DNA from: Lachnospiraceae bacterium
GTDB taxonomy: Bacteria > Bacillota > Clostridia > Lachnospirales > Lachnospiraceae
Assembly (NCBI GenBank): GCA_023663945.1
Contig: JAMPGL010000017.1
Coordinates: 1 to 64,000, forward strand
DNA: 64,000 nt
Direction of reading: 5' to 3'
The stretch's first letter is position 1; each line of letters begins with the position of its first letter. Shown here in pieces: positions 1 to 64,000 of this stretch. Under the pieces are notes generated by a model. It was not told the DNA's origin. It made no database searches and saw only the letters and a list, made by a program, of their open reading frames with translations. The position numbers and the translations under genes were made by a program.

Positions 1-5
1 CAGTC

Positions 6-33
6 GTCAAGGTCATGCAAGCATGACTTTGAC
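6..33. repeat. Hairpin downstream of addA
   Basis: GTCAAGGTCATG and CATGACTTTGAC form 12-bp arms with one mismatch around a CAAG loop. The hairpin follows the 54-bp repeat that ends addA. It could fold in addA mRNA, but no clear T-run follows, so I do not call it a terminator. The left part may lie outside the window. Confidence 0.5.
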
Positions 34-47
34 TCGTTGCTCGCGGG

Positions 48-101
48 AATAAATCTCCATACAAGCGTCCGTCCTCCAACTACCCTTTACCACATTAAAC
101 C
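48..101 (-). repeat. 54-bp dispersed repeat, copy 1
   Basis: This stretch matches 37617-37670 in inverted orientation over 54 bp with one mismatch. Read on the minus strand it begins GGTTTAATGTGG, and the TAA inside that start is the stop codon of addA, so the repeat abuts the gene end exactly. As in the second copy, a palindrome unrelated in sequence follows. Confidence 0.8.
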
Positions 102-3100
102 GAAACTTCCTTCCCCAGCGCAAAGGAATAAATAATCTTCTCAACAACTTCCTTCCCGGTAAGCTTTTCAAGCGCCTCCTTATAATAATCAAGCTGAACC
201 TGATACCGTCTTATCAGCTCTTCCGGCTCATTGACCGCATCAGTCTTATAATCAGCCACTACAATTTTCCCCTGCTCCTCAAAAAAAACGTCAATGATTC
301 CTTGGATTAATACCTGCTCCGTATCCGGACAGTTCTCGTCAAGCCTCTTTGCCGGAAGCCCCATGACAAAAGGCTGTTCACGCCAAAGTTTCCCCTGACT
401 GTCCGCCTTCCTCATCCGCTTTGCCAGACTGCTTTCCAAAAACCTTTTAACTTTCGGCACAGAAATACTGTTCCTCCACTGTTCGCTGAGCCGTTCCTCT
501 TTTACAAATAAATCAAGTTGGCGGTTAATCTCTTCCTCCACCCGCCCCTCACCGACAGCTTTCATATCAAGCAGTTCCATCACCTTATGGTACGCGCTTC
601 CGCGATCTGTACCTGACATTCCATCCCGGCTGCTGATAAAAGCAGGAATATAAGGAACTATCTCCGGTTCTTCAAACATCTCTCTGGTAAATGCCTGATT
701 TCCCCGGGCGCTTCCCACACCATCTATTGACTCATCAAGTCTATTTTCTAATTCTTTTGTTCCTGCATGCATTGCCTTCTTTTTCAGTTCCGACACTGTT
801 GTTTTGACAAATAACCCCGACAAATACTGGTAAGGGTAGGTTTTCCCAAATTTTTCCGACAAACTCGTCATTATCTGTTGACTCACTTCCCCTACAAGTA
901 AACGCTGTTTTCTTTGCAGTTCCTCCGCCGCACCTTCTACATCTTGCATAAGAAGCTGCTCCGGGCGCAGTAGTTGTATATCCGGCTGGCAGGGCAACAA
1001 AAAATCCAGATAGCAGGAAGCCCCAGCCAAAGCAGAAAATGCCGTCCTTCTATGCTTCTCGTATCCAATCGGAAGCTGTTTGTCTCCCTGATTTTCCTTC
1101 TGTCTTTCCCTCCAGTTCTCTTCCTGATTGTCTTCCCGTCCTTCTCTTCTGCTCTCTCCCCAATTTTCTTCTTGCCTTTCCCCCCAGCTCTCTTCCTGAT
1201 TATCTTCCCGTCCTTTTCCCCTGCCCTCTCTACAATTTTCTTCCCGACTTTCCTCCCAGCTCTCTTCTTGGCTTCCTCTCTGATATTTCTGTTTTTCCTC
1301 TTCCAAAAGCCTTCGACTCTGAAGTTCTTCCTCAAATTTATCCGCGTCAGGTGTCATTGCCGTAAGAATCAGCTTTTCTCCGGCTCTGGTCATTGCCACA
1401 TAGAGCACACGCATTTCTTCCCCCAGCGCATCCAGTCTCATTTTCAACGCTACTGCGCTCTTTTTCAAGGTTCTGCTTTGAATGCGGAGCGCACTGTCAA
1501 CGTAATCCACGCCGATTCCCATGTCCACATCCGCAATTAAGCGGCTGGTTGTATCCTGCATGTTAAACCGCTTTGCAAGCCCTGATACAAAGCATACCGG
1601 AAATTCCAGCCCTTTACTCTTATGGATGCTCATAATCCGAACAACATCGGCATTCTCATCCATCACATCCGCTTCCCCGTAATCTACTTCATATTTTTCA
1701 AGCTGTTCCACATAACGCAAAAAATGAAATAATCCGTAATAGCTGGTCTGCTCAAAGGAAGCCGCCCGGGTCAGAAGCATTTCCACATTTGCCCTTCGCT
1801 GTTCGCCGCCCGGTCTGGCAGTCACATAATCCAAATATCCCGTATCTGTCAAAATCTCCTGTATCAGCTTGTGAATCGGGGTATATGCTGTTTTTCTCCG
1901 GTAACGTGAAAGCCACGCCAAAAAAACCTGCACCTTTTCCTTCCGTTCCCCTTCATAATTCCGGAGAAGCTCATACAACGGCACCGCCTTATCTTCCGCC
2001 CGGATTTCCGCAATCTCATCCTGACTGAAGCCTCCAAAATAGGATTGCATTGTGCCGTACAAAGGAATGTCCTGATAGGGATTGTCAATCACATGAAGAA
2101 GCTGCAAGAGCGCCTTGATTTCCGCCGTCTGATAATATCCGGTGCGGGATGCCACATAAACCGGTATTCCTTCCTTTTCCAGAATCTGCTTAAATTCATC
2201 CGCCCAGCCGGAGGTTGTACGAAGCAAAATTGCCATATCCCGGTAGCGCACAGGGCGGAGCTTCCCACTTTCCCGGTCTGTCACCTGCAAAGTCCCATAC
2301 AGCTTACGGATCTTTTGAGCAACCGCCGCTGCTTCCTGCTCTCTCACCGAAAGTGATGAAGACTCGTCTTTTCCTACAATAAGATATTCCGTGCGATACG
2401 GATCCTCTCCCTTCCCCTCAGCACTTTCCGTAAGTCCGCCTTCAAAAGCTCCCGCCCCACGAAATTCGGCATCCAATGTTTCTTTCTCCAAAGCTCCTTC
2501 GTCCTGCATTCCGGCATCCACTGCTTCCTCCCCGGAATCTCCTGCCTCGGGGAACTCTGCTCCCGGATAAAGCGCCGCCTCTTCATCGTATTCCACGCCC
2601 CCAAGCCCTTTCCCCATAATCTGGGAAAAAACGGCGTTTACACTGGATAAAACCTGATGCCGGCTTCGGAAATTTTTATGCAAATCCACACGCTGGCAAG
2701 GACCGTCGTCTATAGAATAACACCCGTATTTCTCCATAAAAAGCTCTGGTCTTGCCAGACGAAAGCGATAAATACTCTGCTTCACATCGCCTACCATAAA
2801 CCGATTATACTGTTCCTCCTCTTCGCCGGAAATACTCTTTAAGATTAGCTCCTGCACCAGATTACTATCCTGATACTCGTCAATCAAAATTTCCTTGAAG
2901 TGCTGGCGGTATTCTCTTGCCGCCTGCGACGCAGCAAATCCGCCCTCCTGCGTCCGTTCCAACAGAATTTGGAGGGCAAAATGTTCCATATCGTGAAAGT
3001 CAATGATATTGTCTCTCCGCTTCCGCTCATCCAGCCGCATCTTGTAGAGCAGTACCAGAGAAAGAAGCTCCGTAACTGCCGCGGATGCCTTTTGCATTCG

Positions 3101-4078
3101 TTCCAATGCCTGCTGCATGGAAAGTGCAAAATAAGTGTTCCGAATATCTTCCACTCCTTTTTTGATATTCTTCCGAATCTGTTGAACTCTTTCCCTAAGC
3201 AGAGGATTCACCGTATCATCCTTTTTAGAAGGAAGCCTTCCGAAAGCAACTGTCTCAAAACGGGCAGAAAAGTCCGATAAACGCTCCGCGTCAGAAAGCT
3301 TTTCCAGCATTTCCTGTTCCTTTTCAAGAAGTTCCCCGTACATATAAGGACCGTCAGGCCTTAAGGAAATAGAAACAGCCTCCTCCATATCCCGTTTCCA
3401 CTCCTGTGTCATTGTCCGGATATAGGAGACGAGAAATTGACACCACGGTATATTTTCCATTTCAGTAACACTTGATATTTTATATTCTTCTCTGCATTGA
3501 CCAATCCAGTCTTCCGGAAACGGATAGCTCATAGAGAACTCATAGAGTCTGGTTAGATATTCTTCCAGCATCTGGTCATTACTGCTTCCTGCAAAGTATT
3601 CCACGCAGTCTAAGAACTCTGTCCGCCCCTCCCTATATTGTTCCTCCAACAGCTCTGCAAGCACATCCTGCTTTAAAAGGGTCAATTCTCCTTCGTCTGC
3701 AATCCGAAAACCGGGATCCAGACCGATATCATTGAAATTATTGCGGAGCAGAAACAGGCAAAAACTGTCTATTGTGGTAATCTGAGCATTATGAAGCAGG
3801 GAAAGCTGCTTTTGAAGGTGAACGTTTTCCGGCTCTTCCTCCAAGGCTTTCCCAAGCGCAATCCCGATTCTTTCCCGCATTTCCGCCGCCGCCGCATTGG
3901 TAAAGGTCACCACCAAAAGACGGTCAATATCCACCGGCGAGACCTTATCTGTGACCAGACCGATAATCCGCTGGACAAGCACTGCCGTTTTGCCGGAACC
4001 GGCGGCCGCGCAGACCAGAATATTTCTGTCACGCAGTTCAATTGCTCTTTGCTGTTCTGGGGTAAATTTCGTTGCCAT
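95..4078 (-). CDS. addA: ATP-dependent helicase/nuclease subunit A (AddA)
   Basis: AddA is the UvrD-like helicase and nuclease subunit of the AddAB complex, which resects DNA double-strand breaks for recombination (the Firmicute counterpart of RecBCD). Near the N-terminus is the Walker A motif AAAGSGKT. Further on come superfamily-1 helicase motifs (DEYQDSN, GDVKQSIYRFR, SIHKSKGLEFP). The C-terminal RecB-type nuclease has GIIDVFFEE and DYKTD. I start at MATKFTPEQQ; a GTG lies 6 codons upstream. The protein is 1327 aa, longer than usual because of an acidic insert around residues 510-560 and a repetitive Arg/Glu/Asn-rich linker around 929-1010. It overlaps addB by 41 bp, so the two are translationally coupled. 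Its stop codon lies in a dispersed repeat. Confidence 0.95.
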   Translation of the reverse strand: MATKFTPEQQRAIELRDRNILVCAAAGSGKTAVLVQRIIGLVTDKVSPVDIDRLLVVTFTNAAAAEMRERIGIALGKALEEEPENVHLQKQLSLLHNAQITTIDSFCLFLLRNNFNDIGLDPGFRIADEGELTLLKQDVLAELLEEQYREGRTEFLDCVEYFAGSSNDQMLEEYLTRLYEFSMSYPFPEDWIGQCREEYKISSVTEMENIPWCQFLVSYIRTMTQEWKRDMEEAVSISLRPDGPYMYGELLEKEQEMLEKLSDAERLSDFSARFETVAFGRLPSKKDDTVNPLLRERVQQIRKNIKKGVEDIRNTYFALSMQQALERMQKASAAVTELLSLVLLYKMRLDERKRRDNIIDFHDMEHFALQILLERTQEGGFAASQAAREYRQHFKEILIDEYQDSNLVQELILKSISGEEEEQYNRFMVGDVKQSIYRFRLARPELFMEKYGCYSIDDGPCQRVDLHKNFRSRHQVLSSVNAVFSQIMGKGLGGVEYDEEAALYPGAEFPEAGDSGEEAVDAGMQDEGALEKETLDAEFRGAGAFEGGLTESAEGKGEDPYRTEYLIVGKDESSSLSVREQEAAAVAQKIRKLYGTLQVTDRESGKLRPVRYRDMAILLRTTSGWADEFKQILEKEGIPVYVASRTGYYQTAEIKALLQLLHVIDNPYQDIPLYGTMQSYFGGFSQDEIAEIRAEDKAVPLYELLRNYEGERKEKVQVFLAWLSRYRRKTAYTPIHKLIQEILTDTGYLDYVTARPGGEQRRANVEMLLTRAASFEQTSYYGLFHFLRYVEQLEKYEVDYGEADVMDENADVVRIMSIHKSKGLEFPVCFVSGLAKRFNMQDTTSRLIADVDMGIGVDYVDSALRIQSRTLKKSAVALKMRLDALGEEMRVLYVAMTRAGEKLILTAMTPDADKFEEELQSRRLLEEEKQKYQRGSQEESWEESREENCREGRGKGREDNQEESWGERQEENWGESRREGREDNQEENWRERQKENQGDKQLPIGYEKHRRTAFSALAGASCYLDFLLPCQPDIQLLRPEQLLMQDVEGAAEELQRKQRLLVGEVSQQIMTSLSEKFGKTYPYQYLSGLFVKTTVSELKKKAMHAGTKELENRLDESIDGVGSARGNQAFTREMFEEPEIVPYIPAFISSRDGMSGTDRGSAYHKVMELLDMKAVGEGRVEEEINRQLDLFVKEERLSEQWRNSISVPKVKRFLESSLAKRMRKADSQGKLWREQPFVMGLPAKRLDENCPDTEQVLIQGIIDVFFEEQGKIVVADYKTDAVNEPEELIRRYQVQLDYYKEALEKLTGKEVVEKIIYSFALGKEVSV

Positions 4079-7000
4079 CTCCGCCAATCTCCTCACTCAT
4101 TCTTCTAAGCAGTTCATCCTCCGGATAAGACGCCAGTACTCTGGTCTGGTATCCCGCCGTTCCCGCCTCAAACTCACAAATCCCCCGGTAAGTACAATAG
4201 GTGCAGGAATTTCTCCCTCCCTGTTCGCAGGGGTTAATCTCTATCTTTCCATTTAAGATTTCTCGTCCAAATTCCCGAATCTTGTGATTGACAAATTGGG
4301 ACACTGTCTCATAATCCTGTCGGTCAATCACGCTGGAACGGGCGGAAAATGTCCCGTCCTTTTTGCGCTCCACCGGAACAATCAGCGATTTATCTGAAAA
4401 GTTCTTATCTAACAGGCTGATGACCTGCTGACTGCTGTTGACCACACCGGTCGTCCGCAGTTCCTTCAGCAATTCCCTGTTCAGCTCCTCCGGACTCAGT
4501 TCCTCTTCCGACCGGATTAAAGGGTCTGCAACATGATAATAGAGCAGCGCCGCCGGAACCACCTCCTTATCCGGATGCTTTGCCGCCGTAATTTCCGCTG
4601 CCACATTCATATAAACCACAAGCTGAAGCTGAAGCCCATAATACAACGCCGCAAGGTCAAATTTCTTGTTTCCGGACTTATAATCAATCACCTTTACATA
4701 GATGTGATCCTCGTCCTCACAGGTGTCGATACGGTCAATTCTTCCCCTAAGCTTCATTTTTTCGTGCTCCGACAGGGCAATGTTCACTGATTCCAGTTCT
4801 TCCACCCTCTGAAAAGACATCTCAAAGGAGGCCGGGACAAAATCCCCCTCCTTAAGCTGTGCCTTTAAGGTACGAATGGTTCTTTTCAGGATTCGATACA
4901 TGCGCTCCGTCATATATTCATAACGGGCGTTACTATACAGTACATTTTCGCCGTACTGCAAGGCGCATTCCTGCAAAGCCTCGTAAAGAAGCTCATCTCC
5001 CTCTTTTTCCGGAAAATCAAACCATGTGAAATTATTTTCGGAAAGCTTTCCTGCAAAAATCTCCAGTACGCCGTGAAAAATGTTTCCTAAATCCACCTGT
5101 TCAAAGCGAAATTCTTCTCTTTCCTTCAATAAAAGACCATATTGCAGAAAATGTGCATACGCGCAGGCGGCGTACCGTTCCAGCCTGCTGACGCTGTTTT
5201 CCAGCATATTTCCGTAAAGAGCCCTGGCTACTGCGCCTGCCAAAGGCTTGTGCCGGTATTGCTCAAAAGCCGCCTGTGCAAGTTTTCCTGCATAACAACT
5301 GTATTTTTCATCCTTTCCATAAAAGTGATAAAGGGAATAAAGCTCCTCTTTTGTAAGCGCGCCATCTCTTCCTCCGGCATACTCCCGAAGTTCTCCCGCC
5401 AAAACCGAAAGCCCGTCCCGTTTTCCGGTCATCTCGTCAAATGCATTGGTAAAAGCAGCCCTCTCCACCTTGATTTCCGGAAACAGTTTTTCGATCCGCT
5501 CAACCAGATACGAGGGGCGGATGCTCTTCCCCTGACTGCTGATTCTGGAAAAGGACAGATACAGGCACTGTGCAGGCTTGGTGAGGTTCATATACAGATA
5601 AAGGCGTTGTGTGTACATCTGCTGGCGCGGTGTCGGCGCCAGCTCAAATTCTGATTCCTGCAAAAACTCCCTGTCAATGTCGGAAATAATTCCGCCTTTG
5701 GAGCTTCCTTTTGGGATATTTCCATCGTTGACTCCTAAGAAAAACAAAACCTTTACCTGTTTCAAACGGCTTCGTTCCATATCTCCCACTACAATTCGGT
5801 CAATGCTCCCCGGAATCAGCCCTACCTCAATCTCTCCAAATCCTGCATCCAATATTTCCGCAAACTCCTGCAAAGTCATAGGTTCCTCGTCGAGCAGGGC
5901 GATAATCTGCTCCAGCAATTCCATGACCAGCCGGTAAATCTGAGCATACTCTCTTGCGCGCTCCGGCTCTCCCGCCGCTTGAAATTCCTGCTCGTATACC
6001 GCAAGCTTTTCCTGAATCCGTCCCGCCACAATAAAGTCATATAAGGTTCTCACCAATTCGCCTGCCGTTTTCTTCCTTTCAAGAAGCGGGGCAATCTGCT
6101 CCATAATCCGCTCGCGCATGGCGTTCAGCTCTTCCAAAGCCCCCTCCTCACGGCTCCGCACAAAGGTCTGGCTATAGCGCTTCCTCCCTTTTATTCCGCA
6201 GGCAAGCACGTAATTTTCCAGGCGGTCAATCTCTTCAGGCGCAAAATCCATCAGTCCACAGCGCAGATAATGAAACACCGTCTCATAAGTAAAATCCCGA
6301 ATCACCATCTTAAGGGCGCTTCGTATGTACTCAATCAGAGGATTTAACCGGAGGCTTCTTGTCCGGTCAAGGAAAAAGGGAATATCGTAGATAAGCCCCT
6401 CTCTCTCAAAATAATCACCGTAGGTCTCCAAATCCCCTGTCACCACCGCTATGTCCCGATAGCTGTACCCTTGTTCCAAAACAAGCTTCTTAATCTGAAT
6501 GCAAGTCTTTTGTACCTCCGCCGCCGGGTTCACCGCCTCCCGCAGATGAATAGATGTCACACTGCCCTTATAGGGAACGGCAGGATAACGGAATAAGTTC
6601 TGCTCCAAATGCGCCAATTCCTTATTGTCCTGAAACCGTGGAAGCGGATGATATTCCATATAAATATCATCTGTTCTTTTAATCCCTGCTTCTCTGGCAA
6701 ACCGGCAAAGATCCCCTACGGTCTTCTTGCTGAGGTAAAATAGTTCTTGTTCTCCGACTATTTGAAATGGATTTTCCCGTATATCAACCGTTATAGAAAC
6801 TATGACTTGTTCAGTCAATCTCAAAAGTTCCTGAATCAGGCGGTACTGAATCGGTGTAAAGCCGGTAAAACCATCAAAAACAATGACGCTCCCCTTTACA
6901 ATTTCGGATTTTCTTACCGCTTCTGTCAAAAGCTCCAAGGTTCCTTCCGTTGTAATAAATCTGTCCTGAATGTAATCCCGAAATCCCCCATAAATGATTT

Positions 7001-7478
7001 CCAAATCCTTCAATTTGCGGTGCAGCGCGCCCCGTTTCTTTGCATATTCCGCTAATTCTCCCGTCTGCTCCACCGAAATGCCGTATTGCATAAACTCAGA
7101 GACCGCCGACTTTACCTCATGGATATAACCGATTTTATTTAAATTCTTTCCGATCACCGGCATCTTTTCTTTCAGCCCGGAGGCCACCTTGCGGAGCACC
7201 AGACTCTTACCGGTATCATCCAGAACCGGTTTCGATCCATATCCTGTCTCCTCAAAAATACGATGTGCCAGTCTGCCGAAGCTGAGCACATCGATATTCA
7301 TAATACCGCCCCGGGGGCTTGCATTTACCAAGTCAACCTGCGTCTGCATGGTAAACTGATCCGGAACCAGAAACAGAAAATTCCGTTCCGGTTCCCGTTC
7401 CGCCCACTCTACGGTCAATTCATGCAGTTTTCGGCTCTTTCCCGAACCGGAGCCTCCAAAACAAAATCGTAAGCCCAA
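4038..7478 (-). CDS. addB: ATP-dependent helicase/deoxyribonuclease subunit B (AddB)
   Basis: AddB partners AddA in double-strand break processing and supplies the second nuclease and the Chi-recognition side of the complex. The N-terminus has the Walker A motif GGSGSGKS. The C-terminal nuclease shows DYKSG and QLQLVVYM. One Cys in YAACAYAHF and three in SCTYCTYRGIC match the iron-sulfur ligands of this family. At 1146 aa it is of normal length. The start is TTG: AGGAGGTG lies 7-8 bases upstream and no ATG is in reach. It follows the HAD gene by 12 bp and overlaps addA, giving a HAD-addB-addA transcription unit. Confidence 0.95.
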   Translation of the reverse strand: MGLRFCFGGSGSGKSRKLHELTVEWAEREPERNFLFLVPDQFTMQTQVDLVNASPRGGIMNIDVLSFGRLAHRIFEETGYGSKPVLDDTGKSLVLRKVASGLKEKMPVIGKNLNKIGYIHEVKSAVSEFMQYGISVEQTGELAEYAKKRGALHRKLKDLEIIYGGFRDYIQDRFITTEGTLELLTEAVRKSEIVKGSVIVFDGFTGFTPIQYRLIQELLRLTEQVIVSITVDIRENPFQIVGEQELFYLSKKTVGDLCRFAREAGIKRTDDIYMEYHPLPRFQDNKELAHLEQNLFRYPAVPYKGSVTSIHLREAVNPAAEVQKTCIQIKKLVLEQGYSYRDIAVVTGDLETYGDYFEREGLIYDIPFFLDRTRSLRLNPLIEYIRSALKMVIRDFTYETVFHYLRCGLMDFAPEEIDRLENYVLACGIKGRKRYSQTFVRSREEGALEELNAMRERIMEQIAPLLERKKTAGELVRTLYDFIVAGRIQEKLAVYEQEFQAAGEPERAREYAQIYRLVMELLEQIIALLDEEPMTLQEFAEILDAGFGEIEVGLIPGSIDRIVVGDMERSRLKQVKVLFFLGVNDGNIPKGSSKGGIISDIDREFLQESEFELAPTPRQQMYTQRLYLYMNLTKPAQCLYLSFSRISSQGKSIRPSYLVERIEKLFPEIKVERAAFTNAFDEMTGKRDGLSVLAGELREYAGGRDGALTKEELYSLYHFYGKDEKYSCYAGKLAQAAFEQYRHKPLAGAVARALYGNMLENSVSRLERYAACAYAHFLQYGLLLKEREEFRFEQVDLGNIFHGVLEIFAGKLSENNFTWFDFPEKEGDELLYEALQECALQYGENVLYSNARYEYMTERMYRILKRTIRTLKAQLKEGDFVPASFEMSFQRVEELESVNIALSEHEKMKLRGRIDRIDTCEDEDHIYVKVIDYKSGNKKFDLAALYYGLQLQLVVYMNVAAEITAAKHPDKEVVPAALLYYHVADPLIRSEEELSPEELNRELLKELRTTGVVNSSQQVISLLDKNFSDKSLIVPVERKKDGTFSARSSVIDRQDYETVSQFVNHKIREFGREILNGKIEINPCEQGGRNSCTYCTYRGICEFEAGTAGYQTRVLASYPEDELLRRMSEEIGGDGNEIYPRTAKSN

Positions 7479-7490
7479 AAAAGCACCTCC

Positions 7491-8300
7491 TTAAAGAAAA
7501 GGAATCATTTCTTTTACCGAATCAAAAATCAGGTGCGGAATCACGCTCGATTCCTCTGCATCTTCCAGCGAAGCCTCCCCGCTCAGCACCAAGATTCCGG
7601 TATATCCGTTGTTTACGCCTGCCGCCACATCCGTATACAGCCGGTCGCCCACCATTGCCGTGCGGCTTTTGTCCACTCCGGCACGTCCTGCAAGATAATC
7701 CATAATATCTCCGTTAGGCTTTCCCACAATATGATCCGGATAACGGAATGTCGAGGCATGAATGAACGCGTGAATCGCCCCGGCATCCGGGATAAATCCT
7801 GTTTCGGTGGGGCAGTTATAATCCGGATGCGTGGAAAGGTAGGGAAGTCCTTCCCTCACCAAATCACAGACCCTGCACAGTTTTGCATAGGTGAGAGAAG
7901 TGTCAAATCCTACCACCACCGCCTCCGGCGCCTGTTCGTCCAGCCGGATTCCCTCCTGCTCAAATTCCTCCCTAAGAAGGTCATTGCCCAAGAGAAAAAC
8001 CCGTTTATCCGGAAAATTTCTTTTCAGGTAGGCAATCATTGCCTGCCCCGAAGTGACAATTTGGGACTCATCGATGATAAGCCCCATTCTTCCCAGCTTA
8101 TCTATGTACGCCTGTGGGTTTTTGGAGGAATTATTGGTAAGGAATATGTACTGTTTTCCTTTTTCTTTCACTGCCCGCAAAAATTCCAAAGCCCCCTCAA
8201 TCCATCGCTCCCCGAGATAAACGGTTCCATCCATGTCCAGCGCAAAGCACCGAATATCCTTTAATATTTGCTTCTTGTCTGTATTTCTCTCCGGTATCAT
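7491..8300 (-). CDS. HAD-IIA family sugar/nucleotide phosphatase (NagD-like)
   Basis: This 269-aa cytoplasmic hydrolase belongs to the HAD-IIA group (NagD / 4-nitrophenylphosphatase type), which removes phosphate from small metabolites. Motif I is ALDMDGTVYLG (about residues 19-29), motif II LTNNSS, motif III GKPNG, and motif IV GDRLYTD. The cap domain lies between motifs II and III, as in subclass IIA. The physiological substrate cannot be told from sequence. An AGGAGA site sits just ahead of the ATG. It is the first gene of the apparent HAD-addB-addA unit, though no functional tie to DNA repair is evident. Confidence 0.85.
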   Translation of the reverse strand: MIPERNTDKKQILKDIRCFALDMDGTVYLGERWIEGALEFLRAVKEKGKQYIFLTNNSSKNPQAYIDKLGRMGLIIDESQIVTSGQAMIAYLKRNFPDKRVFLLGNDLLREEFEQEGIRLDEQAPEAVVVGFDTSLTYAKLCRVCDLVREGLPYLSTHPDYNCPTETGFIPDAGAIHAFIHASTFRYPDHIVGKPNGDIMDYLAGRAGVDKSRTAMVGDRLYTDVAAGVNNGYTGILVLSGEASLEDAEESSVIPHLIFDSVKEMIPFL

Positions 8301-8391
8301 AAATCTCCTGCCTTCTAAACTTTTCCTGCCACATTCAATCTGTAAGCCTGCATCTTTGCCGCTCTATCTGACCTTGTCAGATACGCGGGAA

Positions 8392-10167
8392 TTATATTTC
8401 CCTTGTAGCTTCTTCCAGCCAAGCCAGCTCTTTTCCCTCAAAAAACGGCGTCAGCTTTTCACAGACCTGCCGATGGTAATCGTTCAGCCATTCACGCTCC
8501 TGCTCGGTAAGCTGGTTAACGTTCACCCCGTCCAAATCAATGGGAACCCATGTAAGATTCTCAAAACACATAAACTGTCCAAATTCATTCTTCTCATCTT
8601 TACGGCAGAGAAGCTCATTTTCAAGCCGGATTCCATGACTTCCTTCGATATAAATGCCCGGCTCGTCAGTGGTCACCATTCCTTCCTCCAGCACGGCGCC
8701 AAGGGGTCTGCCCTCCTCAATATTCCACCGGAAGCTGTTGGGTCCTTCATGCACATTGAGCAGATACCCTACTCCGTGCCCGGTTCCATGCTTATAGTCC
8801 AATCCCTGTTCCCATAACACCTCTCTTGCCCGTATATCCAAATTGAAGCCTCTGCATCCATAAAGAAAACGCGTGTTATATAACCGCATCATGGAACGCA
8901 GAACCAGCGTAAAATGATATTTCATCTCCGCAGTCACCGGACCGAGCACAAAGGTTCTTGTAATATCGGTGCTTCCCTCCGAATAGTGCCCGCCGCTGTC
9001 CACCATCAAAAGCCCCTGAGGCTTAAGTTCCGCACAGCTTTCCACCTTTGCGCTGTAGTGAATGATTGCTCCGTTGGCTCCATAGGCGCAGATGGTTTCA
9101 AAGCTGGGCTCAATAAAGTTTGCCTGCTCCCTGCGGAGCTGTTCCAAATATTCCCCTGCGCTTACTTCTGTCATGGGGATTTCCCCTACATTCCTTTTCA
9201 GCCAGAACATAAAACGAGTAACCGCCACCGCATCCTTCAAATGCGCCTTTCGCAGATTCTCGATTTCTACCTGATTCTTTACTGCTTTCATCAATGCGGT
9301 AGGATTCGGTCCGTCTACCACTTCCATATCCCCGGCAAGGGTCTTGTACAGACGATAGTTAATCCTCTCCCTGCACACCAGCGCCTTTTCCCCGTGAAGC
9401 CTTGCTGTATAATCGTAAATATCGCTGTAAGGGCGCAGCGTCACCTTATTTTCTTTTAAGTAAAAGCTCACTTCACTTTTGTCGGCAAAAAGAAGCGCCT
9501 CGTCCATGCGGATTACTGCATAAGCAAGAAATACCGGGCAGTAATCCACATCGCTTCCTCTTAGGTTAAAAAGCCATGCAATATCGTCCAGTGTAGTCAA
9601 TATATGTACATCCGCGCCCCTCTCCTTCATCTGCTCCCGCACTCTGGCAAGCTTCTTTTCCACGGATTCCCCGCAGTAGCACTCTTCCAAAATATACACG
9701 GGATTTGCCGGCAGATGCGGGCGGTCCTTCCAGATTCCTTCCGCCGGATCCATATCCCAGACAATTCTTCCCTGTTTCCTTTTAAGAATCGCTTCGTAAT
9801 CCTGAGCTTCCTTTGCCGGAATCACCCTGCCGTCAAAGCCCAGCGTCTGTCCCGTATGCAAAACCTTTTCCAGATATTCCTTTATGGAAGGAACCTCCGG
9901 CTCTCCCATCTTCATCAATTGAATCTGTGTACCGGCAAGCTCCCTGCCCGCCTGAATAAAATATCTTCCGTCTGTAAAAAGCGCCGCCTCTGACTCCGTC
10001 ACTATCAATGTTCCCGCCGAGCCTGTAAAACCGCTGAAATATCGGCGCACTGCAAAAAAATCACTGACATATTCACTGTCATGATAATCCGAAGTGGGAA
10101 TCAGACAGCAGTCTACCCCCGCCCGTTTCATAACATCTCTTAACCTGCTCAATCGCTCTTCTATCAT
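8392..10167 (-). CDS. Xaa-Pro aminopeptidase (M24B family, long form)
   Basis: Aminopeptidase P removes an N-terminal residue next to proline from peptides and uses two metal ions. The 591-aa protein has two N-terminal creatinase-like domains and a C-terminal pita-bread catalytic domain. Visible metal ligands are the two Asp of VDSGGHYSEGSTDITRTF, the His of HGTGHGVG, and the Glu of TDEPGIY and IRLENEL. The start is MIEERLSRL because GGAGGCGG lies 4 bases upstream and a consensus sigma-A promoter ends about 45 bp upstream, inside the longer open frame. It is cytoplasmic and probably a single-gene unit. Confidence 0.92.
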   Translation of the reverse strand: MIEERLSRLRDVMKRAGVDCCLIPTSDYHDSEYVSDFFAVRRYFSGFTGSAGTLIVTESEAALFTDGRYFIQAGRELAGTQIQLMKMGEPEVPSIKEYLEKVLHTGQTLGFDGRVIPAKEAQDYEAILKRKQGRIVWDMDPAEGIWKDRPHLPANPVYILEECYCGESVEKKLARVREQMKERGADVHILTTLDDIAWLFNLRGSDVDYCPVFLAYAVIRMDEALLFADKSEVSFYLKENKVTLRPYSDIYDYTARLHGEKALVCRERINYRLYKTLAGDMEVVDGPNPTALMKAVKNQVEIENLRKAHLKDAVAVTRFMFWLKRNVGEIPMTEVSAGEYLEQLRREQANFIEPSFETICAYGANGAIIHYSAKVESCAELKPQGLLMVDSGGHYSEGSTDITRTFVLGPVTAEMKYHFTLVLRSMMRLYNTRFLYGCRGFNLDIRAREVLWEQGLDYKHGTGHGVGYLLNVHEGPNSFRWNIEEGRPLGAVLEEGMVTTDEPGIYIEGSHGIRLENELLCRKDEKNEFGQFMCFENLTWVPIDLDGVNVNQLTEQEREWLNDYHRQVCEKLTPFFEGKELAWLEEATREI

Positions 10168-10213
10168 TTTCCGCCTCCATGCCATAACCGCTTTTCGTTT
10201 CCTGTTATAGCAA

Positions 10214-10242
10214 ATTATAGTGGTATCCCGGTCTTTTATCAA
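10214..10242 (-). promoter_or_regulatory. Sigma-A promoter of the aminopeptidase P gene
   Basis: On the minus strand TTGATA is followed after 17 bp by a perfect TATAAT. It lies 47 bp upstream of the chosen start codon and just beyond the end of spoVAE. It supports the shorter start and separates this gene from the sporulation gene upstream. Confidence 0.75.
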
Positions 10243-10253
10243 GTAGCCCAGCC

Positions 10254-10610
10254 TCACTTTTTCATCTTAGGATTAAATATAAGACTTGCCAGATAGCCAA
10301 AGACAAGCGCCGCCGAACAGCCCACGGCTCCCGCCTTAAAACCTCCTGCGAAAAGCCCCATAAAGCCCTCCTTATCTACTGCTTCCTTGACCCCTTTCAT
10401 CAGCACATTCCCAAATCCTAAAAGCGGGACAGATGCCCCTGCTCCTGCAAATTCCACAAAAGGCTGATACCAGCCGAATACGCCGATTACCGCACCCAGA
10501 CACACTAGGAGCACCATAATTCTTCCCGGCATCATCTTAGTCTTTTCCATTAAAATCTGAACCAGGGCGCAAATCAGCCCTCCCACCCAAAATGCATTAA
10601 AATAATCCAT
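10254..10610 (-). CDS. spoVAE: Stage V sporulation protein AE
   Basis: This 118-aa inner-forespore-membrane protein is one of the SpoVA proteins that form the channel moving calcium-dipicolinate into the spore and out at germination. It is almost entirely hydrophobic, with about four membrane segments, and carries the family signature GWYQPFVEFAGAGASVPLLGFGN. Length is as expected. GGAGGAAATC precedes the ATG. In Bacillus spoVAE follows spoVAC and spoVAD in one operon; here it stands alone, about 27 kb from spoVAD, behind its own sigma-G-type promoter. A short hairpin (CGGCAG/CTGCCG, 10625-10640) lies in the leader. Confidence 0.93.
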   Translation of the reverse strand: MDYFNAFWVGGLICALVQILMEKTKMMPGRIMVLLVCLGAVIGVFGWYQPFVEFAGAGASVPLLGFGNVLMKGVKEAVDKEGFMGLFAGGFKAGAVGCSAALVFGYLASLIFNPKMKK

Positions 10611-10654
10611 GATTTCCTCCTTGTCGGCAGTCTTCTGCCGGACTTATCATGGAT

Positions 10655-10684
10655 TATTATGTGCTGATTCCTTCCATCTCATTC
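10655..10684 (-). promoter_or_regulatory. Sigma-G-type (forespore) promoter of spoVAE
   Basis: On the minus strand GAATG, 18 bp, then CATAATA fit the sigma-G pattern (GHATR, 17-18 bp, CATNHTA) without mismatch. Transcription would begin about 40 bp upstream of the spoVAE start. The -35 lies within 10 bp of the end of the MBL hydrolase gene, so spoVAE is a separate unit. Confidence 0.75.
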
Positions 10685-10691
10685 TATCTTG

Positions 10692-11426
10692 TCAAAAGTT
10701 TTTAAATTCAAAAACCTGTCCCGGTTCCTTAATCTCCTGAATGACCGGGGCAAACCGTTTTCCAGTCTCCGTCTGTTTATACCGCCGGATGACGGCATAA
10801 TCCTCCCACATATGCATAGGAAACACGGCATCTGCTTCCGCCTTTTGTAGAAAGTAGTCAAGCCCCAGACGGTATCCCTCTTTAAGTCTGGGATCCAAGG
10901 GCACAAATGCCAGCTGAAAATGCCTCTTGGAGAGCTTATCAATCTGTTCCTTATAGTCCTTTTCCATCTGAGCATTCCAGCTCTCGCTTTCCTCTGACCA
11001 GTACCAGTGATTTAAATCCCCTGCATGATAAATGCAGATTCCTTCTGTCTGAACTACAAATGCCGCCCCCTGATCCGTTGAACGCAGTGCGCGCACTGTC
11101 ACTCCTGCTTCCGGGACCTCCATAAGCTCATCATCGTGAAGCCTTGTTACCTTCTTTAAAATCTGCGCCGGTATCCCCTTCCGCTCCAGATAGTTTTCAT
11201 TCAGGCGAATGTCTTTTCCTAGAAAAATCCACGCCTGCTCCTGCTCACCCGCCCATTTAACCGCCGAAAGCTGAAAATGATCCGGATGCTTGTGGCTGGC
11301 AAACAGCAAAAGCTTTTTTCCATGGGGGATTTCCGGAAGCCGCCCCTTATAATAATCAAACACCAGCACATGCTCCGAAAGCTCCACCGCAAATCCGCTG
11401 TGATAAAGATAAGTTACCTTGACCAT
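10692..11426 (-). CDS. MBL-fold metal-dependent hydrolase
   Basis: This 244-aa protein has a metallo-beta-lactamase fold. Metal-binding residues are visible in SHKHPDHF (the HxHxDH motif, about residues 45-51) and in HAGD (about 134-137), with a further His near PMHMWED. It resembles the UlaG/YtnP-like group of small cytoplasmic MBL hydrolases, but the substrate is unknown. GAGGAGAAAC precedes the ATG. The EamA transporter gene ends 37 bp upstream on the same strand, so co-transcription is possible. Confidence 0.8.
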   Translation of the reverse strand: MVKVTYLYHSGFAVELSEHVLVFDYYKGRLPEIPHGKKLLLFASHKHPDHFQLSAVKWAGEQEQAWIFLGKDIRLNENYLERKGIPAQILKKVTRLHDDELMEVPEAGVTVRALRSTDQGAAFVVQTEGICIYHAGDLNHWYWSEESESWNAQMEKDYKEQIDKLSKRHFQLAFVPLDPRLKEGYRLGLDYFLQKAEADAVFPMHMWEDYAVIRRYKQTETGKRFAPVIQEIKEPGQVFEFKNF

Positions 11427-11463
11427 AATGTTTCTCCTCTCATGACCGTTTCAGTCAATATCT

Positions 11464-12360
11464 TCATCCTGCCTCTCTGTTCTCCTTTTCGGGAAGCTGA
11501 GCCAAAATCACGGCGGCAAATACCAGAACACAGCCAAATAACTCCCTGTGGCTTAATTTTTGCCCTAAAATGACCCATCCAGCCAGCATGGAAACCACAG
11601 ACTCCATAGAAAGAATCAGAGATGCGACCGTCGGATCCAAATCCTTCTGACCAATCACCTGCAAAGTATACGCCACTCCGCTGGACATAATTCCCGCATA
11701 GGCAAGAGGAATGATTCCCCCTGCAAAATTAGAAAGCGTCGGATGCTCAAAAATAAGCGCAAGCACACTGCCTATTATTCCCGCTGTGAGAAATTGCAGG
11801 CAGGACAGCTCCACGCCGTCCGCCCTGTCCGAAAAATGGTCAATAACCAAAATATGTACCGAAAACAGGATAGCGCAGATAAATACATAAGTATCCCCTC
11901 TGCTGAGCCGGAGCCCTTCGCTCATGCACAAAAGGTACATCCCTGCTGCCGCAATCAGCGCCGCAATCCATACCTTTCCCGACACCCTCCTTTTTAAAAA
12001 GATTCCCATAATCGGGACAATAATGATGTACAGGGTAGTGATAAACCCAGCTTTTCCCACTGTCGTGTACACAATACCAAATTGCTGCAAAAGAGCTGCG
12101 CTGCAAAGCGCCAGCCCACAGCAGACTCCTCCTATAAGCGTGTCCCTCCGGCTTCCAAATGTCCGCTGTTTTACCGCCTTTCCCTTTCTTCGGTAAACAA
12201 CCAGCGGAAGCAGAACCATACTTCCCATCAAAAACCGTGCCCCGATAAAAGTAAAAGGGCCCATATAATCCATGCCCACACTCTGAGCCACAAATGCCAC
12301 GCCCCAGATAAAGGCGGCTAAAAACAATAAAAAACTGCTTCTCAGTGCTGTCTTTTTCAT
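11464..12360 (-). CDS. EamA/DMT-family transporter
   Basis: This integral membrane protein of 298 aa has about ten transmembrane segments in two homologous halves, as in the drug/metabolite transporter superfamily. The first repeat holds FLAAFIWGVAFVAQSVGM and the second SGVAYTLQVIGQKDLDPTVASLIL. Such proteins usually export amino acids or other metabolites; the substrate is not predictable. I take the start at MKKTALRSSF, preceded by CAGGAGAAAAAG, rather than the ATG 19 codons upstream, which would overlap the ridA-like gene. Confidence 0.85.
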   Translation of the reverse strand: MKKTALRSSFLLFLAAFIWGVAFVAQSVGMDYMGPFTFIGARFLMGSMVLLPLVVYRRKGKAVKQRTFGSRRDTLIGGVCCGLALCSAALLQQFGIVYTTVGKAGFITTLYIIIVPIMGIFLKRRVSGKVWIAALIAAAGMYLLCMSEGLRLSRGDTYVFICAILFSVHILVIDHFSDRADGVELSCLQFLTAGIIGSVLALIFEHPTLSNFAGGIIPLAYAGIMSSGVAYTLQVIGQKDLDPTVASLILSMESVVSMLAGWVILGQKLSHRELFGCVLVFAAVILAQLPEKENREAG

Positions 12361-12403
12361 CTTTTTCTCCTGAATGTCCAAATCCGAATCCCAAATATTG
12401 CTT

Positions 12404-12778
12404 TTATAAAACTGCAATCACTTCCACTTCGCACAGAACATTCCTGGGAAGCTGTTTCACTGCCACACAGCTTCTGGCGGGTTTTCCTGTAAAATACTGC
12501 TCATATACACTGTTAAATGCCGCAAAATCCTCCATGTCCGATAAATAACAGGTGGTTTTTACAACATTTTCATAGGCAGTTCCCGCTTCTTTTAAGATTT
12601 CTCCTACATTGAGCATTACCTGCTGCGCCTGCGCCGTAATATCGCCCTCCTGAATCTCTCCCGTTTCCGGTATGATAGGAATCTGACCGGATGCAAATAG
12701 CATACCGTTTGCAATAATCCCCTGTGAATACGGTCCAATTGCCGCTGGTGCTTTTGTTGTTGATACTTTGGTTAACAT
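12404..12778 (-). CDS. RidA family protein (enamine/imine deaminase)
   Basis: RidA proteins hydrolyse reactive 2-aminoacrylate and other enamine/imine intermediates released by PLP enzymes, which protects the cell. The 124-aa length is typical. Signature elements are AIGPYSQGI (about residues 17-25), ASGQIPI and the C-terminal PARSCVAVKQLPRNVLCEVEVIAV, which includes the conserved Arg of the active site. GGAGGAAAG precedes the ATG. It acts as a cytoplasmic trimer in known members. Confidence 0.93.
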   Translation of the reverse strand: MLTKVSTTKAPAAIGPYSQGIIANGMLFASGQIPIIPETGEIQEGDITAQAQQVMLNVGEILKEAGTAYENVVKTTCYLSDMEDFAAFNSVYEQYFTGKPARSCVAVKQLPRNVLCEVEVIAVL

Positions 12779-12834
12779 AACTTTCCTCCATTCTTATCAT
12801 TCTTATCATTATTTCATCCTATGATTTTAAAATC

Positions 12835-13071
12835 TTATTCCTCAAATTGTGCTGTCACATAAAATCCTCTCTCATTTTCAATCACGCTGACCACAACTCC
12901 CTCCCTTGCCAAAAGCCTTTCTCTGAAAGGAATGTTCCCTGACATAGCAAGCGCCGGGTCAATGGTATAATAATAATTACTGGGAAGCACTCCCTCCGTT
13001 ACCGTAACCGGATCGCCCTCCTTCAAAAGCCCCGGACGCTCCATCTTAAATTCCATTCTGCGCATAGACAT
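12835..13071 (-). CDS. Small hypothetical protein, 78 aa
   Basis: I do not recognise this protein. It is soluble, with no membrane segment or signal peptide, and has a beta-rich appearance (PVTVTEGVLPSNYYYTIDPALAMSG, then VVVSVIENERGFYVTAQFEE). The frame is open between the methyltransferase-like gene and ridA on the same strand, and GGATGGGGA lies upstream of two closely spaced ATGs (residues 1 and 3). It sits 24 bp after the upstream gene, so it is probably co-transcribed with it. Confidence 0.6.
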   Translation of the reverse strand: MSMRRMEFKMERPGLLKEGDPVTVTEGVLPSNYYYTIDPALAMSGNIPFRERLLAREGVVVSVIENERGFYVTAQFEE

Positions 13072-13095
13072 TCCCCATCCTTTCTTACAGCGGAC

Positions 13096-13689
13096 TCACC
13101 TGCGTCTTCCCAAATATCTGTTGACGCGTCTTTCATACGCAAGGTATTCCGCTCCAAATGCCTCCTGCAAAAACGGTTCCTCATTATTCACAATCTGCAA
13201 ATGAAGCATTAAGCATGCCGCTACACTGACCACCCACAACGGCACATTAAAAAACAGACACATGATGCCGATGTAAACCAGATCAAATCCCAAAAATGCG
13301 GGATTCCTGCTGATTTGAAAAACGCCCGCAGTGACCAGCGACGTCTTATCCGCAGAAGGCACTCCTGCACGCCAGCTGTCCTTCATCGTGTAAACTGCGG
13401 TCATGAAAAAAGCCGTTCCGGCAATCGTTAACACTAATCCGATTATCCTCAGCCAAGTTGGAAAAACGCTGGTGTTTAACACAATAGAGACGACTTCCAC
13501 CACAACCACAAGGTATGTTATTATTTTCATGAAAATCTCAATCGTCTTTGTAAAACCTGTTTTGCCTTTTCCCATTTGATCCGTCTGTATGCCTGCTTTT
13601 CTCTGCATCAGCATTTTATGTAGGTAGCACCCGTAAAATAATGTCAGTGCCGTTATTGCTAAAATCTGAAATATCATTTTCCTTCCCAT
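13096..13689 (-). CDS. Isoprenylcysteine carboxyl methyltransferase-like membrane protein
   Basis: This 197-aa protein has four to five membrane segments and the conserved C-terminal part of the ICMT/phospholipid-methyltransferase family. RNPAFLGFDL (about residues 125-134) and NEEPFLQEAFGAEYLAYERRVNRYLG would bind S-adenosylmethionine. Bacterial members methylate lipids or small lipophilic substrates; the target here is unknown. The AT-rich AbiE cassette begins immediately upstream in the opposite direction. Confidence 0.8.
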   Translation of the reverse strand: MGRKMIFQILAITALTLFYGCYLHKMLMQRKAGIQTDQMGKGKTGFTKTIEIFMKIITYLVVVVEVVSIVLNTSVFPTWLRIIGLVLTIAGTAFFMTAVYTMKDSWRAGVPSADKTSLVTAGVFQISRNPAFLGFDLVYIGIMCLFFNVPLWVVSVAACLMLHLQIVNNEEPFLQEAFGAEYLAYERRVNRYLGRRR

Positions 13690-13831
13690 TCCAATCGCTT
13701 GCCTGTTGTCAACTGTAATAATTTACAGACTCCTCATTTTCTAATTGAAGATTATAGCACAACCTTATGCACAATTCCATTAAAATCATCTGACTTAATA
13801 CCGAAACATAATCGATTAATGCAAGAGCATT

Positions 13832-13909
13832 ATACAAAAACTAATTATTTTTTGAACAATGTTGATTTTGTTTTTATAATTATATATAATATAACTTAAT
13901 ACAAAAACT
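13832..13909 (+). promoter_or_regulatory. Promoter and likely operator of the abiE pair
   Basis: TTGATT (13862-13867), 17 bp and TATAAT (13885-13890) form a strong sigma-A promoter 58 bp ahead of the AbiEi-like start. The 11-bp direct repeat ATACAAAAACT flanks it at 13832-13842 and 13899-13909. AbiEi proteins repress their own promoter, so these repeats are candidate operators; that is inference. The rest of 13690-13947 is AT-rich without a gene. Confidence 0.6.
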
Positions 13910-13947
13910 TTAAAATAATTGTACAAATCACTTTGGAGGCGATATAT

Positions 13948-14547
13948 ATGAATGCCGCTACAGATTATGAGGCAATATTTGAGCGATATAGTGGAATAAT
14001 GCGCACATGCGAACTTACAAAAGAAGGAATCTCCTATCAGACACTTCAAAATCTAATGAGAGAGGGAAGTGTAGAGAAGATTAAATATGGTTACTATCAA
14101 TGGCAAAATGAAAAAGCATTTACAGAAGCCTCGGTTATCTGTTCACTATTTCCAGAAGCAGTTATCTGTGATGTGTCCGCCGCAATGTATTACGGATATA
14201 CAGACCGTACTCCAGAAATTTGGCACATAGCCGTAAATAATAAATCAGCAAGAAACAAGTTTAAACTGGATTTTCCCAAAATAAAGCCACATTTTATTGA
14301 TGAAAAGAGACTGAGTATCGGCGTAAGCGTTGGAAATATTGACGGAATTGCCGTGAATATCTATGATCGGGAACGTATTGTTTGTGATTGCCTTCGGCAT
14401 ATTGATACAATGGATGGAGAAATATTTAATACCATAATTCAACGATACGTTAATGATGCACAAAAGGATGCTGCAAGACTGATGGAATATGCCTCAAAAC
14501 TTGGTGTAGAAAAAAAGGCAAGAAGGGTGATTGGCATATGGCTTTAA
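13948..14547 (+). CDS. AbiEi-type antitoxin / transcriptional repressor
   Basis: This 199-aa protein resembles the AbiEi antitoxins of type IV toxin-antitoxin systems. An N-terminal winged helix (LTKEGISYQTLQNLMREGSVEKIKYGYYQW) precedes the antitoxin domain (CDVSAAMYYGYTDRTPEIWHIAV and YDRERIVCDCLRHID). AbiEi represses the operon and counters the toxin without binding it directly. I start at MNAATDYE, since GGAGGCG lies 6 bases upstream; a TTG 5 codons earlier falls on the ribosome site itself. The stop overlaps the toxin start by 10 bp. Base composition is clearly more AT-rich than the neighbouring core genes, which suggests acquisition. Confidence 0.85.
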   Translation: MNAATDYEAIFERYSGIMRTCELTKEGISYQTLQNLMREGSVEKIKYGYYQWQNEKAFTEASVICSLFPEAVICDVSAAMYYGYTDRTPEIWHIAVNNKSARNKFKLDFPKIKPHFIDEKRLSIGVSVGNIDGIAVNIYDRERIVCDCLRHIDTMDGEIFNTIIQRYVNDAQKDAARLMEYASKLGVEKKARRVIGIWL

Positions 14548-15470
14548 AAGAAATAAAAGACATGGGGGCTTCCGTGCTTACAAGATTAAAAAAACAGGCA
14601 AAGGAAACAGGCATGAACTATCAGACCTGTTTGCAGCTCTTTGCCCAAGAAGAATTTTTGAGAAAACTGGAAAAATCAAAATACTCGGAAAACTTCATTT
14701 TGAAGGGCGGAATGCTGTTATACATAATTTCTAATTTTGAAGGAAGACCCACAATGGATATTGATTTTATGCTCAGACAAATATCCAACAATGTTCCTGA
14801 GATGGAATCAATCATCAAGGAAGTTTGCCAAATAGACACTCATAATGATTTTATCAGCATGGAAGTTCTTGGAGCAAGAAAAATTACGCCAGACAAGAAA
14901 TATCCCGGTATAGGCATAAGCCTAATGGCTCATATAAAAAATGTCAGGATTCCATTTTCAGTTGATATTGGCGTTGATGATGTAATAGTTCCCGGGGCAA
15001 TTAAAAGAACTGTCACAACAAGGCTGGCAGGATTTAAAGCACCCAACATCTATACATATTCGTTAGAAAGCACAATAGCAGAAAAACTTGATGCTATCCT
15101 AAAAAGAATGACTGCTTCCAGCCGCATGAAAGATTTTTATGATATTTATTATTGGTCGCAATTGAGAGACTTTGACGGCAGAACGCTGCAAAAGGCAATT
15201 TATGAGACTTTACAACATAGAGCAACTGCATATGAAAAAGACAGTTTGGAAAAGATAAAAGCTTTTGAGCAAAATACTTTTCTTCAAGCTCTATGGAACA
15301 ATTATAATCCCGGATTAGGACTTGAAAAACCCGACTTTCATACTGTACTGACAAAAATAAATCTATTTATAAGCCCTCTATATGAAGCAATGTTAAACGA
15401 AATTGAATTTGAGGGGGTTTGGTCAGCCCCAAAAAATACTTGGATCATCAAATCTCCTACTGCCCCGTAA
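14538..15470 (+). CDS. AbiEii/AbiGii-family nucleotidyltransferase toxin
   Basis: This 310-aa protein belongs to the AbiEii toxin family, nucleotidyltransferases that act on RNA; relatives modify tRNA 3' ends and stop growth, aborting phage infection. It shows the fold signature KGGMLLY (about residues 56-62) and the metal-binding TMDIDF (about 73-78), then STIAEKLDAI and a conserved RMKDFYDIYYW. It overlaps the antitoxin frame by 10 bp. The last residues (WIIKSPTAP) are read through the 3' end of the convergent spoVAB, a 14-bp overlap, so the native C-terminus may have been altered when the cassette arrived. Confidence 0.87.
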   Translation: MALKEIKDMGASVLTRLKKQAKETGMNYQTCLQLFAQEEFLRKLEKSKYSENFILKGGMLLYIISNFEGRPTMDIDFMLRQISNNVPEMESIIKEVCQIDTHNDFISMEVLGARKITPDKKYPGIGISLMAHIKNVRIPFSVDIGVDDVIVPGAIKRTVTTRLAGFKAPNIYTYSLESTIAEKLDAILKRMTASSRMKDFYDIYYWSQLRDFDGRTLQKAIYETLQHRATAYEKDSLEKIKAFEQNTFLQALWNNYNPGLGLEKPDFHTVLTKINLFISPLYEAMLNEIEFEGVWSAPKNTWIIKSPTAP

Positions 15471-15966
15471 GAAAAATCCCTTTAGCAAAATAAATCAGGC
15501 TCCCCGCCAGCTTTCCAAGCGCCGCGGCGCTTATTGCCACTCCCAGCCCATGACGAAAGCCGATTCTCCTTGCAAAAATGGGAATAGAGTTCAACATCTC
15601 AGCAATTGCAAGCGCAAGGCATCCCACAAAAATACCTGCAAAAATACCAAAAATAATAAAAAACAAATTCCCGCCTGCCTGCATGATTTCCGCAGTCCGG
15701 CTTCCAAATGCCTGCCTCCCGCGTAACATGCTGCCGATATCAATCCACTCATAAAACACGCTGAAAAATCCGCCGGTCAGGGTTCCAAATACTACTGCCT
15801 CTTCCAGCGCAAATATCTTTTGGGCAACATGCATTTTTCCTGCAAACCGCGGAATCAATCCCACGGAAACCAAAACGGTAAACACGCCTGCTGATGCCAG
15901 AAACCCAAAGCTCAGCCCGCAGACACACATAAAAACCTGTTTAAAAAACATCTGTTTAAGAAACAT
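15457..15966 (-). CDS. spoVAB: Stage V sporulation protein AB
   Basis: SpoVAB is a small inner-membrane protein made in the forespore and needed with the other SpoVA proteins for dipicolinate uptake. The 169-aa chain has four to five membrane segments and the family stretch FALEEAVVFGTLTGGFFSVFYEWIDIG, with a late NSIPIFARR. I start at MFLKQMFF: this ATG overlaps the end of spoVAA by 11 bp and a GGGAGGGG site lies upstream. A longer frame exists but lies wholly inside spoVAA. Its 3' end overlaps the convergent AbiEii gene. Confidence 0.88.
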   Translation of the reverse strand: MFLKQMFFKQVFMCVCGLSFGFLASAGVFTVLVSVGLIPRFAGKMHVAQKIFALEEAVVFGTLTGGFFSVFYEWIDIGSMLRGRQAFGSRTAEIMQAGGNLFFIIFGIFAGIFVGCLALAIAEMLNSIPIFARRIGFRHGLGVAISAAALGKLAGSLIYFAKGIFLTGQ

Positions 15967-16585
15967 CAATGCTTTTCCCCTCCCTGTCAGCGGTTTCAAT
16001 AAGCGCCTTATTGACATCCGTCTCATAAACCCGCATCTCTACTTCGATAGGCGTAGGATCCTTTGTGATCCGCCTTCCGCCAATATGATTAAAAAACAGG
16101 ATAATTCCAACCGCCAGCCCCAGCGAATAAGAGATTTCCAAGACACTGTATCCGTCTGAGGGCACTCCCATCACCAGTTCATACACTTTGGCAAAAATCT
16201 TGTTAATACTAATATCATTATGAAACGCCATAATCGTAAACCCGGTTCCAAAAAAACTGATTGCCGCCACAAAAACCATTTTTAACGTCTGAACCAGTCC
16301 CTTATGCCTGCTTACATTCACCAGTTCAATCAACGTAGCGTTTTCTCCCACGCTGATCACCGTAATCCCCTCGCATTCTTTTTCCATCAGCTCAATAACC
16401 TTTAAAATGCTTACCACTTGGCGCTTCTGTTCCTTTTCATGAAAATGATGCACCCTGACAGCCTTAACCTTTGCACTGATATTTTTGTCGGCACAATAAA
16501 CGGAGGCAATGTCCTTCACACTCACCTGTGGCTCCATTACCTCCGCATTTTGTTCTGCTTTTAAATAAACAACTGTGTTCGCCAT
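15956..16585 (-). CDS. spoVAA: Stage V sporulation protein AA
   Basis: SpoVAA is the first protein of the SpoVA set, with a soluble N-terminal domain (about residues 1-110, including the ILKVIELMEKECEGITVISVG strand-helix region) and two C-terminal membrane segments. The 209-aa length fits the family. I prefer the start MANTVVYLKAE with AGAGG upstream; the ATG at 16603 is also possible. The ATG at 16627 is only a few bases from the predicted transcription start, so it is unlikely. It is cotranscribed with spoVAB by overlap, from its own sigma-G-type promoter. Confidence 0.88.
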   Translation of the reverse strand: MANTVVYLKAEQNAEVMEPQVSVKDIASVYCADKNISAKVKAVRVHHFHEKEQKRQVVSILKVIELMEKECEGITVISVGENATLIELVNVSRHKGLVQTLKMVFVAAISFFGTGFTIMAFHNDISINKIFAKVYELVMGVPSDGYSVLEISYSLGLAVGIILFFNHIGGRRITKDPTPIEVEMRVYETDVNKALIETADREGKSIDVS

Positions 16586-16639
16586 CCTGCACCTCTGCTT
16601 CATTTCCGCCGTTTTCGCAAAAATCATGCTTCTATCGGT

Positions 16640-16668
16640 TAGTATGACCGCACTTTTATTTTCTATTC
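16640..16668 (-). promoter_or_regulatory. Sigma-G-type promoter of spoVAA-spoVAB
   Basis: On the minus strand GAATA, 17 bp, then CATACTA match the sigma-G consensus at every position. The site begins 2 bp beyond the stop codon of the upstream phosphatase-like gene and lies about 55 bp ahead of the preferred spoVAA start. Confidence 0.8.
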
Positions 16669-16669
16669 C

Positions 16670-17746
16670 TTATTTTAATATAAACTGCATTAAAACCGGA
16701 TCATGGTCTGAAAATTCATATCCCCAATCCATATTTTGATAAAAATTCACCTCCACATTATCGGAAACAATGAACCCGTCAAGCGTCACCGTATAAGTAT
16801 GCCCCTCCGTATATGGTTCATTGGCGTTTCTACAGGAATTATGTTCCACGTCAGAGGCTTTTGCTGAATCAATTGCCATATGAAATCCTTCCGGAAGCTT
16901 GTCCTTGGGAAAGGGATAAGCCCACTCCGGAACATCCTCACCGTCGGCATCTTTTAGGTTGTGGTTAAAATCGCCTCCGCAGATTACATAATTTCCAAGA
17001 TTATAATCCGCCTCCATGTCCCTGCAGAGCGTGGCAATCTGCCCTTCGCGGATCGCATCATTGCTTCCGTAAGCCGACATATGAATATTATAAATGCACA
17101 GCTGTTTGTCATTCTCCGTTGAAATGCGGGAAATAGAATAACACCTGTCCAGGTCAAGGATTTTGCTGAATGACTCTGAAATCGGCAGGCTTCTCCGCAT
17201 AGAGTCTTTAATTTCCTCTCTGGAATATGTCACCAGTCCGCTTTCACTTGCCCCATGAGGCTGCCAGGGAGGATAGAACAAAAACGGGGAATCATAATCC
17301 TGAGCATAGTTATAGTAATAACCTCTCACATACTGATTCAAGAGCTCCAGCTCGTCCACATGATAGCTTCTGGTGCTGTCACGGTCTACCTCCTGCAACA
17401 GAATGAAATCCGGGTTAACATTGGTGATAATCTCCCCCATTGCAGAAACTCCCGCCAAAACACTTTCTTCATCCTTCGCCCAGGAAGACTTACCGCCGTC
17501 CATAAAAAAGCTGAAATCCTTACGATACGCGCCAAATCCAATATTGTAAGTAAGAATCAGATAGTCCCCTCCCTCTTCAAGCGCAAAATCCTCATCAAAA
17601 TAAGTGTTTGCACCGCTTCTGTTAACTTCAAGGGGCAGCCGGTCCGGCAGACGGTAATAGGTGCGGAACACATACCAAACATAGATACCCGCCGCCAGAA
17701 TAAGAACGATTGTTATTATTAAAACGCGTTTTAATATTTTTTTCAA
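16670..17746 (-). CDS. Membrane-anchored endonuclease/exonuclease/phosphatase family protein
   Basis: This 358-aa protein starts with Lys/Arg residues and a hydrophobic segment (about residues 8-28), so it is a signal anchor with the catalytic domain outside. That domain is of the EEP (DNase I/inositol phosphatase) superfamily: LTYNIGFG, LQEVDRDSTR (metal-binding Glu), YNIHMSAYG, GGDFNHNL and the C-terminal SDHDPVLMQF. EEP members cut nucleic acids or phosphate esters; the substrate is not evident. It lies just downstream of the AAA-ATPase-like gene on the same strand, with 17 bp between. Confidence 0.82.
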   Translation of the reverse strand: MKKILKRVLIITIVLILAAGIYVWYVFRTYYRLPDRLPLEVNRSGANTYFDEDFALEEGGDYLILTYNIGFGAYRKDFSFFMDGGKSSWAKDEESVLAGVSAMGEIITNVNPDFILLQEVDRDSTRSYHVDELELLNQYVRGYYYNYAQDYDSPFLFYPPWQPHGASESGLVTYSREEIKDSMRRSLPISESFSKILDLDRCYSISRISTENDKQLCIYNIHMSAYGSNDAIREGQIATLCRDMEADYNLGNYVICGGDFNHNLKDADGEDVPEWAYPFPKDKLPEGFHMAIDSAKASDVEHNSCRNANEPYTEGHTYTVTLDGFIVSDNVEVNFYQNMDWGYEFSDHDPVLMQFILK

Positions 17747-17763
17747 GAAATCTCTCCTTTAAG

Positions 17764-19428
17764 TCACGATAATACTTCAACCCTGCAATTATGTTCCTTT
17801 GTTTTTCTATTATAACTGATGCCAACCGCCAAAATCCGTCCAATGCCCTCTGACTCTTTCCCCAGCCTTCCTTTAAAGCATAACGCATAAGCTTTATCCT
17901 TAATCTGGGCAACCGCCTCTTCCGGCGTGCCGTCCACCTTCAGCTCGAGAATGATGCCGTCCTCCCCTTTTCTCTCAGGATAAAAAACAAAATCAACAAA
18001 ACCCTTTCCAGCCCTGTCTTCCCTCACAACACGGTACTTGTTCCTTGCAGAAAGATAACACAAGTTTACCACTGCCGCCAGCTCCACCTCATTGTTGTAA
18101 GACAAAATGGGCGACTCCGTATTATGAGCAAATTGAAGGATCTCCTCCATAACCTTGGTATCGCCGGCAATGGTTGCCTGAAGCATTTGCTCCGATTTCT
18201 TTGCAAGTGCATATACATATCCCAAAGAATCTCTGGATAACAACAGTTCGTTAAATTTATCCATCAACTCCTTATTCGGTATCAGGACTTCGCCATTTTC
18301 ATAAGTAAGAAGCCCATAAACCACCATAGCCGAATAAATCTGTTCCTTTGAATGTATTTCCATGGAAACGGCTGAAAACTGTCCAATATCTACCGGAACG
18401 CGTTCTCCTGATACCAAAAGGATTAAGTCCTCCCTGACGCCTTCAATATTGTGCCGAATATAATAAAATAACTCATCATACGGTCCCGAACTGATCCAAT
18501 AATTCCGAAGCTGATTATCGGTCAATGCCAGAACCACTGAACGCGGATTATAAAGCTGGACACCTGTGGCAGCATAATACCCGTCATACCAGATGCGCAA
18601 TTCCTCACGGCTGAACTTAGGAACCCGAATTTCTCTCTGATAGACTTTATAAAGGCAGTCTACCTCCTCGTCCGAAAAGCCAAAATATCCGCTAAACTTC
18701 TCTGATGTTGCCATATCATATTCCACAAACATATTCAATTCCGAACCGCTGGAATATTTTTCAATTGGAATAACACCTGTCATATATACAAATTCTACAT
18801 AAGGCTGGTCTTTCAAAAGCCATTTCAAAAACAAAAGATATTCCTTTTGATTCTCCGCAGTAATAAACGGCATATGAAAAATCGCATCCCACTCATCAAG
18901 CACAAAAACAAACCTGCTGTCTGTATGTTCATAAATTTTTTGCAAAGCATCCCATACGGAATCTCCCTCTCCGATACCGCTGTCTGCATAGACGGTCATC
19001 AAATCAGCTATAATCCCATTTTCAATGCGCTCTATATAACGCCTGTAGTCCTCACAGTTTTGAGGCGCCCGGCTGAAATCTATGAAAATAACATCATGCC
19101 TGTTCCTATGGGATTCGTATGCTTCATTTCCGGAAATCGCCAAATCATCAAACAGCCTGTCTTCCCTGCTGGTTCTGCCCAAAAAAGCGCCTACCATATT
19201 TGCCATTACGGTTTTGCCAAAACGGCGGGGTCTTGTGATACAGCAGTAACAATTTGCGCTTCCAAAATATGGCATCAGTTCAGCTATCAGCAAAGATTTA
19301 TCGACAAAATATGGATTCTGCTTTATTTTTTTGTATGCTTCATACGGCGCTTTGCTGTTTAAAAACATTCCCATGCAATAATCCCCTTCCGCTAATCCTC
19401 TGATTGCCAATGATCTGTAGTCTTCCAT
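17764..19428 (-). CDS. AAA-ATPase-like / DUF1703 (PD-(D/E)XK) protein
   Basis: This 554-aa protein belongs to a family that is expanded in Clostridia and Bacteroidetes (AAA-ATPase_like, PF09820, with DUF1703). The N-terminal part has PYFVDKSLLI and the P-loop RPRRFGKT (about residues 65-72), then the Walker B-like FVLDEWDAIF. The C-terminal part is a PD-(D/E)XK nuclease-like fold (GFVDFVFYP ... IILELK). The biological role of the family is unknown; mobile-element or defence links have been suggested. It appears complete. Confidence 0.8.
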   Translation of the reverse strand: MEDYRSLAIRGLAEGDYCMGMFLNSKAPYEAYKKIKQNPYFVDKSLLIAELMPYFGSANCYCCITRPRRFGKTVMANMVGAFLGRTSREDRLFDDLAISGNEAYESHRNRHDVIFIDFSRAPQNCEDYRRYIERIENGIIADLMTVYADSGIGEGDSVWDALQKIYEHTDSRFVFVLDEWDAIFHMPFITAENQKEYLLFLKWLLKDQPYVEFVYMTGVIPIEKYSSGSELNMFVEYDMATSEKFSGYFGFSDEEVDCLYKVYQREIRVPKFSREELRIWYDGYYAATGVQLYNPRSVVLALTDNQLRNYWISSGPYDELFYYIRHNIEGVREDLILLVSGERVPVDIGQFSAVSMEIHSKEQIYSAMVVYGLLTYENGEVLIPNKELMDKFNELLLSRDSLGYVYALAKKSEQMLQATIAGDTKVMEEILQFAHNTESPILSYNNEVELAAVVNLCYLSARNKYRVVREDRAGKGFVDFVFYPERKGEDGIILELKVDGTPEEAVAQIKDKAYALCFKGRLGKESEGIGRILAVGISYNRKTKEHNCRVEVLS

Positions 19429-19613
19429 GTTTCATATAAAACTATCATATCATGAAAAAACTATAAATCCAACTTTATCTTTCAGCCGTCTATTCATTTC
19501 TCAAACAAATTATTCGACAAAAAGATTTGCAGCCACAATCAAATGAGCTTCCGAAGATGACATTAATAGAAAAATGAGTTGATTTTTAAGGAAAAATACC
19601 CACAAGCTATCGA

Positions 19614-19648
19614 TTTTCCCTTAAAGTATGCTAGTATTTAAGGGAAAA
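19614..19648. promoter_or_regulatory. Inverted repeat upstream of fic (candidate operator)
   Basis: TTTTCCCTTAAA and TTTAAGGGAAAA are perfect 12-bp arms separated by 11 bp, 17 bp ahead of the fic start. Related half-sites (TTTTTAAGGAAAA near 19583, AAATAAGGGAA next to the start) lie on either side. The Fic protein ends in a winged helix, so autoregulation at this site is plausible. The remainder of 19429-19665 holds no gene. Confidence 0.6.
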
Positions 19649-19665
19649 GGGCGGTAAATAAGGGA

Positions 19666-20268
19666 ATGAGAAGATTTGATTATTCAGCCATTAAAGAGCA
19701 GAAATGGGATTCGGACATTCTTGGACTTGTCGCAGCTATTTATAAATATGCGGGAAAACAGGAACTTTATCTCAAACAAAAGCCGAACGAACTTGAAAGG
19801 CTTGTGGAAATAGCAAAAGTACAGAGTACCGAGGCATCTAATGCCATCGAGGGTATTGTGACTACCAATACCAGAATAAGGCAGTTAGTGGAAGAAAAGA
19901 CCACACCGAGGAACCGTGATGAGCAGGAAATTGCGGGCTATCGTGATGTGTTAAATGTTATTCATGAAAGTTTTGACGCAATTCCTGTCACTAGGAACTA
20001 TATTCTTCAGTTGCATAAGATACTTTACAGTCATATGAATAATCCTATTGCAGGTCAGACTAAGAACGTGCAGAATTATATCAGCGCAACCTATTCGGAT
20101 GGACATACGGAGGTGCTTTTTACGCCGCTTGCACCATATGAAACACCCGAAGCGCTTGATAGAATCTGTGATGAATATAATCGTGTCATCGGAAACTTTG
20201 AGGTGGAACCGCTTATCGTCATACCGATTTTTATACATGATATTCTTTGCATACATCCGTTTAACGAT
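19666..20268 (+). pseudogene. fic, 5' part (Fic-family AMP-transferase, interrupted)
   Basis: Fic proteins transfer AMP to target proteins. This part holds the N-terminal Fic_N domain with the inhibitory helix motif SNAIEG (about residues 60-65, the (S/T)xxxEG type) and the first half of the Fic domain up to HPFND (about 197-201). The reading frame then enters the mobile element and stops 3 codons later at 20277. The rest of the motif, GNGRMSR, resumes at 23545. Joining at the shared GAT gives HPFNDGNGRMSR, the complete active site. As it stands the gene cannot make active Fic, but precise excision would restore it. Confidence 0.9.
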
Positions 20269-20340
20269 AAACTATAAACACAAGTCAAAGATATACATTG
20301 TGTTTATAGGATAGAAATGTTGCAGTAATCTTTGACTTGA
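20266..20340. other. attL and repeated left-end modules
   Basis: The arm contains two joined modules, CTATAAACACAA (20272-20283) and CAAGTCAAAGAT (20281-20292). Each recurs in inverted orientation further in: TTGTGTTTATAG at 20298-20309 and ATCTTTGACTTG at 20328-20339. The second pair lies directly ahead of the recombinase ribosome site, so the recombinase may bind there and control its own gene. That role is inference. Confidence 0.7.
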
Positions 20341-20366
20341 ATATTAAACAAGTTGGAGGTTTTTTT

Positions 20367-21650
20367 ATGGTTAAAAATGATGTAAGGTATGATGCGATTT
20401 ATTCTCGGCAATCAGTAGATAAGAAAGACAGTGTTTCAATCGAAACACAAATTGATGACTGCAAAAGGTTATGTTCTGATAATCCACGCATTTACAGGGA
20501 TAAAGGTTATAGTGGAAAAAATACAGAAAGACCAGAACTCCAAAGACTGCTTAATGATATTGAATCAGGAATAATCAAAAAAGTTGTTGTTTATAAACTG
20601 GATAGGATTAGTAGAAATATTGCTGATTTTTATAGACTATATGAAATAATGAAAGCAAACGAATGTAATTTTACAAGTTATAATGAACCTTTTGATACTA
20701 CTGATCCCACGGGCGAAACAGTGATGGGAGTTTTGGCTGTATTTGCACAAATGGAACGAAACAATATCAGGACAAGGATAAAAGATAATTATGAATACAG
20801 AATCAGAGATGGACGATGGGCATCTGGTAAGACCTCTTTTGGATTTAAGAATAGAAAGATTGATGGTAAGACAACATTAATTCCTGTTCCTGAAGAAATA
20901 GAAGTTGTGGAGTGGATGTTTAAAACCTATGCTGAAAGCACAAGTATTTCTCTTGGAAATATACAAAGCAGATTAATTGAAAAGAACATAACAGGCCATC
21001 AATCAGAAAAGGGATTCAGCAAAACAACAATAGGCCATATTTTAACAAACCCTGTCTATTGTAGGGCGGATCAACTTTTGTATCAGTATTACCAAACGAA
21101 ATTAATTGAATTTGTAAATCCTCCTGATATGTGGAATGGTGAATATTCTGCGGCTATCGTAGGTAAAAACAATCGTTCTTTGAGAAATGAAAACCTGGAT
21201 GGGATCAAGGTTTATATTACTAATGTACGTGGAATAATTAGCAGTAACACTTTTATCATGGTACAAAAAAGAATGGAAGAAAATTTTGCCATTGCTTCTG
21301 ATAATAGTCCAAATAATAACCTGAAAGAACTGTCTGGATTATTAAAATGTGCAGGGTGTAAGTCTGCTATTAAAATGCAGGCACGGCCAACTTTAACCTG
21401 TACCGGAAGAAGTCAAAAAAGAATTTGCTCTGTATCTTTTAAAGGTTTGAAACTTGAAACTGTGCAGGATAATGTTGCCATACTCATTCAGGAACGACTT
21501 GAAAAACTGAACGAAGAAGTAGAGGAAAAATTCAAAAAAAGAGTAGTTATGGAAAGGGGAATCAAAGAATTAGAAAGACAGTTGAACAATCTGATTGATT
21601 TAATACAATTCAGTGAAAACATTGCCGATAATACCAATATCAAAATATAA
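20367..21650 (+). CDS. Large serine recombinase (possibly truncated)
   Basis: This site-specific recombinase integrates and excises the element. The N-terminal resolvase domain includes YSRQS with the catalytic Ser (about residue 12), VVYKLDRISRN and a block ending in QMERNNIRTRI. A Recombinase domain (about 150-290) is followed by a zinc ribbon (LKCAGCKSAI ... CTGRSQKRICSV) and a coiled coil. GGAGG precedes the ATG. The frame stops at TAA (21648-21650) in the coiled coil, and the next codon in the same frame is ATG. At 427 aa it is shorter than most relatives, so a nonsense change or a natural split is likely. Confidence 0.88.
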   Translation: MVKNDVRYDAIYSRQSVDKKDSVSIETQIDDCKRLCSDNPRIYRDKGYSGKNTERPELQRLLNDIESGIIKKVVVYKLDRISRNIADFYRLYEIMKANECNFTSYNEPFDTTDPTGETVMGVLAVFAQMERNNIRTRIKDNYEYRIRDGRWASGKTSFGFKNRKIDGKTTLIPVPEEIEVVEWMFKTYAESTSISLGNIQSRLIEKNITGHQSEKGFSKTTIGHILTNPVYCRADQLLYQYYQTKLIEFVNPPDMWNGEYSAAIVGKNNRSLRNENLDGIKVYITNVRGIISSNTFIMVQKRMEENFAIASDNSPNNNLKELSGLLKCAGCKSAIKMQARPTLTCTGRSQKRICSVSFKGLKLETVQDNVAILIQERLEKLNEEVEEKFKKRVVMERGIKELERQLNNLIDLIQFSENIADNTNIKI

Positions 21651-22058
21651 ATGGATTCACTCATTGTCAAAATCAAAGATAAACAGTTGAAATTAAAGAC
21701 AGATAATGCAAGAGACATTATTTCTTTGCGGCTGGGAGGTGGGGCACAACAAGGTAACTTCATTCCTGATATATTTGATGAAAATGGAAAGGTAAGAATA
21801 AAATATTTTGTCTTGGAGATTGATGATCCGGAAGTCTATAAAAAATGTGTGGATGGGATTCAAAATAAATTTGACAATATGTGTAAGAGAGAATTGTATT
21901 CTAAGTTTCACAACGATAATATTCCAAAAGAGGAACAAGAAAAAGCACGCCTGGAGTATTTAGACAGGGCTGGTGTTCCAGACAGTTTCAGGTGGGGAAA
22001 CAATTCAAATTGCAATCAAGAGAAAGCGATACAAGCAGAGGATGACAGAGCATTATGA
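21651..22058 (+). CDS. In-frame continuation of the recombinase frame, 135 aa
   Basis: This frame begins with ATG directly after the recombinase stop (TAAATG) and in the same phase. Its first 25 residues (SLIVKIKDKQLKLKTDN) continue the coiled-coil pattern, so it may be the recombinase tail, made by readthrough or by reinitiation, or lost through a stop mutation. The rest, ending LEYLDRAGVPDSFRWGN and an acidic tail, is not recognised. No separate ribosome site of any strength is seen. Confidence 0.5.
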   Translation: MDSLIVKIKDKQLKLKTDNARDIISLRLGGGAQQGNFIPDIFDENGKVRIKYFVLEIDDPEVYKKCVDGIQNKFDNMCKRELYSKFHNDNIPKEEQEKARLEYLDRAGVPDSFRWGNNSNCNQEKAIQAEDDRAL

Positions 22059-22095
22059 CAGGCTGCAAAAAGATAGTTTTTTCCTTTGATGTTAT

Positions 22096-22506
22096 ATGCG
22101 TCCCCGTGCACGGGGACGCCAGTATAAAGTAGCAGCAGACGATCCAGCAGATAGATCACAGTCAAGCGATACGATACAACAATATAAACTCAAACAAGAT
22201 AAAATTAAAGAGCTTGATAATCAAATACAAAAAGAAACAAAGATACTTTGTGATATTCTCAATGAGCATTTTTCACAAATGGGTGACATACAAAGACAAC
22301 AAAGGCTTGCCAAAAATAACCTAAAAAAGGTATCAAATAAGTTAGAAGAAGCAAAAGAGATTTTGGCTTATTACGATAATATTTTTGATGAAATCAAATA
22401 TGAATTAGATTCAGAATATGAACAATATCTTTATAGTTTGACTATTGCACATGATTACTTATACCAGTTAGAGCAGACATTAAATGAAGATGAACAAGAA
22501 TTATAA
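22096..22506 (+). CDS. Hypothetical coiled-coil protein in the element
   Basis: I do not recognise this frame of up to 136 aa. After an odd start (MRPRARGRQYK, read through a 22-bp palindrome) the sequence is rich in Lys, Glu and Gln with heptad spacing (KQDKIKELDNQIQKETKIL, KNNLKKVSNKLEEAKEIL), so a coiled coil is likely. The true start may be further in. A terminator hairpin follows the stop within 16 bp, which supports real transcription of this strand. Confidence 0.45.
   Translation: MRPRARGRQYKVAADDPADRSQSSDTIQQYKLKQDKIKELDNQIQKETKILCDILNEHFSQMGDIQRQQRLAKNNLKKVSNKLEEAKEILAYYDNIFDEIKYELDSEYEQYLYSLTIAHDYLYQLEQTLNEDEQEL
22098..22119. repeat. Perfect 22-bp GC-rich palindrome
   Basis: GCGTCCCCGTG is followed directly by its reverse complement, with no loop. 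It is much richer in G+C than the surrounding element. It is a single copy, without a T-run, so it is neither a CRISPR array nor a standard terminator. A protein-binding or nicking site is possible. Confidence 0.6.
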
Positions 22507-22521
22507 TATACTAACAATAAT

Positions 22522-22551
22522 AAGGGATTGATGATTTTTAATCAATCCCTT
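22522..22551. terminator. Terminator hairpin after the coiled-coil frame
   Basis: AAGGGATTGAT and ATCAATCCCTT form 11-bp arms around an 8-base loop, 15 bp beyond the stop codon at 22506. It lies between two converging genes (the coiled-coil frame and the HIT gene). The T-run is weak. Confidence 0.55.
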
Positions 22552-22590
22552 GATTGCTTATACTATTAGTTTGACAAACTGGAAGTTGTT

Positions 22591-23049
22591 TTACAATAGA
22601 TTATTCAATTCTTCTAATAATTTCGATTTCATTTCTTCCAATTCCGTGTCTGAAGGTCTGTTATCATCAGAATACATCTTTTCCATTGGATACCACCAAA
22701 CAGGACCTTTACCATTATTTCCATAATTTCCTATATCGCCGTTCACTCTGGGGAATAAATGCCAATGCAGATGTGATTCTCCCATCCCCAATAATTCACA
22801 GTTCATTTTCTCTGCCGCAAATGCCATAGATATAGCTTCTGCTACAAGTGACATTTCTTCTAAAAATTTCATCTTATATGAGTAGTCTAGTTGAAATAGT
22901 TCTGCCTTATGCTCTTTACATAGAAATAAGGAATATCCTTTAAAATGTTGATGATCCCCAATAACGACATATCCTGTTTCTAATTCCTTTACAAAATATG
23001 GGTTCTTTCCGCTTTTTATCATATTTATTCTATCGCAAACAAGGCACAT
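22591..23049 (-). CDS. HIT-family nucleotide hydrolase/transferase
   Basis: HIT proteins hydrolyse or transfer nucleotidyl groups through a His triad. In this 152-aa protein the triad is HLHWHLF (about residues 93-99), with an N-terminal CLVCDRI that could bind zinc and FKGYSLFLCKEH further on. The C-terminus (DTELEEMKSKLLEELNNLL) is helical. It faces the recombinase within the element, so it is cargo. GGAGGGAGAAG precedes the ATG. A link between a HIT enzyme and Fic-type AMPylation is tempting but unproven. Confidence 0.85.
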   Translation of the reverse strand: MCLVCDRINMIKSGKNPYFVKELETGYVVIGDHQHFKGYSLFLCKEHKAELFQLDYSYKMKFLEEMSLVAEAISMAFAAEKMNCELLGMGESHLHWHLFPRVNGDIGNYGNNGKGPVWWYPMEKMYSDDNRPSDTELEEMKSKLLEELNNLL

Positions 23050-23218
23050 ACTTCTCCCTCCAAATTCCGATTTGGCAACATCATTATATTAATACAAAAC
23101 AGCGAAAAAATCTATATTAATATATTACTTGCATTACGAAAATTTTACTATTTAAAATAAACCATATTATAAATGAAATAATAGGAGCATAGTAAAAGAT
23201 TGATTTTTCTTTTGATTA

Positions 23219-23250
23219 AAAAAATAGGGGCGTTGCGCCCCTATTTTTTA
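23219..23250. terminator. Strong bidirectional terminator
   Basis: AAAAAATAGGGGCG and CGCCCCTATTTTTT form a 14-bp stem around a TTG loop, with A and T runs on the two sides, so it can work in both directions. It lies in the 270-bp space between the HIT gene and the DUF7695 gene. The rest of that space is AT-rich without a gene. Confidence 0.85.
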
Positions 23251-23320
23251 TAGTGGTATTTTGAGATAAAATATACTATAATACAAATTACAAGTAGAAA
23301 TATTGGAATGGTGGTATAAA

Positions 23321-23524
23321 ATGCAAAAGATAGTTAGAAATATGATTAAATGTAATCTATGTGGTGATGTTATAGAATCAACATATAGACATGATTTCGT
23401 GACCTGCAAATGTGGCTGCTGTTCTGTTGATGGTGGAAAAGATTATTTGAGAAGAGGTTGCATTCATTCCATGGATGATTTTACAGAATTAAGCATATTT
23501 GAAGATACTAAAAAAAGTCTTTGA
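23321..23524 (+). CDS. Small zinc-ribbon-like protein (DUF7695-like)
   Basis: This 67-aa protein has Cys pairs in CNLCGDVIES and CKCGCCSVDGGKDYLRRG, which suggest zinc binding. It resembles a small domain recorded as DUF7695; I am fairly, not fully, sure of that name. GGTGG lies 5 bases ahead of the ATG. Its stop codon (TGA at 23522-23524) lies inside the right att arm, so it is the last cargo gene and its C-terminus depends on the arm sequence. Function unknown. Confidence 0.65.
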   Translation: MQKIVRNMIKCNLCGDVIESTYRHDFVTCKCGCCSVDGGKDYLRRGCIHSMDDFTELSIFEDTKKSL

Positions 23525-23544
23525 CTTATGTTCATAGTTGTGAT
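23518..23544. other. attR
   Basis: The right arm, starting TCTTTGACTTATGTTCATAG, runs up to TTGTGAT, ending at the GAT shared with attL. It is the inverted partner of 20270-20291, with two differences, and it meets the resumed fic coding sequence. Confidence 0.85.
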
Positions 23545-23988
23545 GGGAATGGCAGAATGAGCAGATTACTTACTACATTACTTTTATATCGCAACGGTTT
23601 TTATGTAGGTAAATATATTTCTTTGGAGGCAAAGATAGCAAAGAATAAAGATTTATATTATGATGCTCTTGGACGGTCTCAGGACGGATGGCACAAAGGT
23701 ATTGAGGACGTTGTGCCTTTTATTAAATATTTATTAGGCACAATCCTTGCGGCATATAAGGACTTTGAGGACAGATTTTTAATTGTGGAAAAAAAGCTTC
23801 CTGCTGTAGATATTGTCAGAAAGGCAACACGAAATAAAATCGGGAAATTTACAAAACAAGATATTAGAGAGCTGTGCCCGTCGCTTAGTGTAAGTTCTAT
23901 TGAAGGGGCGCTTCGAAAGTTGGTAAAGGGAGGAGAATTAGAAAGAGCAGGTTCGGGAAAAAGAACATACTATGTTCGTTTAAAATAA
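23542..23988 (+). pseudogene. fic, 3' part (Fic motif end and winged helix)
   Basis: This is the second half of the interrupted fic gene. Starting from the Asp codon it reads DGNGRMSRLLTTLLLY, the end of the Fic active-site motif. A helical region and a C-terminal winged helix (NKIGKFTKQDIRELCPSLSVSSIEGALRKLVKGGELER) follow. With the 5' part it makes a protein of about 348 aa, normal for the Fic/wHTH group. It has no start codon of its own with a convincing ribosome site. The reading frame is otherwise intact, so the insertion appears recent or the gene is kept by occasional excision. Confidence 0.9.
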
Positions 23989-24067
23989 AATTTATCAAAA
24001 CGAAATCTTTGGTTTGAAATAGGCATTCCAATATAGTAAAATTAAAATATTAAAATCAAGGAGTTGG

Positions 24068-24340
24068 ATGGATAATATGAAAATGGAAAAAATAAATACT
24101 ATCTTTCGTCAAATAATCAACTCTGTCCTGTTATCCGGAATTATTCTTATGTCTATCGGTGCATATTATTACTTCATGAAAGCAGGCATCCCTTATCAAG
24201 ACCCGCCTTTAGAATTACAAATACAGTATGCCGTCAATATGGGGATTGGCGAGATATTGATAAGGGATGGGTTTTGGATTTTCATATGCGGGGGAATAGC
24301 TCGCGTGGTTCTTAAAGTACTGGCGAAGAAAATGCGGTAA
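24068..24340 (+). CDS. Small membrane protein, 90 aa
   Basis: I do not recognise this protein. It has two predicted membrane segments (about residues 17-36 and 64-84) joined by a loop with YQDPPLELQIQYAVNMGIGE, and a basic C-terminus (KVLAKKMR). AAGGAG lies just ahead of the ATG. It stands alone, downstream of the fic 3' part on the same strand and convergent with the DUF4143 ATPase gene. Confidence 0.6.
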   Translation: MDNMKMEKINTIFRQIINSVLLSGIILMSIGAYYYFMKAGIPYQDPPLELQIQYAVNMGIGEILIRDGFWIFICGGIARVVLKVLAKKMR

Positions 24341-24366
24341 ATCCAATGTGATTTTTTACCGGCTTT

Positions 24367-25827
24367 TTACATTTTCCCGTTTTGTCCGTCTGCTTCTATC
24401 TTTCCCAAAAGATACAAGAAGGCAATTGCAGGAACCCGTAAAATCGGTACTTGCGTTTTATGCTTTACAATTCCAAAATCCTCTAATTGCTTTGTAATCA
24501 AAAATGCGCTTGTCACTCTTGATTCTTCGTCACTGCAAAGCTCCACAATCGCGTCCGAAGCAGGGATGTGTGAATGATTGCGGTATTTGACTTCACACAA
24601 AATTTTTTCACGGGGAAGTTCTATCACAACATCGACCTCTTTCTGGTTATTCTTTGCTTTTCTGAAATAACCGAGTTGTACCGTACTACCTTGATAAAAA
24701 GACGCAATATGTTTATAAACCGCTGTTTCCACCATAACGCCAAGCTCTTTTTCATCTGAAAGAACATCCTCGATCATCAGTACTGCATTGCGGATAGCCG
24801 CATCTGCAATAAAGATTTTGGGTCTGCCTTTTAAGGCGCCTTTACTGCCTACATCCATCGGCTTTGCAAGATAAATTAGATTTGACATTTCCAAGGCTTC
24901 AATGTAACTGTCAATCGTAGCGGCAGAAATATTCTCTAACTCCTTTGCCGCCGTGGTCACGCTGAAAATCTCCGCAGACTTCATGCAGAGGTACAAAAAT
25001 AGCTTTTCTATTAAAAGCGGGCTCCGAATATTGAATAAGGTAAGAACATCCCGTTTAATAACCTTGTCAACCACATCCTCCCGCAGCATTCTCTGAGCAT
25101 AAATATCATCGTCAGACAATACAAGCTCTGGAAAGCCTCCAATCATAAGGTAACGATTGAAGTGTCCTTCAAGCGGTGCAAATTTATCCATCAAATTGCC
25201 AAGTTCCGCATTCGTCATTTTTACAAGCTTTGTAAGCTTCAAATTGTCCGGCAGTGTCAACTCGTCAAGCTCCAATAACCTGCAATACTCATAAAATGAC
25301 AAAGTAGGTATCTTTAGGACGCTCCACCTGCCTGTACCGCTGTCCGATGCACCTTTTTCGAGAATCGGGCTTGCTGAACCAGTTGCAGTGAGGCGGATAT
25401 CCTTTCTGCTGTCATAGATAACCTTCATCCACAACTCCCAATTATCTGTATATTGAATTTCATCAAGAAAAATATAGCGTATCCCTGCAACGGGATAAAG
25501 CTGTCCATAAATAGAAAGAACGCTCTCCACATCAACAAGCTTTATAATCGGATTATCAAAGGACACATAAAGGATATTCTGGGGAGTAACGCCCTCATCC
25601 ATCAGGCTGTCTATCATTTGATACATAATCGTTGTCTTGCCGACACGCCTTGCACCGGATAATACGGCAAATCGTCTGAGTGATTTATGCTTTATTATTT
25701 TAAGCGCTTCATAATAGGCAAGCCTTTTCTGCGGCTTGCTCTCTTCTTTGATTGCAGATGGATTTCTCCACCATGGATTATACTGCCGTAAAACCTTAAT
25801 GACCTGTTCATCGCTTACAATCGCCAT
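24367..25827 (-). CDS. AAA_14/DUF4143 ATPase with nuclease-like C-terminus
   Basis: This 486-aa protein belongs to the widespread archaeal-type AAA ATPases with a DUF4143 tail. The P-loop is SGARRVGKTT (about residues 57-66) and Walker B YIFLDEIQY. A winged-helix region around 270-310 precedes DUF4143. The C-terminal KEVDVVIELPREKILCEVKYR matches a PD-(D/E)XK core. Function is unknown for the family. GGTG lies 6 bases ahead of the ATG. A perfect 17-bp inverted repeat lies 28 bp upstream of the start, a likely operator. Confidence 0.82.
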   Translation of the reverse strand: MAIVSDEQVIKVLRQYNPWWRNPSAIKEESKPQKRLAYYEALKIIKHKSLRRFAVLSGARRVGKTTIMYQMIDSLMDEGVTPQNILYVSFDNPIIKLVDVESVLSIYGQLYPVAGIRYIFLDEIQYTDNWELWMKVIYDSRKDIRLTATGSASPILEKGASDSGTGRWSVLKIPTLSFYEYCRLLELDELTLPDNLKLTKLVKMTNAELGNLMDKFAPLEGHFNRYLMIGGFPELVLSDDDIYAQRMLREDVVDKVIKRDVLTLFNIRSPLLIEKLFLYLCMKSAEIFSVTTAAKELENISAATIDSYIEALEMSNLIYLAKPMDVGSKGALKGRPKIFIADAAIRNAVLMIEDVLSDEKELGVMVETAVYKHIASFYQGSTVQLGYFRKAKNNQKEVDVVIELPREKILCEVKYRNHSHIPASDAIVELCSDEESRVTSAFLITKQLEDFGIVKHKTQVPILRVPAIAFLYLLGKIEADGQNGKM

Positions 25828-25854
25828 AGAATCACCTCATTTTTGAACAAATAA

Positions 25855-25899
25855 ATAATATACTTACATAATTCCTATGGAGTTATGTAAGTATATTAT
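25855..25899. promoter_or_regulatory. 17-bp perfect inverted repeat (operator or hairpin)
   Basis: ATAATATACTTACATAA and its exact complement in inverted order enclose 11 bp. It sits between tyrS, ending at 25945, and the DUF4143 ATPase, starting at 25827, both on the minus strand. The arm includes a TATTAT that could serve as -10 for the ATPase, so a dimeric repressor is the simplest reading. A terminator for tyrS is the alternative, but G+C in the stem is low. Confidence 0.6.
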
Positions 25900-25944
25900 A
25901 GTAACAGTCGGTATAATTTACAAGAGCTAAACAAAAATTGAAAC

Positions 25945-27240
25945 CTATTTTATGCATATATTAAAAAACTTAGACTTACCCATCTTCAATACAGCATTTC
26001 CCGTTAAATTAATCATGCTTGTTTCCGTTACTTTGACGCCGTTGATTTGAGCGCCTCCCTGCTGAAAAACTCTTCTTGCCTCACTTTTTGACTTATAGCC
26101 TCCACTATTCACAAGCGCATTAATTATCTGCTCTCCTTGTGGAATGTCGGATAAATAATCCAGCGATATTTCCAGCGCATCTTCCGGGGTTCCGCCTTTT
26201 TGATATATGTGCATAAACCTTTTTTCCGCCGAATCAGCGCTTTCTTTGCCGCAATAAAGTTCCGTAATTTCATGGGCGAGCATCATTTTAATATCTCTGG
26301 GATTCATGCCGTCATCTAACATCGCCTGTAGTTTAGAAATCTCCCTCGGATGCACATCTGTACATAAATTATAGTATTTTATGATCAGATTATCCGGTAT
26401 TTTCATAACTTTTTCATAAATTATCTCCGGCGGTTCACAGATGCCAATATAATTTCCAAAGCTCTTACTCATTTTTTCTATGCCGTCCGTGCCCTCCAGC
26501 AATGGCATAAAAAGCGTTAACTGCGGTTCCTGACCGTAATCTCTCTGTATATTCCGCCCCATTAAAATATTAAATGTCTGGTCCGTGCCTCCCAATTCTA
26601 TATCTGCTTTTGTCACAACAGAATCATAAGCCTGCATTAATGGATAGAAAAATTCATGTACCGACAGCGGTAAGTGATTGGTATATCGATTATTAAAATC
26701 ATCCCTCTCTAACATTCTTGCAACTGTGCATTTTGAAGCTAACTCGATTACATCTCCAAAGTCCATCCTGCTGAGCCATTCACTATTATAACGTACTTCT
26801 GTACGTTCCCTGTCAATAATCTTGAAAATCTGTTCCATGTAGCTATCGGCATTTCGCTCTACCTCTTCACGCGATAACTGCTTTCTGGCTTTCGATTTTC
26901 CAGTCGGATCGCCAATCATCCCGGTATAATCGCCAATTACAATAACGCCCACATGCCCCAAGTCCTGTAACTGCTTAATCTTTCGCAAGGCAACGGAATG
27001 TCCGATGTGAATATCAGGAGCAGAAGGGTCTAAACCAAACTTGATTCTTAAGGGTCTATGCTGTTGTTTTGCCGCACGGATTTTTTCTCTTATTTCAGAA
27101 ACATCCGTATGATCGGCAGCCCCTTTTAACATGATTGCAATTTGATTTTCAATCTCACCCTCCTCTTTACTCATTGACTCAAGTTCTGTGCGGACTTCCT
27201 CTCGTACATTTAGGGTTTTTTTGTTGTTTTCAAAATACAT
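25945..27240 (-). CDS. tyrS: Tyrosine--tRNA ligase
   Basis: TyrRS charges tRNA-Tyr. The 431-aa class I synthetase has the HIGH motif in APDIHIGHS, the KMSKS motif in EKMSKSFGNY, and a C-terminal S4 RNA-binding domain (SKSEARRVFQQGGAQING). It resembles the TyrZ-like branch. The start is MYFENNKKTL, with AGGAGGAAAAAGT upstream; a longer frame begins 11 codons earlier in the leader. A tyrosine-type T-box leader precedes it. Confidence 0.96.
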   Translation of the reverse strand: MYFENNKKTLNVREEVRTELESMSKEEGEIENQIAIMLKGAADHTDVSEIREKIRAAKQQHRPLRIKFGLDPSAPDIHIGHSVALRKIKQLQDLGHVGVIVIGDYTGMIGDPTGKSKARKQLSREEVERNADSYMEQIFKIIDRERTEVRYNSEWLSRMDFGDVIELASKCTVARMLERDDFNNRYTNHLPLSVHEFFYPLMQAYDSVVTKADIELGGTDQTFNILMGRNIQRDYGQEPQLTLFMPLLEGTDGIEKMSKSFGNYIGICEPPEIIYEKVMKIPDNLIIKYYNLCTDVHPREISKLQAMLDDGMNPRDIKMMLAHEITELYCGKESADSAEKRFMHIYQKGGTPEDALEISLDYLSDIPQGEQIINALVNSGGYKSKSEARRVFQQGGAQINGVKVTETSMINLTGNAVLKMGKSKFFNICIK

Positions 27241-27344
27241 ACTTTTTCCTCCTTTTGATCGTCCGTGCAGCAATGAAGTTCTACAGACTGCGTATTATGC
27301 ATAGTGCGCCCTTGTCTCAAAGGAAAGTCCCAAAATTTCCCGAT

Positions 27345-27630
27345 AAAACAAAAAGCCCTCTGTCCTGAATAAACAGGACAGAGGACGATAAATAACCGTG
27401 GTACCACCTCTGGTTCAAATGCTTCTCACAAAGCATTCCTTATTGTGTACTAACATACACGCAGCGCGTTATCGGGCGCACCCGTCTGACCCTACTATGC
27501 TCTTGCAATTCAGGCAGCAGCTCCGGAATGTATTTCTGTTCAGTTCTTTTGCAGACTCGCACCTGCCGTCTGCTCTCTGGAAAAAGAAATCTGACATACT
27601 TCTTTCCATCATTGCCTTACAATATTTACG
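27345..27630 (-). promoter_or_regulatory. T-box leader (tyrosine) of tyrS
   Basis: On the minus strand the leader has the T-box sequence AGAGGTGGTACCACGG (about 27393-27411). An intrinsic terminator follows, with stem CCTCTGTCCTG/CAGGACAGAGG (27357-27384) and T-run. An uncharged tRNA pairing with the T-box would favour the antiterminator. The stem I region shows a tyrosine codon, TAC, at 27530-27532 in GAAATACATTC, the best candidate for the specifier. This accounts for most of the 584-bp space ahead of tyrS. Confidence 0.9.
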
Positions 27631-27636
27631 AATCAC

Positions 27637-27665
27637 ATCTTATCAAAAGGCGTGAAGAATGTCAA
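27637..27665 (-). promoter_or_regulatory. Sigma-A promoter of the tyrS leader
   Basis: TTGACA, 17 bp, then TAAGAT on the minus strand. Transcription would start near 27630, which gives a leader of about 390 bases, normal for a T-box. Confidence 0.8.
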
Positions 27666-27677
27666 GCTTTTCGCATT

Positions 27678-27824
27678 TCAATCCATTTCTCTATACTTTT
27701 CCAAGTGCGCCGTGTCAAAGCAGCCGTAAAAGCTGTACCAGCTCATGCGATTCATCTGTATCCGATGCAGTCTGTCTGGTGTCAAACTGCGAAAAGCGGT
27801 TGTTACGATAAAATGATAAGAGTT
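27678..27824 (-). other. 48-codon open extension after the histidine phosphatase
   Basis: The phosphatase frame stops at TAA (27825-27827), and the same frame then stays open for 48 codons to TGA at 27678-27680. The translated text has natural composition, with a segment MNRMSWYSFYGCFDTAHLEKY. It may be the remnant of a separate gene or a lost C-terminal part. No start codon with a ribosome site was seen. I do not recognise the family. Confidence 0.3.
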
Positions 27825-28346
27825 TTAGAAATCAAACTCCACAATCTCACCCTTTTGAGGGTAATCTCCAATCTCTGTTACTGCCTGAATCATCATTCCA
27901 TGACTGGCAACTATTACCTTGTTATAACCGGAATACTTTTTAAGGACGTTCAAAACTCTTTCTTTTATAGATTTTGCATCTTCCCAGGTTTGTTCTTTAT
28001 CCTCCGGATAGCTTCCATGATTGAAGGTATAATCCAAGTATGCCTGCTCTGCTGTTGCATCTTCTTCATATATGTAATTCTTATTTGCCAGCCATTCATG
28101 AAGATTTGTTTCTACAGCAATGGGAGCGTTTAACTCCTTGGATAAAATTGCGGCTGTCTGCAAAGCGCGTGTATAGGGAGAACTAAGTATAATGTCTGCG
28201 CCCTGCAATCTTTCATCTTTAGCAGTCTTTTGAATCTGCTGTATTCCTATTGCTGAAAGTCCCGCAAGATTTACTCCAAAACCCTGATAAATTTTTGAAT
28301 CCTTTTCTGTATAATCTGTCTCACCATGTCTCACAAAATAGAACAT
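27825..28346 (-). CDS. Histidine phosphatase family protein
   Basis: This 173-aa member of the phosphoglycerate-mutase-like histidine phosphatases has the RHG motif FVRHGETDYT (about residues 4-13, His phosphorylated in catalysis), the SSPYTRALQTA segment and the second catalytic His in VIVASHGMMI. It dephosphorylates small molecules or proteins; the substrate is unknown. GGAGGTGG lies 3 bases ahead of the ATG of MFYFVRHG, so I reject the TTG five codons upstream. It follows the ABC transporter gene pair convergently oriented in time only: same strand, separate unit likely. Confidence 0.87.
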   Translation of the reverse strand: MFYFVRHGETDYTEKDSKIYQGFGVNLAGLSAIGIQQIQKTAKDERLQGADIILSSPYTRALQTAAILSKELNAPIAVETNLHEWLANKNYIYEEDATAEQAYLDYTFNHGSYPEDKEQTWEDAKSIKERVLNVLKKYSGYNKVIVASHGMMIQAVTEIGDYPQKGEIVEFDF

Positions 28347-28438
28347 CTTCCACCTCCGCAAGTTCCGATTGTCTTTATAGAATTTAAATATACCGTACTA
28401 TATTTTACTACCCATTTATTTAGGAACGCTTGAAAATC

Positions 28439-30304
28439 CTATATTTTAAAAGTTTCCTGATACTTCTCTGCCTGCTTTTCAAACATTTCTGCATACCTGC
28501 CTCCCCTTGCAAGCAGTTCTTCGTGATTTCCCTCTTCAATGATCCTGCCCTGTTCCATCATGAAGATCTGTTCCGCCATGCGGGTTGTGGACAGGCGGTG
28601 GGAGATAAAAATAACCGTCCTATCCTTTGACAGTTCAAACAACGTCTGATTGAGATTGTATTCGGAAATGGGATCCAGCGCGCTGGACGGCTCATCCAGA
28701 ATATACGTGTGCGGATCCTTTAAAAAGGCTCTAGCTATCGCAATCTTCTGAGCTTCTCCGCCGGATACCGACCGCCCGTTATTATCATATTCCCGAAGCA
28801 GTGGGACGGAAATATCGCAAAAATCTCCGGCAATTCCTGCTTTCATAAGCGCCTCCTTTATTGGCTCTTCATCCTTATCGTCAACCAAACCCATTTTCAC
28901 ATTTTCGCCCAAATCGGCGGCATAAATCTGAAAATCCTGAAACAAGGTGCCAAAGGAATGGCGGTATTCCTCTACGTCATAATCTTTGATATTTTTGCCG
29001 TTCAGCAAAATTTCACCCTCGGTAGGATCATATAAGCGCATCAGCAGTTTCACGAGGGTAGATTTCCCTGCCCCATTATATCCTACAATGGCTGTCTTTG
29101 CCTGCGCTTTGATTTTCATATTGATATGCCGAAGCACCCACGCGTCACTGCCGTCATATCGAAAAGAAACATCACGGAATTCAATGTCGCCGGGGAATGC
29201 CGGAAGTGTTGCGGCGTTTTTCGGTGAGGTAATCATCTGCTCCGTACATAAGAATGTCCGCAGTTTATCGGCAAACATTCCGCTTTGTACAAACTGCGAA
29301 AGTGCCTCCAGCAAGCCATTGTACATAGAATTCAATTTCCCCACTGCAGCTATGGACACCGACAAGTCGCCTATCGAGACGGATTTTACAATAAGAATCT
29401 TATATACTAAGACAAAAATAAGGAGCGCATTCGTCAAAAAGACATTGCAGACCTGTTCCCCGATCCCCAATACGGTCAGCCGGAACTGCAGCCTTTTGTA
29501 TACCGTGTCCATTTGGGATACGCAGTCGTCAAATTCCTCCGTAAGCAGACGGTCAATCCTGCTCATCCTCAGCTCCTTCGCATAGTCCGGCATATAAAAC
29601 ACCCGGCTTATATACTCATGTTTTTTAATGAGGGGCATCAGGTGCTGTTCCCGAAGGAATTCAATTCTGGTCTTCAGCATCCGGAACAGAAACGTAAAAA
29701 TCATGGAGGCTATGGCAATCACCAAAATCACAGGATCAATCTCCAGCATAATCGCAATAACGCCGAGACACGCCAGAACATGAAGCAGTACCCGCCCCAT
29801 ATTGTTAACAGCCGTATAGACATGGTCTTCCGCTTCCCGGACTGTCCAGACGAAATTTGTATAAAACCCGGCATCATCATAACAGCGGAGATCTACCTTC
29901 TGCGCCTTCAAAAAAAGCTCGGTATGAAGCGACTTCCCCAATTTCAATTTCAGGGCACGCCACAGCCTTTTGTCACAAAAATAAATAATCCCAAGAACCG
30001 GCAGCAAGATCATGCTCATCACCAAAAGGAACTTGCATACATCGATAAAAGGACGTCCTTCCCCTATCATGTCAAATACGACTTTAATCACCAGCACGGA
30101 GGATGCCACATTCAGGTATCCCCATAAAATACCGGTCAAAATATTTGTATAAAACAAAGCCGGTACATGACGGCGCACATAGCTGATCAGATATGCCGTG
30201 TTTTTTATCCCCGTGGAAAGTGCAATCTTTTCCTCGGAATTTTTTCCAGAATTTTTTCTCGGAATTTTTTCTGGAATTTTTTTCGGAAATTTTCCATTAC
30301 TCAT
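28439..30304 (-). CDS. ABC transporter, fused permease and ATPase (second of pair)
   Basis: This 621-aa half-transporter has an N-terminal six-segment membrane domain and a C-terminal ATPase. The ATPase shows Walker A GYNGAGKST, signature SVSGGEAQKIAIARAF, Walker B YILDEPSSALD and the switch HRLSTT. It probably pairs with the neighbouring half-transporter as an exporter. The start overlaps the upstream gene by 8 bp (ATGAGTAA). The first 25 residues are an unusual Lys/Pro repeat (FPKKIPEKIPRKNSGKNSEEK), coded by repeated GAATTTTTT-like DNA and probably disordered. No C39 peptidase domain is present. Confidence 0.9.
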   Translation of the reverse strand: MSNGKFPKKIPEKIPRKNSGKNSEEKIALSTGIKNTAYLISYVRRHVPALFYTNILTGILWGYLNVASSVLVIKVVFDMIGEGRPFIDVCKFLLVMSMILLPVLGIIYFCDKRLWRALKLKLGKSLHTELFLKAQKVDLRCYDDAGFYTNFVWTVREAEDHVYTAVNNMGRVLLHVLACLGVIAIMLEIDPVILVIAIASMIFTFLFRMLKTRIEFLREQHLMPLIKKHEYISRVFYMPDYAKELRMSRIDRLLTEEFDDCVSQMDTVYKRLQFRLTVLGIGEQVCNVFLTNALLIFVLVYKILIVKSVSIGDLSVSIAAVGKLNSMYNGLLEALSQFVQSGMFADKLRTFLCTEQMITSPKNAATLPAFPGDIEFRDVSFRYDGSDAWVLRHINMKIKAQAKTAIVGYNGAGKSTLVKLLMRLYDPTEGEILLNGKNIKDYDVEEYRHSFGTLFQDFQIYAADLGENVKMGLVDDKDEEPIKEALMKAGIAGDFCDISVPLLREYDNNGRSVSGGEAQKIAIARAFLKDPHTYILDEPSSALDPISEYNLNQTLFELSKDRTVIFISHRLSTTRMAEQIFMMEQGRIIEEGNHEELLARGGRYAEMFEKQAEKYQETFKI

Positions 30305-32102
30305 ATTTTTCCGCCTGCTTTCTAAACATTTCTGCGTATTTTCCGTTTTGCTGCATCAGGCTTTCGTGATCGCCCCGCTCAATGATCCTCCCATGCTCCA
30401 TCATGAAAATCACATCTGCCGAAACCGCGCTGGAAAGCCGATGGGAGATAAAGATTACCGTCCGCCCTTTGCAGATGCGCTTCATATTTTCAAATAATTC
30501 ATATTCAGCAATCGGATCTAAGGCGCTGGAAGGTTCGTCAAGGATTGCAATGGGCGCACCCTTCGCATACAGCCTGGATAACGCAATTTTCTGGTTCTGC
30601 CCACCGGAAAGAGAAACACCCTCGTCATCAAATTCCCGTGTCATCATCGTATCAAAACCATATTTAAACGATGAAACATTATCCATCATACCGCTCTCAC
30701 GCAGGGACGTTGCAATCAGTTCTGCATCGTCCTTGGCAGTGCGCCGCATCAGGATATTCTCTCCGACCGTAAGGGAAAATACCTTAAAATCCTGAAATAC
30801 GGTAGAAAAACTGTCCCGGTAAGCACTCAGCTTATACTCACTTATCTCCCTGTCATTTAAATAAATTTTGCCGGAATCCGGCTCGTACAGATGCATAAGG
30901 AGCTTCACCAGCGTGCTCTTTCCGGCTCCGTTATGACCGACAATCGCGGCCGTCTGTCCGCCTTTGATAGTAAAACTGATATCGTCAATCACCTTTTTAT
31001 CGGAACCAAAATACGAAAATGACAAGTTTTGTACCCGAAGCTCTTCCACCGGCATCTCCGGGACAGCCCCCGCTTCATCCTCCTGTATTTTGGGTTCATA
31101 GTCCAAAAATCCCCTGAGATCTCCTATGTACATAGCGTGCTCATGCAGTTGAAAAAAGCTGTTCTCCTGATCCAGCAGTGCCTCCGTCACGCTGAACATC
31201 GCCATAACCACCATAAGCCCATCACCGATCATCATATTCCTAAGTACTAAAATACGGAAAGCTGTAAATAAAATAACCAGATAATAACCCATCCGCGTAC
31301 ACACCGCATCCACAAACAGCCGATATACCGCACACTTGAACCCATGCTTTTCAATGACCTTAATTCCATTCTGCGTTGCCGTAATAAAACGCTTAAAAAG
31401 CACATCGCTGATATTGGTTGTCCTAAGCTCCTTGGCATATTCAGGCATGTAATGCACCCGCCGTATGTAGTCAGCCTGACGGCTTGACTCGGCAAGCTCC
31501 ACTTCATAAGCGCGCCGTTCGTAATTTTCTTTCCGGGCAAACACAAAGTTGGCTATAATCTGAAGCGCGATAAACAAAATCATAGACACGTCCAAGGAAA
31601 GCGCCAGCCCGGACAACGCCAGAAAGCCAAAGAGCGCCCCGAAAAGCATCTCTATGGAATCAAGAACCATCCGCGGACGGCTTTTCAGCGCATTTAATGC
31701 CCTGATATGCTTTTCAAAATATTCCGCATTCTCATAGCATTCCAAGTCCACCTCCCGAGCCTTGCCAAAAGCAAGCTTCATAAAGTGAGATTGAATCTTC
31801 AAATCGGATCGCGGAAAAAAACAATTCTTCAAAAGAATGTTCACCAAATGGCACGCAAAGGAAAGGAGCGCCAAAAGCCCCACAACGGAAAAAATCTTTG
31901 GAAGTGGTGTGGAAGACTGAATCTGATTGAGCACATATCCCACCACGAACACCCGGAAAATCAGCCCCTTTGACCAGTCCGCTATCGCATTGACCATAAT
32001 TGACGGAATCCGCCACGGGGAAACTCTTCCAATATGATTCAACAGGAATAAGTTATTTGATAACACCTGTTTTATTCCATATTTTTCGGTCTCCTGCTTC
32101 AA
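30297..32102 (-). CDS. ABC transporter, fused permease and ATPase (first of pair)
   Basis: This 601-aa half-transporter has six membrane segments (about residues 25-330) and an ATPase with Walker A GHNGAGKST, signature SLSGGQNQKIALSRLY, Walker B AILDEPSSALD and HRLSSAV. The two halves would form a heterodimeric exporter of peptides, lipids or drugs. GGAGGTGCC lies ahead of the start. A LytTR-type direct repeat lies about 140 bp upstream, just downstream of a two-component operon, so the pair is likely its target. Confidence 0.9.
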   Translation of the reverse strand: MKQETEKYGIKQVLSNNLFLLNHIGRVSPWRIPSIMVNAIADWSKGLIFRVFVVGYVLNQIQSSTPLPKIFSVVGLLALLSFACHLVNILLKNCFFPRSDLKIQSHFMKLAFGKAREVDLECYENAEYFEKHIRALNALKSRPRMVLDSIEMLFGALFGFLALSGLALSLDVSMILFIALQIIANFVFARKENYERRAYEVELAESSRQADYIRRVHYMPEYAKELRTTNISDVLFKRFITATQNGIKVIEKHGFKCAVYRLFVDAVCTRMGYYLVILFTAFRILVLRNMMIGDGLMVVMAMFSVTEALLDQENSFFQLHEHAMYIGDLRGFLDYEPKIQEDEAGAVPEMPVEELRVQNLSFSYFGSDKKVIDDISFTIKGGQTAAIVGHNGAGKSTLVKLLMHLYEPDSGKIYLNDREISEYKLSAYRDSFSTVFQDFKVFSLTVGENILMRRTAKDDAELIATSLRESGMMDNVSSFKYGFDTMMTREFDDEGVSLSGGQNQKIALSRLYAKGAPIAILDEPSSALDPIAEYELFENMKRICKGRTVIFISHRLSSAVSADVIFMMEHGRIIERGDHESLMQQNGKYAEMFRKQAEKYE

Positions 32103-32240
32103 TTTGGCACCTCCTTTCGCAAATCTAACTATTTATTTTATGTGTTCTCTGCGCCTGCTAATTTTCACAATTACCAATGTATGCGATTGCTCCAATTTTC
32201 CTTTTAATAAACCTACAATAACATATTTTTTGCTGTAAAC

Positions 32241-32276
32241 ATATCTAATTGTAATTTTTAAATCTCAAATGGTAAT
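32241..32276 (-). promoter_or_regulatory. Direct repeat, candidate LytTR-regulator site
   Basis: On the minus strand ATTACCATTTGAG and ATTACAATTAGAT are spaced with a 21-bp period, the arrangement bound by AgrA/ComE-type LytTR regulators (9-bp repeats, 12-bp gap). CCATTTGAG fits the ComE-type repeat at 8 of 9 positions. A weak promoter (TTTACA and a poor -10) follows toward the ABC genes. Confidence 0.55.
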
Positions 32277-32283
32277 TATTAAA

Positions 32284-32307
32284 AGGCAGTGGATTTTCTC
32301 CACTGCC
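32284..32307 (-). terminator. Terminator of the two-component operon
   Basis: GGCAGTGGA and TCCACTGCC form a 9-bp perfect stem, followed on the minus strand by TTTTAATAATT. It lies 17 bp beyond the histidine kinase stop and separates that operon from the ABC genes. Confidence 0.8.
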
Positions 32308-32323
32308 TAAATCATTTTCTTAC

Positions 32324-33571
32324 CTATATGTACAAAAGAACCTCCACCTTAAATCTATCTTCCGTGTGTGAAATATTCATCTCACCATCATACTTTTCCA
32401 CTGTCCGTTTCACACTGCCAAGCCCAATCCCATGTTCTCCTTTCATCTGTTTCGTGGACAGGTACTCCTCCCCTTTTATCTTAAGCGCTCCACTATAAGT
32501 ATTTTCAATACTGATTTTAAGTGCTCCCCGGTCATATTTCATTACTGCCCGGACTTCCTTTTTTTCGCACTGCTGAATTGCTTCACAGGCATTGAGCAAT
32601 AGATTACTTAAGATTACATTCATATCGAAATCATCAACCGGAAGTTTCTCTGGTATTTTGATTTCCGTTTCTATGCTTCCTCCACTCTCATTGATCTCTC
32701 CGATAATATAATTGAAGATGCTGTCTATCCCCTCATTTCCCGTGCTGAGATACTGACCGTCTTTGTTGGCGTATCTGCTCATTTTAGCCATATACTCTAA
32801 TACTTTCTCTTTTTCATCATTTTGAATGTAATCCGTCACCATTGCCAAATGCTGCTTCATGTCATGCCTTAAGGACTTGTAAGTATCATTGGCATTCTGC
32901 ATCAGCCTTAACTGATTCTGGTACATGGTAAGCTGTAACTGGTACATCTCTTCATTTTTACGCTTTTCATAATTATTTAACAGCTTCTCATAAAAGTAAA
33001 CTACAGAAACATCAATTGCCAACAAAAGACATAAGGCTATAACCAGCAAGATTGGGTTATGATAGACTCCTTCAATAATAATACTACACAAAAAAATGCT
33101 TCCTACAGAAATCACAATAAGCATCATACCTTTATAGGGAGATACATTGGCTTCTTTTCGCAGTCTGACAGTTTTTTCAATAATCATCTCTAAGGCAAAA
33201 AATACAACGGCATAAAAGAAAAAACCGAACTCCATCATTTGATCACTTTTATCTTTAACAAAGGCAACCCATGCCATGTCTTCTGCCAGTATGGATATTC
33301 CTAAACAGGCAAATGCAACTATTACCTTCTTTATGATTCCTCCTTGATACCCTGCTAAAGCAATAATTAGTGCTCCACCAATATTTAGAATTAAGTTTAA
33401 TTTATCATTGTTTATAAACAAATACCCTGCACTGTTTACCGCAAAATAAATCGCACAACTGATAAATATCCACTGCTTCGATCTGCTTCTTTTCAGAAAC
33501 AGATTAAAAAACCGGATAAAAATATAGATCCTGAATGCATTAAGTATCAGATAAAATGCTGTTCCCGCCAT
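32324..33571 (-). CDS. GHKL sensor histidine kinase (AgrC-like)
   Basis: This 415-aa kinase has six to seven N-terminal membrane segments (about residues 1-200), then a linker with the phospho-acceptor in SLRHDMKQH. A GHKL ATPase domain follows, with N-box SNLLLNACEAIQ and G-box GIGLGSV. This is the layout of AgrC/ComD/FsrC-type receptors for secreted peptides. No peptide or AgrB-like processing gene lies next to it. It follows the response regulator directly. It would sense an external signal and phosphorylate the LytTR regulator. Confidence 0.88.
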   Translation of the reverse strand: MAGTAFYLILNAFRIYIFIRFFNLFLKRSRSKQWIFISCAIYFAVNSAGYLFINNDKLNLILNIGGALIIALAGYQGGIIKKVIVAFACLGISILAEDMAWVAFVKDKSDQMMEFGFFFYAVVFFALEMIIEKTVRLRKEANVSPYKGMMLIVISVGSIFLCSIIIEGVYHNPILLVIALCLLLAIDVSVVYFYEKLLNNYEKRKNEEMYQLQLTMYQNQLRLMQNANDTYKSLRHDMKQHLAMVTDYIQNDEKEKVLEYMAKMSRYANKDGQYLSTGNEGIDSIFNYIIGEINESGGSIETEIKIPEKLPVDDFDMNVILSNLLLNACEAIQQCEKKEVRAVMKYDRGALKISIENTYSGALKIKGEEYLSTKQMKGEHGIGLGSVKRTVEKYDGEMNISHTEDRFKVEVLLYI

Positions 33572-33574
33572 CTC

Positions 33575-34285
33575 TCACTCTCCTAACTGCCGTATTTTTC
33601 CTTTCACTGCCTTTTTGTATGTATAGCTTATCGGAATCACTCTTCCATCACACATGATAATCTCATTTTCCTTAAATCTTTTCACATATTTAACATTAAT
33701 GATAAACGACATGTGCACCGACCAAAAATCCCTTGCATCGAGAAAATCGTGCATGTCCTTCATCTTTCCATAAAAGGATATTTTTCCTCCGCCTGTGACA
33801 ATCACAATCTTTCTGCCCTCGCACATAAAATAGTATATTTCTGAAAGCGGAACTTTTTCCCTGCTTCCGCCCACTGCATACTCAAAATACTGCGTATGAT
33901 TCCCGTATATCTTCATATATTTTTCAAAAACAGCTGTAATTTTATCTCTGGAAATCGGCTTAAGCAAGAAATCAAAGGGTCTTGTCTGAAATAACTGCAT
34001 AGCATATTGCTCGTATGCTGAAATATATATAATCTGTAGTTTTTCATTGTGAAGCTCGTCCCGAATCTTCAGCCCAATCTGCGCCCCGTCCCCGTCGGAC
34101 AGCACAATATCAAGAAACAGCAAATCGTCAGTGCTGTCTCCGCTCAGATGCTTAATCAGCTCCTCCCCGCCAGAAAACGCCGTCACTTCAATCTGCTCCT
34201 GATGCTTTAATCCGTACTCCATAAGCGTCTGCTCTATTTCTCTGCAAATTACCGGCTCATCATCACATAATAACACATGAATCAT
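33575..34285 (-). CDS. LytTR-family response regulator (AgrA-like)
   Basis: This 236-aa regulator has a receiver domain with acidic pair CDDEP, phospho-acceptor Asp in LLFLDIVLSDGDG (about residue 58) and the Lys of LLKPISRDK, then a C-terminal LytTR DNA-binding domain (YFEYAVGGSREKVPLSEIYYF ... MSFIINVKYVKRFKENEIIM). It is partner to the kinase that starts 4 bp downstream. It probably acts on the direct repeat at 32241-32276. Confidence 0.9.
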   Translation of the reverse strand: MIHVLLCDDEPVICREIEQTLMEYGLKHQEQIEVTAFSGGEELIKHLSGDSTDDLLFLDIVLSDGDGAQIGLKIRDELHNEKLQIIYISAYEQYAMQLFQTRPFDFLLKPISRDKITAVFEKYMKIYGNHTQYFEYAVGGSREKVPLSEIYYFMCEGRKIVIVTGGGKISFYGKMKDMHDFLDARDFWSVHMSFIINVKYVKRFKENEIIMCDGRVIPISYTYKKAVKGKIRQLGE

Positions 34286-34309
34286 CTTTTATCACCGCCG
34301 CCTTCTCCG

Positions 34310-35563
34310 TCATAATTCCAAACTGTTCTCTTCCAGAAGGAAATCATAAATGCTCATGGTCACAATTCCGTGTTCATCCCTCTGCACTTTTCTCACATCT
34401 TTTACGATAATTATCTTCTTAAACGAGTCGTTCACATTTAAAAAAGGAGCTTTTTCCTGAGTAATCTTTTCTGCATCAGGCAGGCTGTACGCCGACTGAA
34501 TATAATAACGCCTGCTCCCCATATTGGCTATAAAATCAATTTCCAGCTGTTTCTTCTCCTGTCTGCCATCCTGTGTCCTGCTTCTTTTGGCAACAACACC
34601 TACATCTACTTGGAATCCTCTCATCCGCAATTCGTTATAAATAATATTTTCCATTAAATGAGTCTCCTCGACCTGTCGAAATCCTAATCTTGCATTTCTA
34701 AGCCCCACATCCTCAAAATAATACTTTAACGGCGTTCCGATATATTTTCTTCCCTTTACGTCATAGCGGTTTACTTCGCTTACTATAAATGCATCTTTTA
34801 AATATTCAATATACATCCGGATTGTGTTTAGACTAATATCTGACTGAATAACGCTCTTAAAAGTTGCTTCTATCTTTGACGCGTTGGTAAGAGAACCGAT
34901 TCCTGATGCAAGCACATTGATAAGGTCATTTAATTCCTGCACTTTTTCAATGTGATTTCTTTCCATAATATCTCTTATATAAGTTTCCTCAAAAAGCCTT
35001 GTAAGGTATGTGATTTTCTGCTCCTCCGTCTTCATGGTAAGCGTCAGGGGAAGCCCGCCGTAAGTCACATAATCCGCCCATCCTTGATACTTATCTCCCT
35101 CATAAACTCCCATAAATTCCCGGAAGCTTACCGGATAAATATGAACCTCGTCGCCGCGCCCTCTAAATTCAGTGATAACATCCTTTGATAAAAATTTAGA
35201 ATTACTTCCCGTTACATAAATATCAGCATTTGTCACATGAAGCAGGGAATTTAATACCTCTTCAAATTCGTCCAGCATCTGCACCTCGTCAAGCAGAATA
35301 TAATAATCTTTTTCATCTGTAATCTGTGAATAGATATATTCCAAAATCGTATCGGGGTTCCTGTATTTCTTATGCTCTCTTCGATCCAGTTCAATTGCAA
35401 TGATATGTTCTTTGTCCACTCCCATGCTTAATAGATATTCCTTAAATATATGAAATATCAGATAGGATTTGCCGGATCTTCTGATTCCTGTAACAATCTT
35501 AATCATGCCATTGTGCATTCGGTCTTTTAATTTTTGCAAATACTGGTCTCTTTTAATTTCCAT
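34310..35563 (-). CDS. AAA_14/DUF4143 ATPase
   Basis: This second DUF4143 ATPase (417 aa) differs clearly from the one at 24.4 kb. The P-loop is TGIRRSGKSYL (about residues 24-34), Walker B YILLDEVQML, and sensor region VTGSNSKFL. The C-terminal KQLEIDFIANMGSRRYYIQSA has the PD-(D/E)XK-like pattern with a changed last residue, so nuclease activity is doubtful. I start at MEIKRDQYL (GGAGAATCGGA upstream), since the 35 codons before it look noncoding. It ends 24 bp ahead of the response regulator and may share its transcript. Confidence 0.8.
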   Translation of the reverse strand: MEIKRDQYLQKLKDRMHNGMIKIVTGIRRSGKSYLIFHIFKEYLLSMGVDKEHIIAIELDRREHKKYRNPDTILEYIYSQITDEKDYYILLDEVQMLDEFEEVLNSLLHVTNADIYVTGSNSKFLSKDVITEFRGRGDEVHIYPVSFREFMGVYEGDKYQGWADYVTYGGLPLTLTMKTEEQKITYLTRLFEETYIRDIMERNHIEKVQELNDLINVLASGIGSLTNASKIEATFKSVIQSDISLNTIRMYIEYLKDAFIVSEVNRYDVKGRKYIGTPLKYYFEDVGLRNARLGFRQVEETHLMENIIYNELRMRGFQVDVGVVAKRSRTQDGRQEKKQLEIDFIANMGSRRYYIQSAYSLPDAEKITQEKAPFLNVNDSFKKIIIVKDVRKVQRDEHGIVTMSIYDFLLEENSLEL

Positions 35564-35656
35564 TCCGATTCTCCATTTTGACATTTTAGGGACATTGTGC
35601 CCTTCTTTTTCAATATTATACACTTTAAAGAAATGGCTTGCAATCATTTTGGGGGC

Positions 35657-35701
35657 AAAAAGGCGCAAAGCCTCGAACAGATAAGAGACCTTGCGCCTTT
35701 C
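35657..35701 (-). terminator. Terminator of the glycoside-hydrolase-like gene
   Basis: On the minus strand AAAGGCGCAA and TTGCGCCTTT pair around a long loop, and TTTTG follows. It lies 18 bp beyond the stop at 35719. Confidence 0.75.
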
Positions 35702-35718
35702 AATTTTAATAATATATC

Positions 35719-37464
35719 CTATTTCATCAATTCCAACACATAGTTCACGCCGGGCATAATCTCCACGGCAAGCTTTCCTCCCGTCACAGGGATTTCCTCT
35801 CCCCTGACCAAATCTTTCACTGCTTTCACCTCGTCTGACATATTCAGTACAATGCTTTCCCCGTAGGGAAGGTCAGACCGAAGGATGATCTTGTCATTGT
35901 CATAAGCAAAAAGCTGAATCTGCGCAGATCCCTCAATGACAGTCGGCATTTCCTTGCAGAATAATCCTCTGATCACATTCAGCACCTCTGCGGGATAATG
36001 GTAAAGGTCGCCCATATTATCGGGGATTGTGACGATGCTGATGCTTCCCTCTCCATACTTGCATCGAAGCACAATGGGGAAGTTATTGCCTGTGCCATAG
36101 GCGGCGGCAAGCTCCCAAATGTCATTGGTGCAATAGTCAAGCTGAGGAATGAGCACCGGCACATCTCCGGCATACTTACCGCTGATATTTACTCCGCTGT
36201 TTTTGCTGAATGCATACTCCGAAGCCAGCGCTTTTCTGGAAGAGTACTTCACATTGACAAACTCTTTAAACGCATCGCCCATTTTCCGCACAAAACCGCT
36301 GGTCACGATTACGGAAGCGCCGTCCAGCATGCTCTTTTTCATTTTGGATACAATATCCGCATCGTCCGCGGCACCCTCCGCCAAAAAGATTACCTTCTCC
36401 TCTTTGGGATAGTCAATATAAGGTTCAAAGGGGATTCCGCACATTCCAAGGTAGTTGTGAAGATTATCCTCTCCCCTTCCGTTTGCCGGGCGGTACGCCG
36501 CCGCACCGATGGGACTGCCAAGCTGTCCCAGATATTCATCCACTTCCTTAAAAAGCTCCCCTACAGCAGGGGCAAACAGCCTGAACGAAGGCTCTTTGAT
36601 GATGGAATCCAGACAGAACAGGGTCACTTCCTTTGCCTTTGCAAACAGCGTGAGATACCCCTGCTCCAAATAGGAAGTCAGGTTATATGTACACTCATAA
36701 GGGTCAAACCAGCCGCCAAGGTTCCGTCCCGGCGCCGCACTTTCCAGATAGCGCATTACAAAATAGCTTAAATATTTAGGCAGGTGCTGTGCGCAATACG
36801 CAGGATTCCTAGTCTCTGTCCCGGTATAAATAGAGTCAAACAACGCCGGTTCCATCTTAAGGTCGTAGCCTGTCTCATTGAACACCTCATACCACTGAGG
36901 GAATTTCACGATTACGTTGATGTCCGGATTGATTTCTTTTGCTGTTTTCATCACGATTTCTTCCGTGATTTCACGCTTCTCATCCAAACGGAACTGAGAC
37001 CATGTGCGGTCACCCTTTTTTGCCACGCAGTCCTTACAGCGGCAGTTCAAGAAGTAAAAATCGTCAAAAATAAATTCATCAAAGACTTCCGCATTCAACG
37101 CGACAGCTTTCCGCAGGATTTCACGCCCCTCCGGCTTAGAATAGCATAAGGAAATGAATCCATCCTCATCGGTTTCCCCTGCGCATGTGGTGATGCCGCC
37201 GGATACGGCAATTCCTTTGCCCTCAAAGTATTCTTTTACTTTAAAAAGCTGTTCTTTGGACGCCCAATTCATGCCTCTGTAGCATTCCACATAAGCACGT
37301 CCGATTTTTACATTGTCAGAGAGCAGTCGGAATTTCCGGTCAAATTCATCCAAATCCGTGATACTGTTTACATTTTGAACCGGACAGTAGACAGCCACGT
37401 TAAAATTCTCATAACTGTTCTTCGCAAGTCTCTGTGCAATGCTTTTGTTTTTCATTTTTTCCAT
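35719..37464 (-). CDS. Glycoside-hydrolase-like protein of unknown specificity
   Basis: This 581-aa soluble protein appears to have an N-terminal TIM-barrel-like part (VAVYCPVQNV; FDEFIFDDFYFLNCRCKDC, with adjacent acidic residues at a place typical for catalysis; INVIVKFPQWYEVFNE). The middle part (VIFLAEGAADDADIVSKMKKSML) resembles the flavodoxin-like trimerisation domain of GH42-type enzymes. The C-terminal beta domain is IILRSDLPYGESIVLNMS. The family name is not certain. I start at MEKMKNKS, with GGAGGG 9 bases upstream. A TGACAC-TT-GTGTCA palindrome upstream suggests sugar-responsive repression. Confidence 0.55.
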   Translation of the reverse strand: MEKMKNKSIAQRLAKNSYENFNVAVYCPVQNVNSITDLDEFDRKFRLLSDNVKIGRAYVECYRGMNWASKEQLFKVKEYFEGKGIAVSGGITTCAGETDEDGFISLCYSKPEGREILRKAVALNAEVFDEFIFDDFYFLNCRCKDCVAKKGDRTWSQFRLDEKREITEEIVMKTAKEINPDINVIVKFPQWYEVFNETGYDLKMEPALFDSIYTGTETRNPAYCAQHLPKYLSYFVMRYLESAAPGRNLGGWFDPYECTYNLTSYLEQGYLTLFAKAKEVTLFCLDSIIKEPSFRLFAPAVGELFKEVDEYLGQLGSPIGAAAYRPANGRGEDNLHNYLGMCGIPFEPYIDYPKEEKVIFLAEGAADDADIVSKMKKSMLDGASVIVTSGFVRKMGDAFKEFVNVKYSSRKALASEYAFSKNSGVNISGKYAGDVPVLIPQLDYCTNDIWELAAAYGTGNNFPIVLRCKYGEGSISIVTIPDNMGDLYHYPAEVLNVIRGLFCKEMPTVIEGSAQIQLFAYDNDKIILRSDLPYGESIVLNMSDEVKAVKDLVRGEEIPVTGGKLAVEIMPGVNYVLELMK

Positions 37465-37494
37465 AAGTTGTAACCCTCCGCATCTAAAAGATTG

Positions 37495-37508
37495 TGACAC
37501 TTGTGTCA
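37495..37508. promoter_or_regulatory. Palindrome upstream of the glycoside-hydrolase-like gene
   Basis: TGACAC-TT-GTGTCA lies 31 bp ahead of the start codon, between the likely promoter and the ribosome site. Its position and symmetry suit an operator for a dimeric repressor; the regulator is not known. Confidence 0.45.
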
Positions 37509-37616
37509 TTCTCTTTATTCTTAAGCTATGATAACATTGATGGGGGATTTATTCTATCACACATTTATGCAATTATCGTATTTTTCTCTTTTTCTGATTG
37601 TGGTGTGTTATATTTT

Positions 37617-37670
37617 GGTTTAATGTGGTAAAGGGTGGTTGGAGGACGGACGCTTGTATGGAGATTTATT
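37617..37670 (+). repeat. 54-bp dispersed repeat, copy 2
   Basis: It matches 48-101 (inverted) with one mismatch and begins at the same base, GGTTTAATGTGG. A different, much longer palindrome follows. A possible terminal partner, the inverted CAAACTAAACC, lies at 37821-37831, so the full unit may be about 215 bp. It fills the 379-bp gap between the glycoside-hydrolase-like gene and spoVAD. Confidence 0.8.
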
Positions 37671-37671
37671 T

Positions 37672-37778
37672 CTACGTCGCCACGCTCTCGCTCACTAAAA
37701 AGCACAGCAGTACTTGGTGAGGTATTTTCGAACCTAGTACTGCTGCGCTTTTTAGTGAACGAGAGTGGGGCGACGTAG
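37672..37778. repeat. Long imperfect hairpin, 46-bp arms
   Basis: The arms 37672-37717 and 37733-37778 match at 41 of 46 positions around a 15-base loop. Both ends read CTACGTCGCC/GGCGACGTAG-like and the inner parts CAGCAGTACT/AGTACTGCTG. It follows repeat copy 2 directly and would give a very stable RNA or cruciform. An 86-codon frame across it looks like chance. Confidence 0.85.
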
Positions 37779-37843
37779 AAGTTATTCTTGATACGAGTGG
37801 TCGTCTTGATAATACGCCTAATCAAACTAAACCGGAACTTAAA

Positions 37844-38881
37844 CTACTTACAACTCACCAGCTCCACCGCATGAGCAATTCCTGGTATGCTCTGTCCTTC
37901 ATTAAAGCTGGTCTTGGAAAGCAATGCGCCGGTAGGAACAAATAACACCCGTTTCCATTTCTTTTCTTCAAGCTGTTTCAAGATATATGCCGACAAGACC
38001 ACCGCAGAACATCCGCATCCGCTTCCTCCTGCATGGGCATCCTGACTTTGGTCATAGATTTCCATTCCGCAGTCCATATGCACCTTGGAAATGTCCATCC
38101 CTTTTTCCCTCATCATATCCCAAAGCACCTTCTGTCCCACGCTTCCCAAATCCCCGGTGATAATCTTATCATAATCTGAGGGCAGACGCCCAAAATCCAT
38201 CAAATTCCGGTAAATCGTGTCGCAGGCTGCCGGAGCCATGCAGGCTCCCATATTCATGGAATCCTTCAGCCCGTAATCAACAATCTTTCCGATTGTGAGC
38301 CCCGCAATCATTGCCCGGTCGTGCTCTCCCCGGCTTCCGCTCAGGATAAATGCACCGCTTCCCGTTACTGTCCATGTTGCAGAGAGAGGTCTCTGATTTC
38401 CATAGCCCAAAGGAAAACGAAACTCCTTTTCCGCACTGGCAAAATGGCTGGATGTCACACATGCCGCATGCTCCGCCATCCCCCCTGCAATCATAGCTGT
38501 CGCCATAGAGATTGTAAGACCGCAGGTGGAACACGCTCCATACATTCCCACCAGCGGAATCTGAAAGGAAGCCAGCCCAAAACTGCTGGCTATTGATTGG
38601 CCAAGCAGGTCACCAGCAAACAAATAGCGTACCTCGTCCTTTTTAATCCCGGATTTTCCTATTGCAAGCTGTAACGCCTCCTTTTGCAGAGTGCTTTCCG
38701 CTTCCTCCCAGGTATCACAACCGAATTTGTCATCTTTTCCTACCATATCAAAAAGACCGCCAAACGGTCCTTCTCCTTCTTTAGACCCCGCCACGGATGC
38801 GCTTGCTCTTATATAAACGGGCACAGGCACCTTAATGCTGTGCTGTCCCTGCTCAAAAATCGCTCCAACTGTCGTTTCCAT
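37844..38881 (-). CDS. spoVAD: Stage V sporulation protein AD
   Basis: SpoVAD binds dipicolinic acid on the forespore inner membrane and supports its uptake. The 345-aa thiolase-fold protein has the family stretches YGACSTCGLTISMATAMIAGGMAEHA and DAHAGGSGCGCSAVVLSAY. Length is as expected. CTGGAGG precedes the ATG. In Bacillus it lies between spoVAC and spoVAE; here spoVAC is 3 kb away on the other strand and spoVAE 27 kb away. It has its own sigma-G-like promoter. Confidence 0.95.
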   Translation of the reverse strand: METTVGAIFEQGQHSIKVPVPVYIRASASVAGSKEGEGPFGGLFDMVGKDDKFGCDTWEEAESTLQKEALQLAIGKSGIKKDEVRYLFAGDLLGQSIASSFGLASFQIPLVGMYGACSTCGLTISMATAMIAGGMAEHAACVTSSHFASAEKEFRFPLGYGNQRPLSATWTVTGSGAFILSGSRGEHDRAMIAGLTIGKIVDYGLKDSMNMGACMAPAACDTIYRNLMDFGRLPSDYDKIITGDLGSVGQKVLWDMMREKGMDISKVHMDCGMEIYDQSQDAHAGGSGCGCSAVVLSAYILKQLEEKKWKRVLFVPTGALLSKTSFNEGQSIPGIAHAVELVSCK

Positions 38882-38910
38882 AAAAAACCTCCAGATGATT
38901 TACTTTTGGT

Positions 38911-38939
38911 TAGTTTTTCTCATCCGGAGATTTTTATTC
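38911..38939 (-). promoter_or_regulatory. Sigma-G-like promoter of spoVAD
   Basis: On the minus strand GAATA, 17 bp, AAAACTA. The -35 is perfect and the -10 matches CATACTA at 5 of 7, the weakest of the four spoVA promoters here. It lies 30 bp ahead of the start codon. Confidence 0.55.
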
Positions 38940-38993
38940 ATAAAATAACATGCGTTTTTATTTTTCAAAAGGTATATTTTCATGGTTTGTTAT

Positions 38994-39039
38994 AACAACC
39001 ATATCGGCATTTTTTTATCTTTTTGCCGTTATGGTTGTT
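38994..39039. terminator. Hairpin between the SGNH gene and spoVAD
   Basis: AACAACCATATCGGCA and TGCCGTTATGGTTGTT pair with one mismatch around a T-rich loop, 18 bp beyond the SGNH gene stop. It probably ends that transcript before the spoVAD promoter, though the T-run after the stem is poor. Confidence 0.55.
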
Positions 39040-39057
39040 TTAACTTCTCCCTGCTTC

Positions 39058-40299
39058 TCACTCCCCCACAACTCCATGTTCCAGCAAAAACTGTTTCCAC
39101 ACTTCATCATATACTCCCAGCAGATGAATCTGGTCGAAGGTGTAATCCGCATTCAGGTTTCCCTCCTCGTCACAGATTACCTCATTTACGTCAATATAAA
39201 AAATGTTCTCATTATCCGCCAGCGTTGCCACTGCATTATTTCGGGCGTTAATATTACTGTTATTGAAAATAGCATCTTCACTGCTCTTTTTGCCGGATAC
39301 CCGCATAACGCCCTGTATAAAAATCTTGGCTCCCGGTTCCAGTTCCCGAAGCGTATCAACTACCTCGGTATATTTTTCCATATAATTTTCGGTGGTGCCC
39401 CGTCCCAGCTCATTAATCCCTACCATAATATAAATCTTTCCATAGTCCTTAGCCGCCAATGCAGCCGGAATGGTTCCAAGCCCCTTGAAATTTTCTTCCA
39501 AAACCTTATAAATCGTAAGGGATGTCTCACAATAAAAATCAGCATGCTCCGAAAGATCCGTATAATCCCTAAGACCTACGGTTCGGGAATCCCCAATAAA
39601 CAAAGCGTCGTCAAAATAGCTTTCATCCACTTGTGCAAACTCATATGCCGACGCACGAATCACTCCCGCATCCCCATATATATCCGCAGAAATATGATTA
39701 ATATACTCTTCATAAGTACTCTCTCTGAGGGGTTCCAGCCTGCCCGACGGAATATCCGCCATATTTTCGTTATTTTCCTGCGAATTTGCGCTCTGTGGAT
39801 TTTCACCTTGGGAATTTCCACTCTGCGAAGCTTCCCCGGCATGCCCTTCTCCCTGCGAAATTTGGTCTGGCGTTCCATCCTCTTCTTCCGCGCCGTCTCC
39901 GGCATCTGCATTCTCATTCAGGGAAGGAATCTGCGCTGGCAGCACTTCTCCCCCGCCCATGGAATGATTTCCGTCCGATGCATCCAAAGATGCTTCGGAA
40001 GATGCTGAAAGCTCCTCCGATGCCCCGGGAACCAGCGGAAGCTCTCCTTCTGCCGACGCCTCCTGCATATCCGGCTCCATCACAAAATCACCTACCGGCA
40101 CACTATTTTCATCCAAAATCTGCCACGGATAAATATCATCATTTAACGCGGTAAACATCACGGACAAAATCGGCGCCTTCCACGGTGAATAGTCCTGCAT
40201 GGCATAAATCGTCTGCTTTCCGCCCACTGCAATTATGGTAAAAAGAAGCCCCGTGCTCAATAAAATCACAAAAAGGGGACACTTCCTGATAAATTTCAT
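39058..40299 (-). CDS. Secreted/anchored SGNH-family hydrolase or acyltransferase
   Basis: This 413-aa protein has an N-terminal membrane segment (about residues 8-28), a long disordered linker rich in Glu, Ser, Gly and Asn (about 75-190, with short repeats such as SQSGNSQGENPQSANSQ), and an extracellular SGNH domain. The catalytic blocks are FIGDSRTVGL (Ser), VGINELG (Asn) and DQIHLL (Asp/His). With the MBOAT gene 76 bp upstream it would complete an O-acylation system that moves acyl groups to a cell-surface polymer, as in DltB/DltD or PatA/PatB. The acceptor is unknown. Confidence 0.85.
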   Translation of the reverse strand: MKFIRKCPLFVILLSTGLLFTIIAVGGKQTIYAMQDYSPWKAPILSVMFTALNDDIYPWQILDENSVPVGDFVMEPDMQEASAEGELPLVPGASEELSASSEASLDASDGNHSMGGGEVLPAQIPSLNENADAGDGAEEEDGTPDQISQGEGHAGEASQSGNSQGENPQSANSQENNENMADIPSGRLEPLRESTYEEYINHISADIYGDAGVIRASAYEFAQVDESYFDDALFIGDSRTVGLRDYTDLSEHADFYCETSLTIYKVLEENFKGLGTIPAALAAKDYGKIYIMVGINELGRGTTENYMEKYTEVVDTLRELEPGAKIFIQGVMRVSGKKSSEDAIFNNSNINARNNAVATLADNENIFYIDVNEVICDEEGNLNADYTFDQIHLLGVYDEVWKQFLLEHGVVGE

Positions 40300-40375
40300 A
40301 ATCTTCCTCTTTTCTCTTTAGGTGAAAATTGTCTTTCGCAACATTCTCACTCTGTATAAACTGCAATCCATAACA

Positions 40376-41752
40376 CTAGAATTTCAAATACATAAAAGGA
40401 TTTCCCGCACTGTTGGATAAAAAGTAAACGGAAACCCAGAAAATAACTGTAAGCAGCAGCAGAATAACCGGATTTCTTTTATGCTTTTCATAAAACCGGA
40501 ACACCGCTGGAATACACAGGATAATGCCCGCTGCAAAAAAGATTCCGTAATTTTGCGCATACCTGACAATATCCTGAGAATTGACCGCAATGCCTGCGCC
40601 TCCTAAAAAGGGAAACAGCCGTCCAAAATAAACGCCCAGGTTAGGAATGTCCGTAATCGCAAAGACCACCCACGTAAGCGGAATGATCAAAAGCACATAC
40701 AAATGTCCCAAAACAGGAATTTTAGTCAATATTTTCCCATATAGTAACTTTTCAAGAATGATCAGAAATCCCAGCACCGCGCCCCAGATAATGAAGTTTA
40801 TTCCGTTTCCGTGCCAAAGCCCTGTCAGAAGCCATACAACCGCCAGATTAAAGACCATTCGGATGCCGGAGCACCTGCTCCCTCCAAGGGGAATGTAGAC
40901 ATAATCCCGAAACCAGCTTCCCAAGGTCATATGCCATCTGCGGTAAAACTCGGAAATTGTTTTGGAAGCATACGGGTGATGGAAATTTTCAATAAATTGA
41001 TAGCCAAGCATCACCAAAAGCCCCGAAGCCATCAGGGAATAGCCCCAAAAGTCAAAATAAAGCTGTAAAGAATAGCCTGCCGCCCCAAACCACGCCAGAG
41101 GCGTTGAAATGCTTTGAAACCCGATCATTTGAAGGTCGTTCCACAAAATAGCAAGCCGGTCCGCCAAGAGCACCTTCATCCCCAGCCCCAGCACAAAGTA
41201 TTTCAGCCCATCCTCAAACTGCTCCGGACTGTAACTCCTCTTCATGTCGAATTCCGCGTCCTGATACCGCATAATAGGTCCGGACACCACCTGCGGAAAC
41301 ATCATAAAATAAAGCGCCGTATATTTTAACCGCGGTCTGCTCCAAATCTCTCTCCGATACAAGTCCACCTGATAAGAAATCATCTTAAAAATATAAAAAC
41401 TGATTCCAAGCGGAAGCAGGGCGCTGTCCACAAAAGCGCTGAGCAGTTTAAACGTGCAGAGAACCGCCGCATCAAGAATCACCGCACGCACCAAGTAACG
41501 CCTGCGCCGTCTTGTCTGCCACTCGTGAAGCTCAAATCCCTCGCTGACCTTCCATGAACTGACTGCCAGCGCGTGGTTCATTAAAGTAGTCAGCACCAGC
41601 GCCAGAATAAATAACGGCTCCCCCACCGCATAAAAAATAAAACTTCCCACAAGCAGGGTCATCTCCCGGTGTCTGGAAGGCGTTATATAATAAAATATTA
41701 AAAAAACCGGCAGGAACCGGAACAAAAATTCTAAACTGGAAAAGCTGACCAT
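40376..41752 (-). CDS. MBOAT-family O-acyltransferase (AlgI/DltB-like)
   Basis: This 458-aa integral membrane protein has about eleven segments. MBOAT features are visible: FPQVVSGPIMRY, the RRWHMTLGSWFRDYVYIPLGGSR block, and LTGLWHGNGINFIIWG with the catalytic His. Such proteins bring acyl groups across the membrane for transfer to wall polymers or glycans. AGAGG precedes the ATG. It is in one operon with the SGNH gene. The pair sits between spoVAD and spoVAC, so a spore-envelope acceptor is conceivable, but no sporulation promoter was seen in front of it. Confidence 0.92.
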   Translation of the reverse strand: MVSFSSLEFLFRFLPVFLIFYYITPSRHREMTLLVGSFIFYAVGEPLFILALVLTTLMNHALAVSSWKVSEGFELHEWQTRRRRRYLVRAVILDAAVLCTFKLLSAFVDSALLPLGISFYIFKMISYQVDLYRREIWSRPRLKYTALYFMMFPQVVSGPIMRYQDAEFDMKRSYSPEQFEDGLKYFVLGLGMKVLLADRLAILWNDLQMIGFQSISTPLAWFGAAGYSLQLYFDFWGYSLMASGLLVMLGYQFIENFHHPYASKTISEFYRRWHMTLGSWFRDYVYIPLGGSRCSGIRMVFNLAVVWLLTGLWHGNGINFIIWGAVLGFLIILEKLLYGKILTKIPVLGHLYVLLIIPLTWVVFAITDIPNLGVYFGRLFPFLGGAGIAVNSQDIVRYAQNYGIFFAAGIILCIPAVFRFYEKHKRNPVILLLLTVIFWVSVYFLSNSAGNPFMYLKF

Positions 41753-41868
41753 CTCTTAAACCTCTTTGTTTCATTCTTGCAATTTGTCCAGTTATAGTTT
41801 ATCACCCCTTTCAAAAATCTACAAGATACGACAACCGCTCATTTCGGTTTTTTAATTATTAATTTTTT

Positions 41869-41897
41869 GCATATTTTTTCCTAAATCCGGCAGAATA
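41869..41897 (+). promoter_or_regulatory. Sigma-G-type promoter of spoVAC
   Basis: GCATA, 17 bp, CAGAATA. The -35 is perfect and the -10 differs from CATNHTA at one position. It lies 35 bp ahead of the preferred start, so a GTG/ATG at 41906 would be too close to the transcription start. Confidence 0.7.
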
Positions 41898-41932
41898 AAA
41901 GAAAAATGCCTGCGGGCGGAAACGAGGAAATT

Positions 41933-42412
41933 ATGAGCGGACAAAAAAGTGAAGAACAGCTTTCTCTTGAAAAAGACTATGAAGAATATATCAAGCGGAT
42001 TACTCCCACCCACAACCTGCTTTTGCAGATGCTCAAAGCCTTTATTACCGGCGGCATCATCTGCACAGTCGGACAGTTTCTGCTTAATTTTGCCAAAAAC
42101 ACTCTCGGCATGGATCAGGACATGGCAGGCAGCTTCTGCTCTCTGATTCTGGTGCTTGTCAGTGTCCTGCTCACCGGTTTTAATATTTATCCGTCCATTG
42201 TTAAATTCGGCGGCGCAGGCGCTTTAGTTCCCATCACCGGATTTGCCAACTCCGTAGCGGCTCCCGCTGTGGAGTTTAAAAAGGAAGGACAGGTATTTGG
42301 AATCGGCTGTAAGATATTTACCATTGCGGGACCAGTGATTTTATATGGGATTTTTACAAGCTGGGTGCTTGGGCTTGGTTATTGGCTTGGAAAGCTGATG
42401 GGTATTTTTTAA
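41933..42412 (+). CDS. spoVAC: Stage V sporulation protein AC
   Basis: SpoVAC is a mechanosensitive membrane channel of the dipicolinate transport complex. The 159-aa chain has a charged N-terminus (EKDYEEYIKRITPTHN) and four membrane segments, with the family stretch VKFGGAGALVPITGFANSVAAPAVEFKKEG. GAGGAAATT precedes the chosen ATG. It is monocistronic here and faces away from spoVAD, the reverse of the usual AC-AD-AE order. Its length is normal. Confidence 0.95.
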   Translation: MSGQKSEEQLSLEKDYEEYIKRITPTHNLLLQMLKAFITGGIICTVGQFLLNFAKNTLGMDQDMAGSFCSLILVLVSVLLTGFNIYPSIVKFGGAGALVPITGFANSVAAPAVEFKKEGQVFGIGCKIFTIAGPVILYGIFTSWVLGLGYWLGKLMGIF

Positions 42413-42582
42413 AGAAAATTATGCAAATTGCACGAAGGGCAGAGTGACGATATTGGTCGTTAACTCTGTCTTTTTATTTGCTTATTTAGCTTTTTCGACT
42501 ATAATATTAATATGCAGACAAGCTAGTGTATTTTACTGCTAATATTCTTTTGGATGGATATATGGATTTAAAAGGAGCAGAG

Positions 42583-44067
42583 ATGAAAGAGATATTTGAT
42601 CTGGCAAAGTTTGATTCATACAAAGAAGATAACCGCAGGGAGGTAAAAAAGGCGGAAGGCGGCCTGCCTAATAGTTTATGGGATACCTATTCTGCCTTTG
42701 CAAACTGCTATGGCGGAGTTATCATTCTTGGCGTGAAGGAAGATAAAAATGGCGGCTGGCATACGACCGGATTGAAAAATGCATCGAAACTAAAAAAAGA
42801 TTTCTGGGATACAATCAATAATCGAAAAAAAGTAAGTCTTAATCTTTTAAAAGATGACGATGTTGAAACTTTTTTAATAGATGACACAGGCGACATAATT
42901 ATGGTAATTGGGGTGCCATGCGCGAAAAGAGAGCAAAAACCGATATACATTAATGATGACTTGTTTGGAGGGACTTTCCGCAGAAATTGGGAGGGAGATT
43001 ATCATTGTACCAGATTACAAGTTAAAACAATGCTGAGGGATCAGCTAGAAGAAACCATGGATATGGAAGTGCTTGATGAAGCAGAAATAAAGGATTTGAA
43101 TATGGAGTCCATCCGAGGTTACCGCAACAGTCATAAATCTTTAAAACCAGGACATCCGTTTGAACGCTTGGAGGACACAGAGTATCTCAAGGTGATTGGT
43201 GCAGCTGGTCTTTCAAAAGAAGACCAAAAGCTTCATCCCACTGCCGCCGGAATGCTTATGTTCGGAAATGAATATGATATTGTGCGGTATTTTCCGGAAT
43301 ACTTTTTGGATTACAGGGAAAATCCGAATACTGTAATCAGATGGACCGACAGACTACAGTCTTCCTCTGGTGAATGGTCCGGAAATTTATTTGATTTTTA
43401 TTTTCGTGTTTACAATAAAATAGTAAAAGATATTAAGATTCCGTTCCAAATGCAAGGCGGCTTTCGGGTTGATGACACTTCGGTTCACAGGGCATTACGG
43501 GAGGCATTGGCAAATTGCATTATCAATGCGGATTTCTATGGGAAGTATGGAATTATCATAATCAAAGAGGAAAATAAACTTATCTTGGAGAATCCGGGTT
43601 ATATCAGACTTGGAAAAGGGCAGATGCGTCAAGGAGGCAAATCTGACCCACGAAATAAGAATTTGATGAAAATGTTCAATATGATAGATATTGGTGAGCA
43701 TGCGGGAAGCGGAGTGCCTAACATTTTCAATGTGTGGGAAGAGGAAGGCTGGGAAGAACCTATCATAGAAGAAAGTTTTGACCCGGATAGAACATCGTTA
43801 ATATTGAAATTTGTAAAAAAGCAAGCGATAAAAACAAGCGATAAAAAGCAAGCGATAAAAACAAGCGATAAAAAGCAAGCAATAAAAACAAGTACTAATA
43901 TGGAAAAAATCCGGTTATATTTGCGAGAGCATGAGACTGCAAAAGCAAAGGACATTGCAGAAATCCTCGGGTTGAGTGTTCCCAGAACGCGGGCTATGCT
44001 TTCCGAGATGTATGATGTTGAGGCACAAGGAGCAAATCGTACAAGAGTATATCGCCTTAAAAAATAA
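42583..44067 (+). CDS. AlbA_2 (Schlafen-type) ATPase-domain protein
   Basis: This 494-aa protein combines an N-terminal AlbA_2 domain (NRREVKKAEGGLPNSLWDTYSAFANCYGGVIILGV, about residues 14-48), a GHKL-like ATPase domain (ALREALANCIINADFYGKYGI ... HAGSGVPNIFNVWEEEGW) and a C-terminal winged helix (ETAKAKDIAEILGLSVPRTRAMLSEM). Relatives are annotated as putative transcriptional regulators or RecG-like helicases; function is not established. Three copies of KKQAIKTSD (about 412-436) join the last two domains. AAAGGAG precedes the ATG. Confidence 0.82.
   Translation: MKEIFDLAKFDSYKEDNRREVKKAEGGLPNSLWDTYSAFANCYGGVIILGVKEDKNGGWHTTGLKNASKLKKDFWDTINNRKKVSLNLLKDDDVETFLIDDTGDIIMVIGVPCAKREQKPIYINDDLFGGTFRRNWEGDYHCTRLQVKTMLRDQLEETMDMEVLDEAEIKDLNMESIRGYRNSHKSLKPGHPFERLEDTEYLKVIGAAGLSKEDQKLHPTAAGMLMFGNEYDIVRYFPEYFLDYRENPNTVIRWTDRLQSSSGEWSGNLFDFYFRVYNKIVKDIKIPFQMQGGFRVDDTSVHRALREALANCIINADFYGKYGIIIIKEENKLILENPGYIRLGKGQMRQGGKSDPRNKNLMKMFNMIDIGEHAGSGVPNIFNVWEEEGWEEPIIEESFDPDRTSLILKFVKKQAIKTSDKKQAIKTSDKKQAIKTSTNMEKIRLYLREHETAKAKDIAEILGLSVPRTRAMLSEMYDVEAQGANRTRVYRLKK
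43819..43893 (+). repeat. 27-bp in-frame tandem repeat
   Basis: Two full copies and one partial copy of a 27-bp unit encode KKQAIKTSD. Being a multiple of three, copy-number change would alter linker length but not frame. Confidence 0.9.
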
Positions 44068-44159
44068 ACTCCCCTCCCTTTCCATCATGCACAGCGCACC
44101 AACGAAAGGGAAGGGATTTCCAAGCAGAAGGCTGGTTCAAAACCATATGACCGCTCCTG

Positions 44160-44921
44160 CTATTTATTCATCTTATAGACCGGATCCGCAGGATAACCGC
44201 CTTTCAGCTTCTGCATTCCCCGCTGAATGGCATCCTTGGAGGTCTTCCAGTCCGCATCTTTATTTCGATAATCAAATTTATCCACCAGCCAAGTGACATC
44301 CTCCTGAAGCCGTTCCATGTTCTTTTCCATCAGCTCAAACATTGCGGGATAAAATTCCTTCTTTTCTTTATCCGACAGGCGGCTTTCCCCATATTCGCAG
44401 AGATCCCCGAAATGATGGAGGCAGAAGCCTTTTCCGGAAAGAATCCGTCTGCGGAAGTCCTCGTCCTTTTTATACATAAAGAAAAAGGTATCCATATAGC
44501 GGTCATAGGTGTCTGCAAAACGATTGCAAATGTAACAGGAATTTTCCTTTTCCTGCATCCAGACGCCGATGGGATTAGTCCGCTCGGTATTTTTCTTCAA
44601 TTTGCCCATCAGAGATGATTTCGAGGGTGCAAACTTATCAAACTGCTCTTTCATCTCCTTGCGCATACGCATATAATGGGTCTTCAAAATCCAGCCGTTT
44701 CCAAGCGTATTGCCGTAATCGAACATCTTTTTAAAATGGGTTCTGCAAAATCCAGCCTTATCCGTGGCTTCCCGCACGTCGCTCTCCATATAAGAGGAAC
44801 CGGAACCCAGCACAAAATCCATCAAGTCCTGCTCCACCTCACGCTCAATATAGCAAAAAGGGCATTCGTCATCTGCATTTACCGCATCATTTAAAGGTAT
44901 GGTATAAAGTGTCTCTTTCAT
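44160..44921 (-). CDS. DUF6062 family protein
   Basis: This 253-aa soluble protein of unknown role has four Cys/His clusters: CPFCYIE (about residue 20), GFCRTHF, CYICNRF and GFCLHHFG. The repeated CxxC and CxxH pairs suggest two duplicated metal sites, probably zinc. Remaining sequence is helical and charged. The family is common in Lachnospiraceae. It lies 10 bp after the TetR gene on the same strand, so the two probably form one unit. GGAGACGCC precedes the ATG. Confidence 0.75.
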   Translation of the reverse strand: MKETLYTIPLNDAVNADDECPFCYIEREVEQDLMDFVLGSGSSYMESDVREATDKAGFCRTHFKKMFDYGNTLGNGWILKTHYMRMRKEMKEQFDKFAPSKSSLMGKLKKNTERTNPIGVWMQEKENSCYICNRFADTYDRYMDTFFFMYKKDEDFRRRILSGKGFCLHHFGDLCEYGESRLSDKEKKEFYPAMFELMEKNMERLQEDVTWLVDKFDYRNKDADWKTSKDAIQRGMQKLKGGYPADPVYKMNK

Positions 44922-44931
44922 GGCGTCTCCT

Positions 44932-45537
44932 TTACTTTTTACAGCTCATTTTCCTAATCATCTGCAAATATTGTCCCATCTCTTCATAATAAATTTCAGG
45001 CTGAAAGGAGCTTTCCGCAAAATGCTCCGCCATCAGTCCGGAAGCCGTAAAATCAATAATCTTCCGAAGCTTGCCCGCATCTATATCACTCCGAAAGACA
45101 GAAAAATCGGCGCGGCTGTAGGTCTCGTCATACCAGCCGGGCAGGATCCCGCGCTTGTCCTCCGTCTCCACTAACGCCTCACTTACATCCTCCTGCTTGC
45201 TTCTATTCAAAAAAAGCAGCATGTGCGGGTAATTCTTCATCACTTGAAGCTGTGCAAACCGAATCTGATCCATCAGCTTAAAAAAGTCTGTCTCCTCCTT
45301 GGAAACCCCTGACATCAGCTCCAGCATCATATATCTGACACTGTAATCGTATATAAAAGAATACAACCCCAGCTTACTGATAAAATAGTGGAACAAAAGT
45401 CCCTTACTGATTCCTGCTTCCCTGACAATTTCATCCGTGCTGGCGTGTCCATATCCATTCTCAGCAAACACCTTTAGCGCCGCATTGATCATCCTGTCCT
45501 GTTTTTCCTTCTTTAAATCAAAAAATTTCTCGTTCAT
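44932..45537 (-). CDS. TetR/AcrR-family transcriptional regulator
   Basis: This 201-aa regulator has an N-terminal helix-turn-helix (INAALKVFAENGYGHASTDEIVREAGISKGLLFHYF, about residues 17-52) and a helical ligand domain. The effector is unknown. GAGGGGG precedes the ATG of MNEKFFDL; the 22 codons upstream look noncoding. It is cotranscribed with the DUF6062 gene. Confidence 0.88.
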   Translation of the reverse strand: MNEKFFDLKKEKQDRMINAALKVFAENGYGHASTDEIVREAGISKGLLFHYFISKLGLYSFIYDYSVRYMMLELMSGVSKEETDFFKLMDQIRFAQLQVMKNYPHMLLFLNRSKQEDVSEALVETEDKRGILPGWYDETYSRADFSVFRSDIDAGKLRKIIDFTASGLMAEHFAESSFQPEIYYEEMGQYLQMIRKMSCKK

Positions 45538-45720
45538 ATCCCCCTCTTTTCTTTGCTTTTTCCTATCCGTTGACCTTATGAGTCGAAATCTAATATACCA
45601 CATATTTCTTAATCAGGCAATAAATTTATGGATTTTTTATACATATTCCCTTTTCAATTTCAAAGAATAGTATTAAGATATTATTAGTTGACAACATAAC
45701 AAACCGAAAGGAGTTTAGCT

Positions 45721-46374
45721 ATGTCCAAAAAATTTGGAAAATTTTTACTTTTCTCCGCCGTTGCAGGCGCCGCTGCCTATGGAGCATATCAATATCTGCA
45801 ATCCAAGGATAAGACTGCCTCTCCTGTAAATACAGACGATGCAGATGATGATTTTGACGAGTTTAATGAAGATTTGGATGAGGAACCCGCTCCTGAAAAA
45901 GACCGCTCCTACGTTTCGTTAAATCTTGATAAGGCGGCTGCCATTGCCAGCGAATCCTTCCATAAAGCAAAAGAAGTGATTGCCGACTCCGTGCAGCAAG
46001 TCCGTGCGACTGTTAAGTCTGTTACCGAGGGGCAGGTGTCTTCTGAGACAAACTTTACTGACTTAACGGCTTTAAAAAAAGAGTCTGAGGCTGCCAAAGC
46101 AGAAACTCCGGAAGCTGAAACCTCTGATGCTGAGACTGCATCTGATGCTGAAACTGCATCTGATGAACCCGTAACCGAGGAGTTCTTCGCACAGGAAGCA
46201 CCGGAAGCAGAAAATGCAGCTGCAAACCCGGCATCTCAGGAAACTTTTTACGGAAGCGCTCCTTCCTCTGAAAGCGCTCCTTCCGGAAGCGATGGTTCTG
46301 GAAGCAATGGTTCTGGAAGCGATGGTTCCAATGGACAGGTCGAAGATTTTTTTGACGATGACGACACGCTCTAA
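45721..46374 (+). CDS. Acidic repeat protein with N-terminal membrane segment
   Basis: I do not recognise this 217-aa protein. A hydrophobic stretch (about residues 8-25, FLLFSAVAGAAAYGAYQYL) follows a basic start, then an acidic region (TDDADDDFDEFNEDLDEE), an amphipathic helix (AAAIASESFHKAKEVIADSVQQVRATVKSV, as in YtxH-like proteins) and low-complexity repeats (SDAETASDAETASD; SGSDGSGSNGSGSDGSNG). It probably stays membrane-anchored with a disordered tail. AAAGGAG precedes the ATG. It is a single gene with a terminator behind it. Confidence 0.65.
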   Translation: MSKKFGKFLLFSAVAGAAAYGAYQYLQSKDKTASPVNTDDADDDFDEFNEDLDEEPAPEKDRSYVSLNLDKAAAIASESFHKAKEVIADSVQQVRATVKSVTEGQVSSETNFTDLTALKKESEAAKAETPEAETSDAETASDAETASDEPVTEEFFAQEAPEAENAAANPASQETFYGSAPSSESAPSGSDGSGSNGSGSDGSNGQVEDFFDDDDTL

Positions 46375-46430
46375 ATCCTGACTTGGCGGCGTTGTTTGTG
46401 GAAAACAGCCAGAACATTGTTCTTATGTTT

Positions 46431-46473
46431 AAAAGCCTGAAGCGTTTATAAATAAGCGCTCCAGGCTTTTTTT
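46431..46473. terminator. Bidirectional terminator
   Basis: AAGCCTGAAGCG and CGCTCCAGGCTT pair nearly perfectly and are flanked by A and T runs. It lies between two convergent genes and overlaps the end of the MocR-like gene, serving both. Confidence 0.8.
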
Positions 46474-47987
46474 AACAGTTCTATGCCCTCTTTCAGCTCT
46501 GATTTATCCAAAGCTCCATATCCCAGCAGAATCGTATTGCGAAACGCCTTTTCCGTCTCCTGCCCTTCCATGCACGCCTTGGACATGCCGTAAACGCGGA
46601 TTCCCTCTTTCTCTGCCGAAAGCAGAAGCTCCTCCTTTGGCACCCCATTTTCATTGGTGAGCAAAAGGTGCAGCCCGGCGTTTTCTCCCGAAATCCGAAA
46701 ACTCTTTTCAAAAGGGTGAAGCAGCGTCAGCAGGTAATCATGCTTTTCCTTATAAATTTTTCTCATCTTATTTAAATAGCGTTCAAAATAGCCGTTTCTG
46801 ATAAATTCGTCTAAAATGCGCTGGTCAATCCGGGATACCGTAGATGCATAACACCCGCAATTATTTCGATAGCTTTCCAAAAGGCTTTTCGGAAGCACCA
46901 TATAGCCCACGCGGATTGCCGGAGCAATGGACTTGGAAAAGGTTCCCATATAGATTACCTTTCCGGCTCCATCGGATGCCTGTAAGGAGGGAATGGGCTT
47001 CCCCCGGTAACGAAATTCACTGTCATAATCATCTTCAATCAAATAGCGATCCTGCTTCTCCATTGCCCAGCGTAATAGTTCCATCCGTCTGCCGATCGGC
47101 ATGACAATCCCCGTAGGATACTGATGGGAGGGCATCACATAAGCAAGTCTTGCCCCGCTTTGGCGGAGTTTCTCTACGCTCATTCCGCTTCCATCCACCG
47201 GAATTGCCGTAATCTCGTAGGCAAAGGACTGAAAGATCTGATAGGCGCGCTCATAGGTGGGCTCCTCCATGGCAATAGGCACATGGCGTCCTAGAATTTT
47301 TTCCAAAAGCATAAACAGATAATCGGTTCCCGCCCCCACCACGATCTGTTCCGGGCGGCAGTTCACGCCCCGTGAGGAGTGAAGGTATCTGGCAATGGTC
47401 TCTCTTAAGGGAAGGTCTCCCTGGGCGTCCCCTCTTGCAAAAATCTCCCGGTTGGCATCCACCAGAATATTCCGGGTGATCTTTTTCCACGTGGCATAGG
47501 GGAAATCCTTAAGGCTTACTGCGTGGGGAGAAAAGTCATATAAAGGCTTCTTGTCCGCCTGCTCCCTGTGTGCGGATTCCTCCTCTCTCCTATGGGCAGG
47601 TTTCCCCTCTTCCCGGCAGGCAGATTTCTCCTCTCTCCTGCGGACAGATTTCCCTTCTTCCCGGCGTTCCCCATATGTCCCCCTGTAAACGTTCCTCTTA
47701 TCCGTATCCGCCTCATGAGAAGGGATTTCCAAAAGCTCCTCCACCGGATTAACAAAATATCCTTTATGGGGTCTTGCCGTCAAATACCCCTCCGCCACCA
47801 GCTGGCTGTACGCAGAATCCACCGTACTGCGCGCCACCTGCAGGTATTCAGCCAGAGAACGAGTTGAGGGAAGCTTCTCACCTGTAAGAAGCTTCCCTTT
47901 TCTGATTTCATCCCGAATATATTCATAAATCTGTAGATAGAGACATTTGCTGGTCTCATCCGACAACTGAATGGTCAATTCCGTCAT
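46446..47987 (-). CDS. MocR-type regulator (GntR helix-turn-helix fused to aminotransferase)
   Basis: This 513-aa protein has an N-terminal GntR winged helix (LLTGEKLPSTRSLAEYLQVARSTVDSAYSQLVAEGYL, about residues 36-72) and a class I aminotransferase-like domain with the PLP lysine in YMGTFSKSIAPAIRVGYM. Such MocR proteins often control PLP (PdxR) or amino-acid genes; the target is not visible. The linker between the domains (about 95-150) carries Arg/Glu repeats such as RREEKSACREEGKPAHRREEE, encoded by about two copies of a 51-bp unit. It is 2 bp from the DUF2225 gene. Confidence 0.88.
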   Translation of the reverse strand: MTELTIQLSDETSKCLYLQIYEYIRDEIRKGKLLTGEKLPSTRSLAEYLQVARSTVDSAYSQLVAEGYLTARPHKGYFVNPVEELLEIPSHEADTDKRNVYRGTYGERREEGKSVRRREEKSACREEGKPAHRREEESAHREQADKKPLYDFSPHAVSLKDFPYATWKKITRNILVDANREIFARGDAQGDLPLRETIARYLHSSRGVNCRPEQIVVGAGTDYLFMLLEKILGRHVPIAMEEPTYERAYQIFQSFAYEITAIPVDGSGMSVEKLRQSGARLAYVMPSHQYPTGIVMPIGRRMELLRWAMEKQDRYLIEDDYDSEFRYRGKPIPSLQASDGAGKVIYMGTFSKSIAPAIRVGYMVLPKSLLESYRNNCGCYASTVSRIDQRILDEFIRNGYFERYLNKMRKIYKEKHDYLLTLLHPFEKSFRISGENAGLHLLLTNENGVPKEELLLSAEKEGIRVYGMSKACMEGQETEKAFRNTILLGYGALDKSELKEGIELLKKAWSAYL

Positions 47988-47988
47988 G

Positions 47989-48852
47989 TCATTTATTTTC
48001 CTTCATCTTGGCAAGAATCATATCCTTTATATCCCGCGCCTTATCCTTCATACGGCTGTTTGCCGCAGGGGACGTGATAACCATGGAAATAAGCTTGGAC
48101 GCCGTATCGAGCTGGCCGTAATCCATAGCAAGAACCGACACCAGAAACTCCAATGTAATCTCATCCATTCCGCACATCGGGTAGTCTTCCGTCTGTCTTG
48201 CCGAAAGAAAGCCTTCCAGCGCCTTTTTTAAAAATTCTACCTCCTGCTCTTTGAGCTCTTCACATTTCTTTTGGATTTCCGGCGTATCCTCAGCCGATAA
48301 GCTTTCCTGCCAGCTTCTAAGAAGCCATCCGGTCTTTAAGCATATGTAAGCCTTTTCACTTGCTTTTGCATTCTTTACAATGGCATTGGCAAGGCAAAGC
48401 TTATAGCGGTACAGCGCCTCCTCGTAGCTGTATGTCTCCTGTTCAGCAATATTTGCCTGAAACGCCTTGGAAATCTTCTCCTGAATCTCCTTAACCTGAG
48501 TCTGGGTAATCGTTGGGAAAAATCTTGCAAGCGCGGAATATCCACAGCCGGGACAGACAACCGGATCGTATTTAAGCGGTTCAATATTCTCATATACCGG
48601 ACGAAGATCCGTATCTGTGCGGACCACCCTTGCACGCCCTGACCTTAAAGTTCTCACTTTAAGCTTCCTGCCGCATACCGGACAGTCAAACCCCTTATCA
48701 AACAAAAAATCCGTTTCCTTGATCACCGGAGCCGCCGCTGCCTGCTTCTTTTCGGCTTCCTTAGCTTCTTTAGCTCCCGGCTTCTCGTACAAATCCATCC
48801 CCTCCAAATTTTTCAGGCCCATTTCTCCTAAACCATCTAATAACCCTGACAT
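47989..48852 (-). CDS. DUF2225 protein
   Basis: This 287-aa soluble protein of the DUF2225 family has two CxxC pairs (CPVCGRKLKVRTLRS, about residue 54, and VVCPGCGYSALARFF, about residue 98), which probably bind zinc. The rest is helical, with TPR-like repeats (EEALYRYKLCLANAIVKNAKASEKAYICLKTGWL). No function is established. It lies between glnS and the MocR-like gene, all on one strand with short gaps (17 bp and 1 bp), so the three may be cotranscribed. Confidence 0.8.
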   Translation of the reverse strand: MSGLLDGLGEMGLKNLEGMDLYEKPGAKEAKEAEKKQAAAAPVIKETDFLFDKGFDCPVCGRKLKVRTLRSGRARVVRTDTDLRPVYENIEPLKYDPVVCPGCGYSALARFFPTITQTQVKEIQEKISKAFQANIAEQETYSYEEALYRYKLCLANAIVKNAKASEKAYICLKTGWLLRSWQESLSAEDTPEIQKKCEELKEQEVEFLKKALEGFLSARQTEDYPMCGMDEITLEFLVSVLAMDYGQLDTASKLISMVITSPAANSRMKDKARDIKDMILAKMKENK

Positions 48853-48869
48853 TTTAAAACCTCCATCCT

Positions 48870-50585
48870 TTAAACCTTTGGCAGTACATAGGAACTCTTT
48901 AAGGACACAATCCGGTTAAATACCAGCGCTCCCTCTTTGGAATCCTTTGCGTCCACGCAGAAGTACCCCTGCCTTACAAACTGAAAACTATCATATGCTT
49001 TCGCGTCCCCAAGCGCCGGTTCTAAGCGGCATTCTGTAAGCACCGTTAAGGAATTGGGATTTAAATTCAGACTTCCGTCCTCGTTGTACACGCCCTTTTC
49101 CTCATCGATGATATTCTCATATAATCTTACTTCCGCCTTTACGGACTCTTTGGCAGGAACCCAGTGAATGGTTCCCTTTACCTTACGTCCTGTAAATCCG
49201 GTTCCGCATTTGGTTTCGGGAGCATAGGTACAGTGAACCTCGATGACCTTGCCGTTTTCATCCTTTACACAGCCGGTGCAGGTGACAAAGTAAGCGTTCA
49301 TCAGGCGCACTTCATTTCCCGGGAACAGCCGGAAATACTTCTTAGGCGGTTCCTCCATGAAATCCTCACGGTCAATATAGAGCTCTCTGCCAAAAGGAAC
49401 CTGACGGCTTCCCATCGCTTCGTTCTCTAAATTGTTCGCCACCTCCAGCATTTCTGTCTTATCTTCCGGATAATTATCTATGATCAGCTTGACGGGGTCA
49501 AGTGCCGCCATCATGCGGGGACGTTTCAGTTTCAGATCTTCCCTGATGCAGTATTCCAGCATCGCATAGTCTGCTGAAGAGTTGCTCTTGGAAACTCCGC
49601 ACAGATCTACAAACATCTTAATGGATTCCGGCGTAAATCCTCTTCTCCGAAGAGCGGCAATGGAAACCAGCCTGGGGTCATCCCAGCCGTCCACGATGCC
49701 TTCCTCCACCAGCTTTTTAATATATCTTTTTCCAGTGACCACATTGGTCAAGTACATCTTGGCAAACTCAATCTGCTTGGGCGGATTGGGATATTCCAGC
49801 TCCCTCACTACCCAGTCATACAAGGGTCTGTGATCCTCAAATTCCAGCGTACAGATGGAATGCGTGATTCCCTCAATCGCATCCTCTATTGGATGGGCAA
49901 AATCGTACATGGGATAAATGCACCACTGATCTCCTGTATTATGATGACTCATATGCGCCACGCGGTAAATAATCGGGTCGCGCATATTAATGTTGGGAGA
50001 AGCCATATCGATTTTGGCGCGGAGCGTCTTCTCTCCATCCTTAAATCCGCCATTTTTCATCTTCTCAAACAGCTCCAGATTCTCTTCCACGCTTCTGTCC
50101 CTGTTGGGATCATCCTTACCGGGTTCCTTAAGGGTTCCCCGGTATTCCCGCATCTGCTCCGGGGTAAGGTCGGACACATAAGCCTTTCCCTTCTTGATCA
50201 GCTTTACTGCACCCTCGTACATCTCTTCAAAATAATTGGATGCAAAGAACAGCCGATCCTCCCAGTCTGCTCCAAGCCATTTGATGTCCGCTAAAATAGA
50301 ATCCACAAACTCCGTCTTTTCTTTGGTTGGGTTCGTGTCGTCAAAACGCATATTAAATTTACCGCCATACTGCTTAGCAAGCCCATAATTTAAGAGAATA
50401 CTCTTGGCATGCCCGATATGAAGGTATCCGTTGGGCTCCGGCGGAAAACGGGTATGCACGGTGTCGCATGCGCCTTCCTCCAAATCCCTGTCTATGATCT
50501 GCTCAATAAAGTTTCTGGAAACTGCCGTCTTTTCCTCTGCATCCGCAAGCTCTGCACTTTCCTTATTTAACTCTGTCTCACTCAT
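48870..50585 (-). CDS. glnS: Glutamine--tRNA ligase
   Basis: GlnRS charges tRNA-Gln directly. The 571-aa class I enzyme has the HIGH motif in [15 protein letters not shown] (about residues 46-60), the catalytic-core stretch [11 protein letters not shown] and the GlnRS anticodon-binding beta-barrels at the C-terminus. Where KMSKS is expected it reads [11 protein letters not shown], a changed form that keeps the Lys-Arg. The start is MSETELNKE, preceded by GGAGGTTGAC at a slightly long distance; the upstream 16 codons look noncoding. No T-box was seen. Confidence 0.94.
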
Positions 50586-50654
50586 CCCGCTGTCAACCTC
50601 CGCATAATATATTATCATAGCACAATGACCCAAAATTATAAAGAAAATTTTCGC

Positions 50655-53354
50655 CTAAATAATACTTATGATTTCCCGTCCCAGTTCCGGAACATACTTA
50701 CTTTCAAAAACTTCTCTCGGCATGGGTCTGTCAAAATAATACCCTTGAATCAACCCGATATTCATCTCCGATAAAATCTCATACTGATTCCGGGTTTCCA
50801 CGCCCTCGATGCACAGATTCACTCCGATTGCCTCCGCCAGGTCTCCTACCATCTTAATAAAAGATTTGGCGTAAGCGTCTCTCTCCAGATCCCGGACAAA
50901 GCTCTGGTCTACCTTGATCACGTCAAAAGGAATCTCCCTGATATGATTTAAGGAAGAGTAACCGGTTCCAAAATCATCAAGTGCAATCCGGACTCCAAGC
51001 TTTTTGATATTGTCAAGGATTTCCTTCATGCGCTCCATATCGTTAATTGCAAGGCTTTCCGTTACTTCCAGAGTCAGGTTTTGGGGATTCAGCCCCGAAT
51101 CCTTCACGGTCTGTTCAATGATCTCCACAATATCCGACTGCAGAAGCTGAACCACCGACAGATTCACGTTTACTTTGTAATCCGGATGCCCGTTATCGTT
51201 CCAGCTCTTGCAGTGCCTGCATGCTTCCCGAAGCACATAATTACCGATAGGATTAATCAACCCTAAGTACTCCGCTAAGGGAATAAACTCCGACGGCGGT
51301 ATGAACCCTAATTCCGCATTGTTCCACCGGATCAGCGCTTCCGCGCCCGTACAGGGCAGATTCTTATGCTTCACATCGATAATCGGCTGATAAAACACCT
51401 CAAATTCCTGATACCCTCTTGCCGTGGCATCACGCATATTCTTTTCCATGTCAAGCCTCTTGCCCGACTTGGTTCCCATGCTGTCCGAATACTTTGCCAC
51501 GCGGCTTTTACCTCGTTTTTTTGCCTCGTACATGGCAATATCCGCTTTTTTGATCAGGTCGTGGACAGAGTCCCCGTTATCGGGATAGTCCACCACGCCC
51601 ATGCTCATGGTGCAGTAATAATCCGAATCCTTGAGAAACCACGGCTTCATAAAGATTTCCCGGATGGCTGCGATAATCTTTTCACGTCTGTCCATCTGCC
51701 CGGGCGGGATAATGATCACAAACTCATCTCCGCCCACTCGATAACAGGTGTTTTCTATTCCTTCAATTCTCTTTAAGCTGTTGGAAATCGCCTTTAGGAG
51801 CACGTCTCCATACTGATGCCCCAACCCGTCATTAATGTGCTTAAAATCATCCAAATCCAGATAAAGCAGTTCGCCCCTGCTCTTTTCTTTTTCGGCTTCC
51901 TCCACGTATTTTTCAAGATCCCTCTCACAGCAGATTCGATTGTAAAGCCCTGTCAAAAAATCCGTATACTCCTGCTGCTCCGCCTTTTTCTGGTATCCCT
52001 TCTTTTCGGTAATGTCATATAAGGCACACAAAAGCGCCAGACTGCCGTCAATCCATCTGATATTGGTATAATACAGGTCATACCAGCGTTCCTGACCGAC
52101 ATGATAAATCTCACTGATTCCGTTTTCCTTATGGATATTCTTATCTAAAAGTTCATTCAGGCTTCCATCCGCCAATTCCTTTTCAAAATCCGTGCACATG
52201 CTCTTGTTGGCAAACAGACTCTCCCCGGTGATGGTGCTCCGCACATAAACGGCGGCTCCGATATGATTCAAAATCGTGTCCAGAGAAGCATATGAATCCG
52301 CCAGAGAGCTTTTCTGTTTATTCCGGTTCAAAATGCTTTGAAGAATCTTTACGGAATCATTGACAAACTTAATCTCATCTAATTCCCATACCCGCTCTTT
52401 CACCTTTTCGCCAAAATAGACATAACGGCTGATCTCGTCACTGCTCCTTATAGGGACAATGATCACTGACTTTAATTCCAGACTGTTTAATTCTCTGCGC
52501 TCCTCTTCCCCTATCATAGCGTTTCCAGAAAGCACAAGCGTCTTTTCCGTCTGGAAAAAGGAAGGGCAATCGTATTCCCTGCCCGTCTCCGCTTCCGCCG
52601 CGCTGCCGGTTCTGCTCCACCCGGCAATCAGTTTCAGGGTCTTTGCATCTTTGCTGATCTCACACACTGCTCCCGTGCTGATCAGCAGATAGTTCCCCAC
52701 AATGCTCAAAAGCCGGTTCATGACTGCCTTAGAGGACTCCTCGTTCTCTAAGAGCTGCACCACCTCGGTAAGTGCCTCCGCGCGTTTTAAATTCTCTCCC
52801 ATTTCCAGCTCGGAGTCACGGCTCTTCCGGCTCTCCGCTCTTGCGCTCAGCATCGCGCCTTTATAGTGAATCAGCGCATCCGTAATCTCATGCAGTGCAT
52901 CCACCACTTCCGCAAACTGCTTTTCACTTATGGTTCCTTCAAAACCGGAAAGAGGCTCCTTTTCGTAATCCTGCGTATCCGTAACGTCAGAAAGCACACC
53001 ACAAATAAGCCAATTGATAAGCGGTTTCCCATCCATTCTGGCGGAGATTACCGCCAGACGCAGATTGGGGTATGCCGTTGTCTCAATCGCCTGATCTTCC
53101 AGCGTGCTTTCCGATACCCGCAGCAGCATACTCTGCAGCTGCTCTTTATCTATAACCCTCTTAATTCTATCCCTATCTTTTGAGTTGCCGCCAAACTCGG
53201 TGATTGGATTTCCTTTGCCGTCCACACAGCAGATAAATACATTTGCTATGTCACAAAAGTGCTCCTGCCACCGACTAAGCTCTTTCCCTTCAATGAGACT
53301 TTGAATCAGCGGCGCCGTATTCCGGTGATGCACCGTCCTTTCCATATCGCTCAT
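50655..53354 (-). CDS. GGDEF-EAL c-di-GMP signalling protein with sensory domains
   Basis: This 899-aa protein has an N-terminal PocR-like sensor region (LSRWQEHFCDIANVFICCVDGKGNPI, about residues 25-150), a GAF domain (about 190-340), a PAS domain (about 355-460), a GGDEF domain with intact RVGGDEFVI, and an EAL domain with EALIRW, EVTES and DDFGTGYSSL. Both c-di-GMP synthesis and breakdown motifs look intact. It has no membrane segment, so it would sense a cytoplasmic ligand. Four 14-bp tandem repeats lie between it and guaB upstream. Confidence 0.9.
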   Translation of the reverse strand: MSDMERTVHHRNTAPLIQSLIEGKELSRWQEHFCDIANVFICCVDGKGNPITEFGGNSKDRDRIKRVIDKEQLQSMLLRVSESTLEDQAIETTAYPNLRLAVISARMDGKPLINWLICGVLSDVTDTQDYEKEPLSGFEGTISEKQFAEVVDALHEITDALIHYKGAMLSARAESRKSRDSELEMGENLKRAEALTEVVQLLENEESSKAVMNRLLSIVGNYLLISTGAVCEISKDAKTLKLIAGWSRTGSAAEAETGREYDCPSFFQTEKTLVLSGNAMIGEEERRELNSLELKSVIIVPIRSSDEISRYVYFGEKVKERVWELDEIKFVNDSVKILQSILNRNKQKSSLADSYASLDTILNHIGAAVYVRSTITGESLFANKSMCTDFEKELADGSLNELLDKNIHKENGISEIYHVGQERWYDLYYTNIRWIDGSLALLCALYDITEKKGYQKKAEQQEYTDFLTGLYNRICCERDLEKYVEEAEKEKSRGELLYLDLDDFKHINDGLGHQYGDVLLKAISNSLKRIEGIENTCYRVGGDEFVIIIPPGQMDRREKIIAAIREIFMKPWFLKDSDYYCTMSMGVVDYPDNGDSVHDLIKKADIAMYEAKKRGKSRVAKYSDSMGTKSGKRLDMEKNMRDATARGYQEFEVFYQPIIDVKHKNLPCTGAEALIRWNNAELGFIPPSEFIPLAEYLGLINPIGNYVLREACRHCKSWNDNGHPDYKVNVNLSVVQLLQSDIVEIIEQTVKDSGLNPQNLTLEVTESLAINDMERMKEILDNIKKLGVRIALDDFGTGYSSLNHIREIPFDVIKVDQSFVRDLERDAYAKSFIKMVGDLAEAIGVNLCIEGVETRNQYEILSEMNIGLIQGYYFDRPMPREVFESKYVPELGREIISII

Positions 53355-53415
53355 TTAACCGTACTCCTCCTGCTCCCCTATGCATACCCTGTAAGTTACA
53401 ACTTACGGCTTACAG

Positions 53416-53471
53416 CCTGTAACCTACATCTTGTAACCTACATCTTGTAACCTACAGCTTGTAACTCACAG
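53416..53471. repeat. Four 14-bp tandem repeats
   Basis: Four copies of CTTGTAACCTACAT (with single changes) run directly up to the stop codon of guaB. A GTAAGTT/AACTTAC hairpin precedes them at 53391-53406. They lie between guaB and the GGDEF-EAL gene, on the same strand. Confidence 0.9.
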
Positions 53472-54944
<1,473 letters not shown>

Positions 54945-54967
54945 TTATCCTTCCATTATCTCTCGTC

Positions 54968-55462
54968 TCAATCTTTAAATACCTTTCTAGGGGCAACCAT
55001 AGTGATCGCCTGAATCATCTCCTCGTTAGGCTCGATGATCACCTTTTTTTGACCATCATAATAAAAAACATACCTGCGATCCGGCTGTTTTTCCTCTCCG
55101 GAACTGTAATCTACGGTTTTATCCGTTCTGTTTTTGTAATTGTCAAGGTGCCAGGACTTTATCGGCGCAAGAATTTCCATCTTTTCAATGTCAAACACCG
55201 CCGCGCGTTTCCGTTTGCTTTTGGCAAGAACCTTGTCCACAGTCAGCTCCTTGTCCACATAGAGATATTCATATTCCAAGTCAGCATTCAAATTCACAAA
55301 ATATGCCGCCACCCCGAATAGAATCCCGACTATCATTGCCGGTATCAAAAACAATCCCAGCAGGATAAAGCACACCGCCAGAATAATGGTCAAAAATTTG
55401 AGCAATGACATGTATGCTGGCGTTTTTCGTTTTACCAGCCATTCCACATATGTTTCGTTCAT
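54968..55462 (-). CDS. DUF6106 membrane protein
   Basis: This 164-aa protein has two membrane segments close together (about residues 22-58, FLTIILAVCFILLGLFLIPAMIVGILFGVAAYFV) and a cytoplasmic domain with YEYLYVDKELTVDKVLAKSKRKR and RYVFYYDGQKKVIIEPNEEM. The family is conserved in Lachnospiraceae and has no known function. It is upstream of guaB on the same strand and possibly cotranscribed. It may start at MNETYVEWL, with GGAGGTTAAG upstream. Confidence 0.75.
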   Translation of the reverse strand: MNETYVEWLVKRKTPAYMSLLKFLTIILAVCFILLGLFLIPAMIVGILFGVAAYFVNLNADLEYEYLYVDKELTVDKVLAKSKRKRAAVFDIEKMEILAPIKSWHLDNYKNRTDKTVDYSSGEEKQPDRRYVFYYDGQKKVIIEPNEEMIQAITMVAPRKVFKD

Positions 55463-55605
55463 ACTTAACCTCCATCCAGATTACTGTAAAATTAATCATA
55501 GTATATTTTCTGGAAACTTTCAAGTCATATCGGACAGCCAAAAAAGCATTTCTAATATTTTAATAAATGTTTATTTATTTTTTAGAGATATTCATTTTCC
55601 TGCCA

Positions 55606-55634
55606 TTGACACCCTTTTCCAAAATAGCTATGAT
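55606..55634 (+). promoter_or_regulatory. Sigma-A promoter of the 55.7-kb gene
   Basis: TTGACA, 17 bp, TATGAT, about 78 bp ahead of the start codon. The rest of the 249-bp space between the divergent genes shows nothing else. Confidence 0.75.
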
Positions 55635-55711
55635 GTAGATTATGGGTCTTGCCCGGCGCGGACGGTCAGGGAAGATTCCCATTACAACGAAACGGCAGGG
55701 AAGGAATGCAT

Positions 55712-56572
55712 ATGAGCCAAACAGAAAAAGAACCCAAAATTACTCAGGGAGTACAGGATGAAATCCGCCAGCAGCAGCAAAAGCTGAAGGGCAGGCCTTT
55801 CAAGGAAAAACTGCAGTATTTCTGGTATTATTACAAGATTCATACCATCGTGATCCTTGCCGTAATCTTTTTCGGAATCACTTTAATCCACGACATTACT
55901 TCCGCCAAGGACTATATTTTTTACGGCGTTATGCTCAATGCCGTCCAGCTCTCTGAGGAGGGCATGGAAAATGCTTTCAGCGAATACGCCGGACTGGATG
56001 CAGATACCTACGAGTGCTTTATCGACACGTCTTCCACCTTATCCTACCGCACCGCGACCCAGTACGATATGGCAACTTCCCAAAAGCTGATTGCCCTTGT
56101 CCAGACCAAGGATTTAGACGCCGCCGTTTTTGATTCGGAGGTTTATAATAATTATGCAAATAACGGTTTATTTTTGGACTTGTCCACCGTTTTTACAGCA
56201 GAGGAGCTCCAAAAGTACGAGGACTATCTTTACTATATCGATAAGGCGGAGGTTGACCGCGCAGACGAAGATACGGACTATGTCAATGAGGATCTTCTCT
56301 CTTCCGCCGAGAGCGCAATGCTTTCCAATGACGATGTTCTGAAAGAGGCGGAAACGCACCGCCACCCGGAGAACATGGAACAGCCCATTCCCGTAGGAAT
56401 TTTTATTGAAGATTCTCCTTTTGTCCAAAAATCAAAAGCTTATGATATTTTAAAGCCGGTGTACGGCATTTCCGCCACCACCACACGGCTTGATACAGCC
56501 AAAAAATATCTGGAATTTCTCTGGGATGAACAGATTGATTTTGCGTCCATGCAGGAAGAGCCGCTTCCCTGA
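55712..56572 (+). CDS. Hypothetical single-pass membrane protein
   Basis: I do not recognise this 286-aa protein. A charged cytoplasmic start (QDEIRQQQQKLKGRPFKEKLQYFWYYYK) leads to one membrane segment (about residues 44-64, IHTIVILAVIFFGITLIHDI). An external domain follows, with an acidic central region and an LDTAKKYLEFLWDEQ end. The shape of the outer domain (DMATSQKLIALVQTKDLDAAVFDSEVYNNYANNGLFLDL) is reminiscent of solute-binding proteins, but this is weak. I start at MSQTEKEP with GGGAAGGA upstream. Confidence 0.65.
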   Translation: MSQTEKEPKITQGVQDEIRQQQQKLKGRPFKEKLQYFWYYYKIHTIVILAVIFFGITLIHDITSAKDYIFYGVMLNAVQLSEEGMENAFSEYAGLDADTYECFIDTSSTLSYRTATQYDMATSQKLIALVQTKDLDAAVFDSEVYNNYANNGLFLDLSTVFTAEELQKYEDYLYYIDKAEVDRADEDTDYVNEDLLSSAESAMLSNDDVLKEAETHRHPENMEQPIPVGIFIEDSPFVQKSKAYDILKPVYGISATTTRLDTAKKYLEFLWDEQIDFASMQEEPLP

Positions 56573-56628
56573 CGGCGAAACTGTGCACCGTGCGGGGGAT
56601 TGCGGCTCTTTAAAATTTCGAGATAAGA

Positions 56629-57948
56629 TTATAACTGCGACAACACAAAAATATCATAAATTGCTTTGATTGCTTCCTCAAAATCATCATCCGCCACGCC
56701 GATAATGACATTTAATTCGCTGGAACCCTGGTCAATCATCTTCACATTCACATTGGCGTGCGCCAACGCTGAGAAGATTCTTCCCGCGGTTCCCCTTGTG
56801 GACTTCATTCCCCTGCCCACCACTGCAATCAGGGCAAGATCCGATTCAATATCTATGCTGTCGGGATCTGCCAGCCTGTGAATGGCGGACACCACCTTCT
56901 GTTCCTTGTTAATAAACTCATCCTGATGGACAAACACCGTCAGGGTATCAATCCCGGAGGGCACATGCTCAAAGGAAATGCCGTAATCTTCAAAAGCCTG
57001 TAAAACCTTCCGTCCAAATCCGATTTCAGAGTTCATCATTGCTTTCTCGATATTGACAGAACAGAATCCCTTTTTGCCGGCGATTCCCGTAATCACATAT
57101 TTCGATTTCTGGCAGGTGCTCTCCACAATCCATGTGCCTGCATCCTCAGGCTTATTGGTATTGCGGATATTGATGGGGATTCCCTCTCTTCTCACCGGAA
57201 AGATGGCGTCCTCATGGAACACGCCCGCCCCCATGTAAGACAGCTCCCGAAGCTCCCGGTAAGTGATGGTTTCAATGGCTTCCGGGTTGTTTATAATCCT
57301 TGGGTCTGCAATCAAAAATCCGGACACATCCGTCCAGTTTTCGTAGACGTCCGCCTTCGCCGCCCTTGCAACAATGGCTCCCGTAATATCCGAACCGCCT
57401 CTGGAAAAGGTCTTTACCCTGCCGTCAGCATAAGCGCCGTAAAATCCGGGAACAACGGCGCAGTCAGCCTCCTTTAGGCGCTCGCGCAAAATCCGGTTGG
57501 TAGTTTCCGCATCAAAATCCCCGTTTTCATCAAAACGGATTACCTGTGCGGCGTCAATAAATTCGTACCCCAAAAACGCCGCCATGATAATACTGTTTAA
57601 ATATTCTCCTCTGGAAGCGGCATAGTTTTCGCCTGCTTTTTCCTGAAACTGCTTATCAATCTCCTGAAACTCATCTTTAAGGGAAAGGGACAATTGCAGT
57701 CCGTCAATAATCTCCTGATACCTCTCCTCTATCGCCTTTAATTCTTTGGAATAATCTTCTCCCGCTTCCGCTAAATGATAACAGCCGTAAAGCATATCCG
57801 TAACCTTGGTATCCTCCGGAAAGCGTTTACCGGGAGCGGAAGGAACCACGTATCTTCTCTCCTTATCTCCATGGATAATATCTGCCGCCTTCCGGAACTG
57901 TTCCGCGCTTGCTAAAGAACTTCCTCCGAATTTCACAACCTTTTTCAT
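56629..57948 (-). CDS. lysC: Aspartate kinase
   Basis: Aspartate kinase makes aspartyl phosphate, the first step to lysine, threonine and methionine. The 439-aa single-function enzyme has KFGGSSLAS at the start, the substrate-site TFSRGGSDITGAIVA and two C-terminal ACT domains (GKKGFCSVNIEKAMM and LIAVVGRGMKSTRGTAGRIFSAL), so feedback control by an amino acid is likely. It is last in the operon ACT-hom-apgM-lysC, 15 bp after apgM. The gene symbol is by function; which isozyme it is cannot be told. Confidence 0.93.
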   Translation of the reverse strand: MKKVVKFGGSSLASAEQFRKAADIIHGDKERRYVVPSAPGKRFPEDTKVTDMLYGCYHLAEAGEDYSKELKAIEERYQEIIDGLQLSLSLKDEFQEIDKQFQEKAGENYAASRGEYLNSIIMAAFLGYEFIDAAQVIRFDENGDFDAETTNRILRERLKEADCAVVPGFYGAYADGRVKTFSRGGSDITGAIVARAAKADVYENWTDVSGFLIADPRIINNPEAIETITYRELRELSYMGAGVFHEDAIFPVRREGIPINIRNTNKPEDAGTWIVESTCQKSKYVITGIAGKKGFCSVNIEKAMMNSEIGFGRKVLQAFEDYGISFEHVPSGIDTLTVFVHQDEFINKEQKVVSAIHRLADPDSIDIESDLALIAVVGRGMKSTRGTAGRIFSALAHANVNVKMIDQGSSELNVIIGVADDDFEEAIKAIYDIFVLSQL

Positions 57949-57963
57949 TTTTCTGCTCCTCTT

Positions 57964-59172
57964 TTATTCTTTTTCCAGAAGCCTGTCAATCAGTGTATGC
58001 CCTATTGCAACGTAGCTTCCGGCTTCTGCTTCTCTTTCATTGTAGTTCCATGTTTCGCTCTTAGGCGCACTGCTGTCATATAAAAGATACGGCACGCTTT
58101 CCGAAGTGTGCGTGCGCACTCTGATAGGGGTCGGATGGTCGGGAAGAACCAGCAGACGGTAATCTATGCCCTCCTGATCCAGCGCTTTGGTGAGCGGTCC
58201 GATCACACGCTGATCCAGATATTCAATTGCCTGCACCTTCTTTTCCACACTGCCCTGATGCCCCATCTCGTCCGGAGCTTCCACATGTATGTAAACAAAG
58301 TCATAGTCTCCCTTAAGGGCAGTAAGCGCCGCCTGCACCTTTCCCTCATAATTGGTGTGAAGTCCGCCGTTGGCGCCTTCCACCTTCGCAACGCCCATTC
58401 CCGCGCCTGCCGCTATTCCTTTTAGCAGATCCACCGCCGACACCATCATGCCCTTTACGCCATTCTTTTCCTCAAAGGAAGAGAGCGCCGGTTTGGTTCC
58501 CGCTCCCCAGAACCAACAGCAGTTTGCAGGGTTTAACCCCTTCTTTCTGCGTTCCACATTGATAGGGTGGTTCACCAAAATCTCATAGCTCCTTTTCATC
58601 ATAAAAAGAAGCTGCTTATCCTCCGGCAGATACGGCTCGATCACCTGCCCCAGCACGTCGTGGGGCTGAGACAGCTCAATCACGCTGCCCTGATTCCAGA
58701 TCAGACAATGGCGGTAGCTTGTTCCCACATAAAATTGATAAGTATCGTTTTGAAGTTCCTTTTTTACCGCTTCCAAGAGTACTCCGCACTCTTCGGTGGG
58801 AATTTCTCCTGAACTGTGGTCTATGATCGTCTTGCGCTCAAAAGGCTCCTCCCCCTCCGAGAGGGTCACAATATTGCATCGAAGCGCCACATCCGTATCC
58901 TTCATAGGAACGCCGATGCTCAACGCTTCCAAGGGCGAACGCCCTGAATAATATTTCTTGGGGTCATAGCCCAGCACCGAAAGGTTCGCCGTGTCGGAAC
59001 CCGGCTTCATGCCCTCCGGAATAGTGTGCACCAGCCCAATTCTTGAAAGCTTGCTGAGCCTGTCAAGGGCAGGCGTATCCGCATACTCCAAAGGCGTCTT
59101 GCCGGAAAGCGCTTCAATAGGCTCATCCGCCATGCCGTCACCCAAAACTACCACATATTTCTTTTTTTTCAT
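57964..59172 (-). CDS. ApgM-like phosphoglycerate mutase / possible homoserine kinase
   Basis: This 402-aa protein belongs to the archaeal-type cofactor-independent phosphoglycerate mutases of the alkaline phosphatase superfamily. It shows VVLGDGMADEP, the metal-site Ser in KPGSDTANLSVLGYDP, YSGRSPLEA, and HVEAPDEMGHQG and LPDHPTPI metal ligands. It lies between hom and lysC in a threonine-branch operon that has no classical thrB in view. Members in this context have been predicted to replace homoserine kinase. I recall that prediction but cannot confirm it here; a mutase role stays possible. Confidence 0.85.
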   Translation of the reverse strand: MKKKKYVVVLGDGMADEPIEALSGKTPLEYADTPALDRLSKLSRIGLVHTIPEGMKPGSDTANLSVLGYDPKKYYSGRSPLEALSIGVPMKDTDVALRCNIVTLSEGEEPFERKTIIDHSSGEIPTEECGVLLEAVKKELQNDTYQFYVGTSYRHCLIWNQGSVIELSQPHDVLGQVIEPYLPEDKQLLFMMKRSYEILVNHPINVERRKKGLNPANCCWFWGAGTKPALSSFEEKNGVKGMMVSAVDLLKGIAAGAGMGVAKVEGANGGLHTNYEGKVQAALTALKGDYDFVYIHVEAPDEMGHQGSVEKKVQAIEYLDQRVIGPLTKALDQEGIDYRLLVLPDHPTPIRVRTHTSESVPYLLYDSSAPKSETWNYNEREAEAGSYVAIGHTLIDRLLEKE

Positions 59173-59204
59173 TTTATTCCTGACTCCTCTTTTTCATTAT
59201 CTGT

Positions 59205-60407
59205 TTATTCTTCAATACGGATACGGCTGATGATTCCCACCTTTTCCGCCTTTTCGTTAAATTCCTTTTCGGTCATCACGTCCGTCACAAACGCAAACTC
59301 TCCGGGCACATCCGCTTCAATTACCTCCGCCCGCCCAAATACATGCAGAGCCTCATGATCCTTTTCCGACGAAACCCGTACAAAAAACCGCCGGCTTGCC
59401 TTTTCAATTCCCATAAGCTCCACATCTTCATTATCCCAAAAGCACATGATCACCTTGCCGATATGCCTTGCACAGTCCACCACATCCGATACCACCGCGC
59501 TTGCCGTGGGCAGTTTTCCGGCTCCTCTTCCGTAGTACATGGAATCTCCCAGCATATTCCCATGCACCCATACCGCGTTAAACACATCGTTTACCATGGA
59601 AAGCGGATGGTCGATGCTGATGAGAAAAGGCGCCACCATAGCGTACATATCGCCGTCTTTCTCCTTGCTCAGCGCAAGCAGCTTGATGGTCTTCCGCATT
59701 GCCTTTGCATAAATAAAGTCCCTGGGGGTAATCTTTGTGATTCCTTCTGTATAAATATCCTCATACTTTACATTCCGGCAGCACATCAGAGATGAGAGTA
59801 TTGCAATCTTGCGGCAGGCGTCATAGCCTTCAATATCCGCCTCCGGGTTTCTCTCCGCATATCCCTTTTCCTGCGCTTCCTTTAAAACAGCGTCAAAATC
59901 TGCCCCCTCCCGTTCCATCTTGGTCAAAATATAGTTGGTGGTTCCGTTTAAAATGCCGGTGATGGCGTCAATCTTTTCTGCCGTCAAAGAATAATTGAGC
60001 GGCCGGATAATGGGGATTCCCCCTCCCACGCTTGCCTCAAACAGATAGTTGCACTTATGCTCATGGGCAATCTGAATCAGCTCCGGTCCGTGCAGCGCAA
60101 CCAGCTCCTTGTTGGAGGTACATACACTTTTTTCCAGCATAAGCGCCCTCTTGGTAAAATCATATGCAGGCTTGATTCCCCCCATGGTCTCACAGATAAT
60201 CTTGACCTCCGGGTCATTTAAAATCAGCTCTATATCATGAACTACCTTATCCTCATAAGGATCGCCCGGGAAATCCCGCAGATCCAAAATATATTTAATA
60301 TGCAGTTCCTCTCCTGACTTCTTGTTAATCTCATGCTTATTCTTTTCGATTACTTCCACAACACCGCTTCCTACCGTGCCGTATCCTAAAACCGCTATCT
60401 GTATCAT
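59205..60407 (-). CDS. hom: Homoserine dehydrogenase
   Basis: Homoserine dehydrogenase reduces aspartate semialdehyde to homoserine. The 400-aa enzyme has the nucleotide-binding GYGTVGSGV at the start, the catalytic-domain stretch LNGTTNYILTKM and GYAERNPEADIEGYDACRKIAIL with the active-site Asp and Lys. The C-terminus is shorter than the Bacillus form but keeps an ACT-like tail (ADVPGEFAFVTDVMTE). GGAGGAGAC precedes the ATG. The ACT regulator gene ends 19 bp upstream. Confidence 0.95.
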   Translation of the reverse strand: MIQIAVLGYGTVGSGVVEVIEKNKHEINKKSGEELHIKYILDLRDFPGDPYEDKVVHDIELILNDPEVKIICETMGGIKPAYDFTKRALMLEKSVCTSNKELVALHGPELIQIAHEHKCNYLFEASVGGGIPIIRPLNYSLTAEKIDAITGILNGTTNYILTKMEREGADFDAVLKEAQEKGYAERNPEADIEGYDACRKIAILSSLMCCRNVKYEDIYTEGITKITPRDFIYAKAMRKTIKLLALSKEKDGDMYAMVAPFLISIDHPLSMVNDVFNAVWVHGNMLGDSMYYGRGAGKLPTASAVVSDVVDCARHIGKVIMCFWDNEDVELMGIEKASRRFFVRVSSEKDHEALHVFGRAEVIEADVPGEFAFVTDVMTEKEFNEKAEKVGIISRIRIEE

Positions 60408-60426
60408 GTTGTCTCCTCCATTTTCT

Positions 60427-60864
60427 TTATTCTTTTGCCAATATCTTGACATTTCGGACGCCCTTTTGCTGTTCCATGGTTTCAAGCATTTCCGATACGT
60501 TCCCTGTTGTGGGGAGCACCTGAACGCTTAAGCTTAAGGACGCCACTCCGTTAATGGGAATACTCTGATGGATCGTGAGGATATTTGCCCCAAACTGCGC
60601 CACAATCTTAAGCACATCCGACAAAAGCCCCGGCTCATCCTCCATCTGAAAGGTTAACGTAATGGTAGTCCCCTGCGCATTGTCATGAAATTGAAAAATA
60701 TCATCCTTGTACTTATAAAAGGAGCTTCGGCTGATTCCGACCTTGTCCGCCGCCTCGTTGATGGTGTGCGCCCGCCCCGTATCAAGAAGCTTTTTGGCCT
60801 CCACCACCTTAAGGAGCACCTCCGGCACCGCCTGCTCCTTCACCACAAAATATCTGGTTCCCAT
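60427..60864 (-). CDS. UPF0735/PheB-type ACT-domain protein
   Basis: This 145-aa protein has an N-terminal helix-turn-helix-like region (TINEAADKVGISRSSFYKYKDDIFQF, about residues 35-60) and a C-terminal ACT domain (TLTFQMEDEPGLLSDVLKIVAQFGANILTIHQSIP). The ACT domain would bind an amino acid and the helical part may bind DNA, so it is a plausible regulator of the threonine operon it leads. The start is MGTRYFVVK with GCAGGA upstream; the 25 codons before it, which overlap a leader hairpin region, look noncoding. Confidence 0.87.
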   Translation of the reverse strand: MGTRYFVVKEQAVPEVLLKVVEAKKLLDTGRAHTINEAADKVGISRSSFYKYKDDIFQFHDNAQGTTITLTFQMEDEPGLLSDVLKIVAQFGANILTIHQSIPINGVASLSLSVQVLPTTGNVSEMLETMEQQKGVRNVKILAKE

Positions 60865-60936
60865 TCCTGCACCTGTCTTTTCAAAAGAACACTCATAGAT
60901 TCCGCCTCTCACGGCAAAAATATACCTTTCGGCGCA

Positions 60937-61018
60937 CAAAAGCCCGCGAATGTTCTTCTATCGCGGACACTTGTTTGTTGCCGATGGATATTGTATCACA
61001 GTGAGACAGGGATGGCAA
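60937..61018 (-). promoter_or_regulatory. Promoter and leader hairpin of the threonine-branch operon
   Basis: On the minus strand TTGCCA (61013-61018), 17 bp, TACAAT (60990-60995) form a good sigma-A promoter. About 25 bp further a hairpin CCGCGA/TCGCGG (60944-60966) is followed by GCTTTTG, a weak terminator that could act as an attenuator. No leader peptide with a run of Thr or Ile codons was found. Confidence 0.55.
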
Positions 61019-61143
61019 GTGGTTTTTGTTTAGAGGTATTATCAATTGACCCTAATTACAAAAGTTCTGTTTCCGCCTGTAAAAAATTATGTTATGATAA
61101 TAGTCATACGCGAACGCGCAGCCAGTCAGAAAGGATTATCGAG

Positions 61144-61374
61144 ATGGATCAAACAGAAATCACTTTACTTATCTTCCTTATTCTCAGCTTTATCCTTGCA
61201 TGGATTCCTGCAATAAAACTGCGTCCCGTTTATGAGCGCAGGCTGAAACGCTCACGCCTGAAATTTCTGCTTTCCCTGAATCGGCTGATGGATAAGCTTA
61301 TGTTTTTGGTTCACGCCCTTTGTTGGGGCATCCTGCTTCTTTTGATGGCGGGAGTTTATCTTTTGGTCCGATGA
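61144..61374 (+). CDS. Small membrane protein, 76 aa
   Basis: This 76-aa protein has two membrane segments (about residues 7-24, and 54-73) and a basic loop between them (RRLKRSRLKFLLSLNRLMDK). AAAGGA lies 8 bases upstream. I do not recognise it. The longer frame starting at 60685 is the shadow of the ACT gene and is not used. It is followed 43 bp later by the acetyltransferase gene on the same strand. Confidence 0.6.
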   Translation: MDQTEITLLIFLILSFILAWIPAIKLRPVYERRLKRSRLKFLLSLNRLMDKLMFLVHALCWGILLLLMAGVYLLVR

Positions 61375-61417
61375 TAAAAATTACCAGCCGCTTAAAATTC
61401 ATCCAAGGAGAAGCATC

Positions 61418-61894
61418 ATGTTGATTACCGATTATCAAGAAAAGTACAAAGAACAAATCATACAATTAATTTTAACTATCCAAAATCAAGAAGCCGGCAT
61501 TAACCTGTCCCTTGACGAACAGCCTGACCTGCGCGACATAGATTTCTTTTATACAAAAAACGGCGGTCATTTTTGGCTTGCCGTTAACGAACAGGATGAA
61601 GTAATCGGAACCATCGCCCTTATGAATAAAAAGGGCGGGGTTGGTATTCTGAAAAAGTTTTTTGTGCGCTCAGACTGCCGCGGTCAAAAAATCGGCTTAC
61701 AATTATACTCATCACTGTTGAATTTTTGCACCCATAACAACATAAAGACGCTGATTCTCGATACTCCGGCAGTTGCGGCGGCATCACATAGATTTTATGA
61801 AAGGAATGGTTTTGTACAAATTACCAGAGACAATCTGCCTATTCCTTATGATTTTCCTGATAGAAATTCCTACCTGTATTTAAAACGGATTTGA
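61418..61894 (+). CDS. GNAT-family N-acetyltransferase
   Basis: This 158-aa enzyme would transfer an acetyl group from acetyl-CoA to an amine. The acetyl-CoA site is in FVRSDCRGQKIGLQLYSSLL (about residues 87-106), and the C-terminal ASHRFYERNGFVQI is typical of the fold. The substrate is unknown. AAGGAGAAG precedes the ATG. Confidence 0.88.
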   Translation: MLITDYQEKYKEQIIQLILTIQNQEAGINLSLDEQPDLRDIDFFYTKNGGHFWLAVNEQDEVIGTIALMNKKGGVGILKKFFVRSDCRGQKIGLQLYSSLLNFCTHNNIKTLILDTPAVAAASHRFYERNGFVQITRDNLPIPYDFPDRNSYLYLKRI

Positions 61895-61918
61895 ATTTAA
61901 TATTGTTAAATTTCGCGC

Positions 61919-62155
61919 TTATTCCTTCCGTTTGTTGATAATCTCCATTATGGCATCCATCCCCTTTTGACTCGGCATATGTCCGCAATTTTCAATCACC
62001 TGACAGGTGACATAAGGATTTTTTATCTCTTTTGTAAACTCCATAATCGATTTCGTTGATGCCACAATATCCGTACTTCCCTGCAAGATTCTATAAGGCA
62101 GCTTTACCTGTTTTAATGCACTCCGCAAGTCAATTTGAAATAACTCTTCCATCAA
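61919..62155 (-). pseudogene. Alpha/beta hydrolase, C-terminal remnant
   Basis: The 78 codons carry the last third of an alpha/beta hydrolase: the acid-residue strand PYRILQGSTDIVAS and the catalytic His in ENCGHMPSQKGMDAI. The nucleophile Ser region and the N-terminal two thirds are missing. In their place lies the ACT-domain gene, whose stop codon overlaps the start of this frame by 4 bases. It is a decayed gene cut by a rearrangement. Confidence 0.75.
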
Positions 62156-62517
62156 ACTATCGTATACCCCTCGCCGGACAATATTCTCAATGCTTTTTCA
62201 AAGTTGACCTCCTTAGTCAAGATGTAATCCGTATTATAGGTCGATACCGCAAAAATACCGATTCCATTTTCAGCCATCAGCCCTGCTATTTTGGACAAAA
62301 TCCCAATCAGCGAAAAATCCAAAATCCCCTGTATCCGAAATGCTCTCCAGCCGTCATCCCGCTCCGTCACATTGGATGGGACATGTTCTACGGCACAGAC
62401 CAGAGAATTTTCTTCGTCAGTTTTTCCCACAAAACAAAATTCCGCGTTAAAGTCAACCTCAGAATAATCAGTCACCTTACATACGGAAAAAACATTTTCC
62501 AATATCTTAATTTCCAT
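62152..62517 (-). CDS. ACT-domain protein, 121 aa
   Basis: This small protein has two ACT-like halves, as in the ACT_7/CASTOR-like bacterial proteins: KILENVFSVCKVTDYSEVDFN and FRIQGILDFSLIGILSKIAGLMAENGIGIFAVSTYNTDYIL. It probably binds an amino acid; the role is unknown. GGGGA lies upstream of the ATG of MEIKILEN. The frame is open for 82 codons further upstream, but that part is an Ala/Ser-rich low-complexity text with no ribosome site, so I leave it out. The 207 bp up to the xpaC-like gene hold no other clear feature. Confidence 0.8.
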   Translation of the reverse strand: MEIKILENVFSVCKVTDYSEVDFNAEFCFVGKTDEENSLVCAVEHVPSNVTERDDGWRAFRIQGILDFSLIGILSKIAGLMAENGIGIFAVSTYNTDYILTKEVNFEKALRILSGEGYTIV

Positions 62518-62724
62518 ATTGTCATCCCCATTTCTAAAAAACACTGAATACAGTATAGCACAAACCAACGAGATATGATAAACTAATTTATCAGGAGAAG
62601 CAGTCAACATCATTGCAGACAGCACTCGATAATTGCTTGCTGGAACAGATGCAGAAGCAGATACAGAAGCAACGGCAGCATCAGATGCCAAAGCAGATAA
62701 AATTCTCCCAAGAGGTTTAATAGG

Positions 62725-64000
62725 ATGAAAGACAGCCAGAATAAGAATATTATGGGCGAACAAATAAAAAGTGCGCTCTCTGATGCTTTGCAGACCGGTG
62801 ATTTTTCGCTCTTAAACGAACTTGTGTCACAGACCGTCACCGATGCGTTAACTGACGCTGGAAAAAATATTGCTGACAATTTTTTCACTCAGCAGGAAAA
62901 AAGAAACACCGTAAATCCAAAGGAAAGCCGGAGCAAGAGCCGTACTGTCTCCGCTCCCCCGAAACAGGCTCCAAAACTTGTCCCCGCAAAATTTAATCAG
63001 GTGGGAAATGTTTCCAACGTCCTTTATCAGGTGTTCGGCGGAATCGGCTTAGGGATTTCTTCCATAACCGCCTTTTTCCGGCTGTTTGCAGCACTTGCCG
63101 GAGGCACTACTCTGGCAGGATGGATTATAAATCTTCTGTTTATCGCAGGCTTTTTTGGCATGATACACCATGGTGTAAGCCAAAAAAACCGCCTGTTACG
63201 CGCCAAACGCTATATCCAGCTTTGCGGCGGACGGATGTACGGTCAGATTGAAACTCTGGCAAGAGACACCGGGCGGAGCATTCGTTTTGTGGTCAAGGAT
63301 ATTCATAAGATGCTGAGCCTTGGCATGTTTCCCGAAGGGCATCTGGATGAAAAGAAGACTTGTTTTATGCTGAATGATTCCATTCACCAGCAATATCTTG
63401 AAGCCGAAAAAGCCCGTCTTATGCGGGAGAGGGAGCAGATTCCGGAGAAGTCTTCCGCAAAGAGCCAGCAAGCCGTTTCCCCCTCTGCCGAACAAGGCGT
63501 TTCACCAAAGCAGTCCGGTCAGATGAGCGACCAGCAGGAAAGCGAGCTCAATACCATGATTGCGGAGGGAATGGAATGCATCCGCAAACTGCGGGAGCTG
63601 AATGAGCAGATTCCGGGAGAGGTGATCTCCGAAAAGCTATACCGCTTGGAAAATCTTCTGAAAGACATTTTTGACAGTGTCCGGGAGCATCCGGAACAAA
63701 TGCACCGGATGCACAAAATGATGGATTATTATCTTCCTACCACTCTGAAACTGGTGGAATCTTATGAGGATTTTGATAAAGTCAGCATGCCCGGTCCGGA
63801 AATTATCGCCGCAAAAGCGGAGATTGAACGCACCATGGATATTATTAACCACGCCTTTTCAGAACTGCTCAGCAACCTGTTTCAGGATGCCGTGCTGGAT
63901 GCCACTACTGACGCACAGGTTCTGCAGACTATGCTTGCAAGGGAAGGGCTTACCGGAAACAAAAATTTCTCAGCGGATTTTGCGGCGGAATTTTCTGATA
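62725..64000 (+). CDS. XpaC-like protein, 5' part (cut by the window end)
   Basis: The frame stays open for 425 codons from the ATG (AGAGG 10 bases upstream) to the window end without a stop. It reads as an XpaC-type protein (5-bromo-4-chloroindolyl phosphate hydrolysis family): a disordered start, a two-segment membrane hairpin around residues 120-155 (FFRLFAALAGGTTLAGWIINLLFIAGFFGM), then RAKRYIQLCGGRMYGQIETLARDTGRS and a long helical region ending in HPEQMHRMHKMMDYYLPTTLKLVESY. The name comes from an indirect phenotype; the family is usually found next to telA (toxic-anion resistance), which may follow beyond the window. Confidence 0.85.
   Translation, partial: MKDSQNKNIMGEQIKSALSDALQTGDFSLLNELVSQTVTDALTDAGKNIADNFFTQQEKRNTVNPKESRSKSRTVSAPPKQAPKLVPAKFNQVGNVSNVLYQVFGGIGLGISSITAFFRLFAALAGGTTLAGWIINLLFIAGFFGMIHHGVSQKNRLLRAKRYIQLCGGRMYGQIETLARDTGRSIRFVVKDIHKMLSLGMFPEGHLDEKKTCFMLNDSIHQQYLEAEKARLMREREQIPEKSSAKSQQAVSPSAEQGVSPKQSGQMSDQQESELNTMIAEGMECIRKLRELNEQIPGEVISEKLYRLENLLKDIFDSVREHPEQMHRMHKMMDYYLPTTLKLVESYEDFDKVSMPGPEIIAAKAEIERTMDIINHAFSELLSNLFQDAVLDATTDAQVLQTMLAREGLTGNKNFSADFAAEFSD

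What the first reader, a model, noticed from the sequence alone, without database searches (positions are those of the whole stretch)
19666..23988. Serine-recombinase element inserted exactly in the Fic active-site motif, reversible in principle
The element splits HPFN-D-GNGR at the Asp codon. Removing 20269-23544 gives an uninterrupted HPFNDGNGRMSR and a 348-aa Fic protein with no other defect. Targeting the most conserved motif of a widespread protein family guarantees target sites in many hosts. It also makes the element an on/off switch for AMPylation activity, comparable to elements that interrupt sigK or comK. This arrangement with fic is, as far as I know, not described.
Basis: partly seen in the sequence, partly recalled or inferred. 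Interest (0 to 1): 0.85.

Follow-up and report, generated by a model that had tools for sequence, protein, structure and literature searches.

The report
Decayed mobile element splitting fic
A small, partly decayed mobile DNA element sits exactly inside the active-site code of a bacterial Fic gene, put there by a family of integrases that aim at that spot, as the only distantly related integrase TndX also does.

Summary
Confirmed: a SoFic-like fic gene is split at the Asp codon of HPFxDGNGR by a 3,276-bp serine-recombinase element; uninterrupted homologues exist.

Not chance: two recombinase relatives (76%, 57% identical) interrupt other fic genes at the same codon. The shared core is GA, not GAT. 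The ends form mirrored 24-bp arms (20 of 24 identical). An IMG/VR contig is a circle (or tandem copy) of a relative's element with the predicted arm-GA-arm joint.

The switch idea is unsupported: this recombinase has a stop in its coiled coil, the middle is scrambled, and no close recombinase was found in this genome. Most likely a decaying mobilizable element, recently inserted.

'Not described' is wrong: Tn5397/TndX is known to target Fic-coding DNA. TndX-type elements in a congeneric genome and on Enterococcus plasmids end at this same codon. The window recombinase is about 25% identical to TndX and a tree rejects one clade of both: two integrase lineages appear to have converged on one dinucleotide. 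The DUF7695 gene beside the attachment site is a candidate directionality factor.

The parts
19666..20268 (+). fic 5' half (201 codons, ends HPFND); the frame runs on into the element to a stop at 20277
   Evidence: Pfam Fic 8.1e-9, PADLOC SoFic 8.3e-20, PDB Fido protein 8uqu 1.4e-40
20266..20291 (+). left attachment site: core GA (20266-20267) plus left arm TAAACTATAAACACAAGTCAAAGA
20367..21650 (+). serine recombinase, 427 aa, catalytic + recombinase + weak zinc-ribbon match; in-frame TAA 21648-21650 in the coiled-coil region
21651..21806 (+). remnant of the recombinase C-terminus in the same frame (about 52 codons, 50% identical to G397), then sequence without a match in G397 or G335
22096..22506 (+). 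fragment resembling the C-terminal part of a Mob_Pre relaxase (44% over 87 aa to the L114 relaxase)
22591..23049 (-). HIT-family protein, probable cargo
23321..23524 (+). DUF7695 protein (67 aa), last gene before the right end; a homologue stands in the same place in G397, G335 and L133
23518..23543 (-). right attachment site: right arm (23518-23541, mirror of the left arm) plus core GA (23542-23543)
23542..23988 (+). fic 3' half (from the shared Asp codon, GNGRMSR...)

Best explanation
The feature is the remnant of an integrative mobilizable element. Its large serine recombinase lineage recognises the DNA coding for the Fic motif HPFx(D)GNG, cuts at a central GA in the Asp codon and inserts the circular element there. 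Shown: exact junctions, mirrored arms, two relatives at the same codon in other fic genes, and a natural circle (or tandem copy) of a close relative with the joined site. Inferred: integration ended this fic gene's AMPylation, because the left piece keeps the His but loses GNGR. This copy later (or beforehand) lost its relaxase and middle, and its recombinase gained a stop. It is therefore most likely fixed, or excisable only with help in trans, and is not a programmed switch.
For: fic halves contiguous in two congeneric genomes. A fic 5' half lies immediately upstream of the recombinase in L008 and L019, the two closest of 46 recombinase loci compared by tblastn; 0 of the other 44. Fic 3' halves found at the other ends: G397 C2:40271, G335 C6:182552. 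Core GA. Arms. Circle: 127-bp exact terminal repeat, joint at 180. Recombinase clade supported 100/99 among 66 rows. Truncation against 499-507-aa relatives. G397 has a relaxase and a coupling protein, G335 a Mob_Pre match. Fic halves are about as far from congeners in amino-acid-changing sites as the congeners are from each other, so the insertion looks recent.
Against: No strain-level empty site: outside fic, the 12-kb stretches of G419 and G404 gave no DNA match to the window's 10-34 kb beyond some 85 bp upstream of fic in G404. No reads. The stop could be an assembly error. A truncated coiled coil need not kill excision: a coiled-coil-less Listeria integrase excised promiscuously within one molecule but could not integrate (PMC3783163, section read).
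Confidence: 0.86

Rival explanations
1. Regulated switch: the element is kept in fic as a programmed interruption, excised to turn AMPylation on, like skin in sigK.
For: Precise insertion; fic halves without stops; a circle of a relative exists.
Against: Recombinase stop and scrambled middle; no close recombinase elsewhere in the genome; length and cargo differ between the window, G397, G335 and L133, unlike a domesticated unit.
Confidence: 0.06
2. Excision-only state: the stop in the coiled coil leaves a recombinase that can still excise (without a directionality factor) but no longer integrate, so the element is being lost.
For: A coiled-coil deletion of Listeria integrase behaves so; the catalytic and recombinase parts, the zinc-ribbon cysteines and both att sites are retained here.
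Against: An unregulated excision enzyme should already have removed the element; the truncation also removes what lies behind the coiled coil, which the Listeria deletion kept.
Confidence: 0.12
3. Non-autonomous passenger: a defective element was mobilised and inserted in trans by a complete relative.
For: Recent insertion by fic divergence, yet the element is decayed; arms intact.
Against: No complete relative in this genome (assembly about 94% complete); arms occur only as one pair.
Confidence: 0.3

Closest known systems
Tn5397 / TndX (conjugative transposon, Clostridioides difficile)
   Same: Large serine recombinase; central GA; inserts in Fic-coding DNA (PMC4430133). A 69%-identical recombinase in G424 (same genus) and TndX on Enterococcus plasmids end at the same motif codon (right junctions only).
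   Different: Window recombinase about 25% identical to TndX, no DUF4368 in it or in its full-length relatives, separate clade (AU test p 4e-71); small mobilizable element.
Serine-integrase IMEs of Firmicutes (Tn4451 type; rumA, traG, maff2, snf2 targets)
   Same: Serine integrase, 2-bp core (Tn4451), gene disruption, mobilization genes (PMC5704250 and PMC5357655, passages).
   Different: Target is fic; the word fic does not occur in either paper's main text.
skin element in sigK
   Same: Serine recombinase element splitting a gene; in C. difficile a 72-aa directionality factor (PMC5025042, passages).
   Different: No evidence of developmental excision; recombinase truncated.

Membership tests
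Serine-recombinase IME | serine recombinase beside one attachment site | tested here: met
   (truncated here, full length in relatives)
Serine-recombinase IME | 2-bp core (with mirrored arms) | tested here: met
Serine-recombinase IME | own relaxase | tested here: inconclusive
   G397 Relaxase 1e-35, G335 Mob_Pre 6.9e-7; window has only a fragment; the 607-aa candidate of L133 matched no Pfam family at 0.01
Serine-recombinase IME | circular intermediate | tested here: met
   for relative L133 only (tandem copies not excluded), not for the window copy
Tn5397/TndX lineage | DUF4368 and close relation to TndX | tested here: not met
   DUF4368 present in G424's TndX-like protein
Tn5397/TndX lineage | insertion in Fic-coding DNA at GA | tested here: met
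   same codon at the right ends of TndX-type elements
Programmed gene interruption (skin-like) | functional recombinase and regulated excision restoring the gene | tested here: inconclusive
   truncation speaks against; activity not testable with these tools
SoFic-type Fic | Fic motif plus N-terminal inhibitory motif S/TxxxE(G/N) | tested here: met
   SNAIEG and HPFND in the 5' half (motif recalled); PADLOC SoFic 8.3e-20 for the 5' half alone; the NCBIfam SoFic cut-off (550 bits, whole protein) is not reached by either piece (28.4 and 15.2 bits), so equivalence to SoFic is not shown

The most novel reading that the evidence does not exclude
Two only distantly related integrase lineages converged on the same GA because the Fic active-site code is a near-universal landing pad whose loss costs the host little or even disarms an abortive-infection defence (SoFic). 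The new lineage uses the DUF7695 protein, encoded on the attP edge, as its excision factor.
Probability: 0.15. Interest if true: 0.7.

Novelty: new member of a known kind. Interest (0 to 1): 0.5.

Why it matters
It gives a second integrase lineage with the target known for TndX, mapped to the dinucleotide, together with a natural circle and matching attP. That makes the question of how distantly related large serine integrases come to read the same protein-coding motif directly testable, and offers compact recombinase/att pairs. It also shows SoFic-like genes broken by mobile elements repeatedly at one codon.

Tried and rejected
Regulated switch: rejected as leading reading (recombinase stop, decayed middle). 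GAT as core: rejected, G397 shows GA only. DUF7695 as a marker of fic elements: rejected, since 5 other DUF7695 loci (L106-L110) hold no match to the window recombinase within the 10-12 kb fetched; it stays only a candidate excision factor. Defence-gene targeting as a general integrase strategy: a large survey saw no enrichment in or near anti-phage genes (PMC10083194, passages).

Led nowhere: the Fic survey of 250 family genomes listed only the strongest matches, so weak broken copies are invisible in it. IMG/VR scan with the window protein: no relative. With an alignment of four recombinases: 21 loci, only L133 of this clade. Junction-pattern scan of IMG/VR: 0. Arm-pattern scan: 27 contigs, no fic piece. 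Plasmid searches with the two middle ORFs: nothing. Plasmid searches with L133: nothing. The left junction of G424 was not found on its contig. For one Enterococcus plasmid I fetched the upstream region, saw it holds several transposases and tet genes, and did not look for the left junction. Pfam finds no Fic match in fic pieces that begin at or just after the codon (L188, L191, G424, window); L188's piece was identified through PDB sequences, G424's by tblastn, L191's only by its EGNGR motif and likeness to L188. The primary Tn5397 paper (PMC1483006) is not held, so its exact insertion codon in C. difficile was not read.

Recombinase loci were mostly fetched with about 1.5 kb on each side, so a fic half at the far end of an element would be missed. 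Stray motif matches in L022, L044, L096, L140 and L175 have no fic homology by tblastn.

Full report
The observation. In the window a fic reading frame starts at 19666, reads to HPFND and, two codons further on, stops inside foreign DNA (K-L-stop, 20277). The remainder, DGNGRMSRLL..., begins at 23542. Searched apart, the two pieces match intact fic genes of two genomes of the same genus over their whole length and without a gap: G419 86.6% and 85.1%, G404 80.6% and 81.8% identity. In both the pieces overlap by one codon. 21 of 37 genomes of the genus (the window's included) have a match to the 3' half. In G404 the shared codon encodes Asn. The pieces of the window show no stop.

The element. 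Pfam finds Resolvase, Recombinase and a weak zinc ribbon in 20367-21647. Relatives are 499-507 aa, whereas this copy ends at residue 427 in the coiled-coil region (the coiled coil is placed by analogy to known integrases, not by a structure). The frame continues after the TAA for about 52 codons, 50% identical to G397, then turns into sequence without a match. Further on lie a fragment like the C-terminal part of a Mob_Pre relaxase, a HIT protein and a DUF7695 protein of 67 aa. At DNA level the left 1.47 kb and the right 0.22 kb of the element match the two ends of the 13,070-bp G397 element at 74% and 82%; the only other hit there is an 18-base inverted match. The window element thus looks like a shortened relative.

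Site specificity. Of 46 recombinase loci compared by tblastn, the two closest to the window's (L008, a Lachnoclostridium MAG, 76%; L019/G335, 57%) carry a fic 5' half ending HPF(N/A)D immediately before the recombinase; the other 44 show no fic piece. A motif scan of 7 further loci (one already among the 46) and a motif and tblastn scan of 47 IMG/VR loci (20 recombinase matches and 27 arm-pattern matches) gave none. The 3' halves stand at the other ends of the two elements; the element lengths are 13,070 and 8,123 bp. The target genes are different fic genes: the 5' halves are 50% and 35% identical to the window's. Of the next-closest recombinases, L111 and L113 abut a polysaccharide deacetylase gene and L114 a MatE gene. 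Three fic-inserted recombinases plus that of L133 (a circle, so its target is not seen) form a clade with 100/99 support among 66 rows.

Core and arms. attL reads GAT in all three; attR reads GAT, GAC and GAT (window, G397, G335), so only GA is shared throughout. Around GA the 24-bp arms are mirror images at 20/24 (window), 20/24 (G397) and 17/24 (G335, L133) positions, each reached by 0 of 20,000 base shuffles. The arm pattern occurs without mismatch exactly twice in the window's genome, at the two ends. In the 36 other genomes of the genus there are five matches, all with three mismatches, against 17 for the reversed control, so no sign of further copies. A pattern made from the three target sites meets three further sites in the window's genome, with 0, 1 and 2 mismatches (C70, C78, C52), all in Fic-family genes: unused candidate sites by this criterion.

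A natural circle. The contig IMGVR_UViG_3300021256_002785 (L133, 8,448 bp) has a 127-bp exact terminal repeat, that is, an 8,321-bp circle (or tandem copies). Its recombinase is 93% identical to G335's. At position 180 it joins right arm, GA and left arm directly, without fic, which is the attP predicted from G335. It carries an EcoRI-type methylase and an HNH nuclease. So excision occurs in the family. For the window copy it is unproven: the recombinase is truncated and the other nine serine-recombinase matches in its genome are at most 29% identical. A Listeria integrase lacking its coiled coil could excise within one molecule but not integrate (PMC3783163, section read), so loss of excision cannot be taken for granted.

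Age. Amino-acid-changing differences of the window's 5' piece are 0.074 from G419 and 0.116 from G404, against 0.100 between those two; of the 3' piece 0.114 and 0.130 against 0.145. Synonymous sites are close to or beyond saturation. There is no clear excess, so the insertion is recent on that scale although the element is decayed. Either it arrived defective and was inserted in trans, or it decayed fast.

Prior art and convergence. A review reports that Tn5397 inserts through TndX into Fic-coding DNA and that, in B. subtilis, a central GA is always present in its target sites (PMC4430133, section read). In G424, a genome of the same genus, a 537-aa recombinase with DUF4368, 69% identical to annotated TndX, ends directly at a fic 3' half beginning with this codon (GAT). 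Its left junction was not found. On Enterococcus plasmids I looked beyond the end of tndX in four records (annotated tndX in three, an unannotated copy in L191). In L188, L189 and L191 the sequence resumes as GAA-GGN-AAT-GGN, code for EGNG(R), the same motif codon with Glu; the fourth (L190) ends there. L188 and L189 hold the same gene, L191 another. L188's piece matches solved Fic proteins from its first residue (5nv5, 3.4e-41); Pfam does not recognise such 3' pieces. TndX and the window recombinase are about 25% identical, and one clade of both is rejected (p-AU 4e-71, 42 rows). That tree was sampled around the window protein, contains long branches and counts L133 as fic-type by kinship. 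Two lineages using one dinucleotide is therefore best read as convergence; a very old shared specificity is not excluded. The listings of my literature searches (open-access papers only) showed no second fic-targeting lineage, and the primary Tn5397 paper was not available.

Function. The 5' half matches the PADLOC SoFic model (8.3e-20). SoFic is described as a toxic protein causing abortive infection (PMC12249575, abstract and passages). An insertion after HPFND removes GNGR and the C-terminal domain, so loss of AMPylation is expected (inference). Whether disarming such a gene benefits the element is open: a survey of integrase targets saw no enrichment of defence genes. A DUF7695 gene is the last gene before the right arm in the window, G397, G335 and L133, and in the circle it lies just upstream of attP and the recombinase. 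Its size is like the 72-aa excision factor of the C. difficile skin element. This is a lead, not a result: of seven genomes with DUF7695 among 250 (the window's is one, G206 is below the cut-off and was not fetched at length), the five other loci fetched showed no match to the window recombinase nearby.

Verdict.

Noticed in passing
L181 3948-4850 (G402, same genus): A decayed fic gene is broken within about 10 bp of the same codon by a short stretch carrying two ORFs that look like a HicA-HicB pair (name recalled); its right junction resembles G424's TndX-type end (GTGGTATTGCCTGA).
   Followed up: partly
L111, L113, L114: Sister recombinases of the fic lineage abut other genes: a polysaccharide deacetylase (two genomes) and a MatE transporter gene.
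   Followed up: partly
window 17764-19428 and 24367-25827: fic is flanked by an AAA-ATPase/PD-(D/E)XK gene and an AAA_14-DUF4143 gene; the latter matches PADLOC candidate PDC-S01 (2.5e-62).
   Followed up: no
window 22098-22119: Perfect palindrome GCGTCCCCGTGCACGGGGACGC inside the element, at the start of the relaxase fragment; present once in the window.
   Followed up: no
L133: A contig filed in a virus collection (IMG/VR) looks like an excised mobilizable element with an EcoRI-type methylase and an HNH nuclease.
   Followed up: partly
hits H17-H22: Unannotated DUF7695-like frames sit on small plasmids of Pasteurellaceae, 45-47% identical to the window's.
   Followed up: no
L054 (G404): An intact fic has Asn (HPFNNGNGR) at the position of the target Asp.
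   Followed up: no
L003 (G000:C35:2049-2294): Another Fic-family match in this genome holds an internal TAA.
   Followed up: no
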